Position numbers and translations under genes: made by a program. 13,500 bases of DNA, taken from Acidobacteriota bacterium (GTDB taxonomy: Bacteria; Acidobacteriota; Terriglobia; Terriglobales; Acidobacteriaceae). Position 1 is the first letter of the stretch, and each line of letters begins with the position of its first letter. This document shows positions 1 through 13,500 of this stretch, piece by piece. The notes under the pieces were generated by a model. The model ran no database searches, had not been told where the DNA came from, and saw only the letters and a program-made list of their open reading frames with translations. Location: assembly GCA_021793595.1 (NCBI GenBank), contig JAJYSL010000104.1:1-13500 (forward strand). Direction: 5' to 3'.

Positions 1-228
1 GACAATATTTTGAAGCGGCTGCTGATCCACATCGGCGCATTCAATATCAGCCTCATCCTGCGGAAGATGCTGGGCGCGGGCACGCCACGAGAGCTGAGAA
101 ACCGCGCTGCGAGGCTCATTTTGCGCCTTCTTGAGTGGCTCACCAGCGGCTATCGACCAGATGGCGCGGCAGAATCCCGCAACGACCCAATTCTCGCCCG
201 TTTCGGCAACTACCGCTCCGCCGATTGA
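1..228 (+). CDS. Transposase, C-terminal end only (gene starts before the window)
   Basis: The frame is open from base 1 and ends at TGA 226-228, giving about 75 residues. It begins D-N-I-L-K-R-L-L-I-H and contains 'IGAFNISLILRKMLGAGTPR'. A stretch of the form 'N-x-x-KR-x-LIH-x-x-x-FN-x-x-L-x-x-R-x-x-x-G-x-GTPR' is, from memory, the typical end of DDE transposases of the IS1182/IS5-like groups, where it follows the final catalytic Glu helix. The catalytic residues themselves lie outside the window. The TTG at 10 is not a believable start; the gene runs in from the left. No ribosome site is visible and no terminal inverted repeat could be identified downstream. It may belong to an intact element or to a remnant; the window cannot tell. 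The family assignment is from pattern memory only. Confidence 0.6.
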   Translation, partial: DNILKRLLIHIGAFNISLILRKMLGAGTPRELRNRAARLILRLLEWLTSGYRPDGAAESRNDPILARFGNYRSAD

Positions 229-700
229 GATCTCGGCCCATCTGGAATTTAGCTACTTGCACCACGGGCTAACAAATGTGCTCCGCGCCAACTGCCGTGG
301 ATGGCGCCGCCCAGGAGTATGGGAGAGCCAGCGCCGTGAACAACTCCTGATCACCGCGGTCCACGGCCAAGAGGTTGGTTGAAAGAGCACCCGGCGAATT
401 GGTAGACGGAACAGGAGAGGCAATCTGCGGATAGAGCGGGCACTACATCGGCTTTGCACAACTCATAACTCAAAGATCGATAATTCATTCGCGTCCCTCT
501 TCTACCCGCAGCAGCACCTTGCGTCTCAAGAAACGGCCCTCGGCTGGCATGCTTCTCATGCACATTCCCGCAGTCGAAGTCCCGAGCAGGTATAGTCTTC
601 CGCTGAATTCGTCGATACAGCCGCTGGCGATTTGCGCGCCGTTCTGATAGGGGGAGGTTCTAATCGTGCATTGCCGTGCCAGTCACGCAGCAGATACGAG
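229..700. other. Gene-poor stretch after the transposase
   Basis: About 470 bases hold only short, overlapping frames on both strands (the longest 60-83 codons) with no domain I recognise and no convincing ribosome sites. It lies between a transposase end and the stop of the leftward crp-like gene, so it probably contains the insertion-sequence right end plus decayed or non-coding DNA. I could not see a transposon terminal repeat, a terminator with a T-run, or an RNA gene. A short stretch near 390-411 resembles the D-arm of a tRNA-Leu but has no partner arms. Confidence 0.4.
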
Positions 701-1411
701 CTACACTTCCGCGTAGCTTGCCAATGCCATCTGATTGTGGATGAATAGCGTCGAACCACGAAAATCCAGCAGGTGCCGATTTTTGAAATCGTTTAGAGTC
801 CGCGTGACGGTTTCGCGAGAAGCGCCAATACACTCGCCGATTTCACCATGCGTCAGCGTGAGCTTGAATTGATTGCAGTGATTGGTTGCATCGGCGGCCG
901 CACACAGCTCCAGCAGTAGCCGTGCCAGCTTCACCGGCGCGCTGGGCGCGAGTCCGACGGTGCGCAGTTGTTCACACGCCCGCGTATAGTCCAGGCTTAA
1001 ATCGCGTGCCACGCTTGCATAAGCGGCGGGATAGCGTAACAGGAACTCCAGAAAATCCTGCCGCCGCACCGATGCGATTTTGCAGGTATGCAACGCCTCT
1101 GCGGTCATTTCGTATTCCTTGCCGGAAAGAACTGAAGTCAGTCCTGGCAATTCTCCCGGTCCGGCGATGCGCAGGATCAGCCGGCGACCATCGATCGAAT
1201 TCATCGAAAGTTTCACCTGACCCTCCAACAGAACGAACACGCGCGAGGGATTTTGTTTCTCCTCAAACAAGACTTCGCGAGGCTCATACGTCTGTCGAAT
1301 TGACATGGATTCAAAGTCGACCAACGCTTGCGGTGGTAATGCCTTGAAAAACTCCCCCGCATGATACGGATTGCAACGATCTGTCCGCTCGGCGTGATAG
1401 GTGTGTGGCAT
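701..1411 (-). CDS. Crp/Fnr-family transcriptional regulator
   Basis: The 236-residue protein has the normal Crp/Fnr length. Residues about 20-130 form a cyclic-nucleotide-like beta-roll ('VLFEEKQNPSRVFVLLEGQV', then 'RIAGPGELPGL'), followed by the long dimer helix and a winged HTH at about 170-225 with recognition region 'GEIGECIGASRETVTRTL'. The cAMP-contact pattern (RSA after the GEL box) is absent and there is no N-terminal cysteine cluster for an Fnr iron-sulfur centre, only Cys13, so the effector is unknown. I chose ATG 1411, because AGGAG (1422-1426, minus strand) lies 10 bases before it and the STAS gene stops one base upstream, so the two are probably co-transcribed and coupled. A longer frame starting at 1465 would lie inside the STAS gene. 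It is probably a DNA-binding activator or repressor in the cytoplasm; its targets cannot be read from the window. Confidence 0.9.
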   Translation of the reverse strand: MPHTYHAERTDRCNPYHAGEFFKALPPQALVDFESMSIRQTYEPREVLFEEKQNPSRVFVLLEGQVKLSMNSIDGRRLILRIAGPGELPGLTSVLSGKEYEMTAEALHTCKIASVRRQDFLEFLLRYPAAYASVARDLSLDYTRACEQLRTVGLAPSAPVKLARLLLELCAAADATNHCNQFKLTLTHGEIGECIGASRETVTRTLNDFKNRHLLDFRGSTLFIHNQMALASYAEV

Positions 1412-1412
1412 G

Positions 1413-1742
1413 TCAATTATTCTCCTGATTGTCGTTCGTTGTATTGCGCTGAGCTTGCTCTGCAAAAGCCTCGGTCAACGGGCTTCCAGTAAGAATTGCC
1501 GGCTGTTTCTCTCGACAAATCTGGCGCAGAACCTGCATACCGCCGACGTCAACATAGGTCACACCACGCAGATCGAGGGTCGCCGAACCCTTGTCGAGCG
1601 TAGTCGCCAGGTCGCCCCAGACTGCAGCCAGTTCCTCGGCCCATGGACCAACGACTCTTCCCTCTAGCTTGATGACGGCTGCGTTCGGATTGTTCGCGAT
1701 CGTTATTCGTAACGTAAAGTGGCTCGTGCCTGCGCCATGCAA
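1413..1742 (-). CDS. Small STAS-domain protein
   Basis: This 109-residue protein is a single STAS fold: beta strands 'AAVIKLEGRVVGPWAEEL' and 'ATLDLRGVTYVDVGGMQVL', then helix and strand 'QPAILTGSPLTEAF'. In anti-anti-sigma factors such as SpoIIAA the loop after 'VxYxD' carries the phosphorylated Ser (D-S-x-G). Here the loop is D-V-G-G, so the phospho-site is missing and classic partner switching by phosphorylation is unlikely. The only start in frame is TTG 1742, because TAG closes the frame at 1746-1748; no Shine-Dalgarno is visible, so the start is uncertain. Its stop TGA (1413-1415) is one base from the ATG of the crp-like gene. It may act as a protein-protein module for that regulator or for the neighbouring sigma-54 activator, but this is inference from position only. 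Confidence 0.75.
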   Translation of the reverse strand: MHGAGTSHFTLRITIANNPNAAVIKLEGRVVGPWAEELAAVWGDLATTLDKGSATLDLRGVTYVDVGGMQVLRQICREKQPAILTGSPLTEAFAEQAQRNTTNDNQENN

Positions 1743-1749
1743 TATCTAA

Positions 1750-1767
1750 TGGCACGTCTTGGGCCAA
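1750..1767. promoter_or_regulatory. Candidate sigma-54 (-24/-12) element, readable on both strands
   Basis: On the minus strand TTGGCCC begins at 1767 and GG (1765-1764) is exactly 10 bases from GC (1753-1752), upstream of the STAS-crp pair. On the plus strand TGGCACG (1750-1756) matches the -24 consensus fully and GG (1751-1752) is again 10 bases from GC (1763-1764). The minus-strand version matches consensus TGGCACG-N4-TTGC less well but points at the genes. It would put the transcript start at about 1740, on the TTG codon of the STAS gene, which is awkward. The neighbouring sigma-54 activator makes such a site plausible; function is unproven. Confidence 0.3.
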
Positions 1768-1863
1768 ACCTGATATCTCGCGCCACCGAATCCTGCATGT
1801 TACTCGTATAAAATAAGTTATAGGTGAGTTGCGGTGCGGAGATTTGTTCTCTTGCAAAGCTAG

Positions 1864-1879
1864 GTGACGAAGTGACGAA
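1864..1879. repeat. Tandem octamer GTGACGAA x2
   Basis: Two perfect head-to-tail copies of GTGACGAA lie between the end of the sigma-54 activator gene and the STAS gene, about 100 bases upstream of the candidate -24/-12 element. They could be an upstream activator site or chance; the repeat is short. Confidence 0.3.
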
Positions 1880-1900
1880 GACGATATTTCATCGCCGAGA

Positions 1901-4180
1901 CTACATATAGTCGCTGCGCTCGATACCGAGCTTCTTCAACCTGGAGTTCAGCGTGGTGCGCTTCAGGCCAAGTCGTTCTGCCGCTCCACCCGATCCGCCA
2001 ATCATTCCACGGGTCTCTCGTAGCACGCGCAGGATGTGTTCCCGTTCAGCGGCTTGCAGGTTTGGGTCGACTTCGGGAACTACTTCGGATTCGGCAATCG
2101 TCAACTCCGCCAGTGGAACATGAAGTATGCTGCCGTGGGTGAGAATCACGGCGCGTTCGATAAAATTCTCCAACTCCCGAATGTTCCCCGGCCACTTCCA
2201 GCTCACCAGCGCCTGCATGGATTCCGCAGGGATCGATTCAATCGACTTTCCCATGCGCCGACCGTGCTTGTCGACGAAATGGCGAACCAGCATCGGGATA
2301 TCGCTGCGACGATCGCGTAAGGGCGGAGCAACCACCGGAAAAACTTTCAATCGATAATAAAGATCGCTGCGAAATTGCTTTTCTGCCACCATCTTTTCCA
2401 GGTCACGATTGGTGGCTGCGATCAAACGAACATCCACACGGATATTCTGCGTTCCACCCAGCCGCTCGATCTCCCTCTCCTGCAAAGCACGTAGCAGCTT
2501 GGGTTGCAGATCGAGCGGCATCTCACCAATTTCGTCCAGAAACAATGTGCCTTCGTTCGCCAGCTCCAGACGACCCATTCGCCGCGCAATCGCCCCGGTG
2601 AAGGCGCCCTTCTCGTGACCAAACAGTTCACTTTCCAGCAGGCCTGCCGGAATCGCGGCACAGTTCAGCTTGATGAACGTCCTCTCGCGTCGAGGACTGA
2701 GCCGATGAATCGCGCGCGCCAACAGTTCCTTGCCGGTTCCCGTTTCTCCTTGAATCAGCACCGTCGCATCGGTCGGCGCGACAGTCTCAATATCCTTCAG
2801 CACATGTTTCAGTCCGGTACTCTCACCGACAATGTCTTCAAAGCGATGCTCCATGTTGAGCTCGTCTTCGAGGTATTTCTTCTCCTGTGAGAGTTGGTCA
2901 CGCAGGTCGGCGATTTGCCGAAAGGCAAGCCCATTGTTCACCGCCATCGCAATCTGACCGGCGATTTGCCCCAACATGTCAGCTTCGCGCTGGCTGAATG
3001 CCGACTCCATCCGGCTGGCCACCATCAGAGTTCCCAACGTCTGCCCCCGGTTGATTAAGGGCACCCAGCATCCCGACATCATCTGCTTGTCCGTCAAATG
3101 CCGTACTGCTTCTCTGGCGTAGGGGCCGAGGTTAATTTGATTCAGCAATACGGGCTCGCCCAACCGAAACGCCGAGCCGGCGGGTGAATTTTCAATCGGG
3201 ATAATGGTCTCAGTCTGGTTGGCCTGTTTACCCTCTCCAGCTTCAAGAAACTGCTCTCGCAATCCACCCGATACCGGATCGCGCAGCGCCAGAGTCGCGC
3301 AATCATGTGGTACCACATCGCGAATACTGGCAGAAATTGCGGACAGCATTTTGCGGATATCCACATTGGCCAGTAGAACCGTGCTCAGCTGTAGCATCAA
3401 CGCTTCTTCCGCGCGTTTGCGGTCGGTAAAATCCCGAGTAATTTTGGCAAAACCGGTCAGCTCGTTATGCCCGTCGAAAATCGGCGCAATCACGACATTC
3501 GCCCAGAAACGCGACCCATCTTTCCGTATCCGCCATCCCTCCGCTTCAAATCTTCCCTTGGCTCTGGCAATCCTCAATTGCTCGTCCGGCTTTTTTCGCT
3601 CCGACTCGTCATTGGGATAAAAAATGGAGAAGTGCTGCCCGATAATTTCGCCCGCGCTATAACCTTTGATGCGCTGGGCTCCCGGATTCCAAGTCGCGAC
3701 ATATCCTTTGGGATCGAGCAGAAAAATGGCATAATCCTTCACGCTGTCGACAATCGACCGTAACTGCTGATCGGACCGCCGCAGCGCGTCTTGCGATATG
3801 CGCTGAAAAGAAACATCCCGCACGAAGCTCAGAACGATCGGACCATTCGCCGTCTCCACCGAGCGAAGCATGATGTCGACCGGAATTTCGCTGCCATCTT
3901 TCCGCAGACCAAACAGGTTCAGACCGCCACCCATCGATCGGGTTCGGGGGTGCGCATTATAGTCCTCGCGGTAAGCGGGATGCCTCCCGCGAAAACGCTC
4001 AGGAACCAGGTTTTCGATCGGCAGACCGGTCAGCTCGTCCGAACCATACCCGAACATCGCCTCTGCCTGGTGATTTGCCGCACGAATGAGCCCCTGCGCA
4101 TCCGTGACCAGGATGGCATCGGGGGAAAAATCGAAAAGCTGTTGGATCGCCGGAAAAGCGAAGGTATCCTCTGGCGGCAT
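1901..4180 (-). CDS. Sigma-54-dependent transcriptional activator (PAS-PAS-GAF-AAA+-Fis HTH)
   Basis: The 759-residue protein is a bacterial enhancer-binding protein. Two PAS domains lie at about 12-125 and 140-255, each closing with an 'RKDG' PAC strand; a GAF domain covers about 275-418; a short coiled-coil linker follows at 420-445. The AAA+ domain (about 449-680) has Walker A GETGTGKE (478-485), the sigma-54 contact loop GAFTGA (525-530), Walker B GTLFLDE (544-550) and an arginine-finger region 'FRSDLYYRL' (603-611). A Fis-type HTH sits at 711-752 ('[20 protein letters not shown]'). The layout resembles FhlA/NifA-type activators with an N-terminal sensor in place of a receiver domain, so the input is probably a small molecule, redox state or gas rather than a kinase. 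The ligand is not readable; no LOV cysteine motif is visible. ATG 4180 has AGGA 8 bases upstream. It likely activates the GG-N10-GC promoter(s) nearby. Confidence 0.95.
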
Positions 4181-4468
4181 GTGCGTTCCTACCTATTTTA
4201 ACTTTATGCGCTCCAACCGTCGTTCGCCGAGCACCTGAAATCAATTTCAACGTTTCAGAATATTTTGCCGCATTCGCAAGTGCCAGTCGGCTCGTGACTT
4301 TGCGATTCGACCACTCTGCCGCAGCCGTTTCTTTTGAACGACAGAATAAGAAGATGGCCCCAGTATCCTTCGGGATGATTGGAGAAAATGATGAATCGTC
4401 GACCTTAGCCACGTCATCAGAGAACGTGCGCCGCAAACAGGACACCTGCTTGAAGGAATCGTAATTTC
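4181..4468. promoter_or_regulatory. Divergent intergenic region with a small palindrome
   Basis: These 288 bases separate the leftward sigma-54 activator from the rightward membrane-protein gene and should hold both promoters. I see no convincing -35/-10 pair. TGAAAT-CA-ATTTCA (4236-4249) is a perfect 6+6 inverted repeat placed about 55 bases before the activator start and could be an operator, though repeats this short also arise by chance. Small frames ending at 4464 look unlike genes. Confidence 0.35.
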
Positions 4469-4912
4469 ATGAGCAAACTCTCTTCGGAGTTAACCTCCGA
4501 GCCGATCACTGCGACCACTCCTCGGATGTGGGCAGTCAGCCTTACCAGCCTGCTATTCATTCTGTTGCAAAGCGCCTGCACGGTCGCCGTCGCTTTTAGC
4601 GGCATCAGCGCTGCCGCAGGGCTGGGATCGTTCGCTGCCGCCGTCGGCCTTACCCGGCTTACGGGCAGTTTTCACGCTGACCTGATTCGTATTCCCATGA
4701 TGATTTTGGCTCTTTCAGGTTCGATATTTACACTTTATATCGTTCGTCGCGCCCGGGTTTTACGAGCCCGTCCCGCATCGCAATGGCGGGTCCGCCCTCT
4801 AACTTCGAAAGAAAAACACAAGGAAACCTTTCAGATTGTGCTTTCCGTACTTACTATCCTGCTGATCGCAGCCGAACTGGTGACCCATGTGCATATCACT
4901 CACGGCTTCTAA
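4469..4912 (+). CDS. Small membrane protein of unknown function
   Basis: I do not recognise this 147-residue protein. It has a polar N-terminus (1-19), a hydrophobic helix at about 20-43 and a small-residue-rich segment (44-60, Gly/Ala) that may be a second helix. A clear helix follows at 72-92, then a basic stretch (93-118, many Arg/Lys, likely cytoplasmic by the positive-inside rule) and a last helix at 121-141. The tail is 'THVHITHGF', with three His in the last nine residues, which might bind metal but could be incidental. ATG 4469 is preceded by AAGGA at 4453-4457, 11 bases away. It is followed by a GC-rich hairpin and lies upstream of the bufferin operon on the same strand, but a 229-base gap containing two hairpins suggests a separate transcript. 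Confidence 0.7.
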   Translation: MSKLSSELTSEPITATTPRMWAVSLTSLLFILLQSACTVAVAFSGISAAAGLGSFAAAVGLTRLTGSFHADLIRIPMMILALSGSIFTLYIVRRARVLRARPASQWRVRPLTSKEKHKETFQIVLSVLTILLIAAELVTHVHITHGF

Positions 4913-4917
4913 TTGAA

Positions 4918-4935
4918 CCGGCGACCCAGCGCCGG
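4918..4935 (+). terminator. GC-rich hairpin after the membrane-protein gene
   Basis: CCGGCG and CGCCGG form a perfect 6-bp stem with loop ACCCAG, five bases after the TAA stop. There is no T-run after it, so it may be a weak terminator or an mRNA 3' stabiliser. Confidence 0.35.
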
Positions 4936-5025
4936 CGACTCAGCGGTTTGTCAAAACGTTCGCGAAACAGTCTGAAATATTGTCCTCTTACTGATGAATC
5001 GTCGCAGGCCCCCAAACAACGAAGA

Positions 5026-5042
5026 TTTCGCTCCCAGCGAAA
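5026..5042. terminator. Hairpin in the region before the bufferin operon
   Basis: TTTCGCT-CCC-AGCGAAA is a perfect 7-bp stem with a 3-base loop, followed by A/T-rich AATAATTT on the plus strand. It could end transcripts from the membrane-protein gene and insulate the bufA promoter region. The lack of a clear T-run keeps this uncertain. Confidence 0.35.
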
Positions 5043-5057
5043 ATAATTTGCCGTTCT

Positions 5058-5090
5058 TGTAACCAAATGCGATCTGGGGGATTCTAACGT
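5058..5090 (+). promoter_or_regulatory. Candidate ECF-type promoter region for the buf operon
   Basis: TGTAACC at 5058-5064 resembles the GTAACC -35 box that I recall for the Caulobacter SigF regulon, which includes buf operons. A matching -10 at the usual spacing of about 16 bases is not visible; CGTT at 5088 is 23 bases away. It is the only such box in the gap before bufA, and the operon encodes its own ECF factor, so a promoter in this region is likely but its exact position is not settled. Confidence 0.3.
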
Positions 5091-5141
5091 TGCACAGCCC
5101 GCGTGGAAACGCGCGAGACTGCACAACCAGGAGGATTCACA

Positions 5142-5444
5142 ATGAAGAATTCGATGAAATCGATCATGCTGAGCGCAGCGGTGGGCGGAATGCTTGGCTT
5201 TCCCGCGGTAGCTCTGCACGCAGCGACTCCCAACTCTGCGCCCAACACTGTATCGGCAAACGGCCAGTATCTTGGGCAAACCGCCTTTTCCGGGCTCTCC
5301 GCCATGGAGAAGCACTCTTGTAAAGGCAAGAACAGCTGTAAAGGCAAGGGTGGTTGCAAGTCCAGCGACAACGGATGCAAAGGCAAGAACAGCTGCAAGG
5401 GTAAAGGTGGTTGCGCCACCGACGGTTCCAAGATGCCTGGCTAG
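5142..5444 (+). CDS. bufA: Bufferin-type copper-binding RiPP precursor (BufA2-like)
   Basis: The 100-residue precursor has a Sec signal peptide (1-27, hydrophobic core about 7-24, cleavage near 'LHA|A'), a Ser/Asn/Gln-rich spacer (28-58) and a low-complexity core. The core has six cysteines at 60, 66, 72, 79, 85 and 91 in two copies of CKGKNSCKGKGGC joined by KSSDNG. Low-complexity CKGKxSCKGKGGC peptides next to DUF692 and DUF2063 genes are the BufA2/HvfA type. In this family MNIO enzymes convert core cysteines to thiooxazole-type heterocycles and the exported peptide chelates copper in the periplasm. The start is ATG 5142, because AGGAGG (5129-5134) lies 7 bases before it; a GTG at 5103 would put the ribosome site inside the gene and spoil the signal peptide. 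It leads a six-gene operon. Modification and copper binding here are inferred from the family. Confidence 0.9.
   Translation: MKNSMKSIMLSAAVGGMLGFPAVALHAATPNSAPNTVSANGQYLGQTAFSGLSAMEKHSCKGKNSCKGKGGCKSSDNGCKGKNSCKGKGGCATDGSKMPG
5319..5414 (+). repeat. Two 39-base coding repeats in bufA
   Basis: Copy 1 (5319-5357) and copy 2 (5376-5414) each encode CKGKNSCKGKGGC. They differ at five bases, all synonymous (Cys TGT/TGC twice, Lys AAA/AAG twice, Gly GGC/GGT once), so the peptide is conserved while the DNA has drifted. Within each copy the CKGK unit is itself repeated. Confidence 0.9.
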
Positions 5445-5460
5445 TCTTCGTGGAATGGTT

Positions 5461-5491
5461 CCTCCTGCGAAGAGACTCTCTTCGCAGGGGG
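5461..5491 (+). terminator. Strong hairpin between bufA and bufB (attenuator or mRNA stabiliser)
   Basis: The arms 5461-5474 (CCTCCTGCGAAGAG) and 5478-5491 (CTCTTCGCAGGGGG) pair over 14 bp with one G-T wobble; the loop is ACT and the inner 11 bp are perfect. It starts 16 bases after the bufA stop and ends 33 bases before bufB. It is followed by GGAATATTTC, which is A/T-rich but has no true T-run, so it is more likely partial termination or protection of the bufA mRNA 3' end than full termination. This would give more precursor than enzyme. Confidence 0.7.
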
Positions 5492-5524
5492 GAATATTTC
5501 AATCGCACCTTCTCAGGATGAAAC

Positions 5525-6403
5525 ATGCCAGCCAATCGTTTCAATGGATTTACCGAATACGGCGTAGGGATTGGGTTGCGCGTCCCCCACTACCAGCACA
5601 TTTTGGAGAAGAAACCGGTCGTCGATTGGTTTGAGATCATCTCCGAAAACTACATGGTGGATGGAGGACGCCCACTGACCGTGCTGGACTCCATACTGGA
5701 GCAGTATCGTGTCGTACAACACGGCGTCTCCATGTATTTTGGCTCCGCCGATCCGCTGAATCGTGAGCACCTGAAGCGCCTCAAATCTCTGGTGCGCAGA
5801 ACTGGCACAGCATGGCTGTCCGATCATCTCTGCTGGGGCAGCGTCGATGGTCGATATACCCACGATCTGCTGCCGATGCCCTACACCTTTGAGGCCGCCC
5901 GATTGACCGCGGAAAAGATTCGCCAGGTTCGGGACTTTGTCGAGGTTCCGGTGGTGGTTGAAAATGTGAGCAGCTATGCGGAATTCCACGTATCCGAGAT
6001 GGCAGAGTGGGAATTTCTGAATGAAGTGGTTGAGCGCGCGGACTGCGGCATCTTGCTCGACGTAAATAACATCTACGTTTCGTCACAGAACCATAATTTC
6101 GACCCACGCGTGTATGTCGATGCGGTTCCGGCGCACCGGGTAGCGCAGATCCATATCGCAGGACACTCAAAGTTCGAGAAGTACATCCTCGACACACATG
6201 ATCATCCCGTTCTTGACCGTGTATGGAGTCTGTACGAGCGTGCGATCGAGCGCTGTGGACCCACCGCAACATTGCTGGAGTGGGACGATCGAATTCCTTC
6301 CTTCGACGAAGTGCATGCCGAGGCGTTAAAGGCGAACAAGTATCTGAAAGCCGCCTCTACCGAAACATCGAAGCCGGAAAAAGTCCTGGAGTACGCGAGA
6401 TGA
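5525..6403 (+). CDS. bufB: MNIO-family peptide-modifying enzyme (DUF692, BufB)
   Basis: The 292-residue protein has the usual DUF692 length. It is a TIM barrel with the family's metal ligands and motifs in order: SENY (40-43, Glu41), QHGVSM (His66), WLSDHLCW (Asp100, His101), YTHDLLP (His113), VENVSSY (Glu146, Asn147), LLDVNN (Asp179, Asn181), QIHIAGH (His210), DTHDHPV (Asp223, His225, Asp226) and LLEWDDRIPSF (Glu252, Asp254). Multinuclear non-heme iron oxidases of this family oxidise cysteines of RiPP precursors with oxygen. The substrate here is almost surely the adjacent BufA, and BufC is the partner. ATG 5525 has AGGA (5515-5518) 6 bases before it. The stop overlaps bufC as ATGA. All key residues appear intact. 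It acts in the cytoplasm before export of the precursor. Confidence 0.95.
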   Translation: MPANRFNGFTEYGVGIGLRVPHYQHILEKKPVVDWFEIISENYMVDGGRPLTVLDSILEQYRVVQHGVSMYFGSADPLNREHLKRLKSLVRRTGTAWLSDHLCWGSVDGRYTHDLLPMPYTFEAARLTAEKIRQVRDFVEVPVVVENVSSYAEFHVSEMAEWEFLNEVVERADCGILLDVNNIYVSSQNHNFDPRVYVDAVPAHRVAQIHIAGHSKFEKYILDTHDHPVLDRVWSLYERAIERCGPTATLLEWDDRIPSFDEVHAEALKANKYLKAASTETSKPEKVLEYAR

Positions 6404-7308
6404 CCAGTCTGCAGGAATTGCAACATCGCATGGCCAAGGCTGTGATGCAGCCTTTGACTGCACGGGAGCAGATGCGACGCCGGAATTCTGATGGAAAGTC
6501 GAATGAAGTAGAAGCTGACCAGTTCATCCGTCCCAATGACCGATTGACTTCGTTTGAACGCCTGGAAATTTACAACCGTCAGTATTGGTTTCGCTTGTTC
6601 TCAAGCTTTGAGGAAGATTTTCCCGGCGTGCAGGCAGTCTTGGGCCGGAAGCGATTCCAAGCTCTGATGCGGGCCTACCTTGAGACGCACCCTTCAACTT
6701 CGTTCTCCCTTCGCAACCTGGGATCGCGGCTGGTGAGTTGGCTAGAACAGAATCCTGCGTGGGCTGAACCGCACTCTGAAATGGCCATCGAAATGGCCCG
6801 TTTGGAGTGGGCGCACATCGAAGCTTTCGACAACGCAATATGGCCTTCGTTGACTGTGGAGGCTCGAGCACGGATGGGCGCAGAGTCACGTATGACATTG
6901 CAGCCGCATGTCAGGCTGATCGAGGCACACTATGCGATTGACGATGCGCTGATCGCCGTTCGCAATCAAAGCAGCAGCAGAGACACCTCCAGCAATAGCG
7001 CGTCGACCGGACACGTCAGTAAACGTACGCGAGCTCTTCGCGAGATGAAACGAGAGACCGTCCATATCGCCGTGCACCGGTTTGAGGACACCGTGTACTA
7101 CCGTCGCCTTGCGGCAGAAGACTACCGATTGTTGCTGGCGTTACAACAGGGAGTCGCACTGGGAGATGCAATCGACATTGCGTTCGACGGCAGCTCGATT
7201 CCGGAACATGAGCAACCGACGTATTTGCAATCGGCTTTCGCCTATTGGACGACCATGGGATGGTTTTGCACGCCGCCCGTAGATCGGGAAGGTGAAAGAA
7301 ATTCATGA
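6400..7308 (+). CDS. bufC: DUF2063 partner protein of the MNIO enzyme (BufC/HvfC-like)
   Basis: The 302-residue protein begins at ATG 6400, which overlaps the bufB stop as ATGA; the frame stays open further upstream to 6223 but that part lies inside bufB. The N-terminal DUF2063 domain (about 5-105) shows the family pattern: 'RLEIYNRQYWFRLFSSFEED' then 'FPGV..VLG...F..LM.AYL..HPS.S.SLRNLG..L..WL'. The C-terminal half is less conserved and contains a Ser/Asn-rich linker (about 190-205) before a second folded part (about 215-300). In HvfC/BufC systems this protein binds the precursor leader and presents it to the MNIO enzyme; I infer the same role. The stop overlaps the doxX start as ATGA. It is cytoplasmic with no membrane segment. 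Confidence 0.9.
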   Translation: MTSLQELQHRMAKAVMQPLTAREQMRRRNSDGKSNEVEADQFIRPNDRLTSFERLEIYNRQYWFRLFSSFEEDFPGVQAVLGRKRFQALMRAYLETHPSTSFSLRNLGSRLVSWLEQNPAWAEPHSEMAIEMARLEWAHIEAFDNAIWPSLTVEARARMGAESRMTLQPHVRLIEAHYAIDDALIAVRNQSSSRDTSSNSASTGHVSKRTRALREMKRETVHIAVHRFEDTVYYRRLAAEDYRLLLALQQGVALGDAIDIAFDGSSIPEHEQPTYLQSAFAYWTTMGWFCTPPVDREGERNS

Positions 7309-7778
7309 AGGTTTTTGCTACGTTGTATGCTCGTTTTGCTGCCTTAGCCTCCTACCTTCAGTCTCCATTCCTCCTGGCCGTGCGCCTGTATTGGGGCTGG
7401 CAATTTGCCCAATCCGGATGGGGACGCTTGCATCATATAAGCCAGGCGACTTCTTTCTTCGCCAGCTTGAACCTTCCGTTTCCAGAGGCGACGGTCATCT
7501 TTATTTCCAGCCTGGAATTTGTGGGAGGAATCCTCTTGATCGTCGGGCTCGCGTCCCGGCTCACCAGCTTGTTGCTGGCCGGCGACATGCTGGTGGCGTA
7601 TTGGATGGCCGACCGCGAAGCCCTCTCCTCGATCTTCTCCGATCCCGGGAAGTTTTATGGGGCTGACCCTTACACGTTCTTATTTGCAGCCTTGATCGTG
7701 TTGATCTTTGGGGCCGGTCTGTTTTCAGTAGATGCGTGGCTGTCGCGACGCTACCAAGCCTGGATCGATCGACCATGA
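7305..7778 (+). CDS. DoxX-family membrane protein (BufD-like)
   Basis: This 157-residue protein has four hydrophobic helices (about 20-38, 61-82, 86-102 and 121-142) and the DoxX signatures 'AVRLYWGWQFAQSGWGRL' near the N-terminus and 'FISSLEFVGGILLIVGLASRLTSLLLAGDML' in the middle. ATG 7305 overlaps the bufC stop; GGAAGGTG at 7287-7294 is a plausible ribosome site. DoxX proteins are common fourth genes of bufferin operons and are thought to serve membrane electron transfer or quinone chemistry. Whether it supports the oxidative MNIO reaction, copper handling or export is not established. The stop overlaps the next gene as ATGA. Confidence 0.9.
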   Translation: MKVFATLYARFAALASYLQSPFLLAVRLYWGWQFAQSGWGRLHHISQATSFFASLNLPFPEATVIFISSLEFVGGILLIVGLASRLTSLLLAGDMLVAYWMADREALSSIFSDPGKFYGADPYTFLFAALIVLIFGAGLFSVDAWLSRRYQAWIDRP

Positions 7779-8401
7779 TGCCGACGTTGCAGGATAGAGA
7801 TGAGGCGCAGATGATTGCGTCCATCCTTGCCGGGGACTCGCACCAGTTTCACCGGCTCATCCGACCCTATGAGAGAAGTCTGTATGTTATGGCGCTCTCC
7901 ATGCTGCGAAACGAGGCCGATGCAGAAGATACTGCGCAAGAAGCGTGCCTGAAGGCATTTCGGAACCTGTCAAACTTCCGCGCTGATTCAAAATTCGGTA
8001 CCTGGCTGATCAGCATCACGCTCAACGTAGCCCGCAATCGCCTGCGCCGAAATCGATTGACGCACATGGAATCTCTTGACGTTCCATCCGAAGAGCAGGG
8101 ACACGTCTCGCCGGCTTTATTGCGAGATTGGCGGGAAGTGCCGTCGGCGGTTTTAGAACGCGCAGAAGTACGACTGATGCTTCAGAAGGCGATCGTTGCC
8201 TTGCCGGAGATCTACCGCGAAGTATTTCTTTTGCGGGACGTGGAAGAATTGAGCATCAAAGAAGCAGCGGAAACATTAGGCATCAGTGAAGCGTCGGTGA
8301 AAGTGCGACTGCATCGCGCGCGAACGATGCTGCAGAAAACTCTGGCACCGGAATTAAAAAGCCTGGTACCGCAGAAAGGGCGGTGGTTTCCATGGTTATA
8401 G
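7775..8401 (+). CDS. ECF sigma factor (RpoE-like), in the buf operon
   Basis: The 208-residue protein is a group IV sigma factor. Region 2 (about 25-95) holds 'DAEDTAQEACLKAFRNLSNFRADSKFGTWL', the -10 recognition helix. Region 4 (about 133-186) holds 'ALPEIYREVFLLRDVEELSIKEAAETLGISEASVKVRLHRAR', the -35 recognition HTH. ATG 7775 is chosen because it overlaps the doxX stop (ATGA 7775-7778); no independent Shine-Dalgarno is visible, so translation is probably coupled. A GTG at 7736 inside doxX is unlikely. The end overlaps the anti-sigma start by 10 bases. Its place at the end of the transcript it probably drives would make a positive feedback loop held by the anti-sigma factor. The target promoter is inferred. 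Confidence 0.95.
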   Translation: MMPTLQDRDEAQMIASILAGDSHQFHRLIRPYERSLYVMALSMLRNEADAEDTAQEACLKAFRNLSNFRADSKFGTWLISITLNVARNRLRRNRLTHMESLDVPSEEQGHVSPALLRDWREVPSAVLERAEVRLMLQKAIVALPEIYREVFLLRDVEELSIKEAAETLGISEASVKVRLHRARTMLQKTLAPELKSLVPQKGRWFPWL

Positions 8402-8652
8402 ATTGCAAGCACGTTTGGAACAACATCTCGGGCTACTTGGATGGAACTCTCGATCCGGCTGTCTTGCAGCAGGTTCAGAAGCATTTGGAGCATTGCGGTA
8501 TCTGCTCTGCCATTCTGGACTCAACCCGAAACATTCTGATCCTCACCGCCGACGAGCGGGTCTTTGAGTTGCCTCTTGGTTACAGTGACCGTTTACACGC
8601 TCGACTCGAAGCGGAAATCCAAGGATTATCTCTGTCTCCGAATGGCAGTTGA
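8392..8652 (+). CDS. Zinc-finger (zf-HC2/ZAS) anti-sigma factor, small and soluble
   Basis: This 86-residue protein starts 'MVIDCKHVWNNISGYLDGTL', the usual zf-HC2 opening, and has the zinc motif H31-x3-C35-x2-C38 ('HLEHCGIC'), with Cys5 and His7 as further possible ligands. No membrane helix follows the domain; the protein ends in a short charged helix, so it is a cytoplasmic ZAS protein like RsrA or ChrR rather than a membrane-anchored one. ATG 8392 is preferred, with AAAGGG at about 8375-8380 upstream; GTG 8383 would add three residues. It overlaps the sigma gene by 10 bases, the usual coupling for a 1:1 pair. It should hold the ECF factor until zinc-thiolate release by oxidation or metal displacement. 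Confidence 0.85.
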   Translation: MVIDCKHVWNNISGYLDGTLDPAVLQQVQKHLEHCGICSAILDSTRNILILTADERVFELPLGYSDRLHARLEAEIQGLSLSPNGS

Positions 8653-8744
8653 TCCGTGGAATGGTCGGCGTTGCCGTCTACTCCGCCTGCTTCCGTGTAT
8701 GGCTCTTCTCCGCGAGAACAAGAATAATTCAGCTCTTCTGACAA

Positions 8745-10412
8745 ATGGCGCATCATTTTTCTTCATCGCTCACTCTCGTAGATACTGTTGCTATGTCGGA
8801 GACCGCTGCGGTATTAGGAAAGATCGGACTTCCAGCCAGTATTCGAGAACTCACATCCCGCAAGTGGGATGTCGTGATCATTGGCGCCGGACATAACGGC
8901 CTCGCCTGCGCTGCCTATCTGGCTCGCGCTGGTAAGTCCGTGCTGGTACTTGAGAGCCGCGAGCGTGTGGGTGGCGCCTGCACCATTGAAGAGCCTTTTC
9001 CCGGTGTGCTGATGTCTCCCTGCGCCTATCTCGCGGGGCTGCTGCATCCGCTGGTGGTTCAGGAACTCGATCTTCCCCGCCGTGGTTTTGTGTGGACGCC
9101 TGCGGTGAACGGCCTGTTTGTTCCGTTTCTGGATGGCAGCAGTGTTCAACTGTGGGATGACGACGATCGCTGCGAACAGGAAATCCGTCGATTTTCTCCG
9201 AGGGACGTCGAAGGCTGGCACGCCATGAGTGATGTGGTGCGGCGATTGCGAAATTTGCTCCGCCCCGCCGCGGGCATGTTTGACGGCAATCTGGATGACA
9301 ATCGGCGTGATGCGTGGATTGGAGATGCACCCACCCACGAGCAACTGGAAGAACTGCTGGCGGGTGATACTGAAGCCCGCAGCCTGCTCTTCGACTGGTC
9401 CATGGCAGAATTCGTCGAGCGATACCTGACCGATGAGCGCTTGCAAAGCGCCTATCTTGGCCAGGGAGTCATCGGCACCAATGCAAGCCCATTCGACGCG
9501 GGTACGGCTTCGATCCGATTCCACCATTCCTCCGGGAGGCTTGGAGGAATGCCCGGCATGTGGGGATACGTGAACGGCGGTATGGGCATGATCTCCTTCT
9601 ATTTTTGCGATGCAGCACGTGAGGCTGGAGCGGTCGTGGCCGCCGGCGTTCCGGTTTCGCGCATCCTGCCGGCGGAAGGTGTGTTGCTCGAAAGCGGCGA
9701 ACGGATCACGGCTCCGATTGTCATTTCGAATGCCGATCCGATTTGCACACTCACGATGCTCGATGGCTCCGCCGACGCGGTATGGGAGAAAAAGGTGCGC
9801 TCCGTACCGATCCAGGGATGCACGGTAAAGCTGAACGTATTGCTGCGCGAACTTCCCAACTTCATGGCGCGGCCGGGGACTCTTGAGCCTCATCACTACG
9901 GCCAGATCAATGCGCCGCTGACGAAATCGGAGTGGAAAGCCAGCTACGCATCGGCCCGCGCTGGAGGCCTTGCGGACCACCTGTGGTGCGAACTTTACTT
10001 TCAAAGCGTACACGACACCAGCGTAGTCCCTGTAGGCATGCACACCATGAGCGTCTTCGCGCAGTACGTGCCGTATGCCTTCTCGTCGGGCAGTTGGGAA
10101 GATCGTCGCAATGAGGTGCGAGCCCTGGCGCTGCGTTCAATCGGCCGTTTTTGCAGCAATCTCGAAAATGCGGTGGTAGATGCGCAAGTGCTCGGCCCTC
10201 CTGATATCGAGCAGAAAGTAGGCCTGACAGGTGGACACATTTTTCAGGGCGAGTGCCTGCCTGCGTATATGTGGAACCATCGCCTGTCCGCCAGAACTCC
10301 GATGAAAGGCGTCTATCTTTGCGGCGCATGTACGCATCCGGGAGGTAGCGTCATTGGCATCAATGGCCGCAACGCTGCGATGGCTGTTCTGCGCGATCTG
10401 AATGGCTCCTGA
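8745..10412 (+). CDS. FAD-dependent oxidoreductase (phytoene desaturase / PYROXD2-like)
   Basis: The 555-residue protein opens its fold with a Rossmann FAD motif: 'VVIIGAGHNGLACAAYLARA' (GAGHNG at 47-52), Glu70 for the ribose and 'RVGGAC' (74-79). The C-terminal FAD-closing motif is 'GVYLCGACTHPGGSVIGINGRNA'. This long variant with the GHNG dinucleotide motif and THPGG end is the PYROXD2-like branch of the phytoene-desaturase family; its substrate is unknown in bacteria and a carotenoid role is not indicated because no phytoene synthase is nearby. The start is uncertain: ATG 8745 and ATG 8793 are both without a clear Shine-Dalgarno, and 8793 would still keep the fold. It follows the anti-sigma gene by 92 bases on the same strand, so operon read-through is possible but not shown. 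Confidence 0.9.
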   Translation: MAHHFSSSLTLVDTVAMSETAAVLGKIGLPASIRELTSRKWDVVIIGAGHNGLACAAYLARAGKSVLVLESRERVGGACTIEEPFPGVLMSPCAYLAGLLHPLVVQELDLPRRGFVWTPAVNGLFVPFLDGSSVQLWDDDDRCEQEIRRFSPRDVEGWHAMSDVVRRLRNLLRPAAGMFDGNLDDNRRDAWIGDAPTHEQLEELLAGDTEARSLLFDWSMAEFVERYLTDERLQSAYLGQGVIGTNASPFDAGTASIRFHHSSGRLGGMPGMWGYVNGGMGMISFYFCDAAREAGAVVAAGVPVSRILPAEGVLLESGERITAPIVISNADPICTLTMLDGSADAVWEKKVRSVPIQGCTVKLNVLLRELPNFMARPGTLEPHHYGQINAPLTKSEWKASYASARAGGLADHLWCELYFQSVHDTSVVPVGMHTMSVFAQYVPYAFSSGSWEDRRNEVRALALRSIGRFCSNLENAVVDAQVLGPPDIEQKVGLTGGHIFQGECLPAYMWNHRLSARTPMKGVYLCGACTHPGGSVIGINGRNAAMAVLRDLNGS

Positions 10413-10521
10413 CAGATAACTCCCGCCATGTAGCTGCACGCTGAAACAAAAAACTGGCAACCGAGCGATCGATGGGAGTACAACAAAGCCAGCGCTTTGG
10501 ACTTATCGCAAGGAGGAAATT

Positions 10522-11079
10522 TTGAGCGACTCTACACTAGCCCCCGCAACACCCGGTGCAAAAAGCAGTGGACGAACAATCGTCGGCGTTCTGTTGATCA
10601 TCCTCGGTTTTGCCGCCATTCTGCTGCCATTCATCGCAGGCATTGCGGTGACCGCCTTGATCGGCTGGCTCTTGCTATTCGCCGGCATCGTTCATTTGAT
10701 TTATTGCTGGCATTCGCGCAGTACCGGCGGGGTGGCATGGCAACTGCTGATCGCAATCCTATATTTATTTGTCGGCTTCTATCTCATTTTTCATCCTGCG
10801 CGTGGCCTTGTTACGCTGACCCTGCTGTTGGCCTCCTACTTTGTGGTGGAGGGCGTCATTGAACTTGTTCTTTATTTTCGTCTGCGTCGCTCTCACCGTG
10901 CCGGCTGGTTTCTTTGGGACGGTCTGATCACGCTGTTGTTAGGCGTTCTGGTATGGGCTCACTGGCCATTCAGCTCTGTCTGGGTGCTCGGTACCTTAAT
11001 CGGTATCAGCCTGCTGATCAGTGGATTTACTCGGCTCTTCGCTAAGCCGACATTTGCTTCCGCAGGGCTGGTCGTTTGA
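10522..11079 (+). CDS. HdeD-family (DUF308) membrane protein
   Basis: The 185-residue protein has a polar N-terminus (1-18) and six hydrophobic helices (about 19-40, 45-63, 73-93, 97-118, 128-147, 152-172), the usual layout of the HdeD/DUF308 family. Typical features are 'G..LI.LGF.A.LLPF' in helix 1, 'GWLLLFAGI.HLIYCWHSR' at helix 2 and 'HP..GL.TLTLLLA.YF.VEG' in the middle. HdeD of E. coli is an inner-membrane protein linked to acid resistance; its molecular action is unclear. The start is TTG 10522, supported by AGGAGG (10511-10516) 5 bases before it. It is monocistronic by appearance and converges with the polymerase gene, with only 32 bases between the two stops. Confidence 0.9.
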   Translation: MSDSTLAPATPGAKSSGRTIVGVLLIILGFAAILLPFIAGIAVTALIGWLLLFAGIVHLIYCWHSRSTGGVAWQLLIAILYLFVGFYLIFHPARGLVTLTLLLASYFVVEGVIELVLYFRLRRSHRAGWFLWDGLITLLLGVLVWAHWPFSSVWVLGTLIGISLLISGFTRLFAKPTFASAGLVV

Positions 11080-11111
11080 AGCATTCGGCAGAATATGACC
11101 ACGCGAAACAA

Positions 11112-13400
11112 CTAATGAAAATCGTGGGAGCGCAGCGCAAGCGCGCCATAGGCAAAAGACATCAGTCGAGTTGCCTTCACGTGAATCACACCATCCTGAT
11201 TTTGAAGGGGTCCTTCGACAATCAGAAATTTGCTGCGCGTTACAACCAGTCGCTCCCGCTCATACAGATCGGGCGTGACGATGACATTGGCAATGCCGGT
11301 TTCATCTTCCATGGAAAGGAAGATGAAACCCTTTGCCGTGCCCGGACGTTGCCGCGCAATGATGCAACCCGCTGTGCGCACGTAATTTCCATCCTTCTGT
11401 TCGCGCAATTCCTTTGCAGAGAGTACATGTTGCTGCTGCAAGGCTGCGCGACGATAATGCATGGGATGTTTGCCAACCGTAAGCCCGGTACCGGCGTAAT
11501 CGGCAATCAGCCGATCCTCGATATTCATTTGTAGAAGCGGCTTTCCCTCCGAATCATCCTGCAATGACGCAACATTCCTCTGAAACAACGGCCCTTCCAG
11601 CTTCCCGGCACGTTCCACCTGCCAAAGGGCATCGCGACGGTGTTCAACTCCATTCAGCTGATTCAAAGCGCCGATGCGAGCCAGCAACGTTAGTTCTTTT
11701 CGATTCAGCAGAGGAACGCGCTGCGCAAGATCTTCCGCCGAAATGAATCGAGCATCACGGGCTCTAGATGCCACCAACGCCTGCGCCGCCTGCTTACGCA
11801 GTCCTCGCGCATAGCCAAGCCCCATCCGTAAAGAGAGGCTGCCATCGTGCTCTCGTTCCACCGTGCAGGCCCAATCGGAAATCTGAATGTCGATGGGCCG
11901 GACGCGAAGGCCATGCCGTTGTGCATCTTTTACCAGAACTGCTGGAGCATAAAAACCCATCGGCTGATTGTTCAACATGGCACAGGTAAATGCGGCCAGA
12001 TATTTCACTTTGAAATAGGCAGAGGCATAAGCGATGAGCGCGAAGCTGGCAGCGTGGGATTCAGGAAATCCATACAACGCAAATGAGCTGATATTTTGAA
12101 TGATGTTGTTTTGTGTCGTGGCATCAAGCCCATTCGCGGTCATGCCCGAACGCAGCTTGCCTTCAAGATTTTTCATTCGCTCCCAGGATCGGCGCATACC
12201 CACTGCGCGCCGTAGCTCCTCGGCTTCTGCACCGGAGAAATTGGCGACCGCCATGGCCATCCGCAACAGTTGTTCCTGAAATAGCGGCACGCCGAGCGTG
12301 CGTTTCAAAACCGGCTCCAACAAGGGATGCGGATAGCTGACTGGCTCCTTATGCTGTCGCCGTCGCATGTATGGATGCATCATCTGGCCAACGATGGGGC
12401 CCGGGCGAATAATCGCTACCTGCACCACAATGTCATAAAACACCTCTGGATGGTTTCGCGGCAGCGATGCCATCTGCGCGCGGCTTTCCACCTGAAACAT
12501 GCCCACAGTATCCGCCTGTTGCAGGGTTCGATACACCTCTGGATCTTCCGGCAGCTGAGCCAGGTCGATGGGTTCACCATAATGCTGAGGAATCAGTTCC
12601 AGGCAATCCTTCAGAACGGCCATCATCCCAAGCCCGAGCAAATCGACCTTAATGATGCCGAGATCGGCACAGTCCTCTTTATCCCATTGCACGACGGTAC
12701 GGCCCAGCATGGAAGCTCGCTCCAACGGCACCACACGGTTGAGTTGTCCTTGGCAGATCACCATGCCGCCTGAATGCTGGCCTAGATGGCGAGGCAGACT
12801 TTGAATCCGCATGGACAGGTCGAGATATTTGGCGATGCGCGGATGGGCAAGGTCAAAGCCGGCATCGTGAAATGAATGCGCCATGGTGTCCGTCTTTCCA
12901 CGCCACTCCCAGTTGCCGACCAGACTGGATAATCTGCCCAGAGTATCAGCATCGAAGCCCAGCGCTTTGCCCACTTCGCGTGCCGCAGATTTTCCGCGAT
13001 ACGTAATGACATTCGCCGTCATCGCAGCACCTAGTTCCCCGTATCGTTGATAGACATACTGGATGGCCTGTTCGCGCTTATCGACAGAGGGTAGATCCAG
13101 ATCAATGTCCGGCCATTCGCCGCGACTCTCGCTCAAAAAGCGTTCGAACAGCAGATCCATGCCCACGGGGTCGATCGCGGTAATTTCGAGGGCATAACAA
13201 ACAGCTGAGTTGGCAGCACTCCCACGACCCTGGACCAGAATGTCATGACTCTTACAGAACTGGACGATGTCCCAAACAATCAAAAAATATCCCGCGAATC
13301 CTAGCTTCGCAATCAAAGTCAATTCATGCTCAATCTGCTTTTTCGCTCGTTCCAGTAGATGTTGATTTTTCTTCGGTTCGTATGAGGATGTCCCAGCCAT
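11112..13400 (-). CDS. dnaE2: DnaE2-type error-prone DNA polymerase III alpha subunit, lacking its N-terminal PHP domain
   Basis: The open frame gives 762 residues, against roughly 1,050-1,080 for DnaE2. The palm has 'LVQGRGSAANSAVCY' (55-69), catalytic Asp100 and Asp102 in PDIDLDLP (97-104), and Asp253 in KVDLLGLG (251-258), so all three acidic residues are kept. Further landmarks are IRPGPI (331-336), the 'FPESHAASFALIAYASAYFK' fingers motif (445-464), a helix-hairpin-helix part (about 525-585) and an OB fold (about 670-745). The protein ends SHDFH, the normal DnaE2 C-terminus. The missing 280-300 residues are the PHP domain and the start of the palm. ATG 13400 has no Shine-Dalgarno, and the frame is closed by TAG at 13485-13487, so the gene is probably truncated or disrupted. 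Intact DnaE2 does SOS mutagenic synthesis with ImuA/ImuB; neither is in the window. Confidence 0.85.
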   Translation of the reverse strand: MAGTSSYEPKKNQHLLERAKKQIEHELTLIAKLGFAGYFLIVWDIVQFCKSHDILVQGRGSAANSAVCYALEITAIDPVGMDLLFERFLSESRGEWPDIDLDLPSVDKREQAIQYVYQRYGELGAAMTANVITYRGKSAAREVGKALGFDADTLGRLSSLVGNWEWRGKTDTMAHSFHDAGFDLAHPRIAKYLDLSMRIQSLPRHLGQHSGGMVICQGQLNRVVPLERASMLGRTVVQWDKEDCADLGIIKVDLLGLGMMAVLKDCLELIPQHYGEPIDLAQLPEDPEVYRTLQQADTVGMFQVESRAQMASLPRNHPEVFYDIVVQVAIIRPGPIVGQMMHPYMRRRQHKEPVSYPHPLLEPVLKRTLGVPLFQEQLLRMAMAVANFSGAEAEELRRAVGMRRSWERMKNLEGKLRSGMTANGLDATTQNNIIQNISSFALYGFPESHAASFALIAYASAYFKVKYLAAFTCAMLNNQPMGFYAPAVLVKDAQRHGLRVRPIDIQISDWACTVEREHDGSLSLRMGLGYARGLRKQAAQALVASRARDARFISAEDLAQRVPLLNRKELTLLARIGALNQLNGVEHRRDALWQVERAGKLEGPLFQRNVASLQDDSEGKPLLQMNIEDRLIADYAGTGLTVGKHPMHYRRAALQQQHVLSAKELREQKDGNYVRTAGCIIARQRPGTAKGFIFLSMEDETGIANVIVTPDLYERERLVVTRSKFLIVEGPLQNQDGVIHVKATRLMSFAYGALALRSHDFH

Positions 13401-13414
13401 AGTTGAAAGTTGAG

Positions 13415-13474
13415 CGGCGGTCCAGCCTGATTCTGAAAGAATCGGGTTGCGAAACCTTGAAGGGAGAACCGCCG
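13415..13474. repeat. Nested inverted repeats upstream of truncated dnaE2
   Basis: The outer arms CGGCGGT (13415-13421) and ACCGCCG (13468-13474) are perfectly complementary. Inside, 13423-13434 pairs with 13438-13449 over 12 bp (two G-T wobbles) with loop GAA. This two-level structure sits between the dnaE2 remnant and a rightward GTG start. Subterminal hairpins of this kind are seen at the ends of IS200/IS605-like elements, but the element type is not proven. Confidence 0.55.
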
Positions 13475-13500
13475 TGAAGAAAAGCTACCACACTATCCGT
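13474..13500 (+). CDS. Possible start of a rightward gene (nine codons visible)
   Basis: GTG 13474 is preceded by AGGGAG (13461-13466) with 7 bases of spacing, a good ribosome site. The nine codons before the window end give V/M-K-K-S-Y-H-T-I-R. This is too little to name a family; an IS-encoded transposase would fit the hairpin just upstream, but that is a guess. The first base of the start lies in the outer inverted-repeat arm, so the structure could restrain translation. Confidence 0.35.

Follow-up and report, generated by a model that had tools for sequence, protein, structure and literature searches.

An in-line ECF sigma factor and soluble zinc anti-sigma factor in a bufferin-type operon of Acidobacteriota, with a predicted promoter that recurs before exported methionine sulfoxide reductase genes of relatives

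The window analyzed here, a 13,500-nucleotide stretch of DNA from an Acidobacteriota bacterium, carries a six-gene operon of the bufferin type that includes genes for an ECF sigma factor and a zinc-binding (ZAS) anti-sigma factor. All six open reading frames were recovered at the places given in the original prediction, and the junctions that it had listed, three ATGA overlaps (6400-6403, 7305-7308, and 7775-7778) and a 10-base overlap (8392-8401), can be read directly in the sequence. We consider it likely that the six genes work as a single self-activating stress operon, driven by the ECF sigma factor, braked by the ZAS protein, triggered by a thiol or metal signal, and sharing its switch with a methionine sulfoxide reductase (MsrA). 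The features are as follows.

5058-5087, + strand: candidate promoter of ECF type for all six genes (-35 TGTAACC at 5058-5064, N18, -10 TCTAA at 5083-5087)
5130-5134, + strand: GGAGG, ribosome-binding site of the precursor gene, found by eye
5142-5444, + strand: bufA-like precursor gene, 100 aa
5451-5501, + strand: hairpin between bufA and bufB, inner stem of 16 pairs (5459-5474/5478-5493)
5525-6403, + strand: bufB, MNIO maturase (PF05114; above the NF050167 cutoff)
6400-7308, + strand: bufC, DUF2063 partner (PF09836; below the HvfC model cutoff)
7305-7778, + strand: DoxX-family membrane protein (PF07681; below the HvfX model cutoff)
7775-8401, + strand: ECF sigma factor, 208 aa, with regions 2 and 4 only (Sigma70_r2, Sigma70_r4_2)
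8392-8652, + strand: soluble ZAS-type anti-sigma factor, 86 aa (zf-HC2, PF13490; ligands C5, H31, C35, and C38)

The biosynthetic half has the makeup of a bufferin cluster: a precursor with six cysteines in a CKGKNSCKGKGGC-type repeat and an N terminus that looks signal-like by eye adjoins the MNIO, DUF2063, and DoxX genes. The MNIO protein scored 354.5 bits against the BufB model NF050167 (cutoff, 310) and 360.1 bits against PF05114. The DUF2063 protein matched PF09836 (59.1 bits; cutoff, 27.2) and stayed below the HvfC equivalog cutoff (43.1 against 142); a sequence search of the PDB returned no match for it. Likewise, the DoxX protein matched PF07681 (63.7 bits; cutoff, 23.6) and fell short of the HvfX equivalog (55.7 against 80). 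The precursor had no Pfam match and only a partial match to the BufA2 model NF050166 (35.3 bits, under the cutoff of 60). This model matched 9 of the 10 precursors scored, the window's included, with a best score of 52.5 bits and none over the cutoff. We therefore call the window precursor BufA2-like only; its product is probably a copper-binding peptide. The gene set is beyond chance, because among 80 loci picked by BufB alone all 80 had a match to the precursor at E up to 0.01, and 24 had a ZAS gene together with an ECF gene. The 80-base gap between bufA and bufB folds strongly (dG -35.5, z -5.1), and its hairpin was not among the calls of an intrinsic-terminator scan. We rejected it as a part of the sigma control, as stems of at least 9 pairs were found at 51/61 loci without ZAS and 42/47 loci with ZAS.

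Both regulators scored above their family cutoffs. The sigma factor matched Sigma70_r2 (61.3 bits; cutoff, 24), Sigma70_r4_2 (69.6; 25.7), and TIGR02937 (106.3; 42.9), and the protein encoded behind it matched PF13490 (40.3; 22.2). The latter has the ligand pattern C-x25-H-x3-C-x2-C, kept in all 58 alignment rows, and no membrane-like stretch (hydropathy maximum, 1.22), so that by sequence the soluble ZAS anti-sigma factor of the original prediction holds. It scored 30.8 bits against the RsrA equivalog TIGR03988, under the cutoff of 62.5, and NrsF (PF06532) had no match among the proteins searched at E up to 0.001. The predicted structure of the ZAS protein is poor (pLDDT 64). In a sequence search of the PDB it matched no solved anti-sigma structure; its matches, to chains of sirtuin-5 and to a single ribonuclease P protein, had E of at least 0.056 and were read as chance.

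The candidate promoter, TGTAACC-N18-TCTAA, has its -35 part starting 84 bases 5' of the precursor start. In a first set of loci the motif was present at 23 of 25 ZAS-positive loci (window included) and at 6 of 54 others, against 6.6% in mononucleotide shuffles; two of the 80 loci, in which the precursor start was not found, were left out. This count is partly circular, because the motif was written down after viewing the first ZAS-positive set. Six loci had the motif but no local pair. The genomes of three of them were examined, and each contains an ECF match at another place (L037, 72% identity; L016, 69%; L045, 49%). A second set comprised other loci than the first, yet from the same family. 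Here, the -35 part preceded bufA at 34/37 loci with a local ECF-ZAS pair (LOCAL), 7/13 classed as TRANS-only, and 1/14 in genomes in which an orthologous ECF was not found (NONE). With repeats of the first set removed, a hand count gave 29/32, 6/11, and 1/11, and LOCAL differed from NONE with a Fisher P value of 1.5e-6. When a fitting -10 start was required as well, the counts were 22/37, 5/13, and 1/14. Five of the six TRANS loci without the -35 part have ECF matches of only 46 to 52% identity, and the sixth, L130, has only 4 upstream bases. Genome-wide counts of exact matches (19 in 9 genomes against 23 for a reversed control) were dropped as proof of a regulon, and the motif was used only by its position 5' of named genes.

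How often such a pair accompanies the cluster was a question raised at the outset. Within the family sampled, an ECF-ZAS pair was found at 42 of 71 BufB loci, in several layouts; the in-line order of the window, with doxX-ecf-zas behind bufABC, is one of these and was seen at 15 of the 71. Edaphobacter modestus DSM 18101 (L006), a culturable relative, is another in-line case. No -35 part was found within 320 bases 5' of ecf at any of 21 in-line loci, nor in the window between 5065 and ecf, whereas separate doxX-ecf-zas operons had their own -35 part with TCTAA in 17 of 18 cases. Separate operons with ecf first had the -35 part in 10/18 cases and TCTAA in 0/18; two of these, L144 and L147, had fewer than 80 upstream bases. 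The difference between 17/18 and 0/21 suggests that the window holds one self-activating unit, with the regulators part of the biosynthetic unit as had been proposed from the overlaps. Positive feedback with a brake would be the natural reading.

The origin of the arrangement may be mosaic. BufB and BufC of the window cluster with those of in-line loci, BufC inside two starred branches, one of 13 rows and one of 22. The closest relatives of the other three proteins come from other layouts. For ECF, identities are 67 to 70% there and 50 to 62% at in-line loci; the best ZAS and DoxX matches reach 78% and 71%, compared with 72% and 65% at in-line loci. A few of the identities computed are artefacts, caused by matches that were too long or incomplete, e.g., the ZAS of L046 and L152 and the DoxX of L001. 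A cassette swap is only suggested by this pattern, because a tree keeping the window ECF with four in-line kin was not rejected (p-AU 0.083). The doxX-ecf-zas cassette may have been re-placed several times in the family, as a rule with a sigma site kept before both halves, and in Silvibacterium bohemicum (L156) it may switch a Buf1-type cluster.

The same motif was found before methionine sulfoxide reductase genes. In ECF-positive genomes, 15 of 26 copies of exported-type MsrA carry the -35 part, one of them probably by chance (the motif of L188 lies inside a reading frame), against 0/5 in ECF-negative genomes. The other 11 copies lack it, and the fuller motif precedes only 10 of the 26; short MsrA copies never had the -35 part (0/17). 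The MsrA and MsrB family assignments were confirmed, and both gene types carry the motif in ECF-positive genomes. This suggests that the same switch also turns on exported MsrA in relatives, a co-regulation predicted from motifs in those relatives rather than from the window genome.

We propose the following mechanism. A basal amount of ECF sigma factor would be restrained by binding to the soluble zinc anti-sigma factor encoded directly behind it. A cytoplasmic signal would attack the zinc-thiolate site, either through thiol oxidation or through a soft metal such as copper or gold displacing zinc, and free the sigma factor, which would then transcribe from 5058-5087 through the precursor, MNIO, DUF2063, DoxX, ecf, and zas genes. 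The peptide, presumably modified by the maturation proteins, would reach the periplasm and bind copper. In relatives, the same promoter would drive an exported MsrA, and the regulon would thus buffer metal and repair oxidized envelope proteins.

The switch could instead be specific for copper or gold, with Cu(I) or Au binding the ZAS cysteines and MsrA a side target. We regard this as possible, at appreciably less than even chances. Bufferins boost growth under copper stress via chelation (PMC12452194), and GIG operons respond to copper and gold in Cupriavidus and Legionella (PMC10304878, PMC5413113). However, MsrA and MsrB genes share the motif in ECF-positive genomes, and rpoE2 and the DoxX cluster of Haemophilus answer to hypochlorite (PMC7907618). 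The two readings overlap, because metal and oxidant signals are not mutually exclusive. Copper defence, as first suggested, is only one possibility; given the link to MsrA, oxidative damage of the envelope is no less strongly indicated.

It is improbable that a housekeeping or other promoter drives the operon while the ECF-ZAS pair acts mainly elsewhere and stands at the operon end by chance. Some basal transcription is needed; the meningococcal operon is barely detectable without overexpressed sigma-E (PMC2893595), and rpoQ-rsqA of Cupriavidus metallidurans is RpoD dependent (PMC10304878). However, the -35 part is strongly associated with a local ECF, the pair recurs in several layouts, the motif precedes separate doxX-ecf operons, and no sigma-70-like site lies on the + strand in 4400-8900 (the scan gave two sites, both on the - strand, where shuffles gave 2.6). 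Less probable still is that the motif marks close kinship and no sigma site. In favor of this, the second test set was drawn from a single family, and related loci had served to fit the first regular expression. However, the motif core persists where the flanking DNA varies, it stands before doxX and msrA yet at 0/21 loci before an operon-internal ecf, and it resembles the Caulobacter sigma-F site.

For the control of bufferins in Acidobacteriota, the analysis offers a concrete promoter motif together with a pair of regulators and a list of targets, and it ties copper peptides to methionine sulfoxide repair in a way directly testable in culturable soil bacteria. A limited literature search (DUF692 with Acidobacteri) found no regulation paper on bufferins in this phylum; the word sigma is absent from the text of PMC8692599, and PMC2954202 is about Neisseria and names one acidobacterial family member.

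An ECF/ZAS pair within a bufferin-type operon is already known, as is its pairing with Msr repair, so the arrangement is not as little described as had been thought. Neisseria NMB2140-2145 is an operon of the same kind, cotranscribed and autoregulated, with DoxX, RpoE, and the soluble ZAS anti-sigma factor MseR, whose Cys4, His30, Cys34, and Cys37 have the spacing of the window ligands; its sigma-E regulon includes msrAB (PMC2893595), comparable to the MsrA co-regulation predicted here for relatives. By way of homologous gonococcal genes, which encode DUF692, DUF2063, DoxX, and a putative periplasmic protein (PMC2954202), we infer a precursor, an MNIO, and a DUF2063 protein as the products of NMB2141-2143. 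Unlike in the window, DoxX comes first rather than fourth, and the promoter is GTMAGBWTT / CGTCTAAH with a 12- to 13-nt spacer instead of N18 (PMC2893595). Neisseria also belongs to a different phylum. We take its precursor to be of the DUF2282 (Buf1) type, that of the window being BufA2-like.

In Haemophilus influenzae, RpoE2-HrsE, an ECF with a small cytoplasmic ZAS, controls a homologous DoxX/COG3220/DUF2063 cluster and a periplasmic MsrAB and is induced by hypochlorite, with regulator genes near msrAB and away from the cluster, unlike in the window (PMC7907618). An oxidative trigger is not general, because sigma-E expression is unaltered by oxidants in meningococci (PMC2893595) and the oxidants tested in Caulobacter raised expression no more than twofold (PMC3511200). 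The Caulobacter MNIO-DUF2063(-DoxX) operons CC3254-57 and CC2907-05 are ECF controlled, as proposed for the window, and the -35 of the sigma-F site, GTAACC-N16-CGAA, is like TGTAACC. There, the anti-sigma factor NrsF is a six-helix membrane protein, the precursors are DUF2282, and sigF-nrsF is its own unit, without strong autoregulation under the conditions tested (PMC3511200). The original prediction placed this pair elsewhere in the genome; by gene number, CC3252-CC3253 adjoin CC3254-CC3257, one of the two operons, and similar sigma-F promoter motifs are found at both units (PMC3511200). Sigma-F also controls YedY, which is only partly sigma-F dependent (PMC3511200). In Cupriavidus, an ECF/anti-sigma pair lies beside the copper- and gold-induced homologous operon gigPABT; rpoQ-rsqA is divergent, RsqA is predicted to be membrane bound, and control of gigPABT by RpoQ is putative (PMC10304878). 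The Buf2 clusters of the 2025 MNIO survey have a six-cysteine precursor, MNIO, DUF2063, and DoxX, as in the window, and are described there as lacking sigma genes, which our locus contradicts if BufA2-like clusters count as Buf2 (PMC12452194).

Tentatively, and with slightly less than even confidence, we suggest that bufferin synthesis and methionine sulfoxide repair form one envelope-stress regulon under ECF sigma factors that recurs across phyla. Its members would be msrAB of Neisseria and Haemophilus, YedY/MsrP of Caulobacter, and exported MsrA of Acidobacteriota. YedY is presumably MsrP, a periplasmic methionine sulfoxide reductase. If such a regulon exists, bufferins would act against joint metal and oxidant damage and not against copper alone.

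Read from its sequence, the six-gene operon is real and is well explained as a self-activating, ZAS-braked, bufferin-type unit. Its six ORFs lie on one strand, as the original prediction had placed them:

5142-5444, same strand, precursor (BufA-like)
5525-6403, same strand, MNIO enzyme (BufB), 354.5 bits against a curated cutoff of 310
6400-7308, same strand, DUF2063 protein, above the Pfam cutoff
7305-7778, same strand, DoxX protein, above the Pfam cutoff
7775-8401, same strand, ECF sigma factor, regions 2 and 4 above the Pfam cutoff
8392-8652, same strand, zf-HC2 protein (ZAS), above the Pfam cutoff

The predicted gene overlaps, three of the ATGA type and one of 10 bases, are also present. 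The precursor is only BufA2-like, with 35.3 bits against a cutoff of 60; the BufA2 model matched nine of ten precursors partially (top score, 52.5 bits), and none of the ten, the window's included, reached the cutoff. ZAS residues C5, H31, C35, and C38 are invariant in 58 aligned proteins (the window and 57 loci), none of which has a 19-residue hydropathy mean above 1.6; the ZAS structure prediction was poor (pLDDT 64). Upstream of the operon, the window also encodes a Crp-family regulator (701-1465) and, as judged by eye, a STAS-like anti-anti-sigma ORF (1413-1742, minus strand) and a sigma-54 PAS regulator (1901-4180).

Named genomes were scanned for BufB, and the best 80 loci, with titles mostly from Acidobacteriota and Verrucomicrobiota, formed a first set. 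ZAS together with an ECF is present at 24 of these 80 loci, and each of the 24 has Acidobacteria, or a taxon within them, in its title. The second set came from 200 genomes drawn evenly from the family to which G001, with locus L005, belongs. BufB exceeded the cutoff in 69 of them, at 71 loci, of which 66 were newly fetched and five (L005, L016, L028, L034, and L049) belong to the first set. The ECF-ZAS pair was found locally in 42 of the 71 (38/66 plus 4/5) and in line, downstream of bufABC on the same strand, in 15 (12/66 plus 3/5); these counts are lower bounds because several contigs end near the cluster. In 10 of the 12 newly fetched in-line loci, doxX immediately precedes ecf; other pairs are divergent or lie upstream on the same strand, with or without doxX. 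Many precursors of split-layout loci, such as L039, L046, and L056, have four core cysteines, not six (the CKGKNDCKGQGGG form), and in L115 the bufB frame is broken by one stop in its assembly.

Upstream of the window's bufA, at 5058 to 5087, stands TGTAACC-N18-TCTAA. This site by itself proves nothing, because the two TGTAACC copies of the whole window (0.53 expected) were reached or exceeded in 21 of 200 shuffles. In the first set, without L024 and L074, whose precursor starts were not found, the -35 part (TGT[AT]AC[CT]) was present in 23/25 ZAS-positive loci versus 6/54 others, a comparison that is partly circular because the pattern was composed from the upstream regions of those ZAS-positive loci. 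For the second set, we searched the 400 bases before bufA, leaving aside L131 and L156 (no precursor call), and found the -35 part in 34/37 loci with a local pair, 7/13 with an orthologous ECF (at least 160 bits, our threshold) only outside the fetched stretch, and 1/14 with none. Ten second-set loci repeat first-set loci; with repeats removed by hand count, the numbers were 29/32, 6/11, and 1/11 (Fisher's test, local versus none, 1.5e-6; trans versus none, 0.06). The -35 part plus a fitting -10 start was rarer (22/37, 5/13, and 1/14). In one trans genome, that of L170, the cluster and the ECF share a contig, 14 kb apart. The sole locus with the -35 part and no ECF, L132, comes from a 3.4-Mb assembly in which its contig spans 4.7 kb, and its ECF may therefore have escaped assembly. 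The -35 part occurs without a local pair at six loci of the first set (L016, L020, L023, L037, L045, and L076), and a search in trans covered three of their genomes: an ECF elsewhere shares 69%, 72%, and 49% identity with the window's in the genomes of L016, L037, and L045 (G029), respectively. The L037 copy (L081) has the order motif-doxX-ecf, and the full motif also occurs at the L016 one (L082).

Both ecf and zas are present at 57 loci, 21 in line and 36 otherwise; in the 36, doxX was located by protein match. The -35 part was absent from the 320 bases before ecf in all 21 in-line loci and present, with TCTAA, in 17 of the 18 non-in-line operons that start with doxX (L139 is the exception), so the bufA promoter probably also serves in-line ecf. 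The remaining 18 non-in-line operons start with ecf; the -35 part precedes 10 and TCTAA none, two having fewer than 80 bases upstream. The motif rule thus holds well for doxX-ecf-zas and poorly where ecf-zas stands alone. On the window's plus strand, the -35 part occurs at 1798 and 5058 only. A separate promoter of another type could still drive in-line ecf; no sigma-70-like plus-strand site was found within 4400 to 8900. One weak terminator-like site lies in doxX (7634 to 7652), not above the shuffle number.

The gap between bufA and bufB (5445 to 5524) folds into a 16-pair stem (dG, -35.5; z, -5.1). Such gaps were placed in 117 loci, 108 of them with 40 to 260 bases; folding these 108 gave stems of nine or more pairs in 93 and z below -3 in 58, with no link to ZAS presence. 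The hairpin, whose sequence varies from locus to locus, may set a high precursor-to-enzyme ratio.

Across nine genomes, the exact motif had 19 matches versus 23 for the reversed control, so match number says nothing on the regulon; position is the informative part. Matches lie before bufA (two genomes), doxX-ecf (three), signal-bearing MsrA (two), MsrB (one), NmrA-like genes (two, L093/L100; identified by eye, with a Pfam check of one), a CMD protein, and others. At L099 the motif precedes an FGE-sulfatase/DinB protein, of the EgtB kind in our reading, and at L092 (G006:C13) it stands before a small Cys-rich protein, behind which comes an efflux gene of the AcrB/CusA type (PF00873).

We searched the 550 bases before MsrA active-site codons in 25 ECF-positive genomes, hand-chosen among those found. 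Thirty of their 54 MsrA matches were examined, 26 exported-type (high-scoring, in 22 genomes) and four short. The -35 part preceded 15 of the 26, and the fuller motif 10, with identical matches within the genome pairs G008/G156 and G005/G164. Of these 15, 14 are ahead of an in-frame ATG; the one at L188 (G199) falls within the reading frame and is probably a chance match. Short copies in these genomes had none (0/4). MsrA matches in 13 of 14 ECF-negative genomes gave 18 loci, with the -35 part before 0/5 exported-type and 0/13 short copies. The comparison 15/26 versus 0/5 is weak by itself (p 0.04); that with all short copies, 0/17, gave p 6e-5. A link of the operon to exported MsrA is likely from these positions.

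Sigma pairs unrelated to this one occur at loci titled Acidobacteriota, Verrucomicrobiota, and, once, Phycisphaerales. Beside BufA2-like precursors, an ECF accompanies NrsF in L036 (53.1 bits; cutoff, 26.8) and an NrsF match slightly under the cutoff in L030 (24.4 bits). In L064 and L019 the partners of the ECF give matches under the cutoff to DUF3379 or anti-sigma models, and in L055 the partner is an 88-aa protein with such a match to an anti-sigma model. A 2025 MNIO survey reports sigma and NrsF genes for Buf1 clusters, not Buf2 (PMC12452194); because loci with BufA2-like precursors carry other sigma pairs, that statement does not extend to such clusters, provided these count as Buf2. L156 (8495 to 12146; G006, the genome of Silvibacterium bohemicum L028) holds a second, Buf1-type MNIO cluster, whose DUF2282 precursor scores 82.7 bits. 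Ahead of this cluster is the gene of a 458-aa protein that matched no Pfam family, and the sigma motif lies upstream of that gene; the 19 kb of L156 contain three motif copies, and none of 200 shuffles did.

Related systems are known. In Caulobacter, sigF-CC3252 and CC3254-57 have similar sigma-F motifs, GTAACC-N16-CGAA (PMC3511200), and in Cupriavidus a divergent rpoQ-rsqA pair adjoins gigPABT (PMC10304878). RpoE2 of Haemophilus, paired with HrsE, a ZAS protein of 67 aa, controls a homologous DoxX cluster and msrAB (PMC7907618). Among the gonococcal homologues are a DUF692, a DUF2063, and a DoxX protein and one that is putatively periplasmic (PMC2954202). An operon with its own ECF and ZAS brake had been suggested to be little described, a view contradicted by Neisseria meningitidis NMB2140-NMB2145. 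This is a single operon under transcriptional control of the sigma-E that it encodes, and its NMB2145/MseR is an anti-sigma factor of the cytoplasmic ZAS kind whose Cys4, His30, Cys34, and Cys37 are spaced as C5, H31, C35, and C38 of the window (PMC2893595). The kind is therefore known from Neisseria and is found here in Acidobacteriota (assigned by relatives), where it differs by its BufA2-like precursor and other gene order and has a recoverable promoter code.
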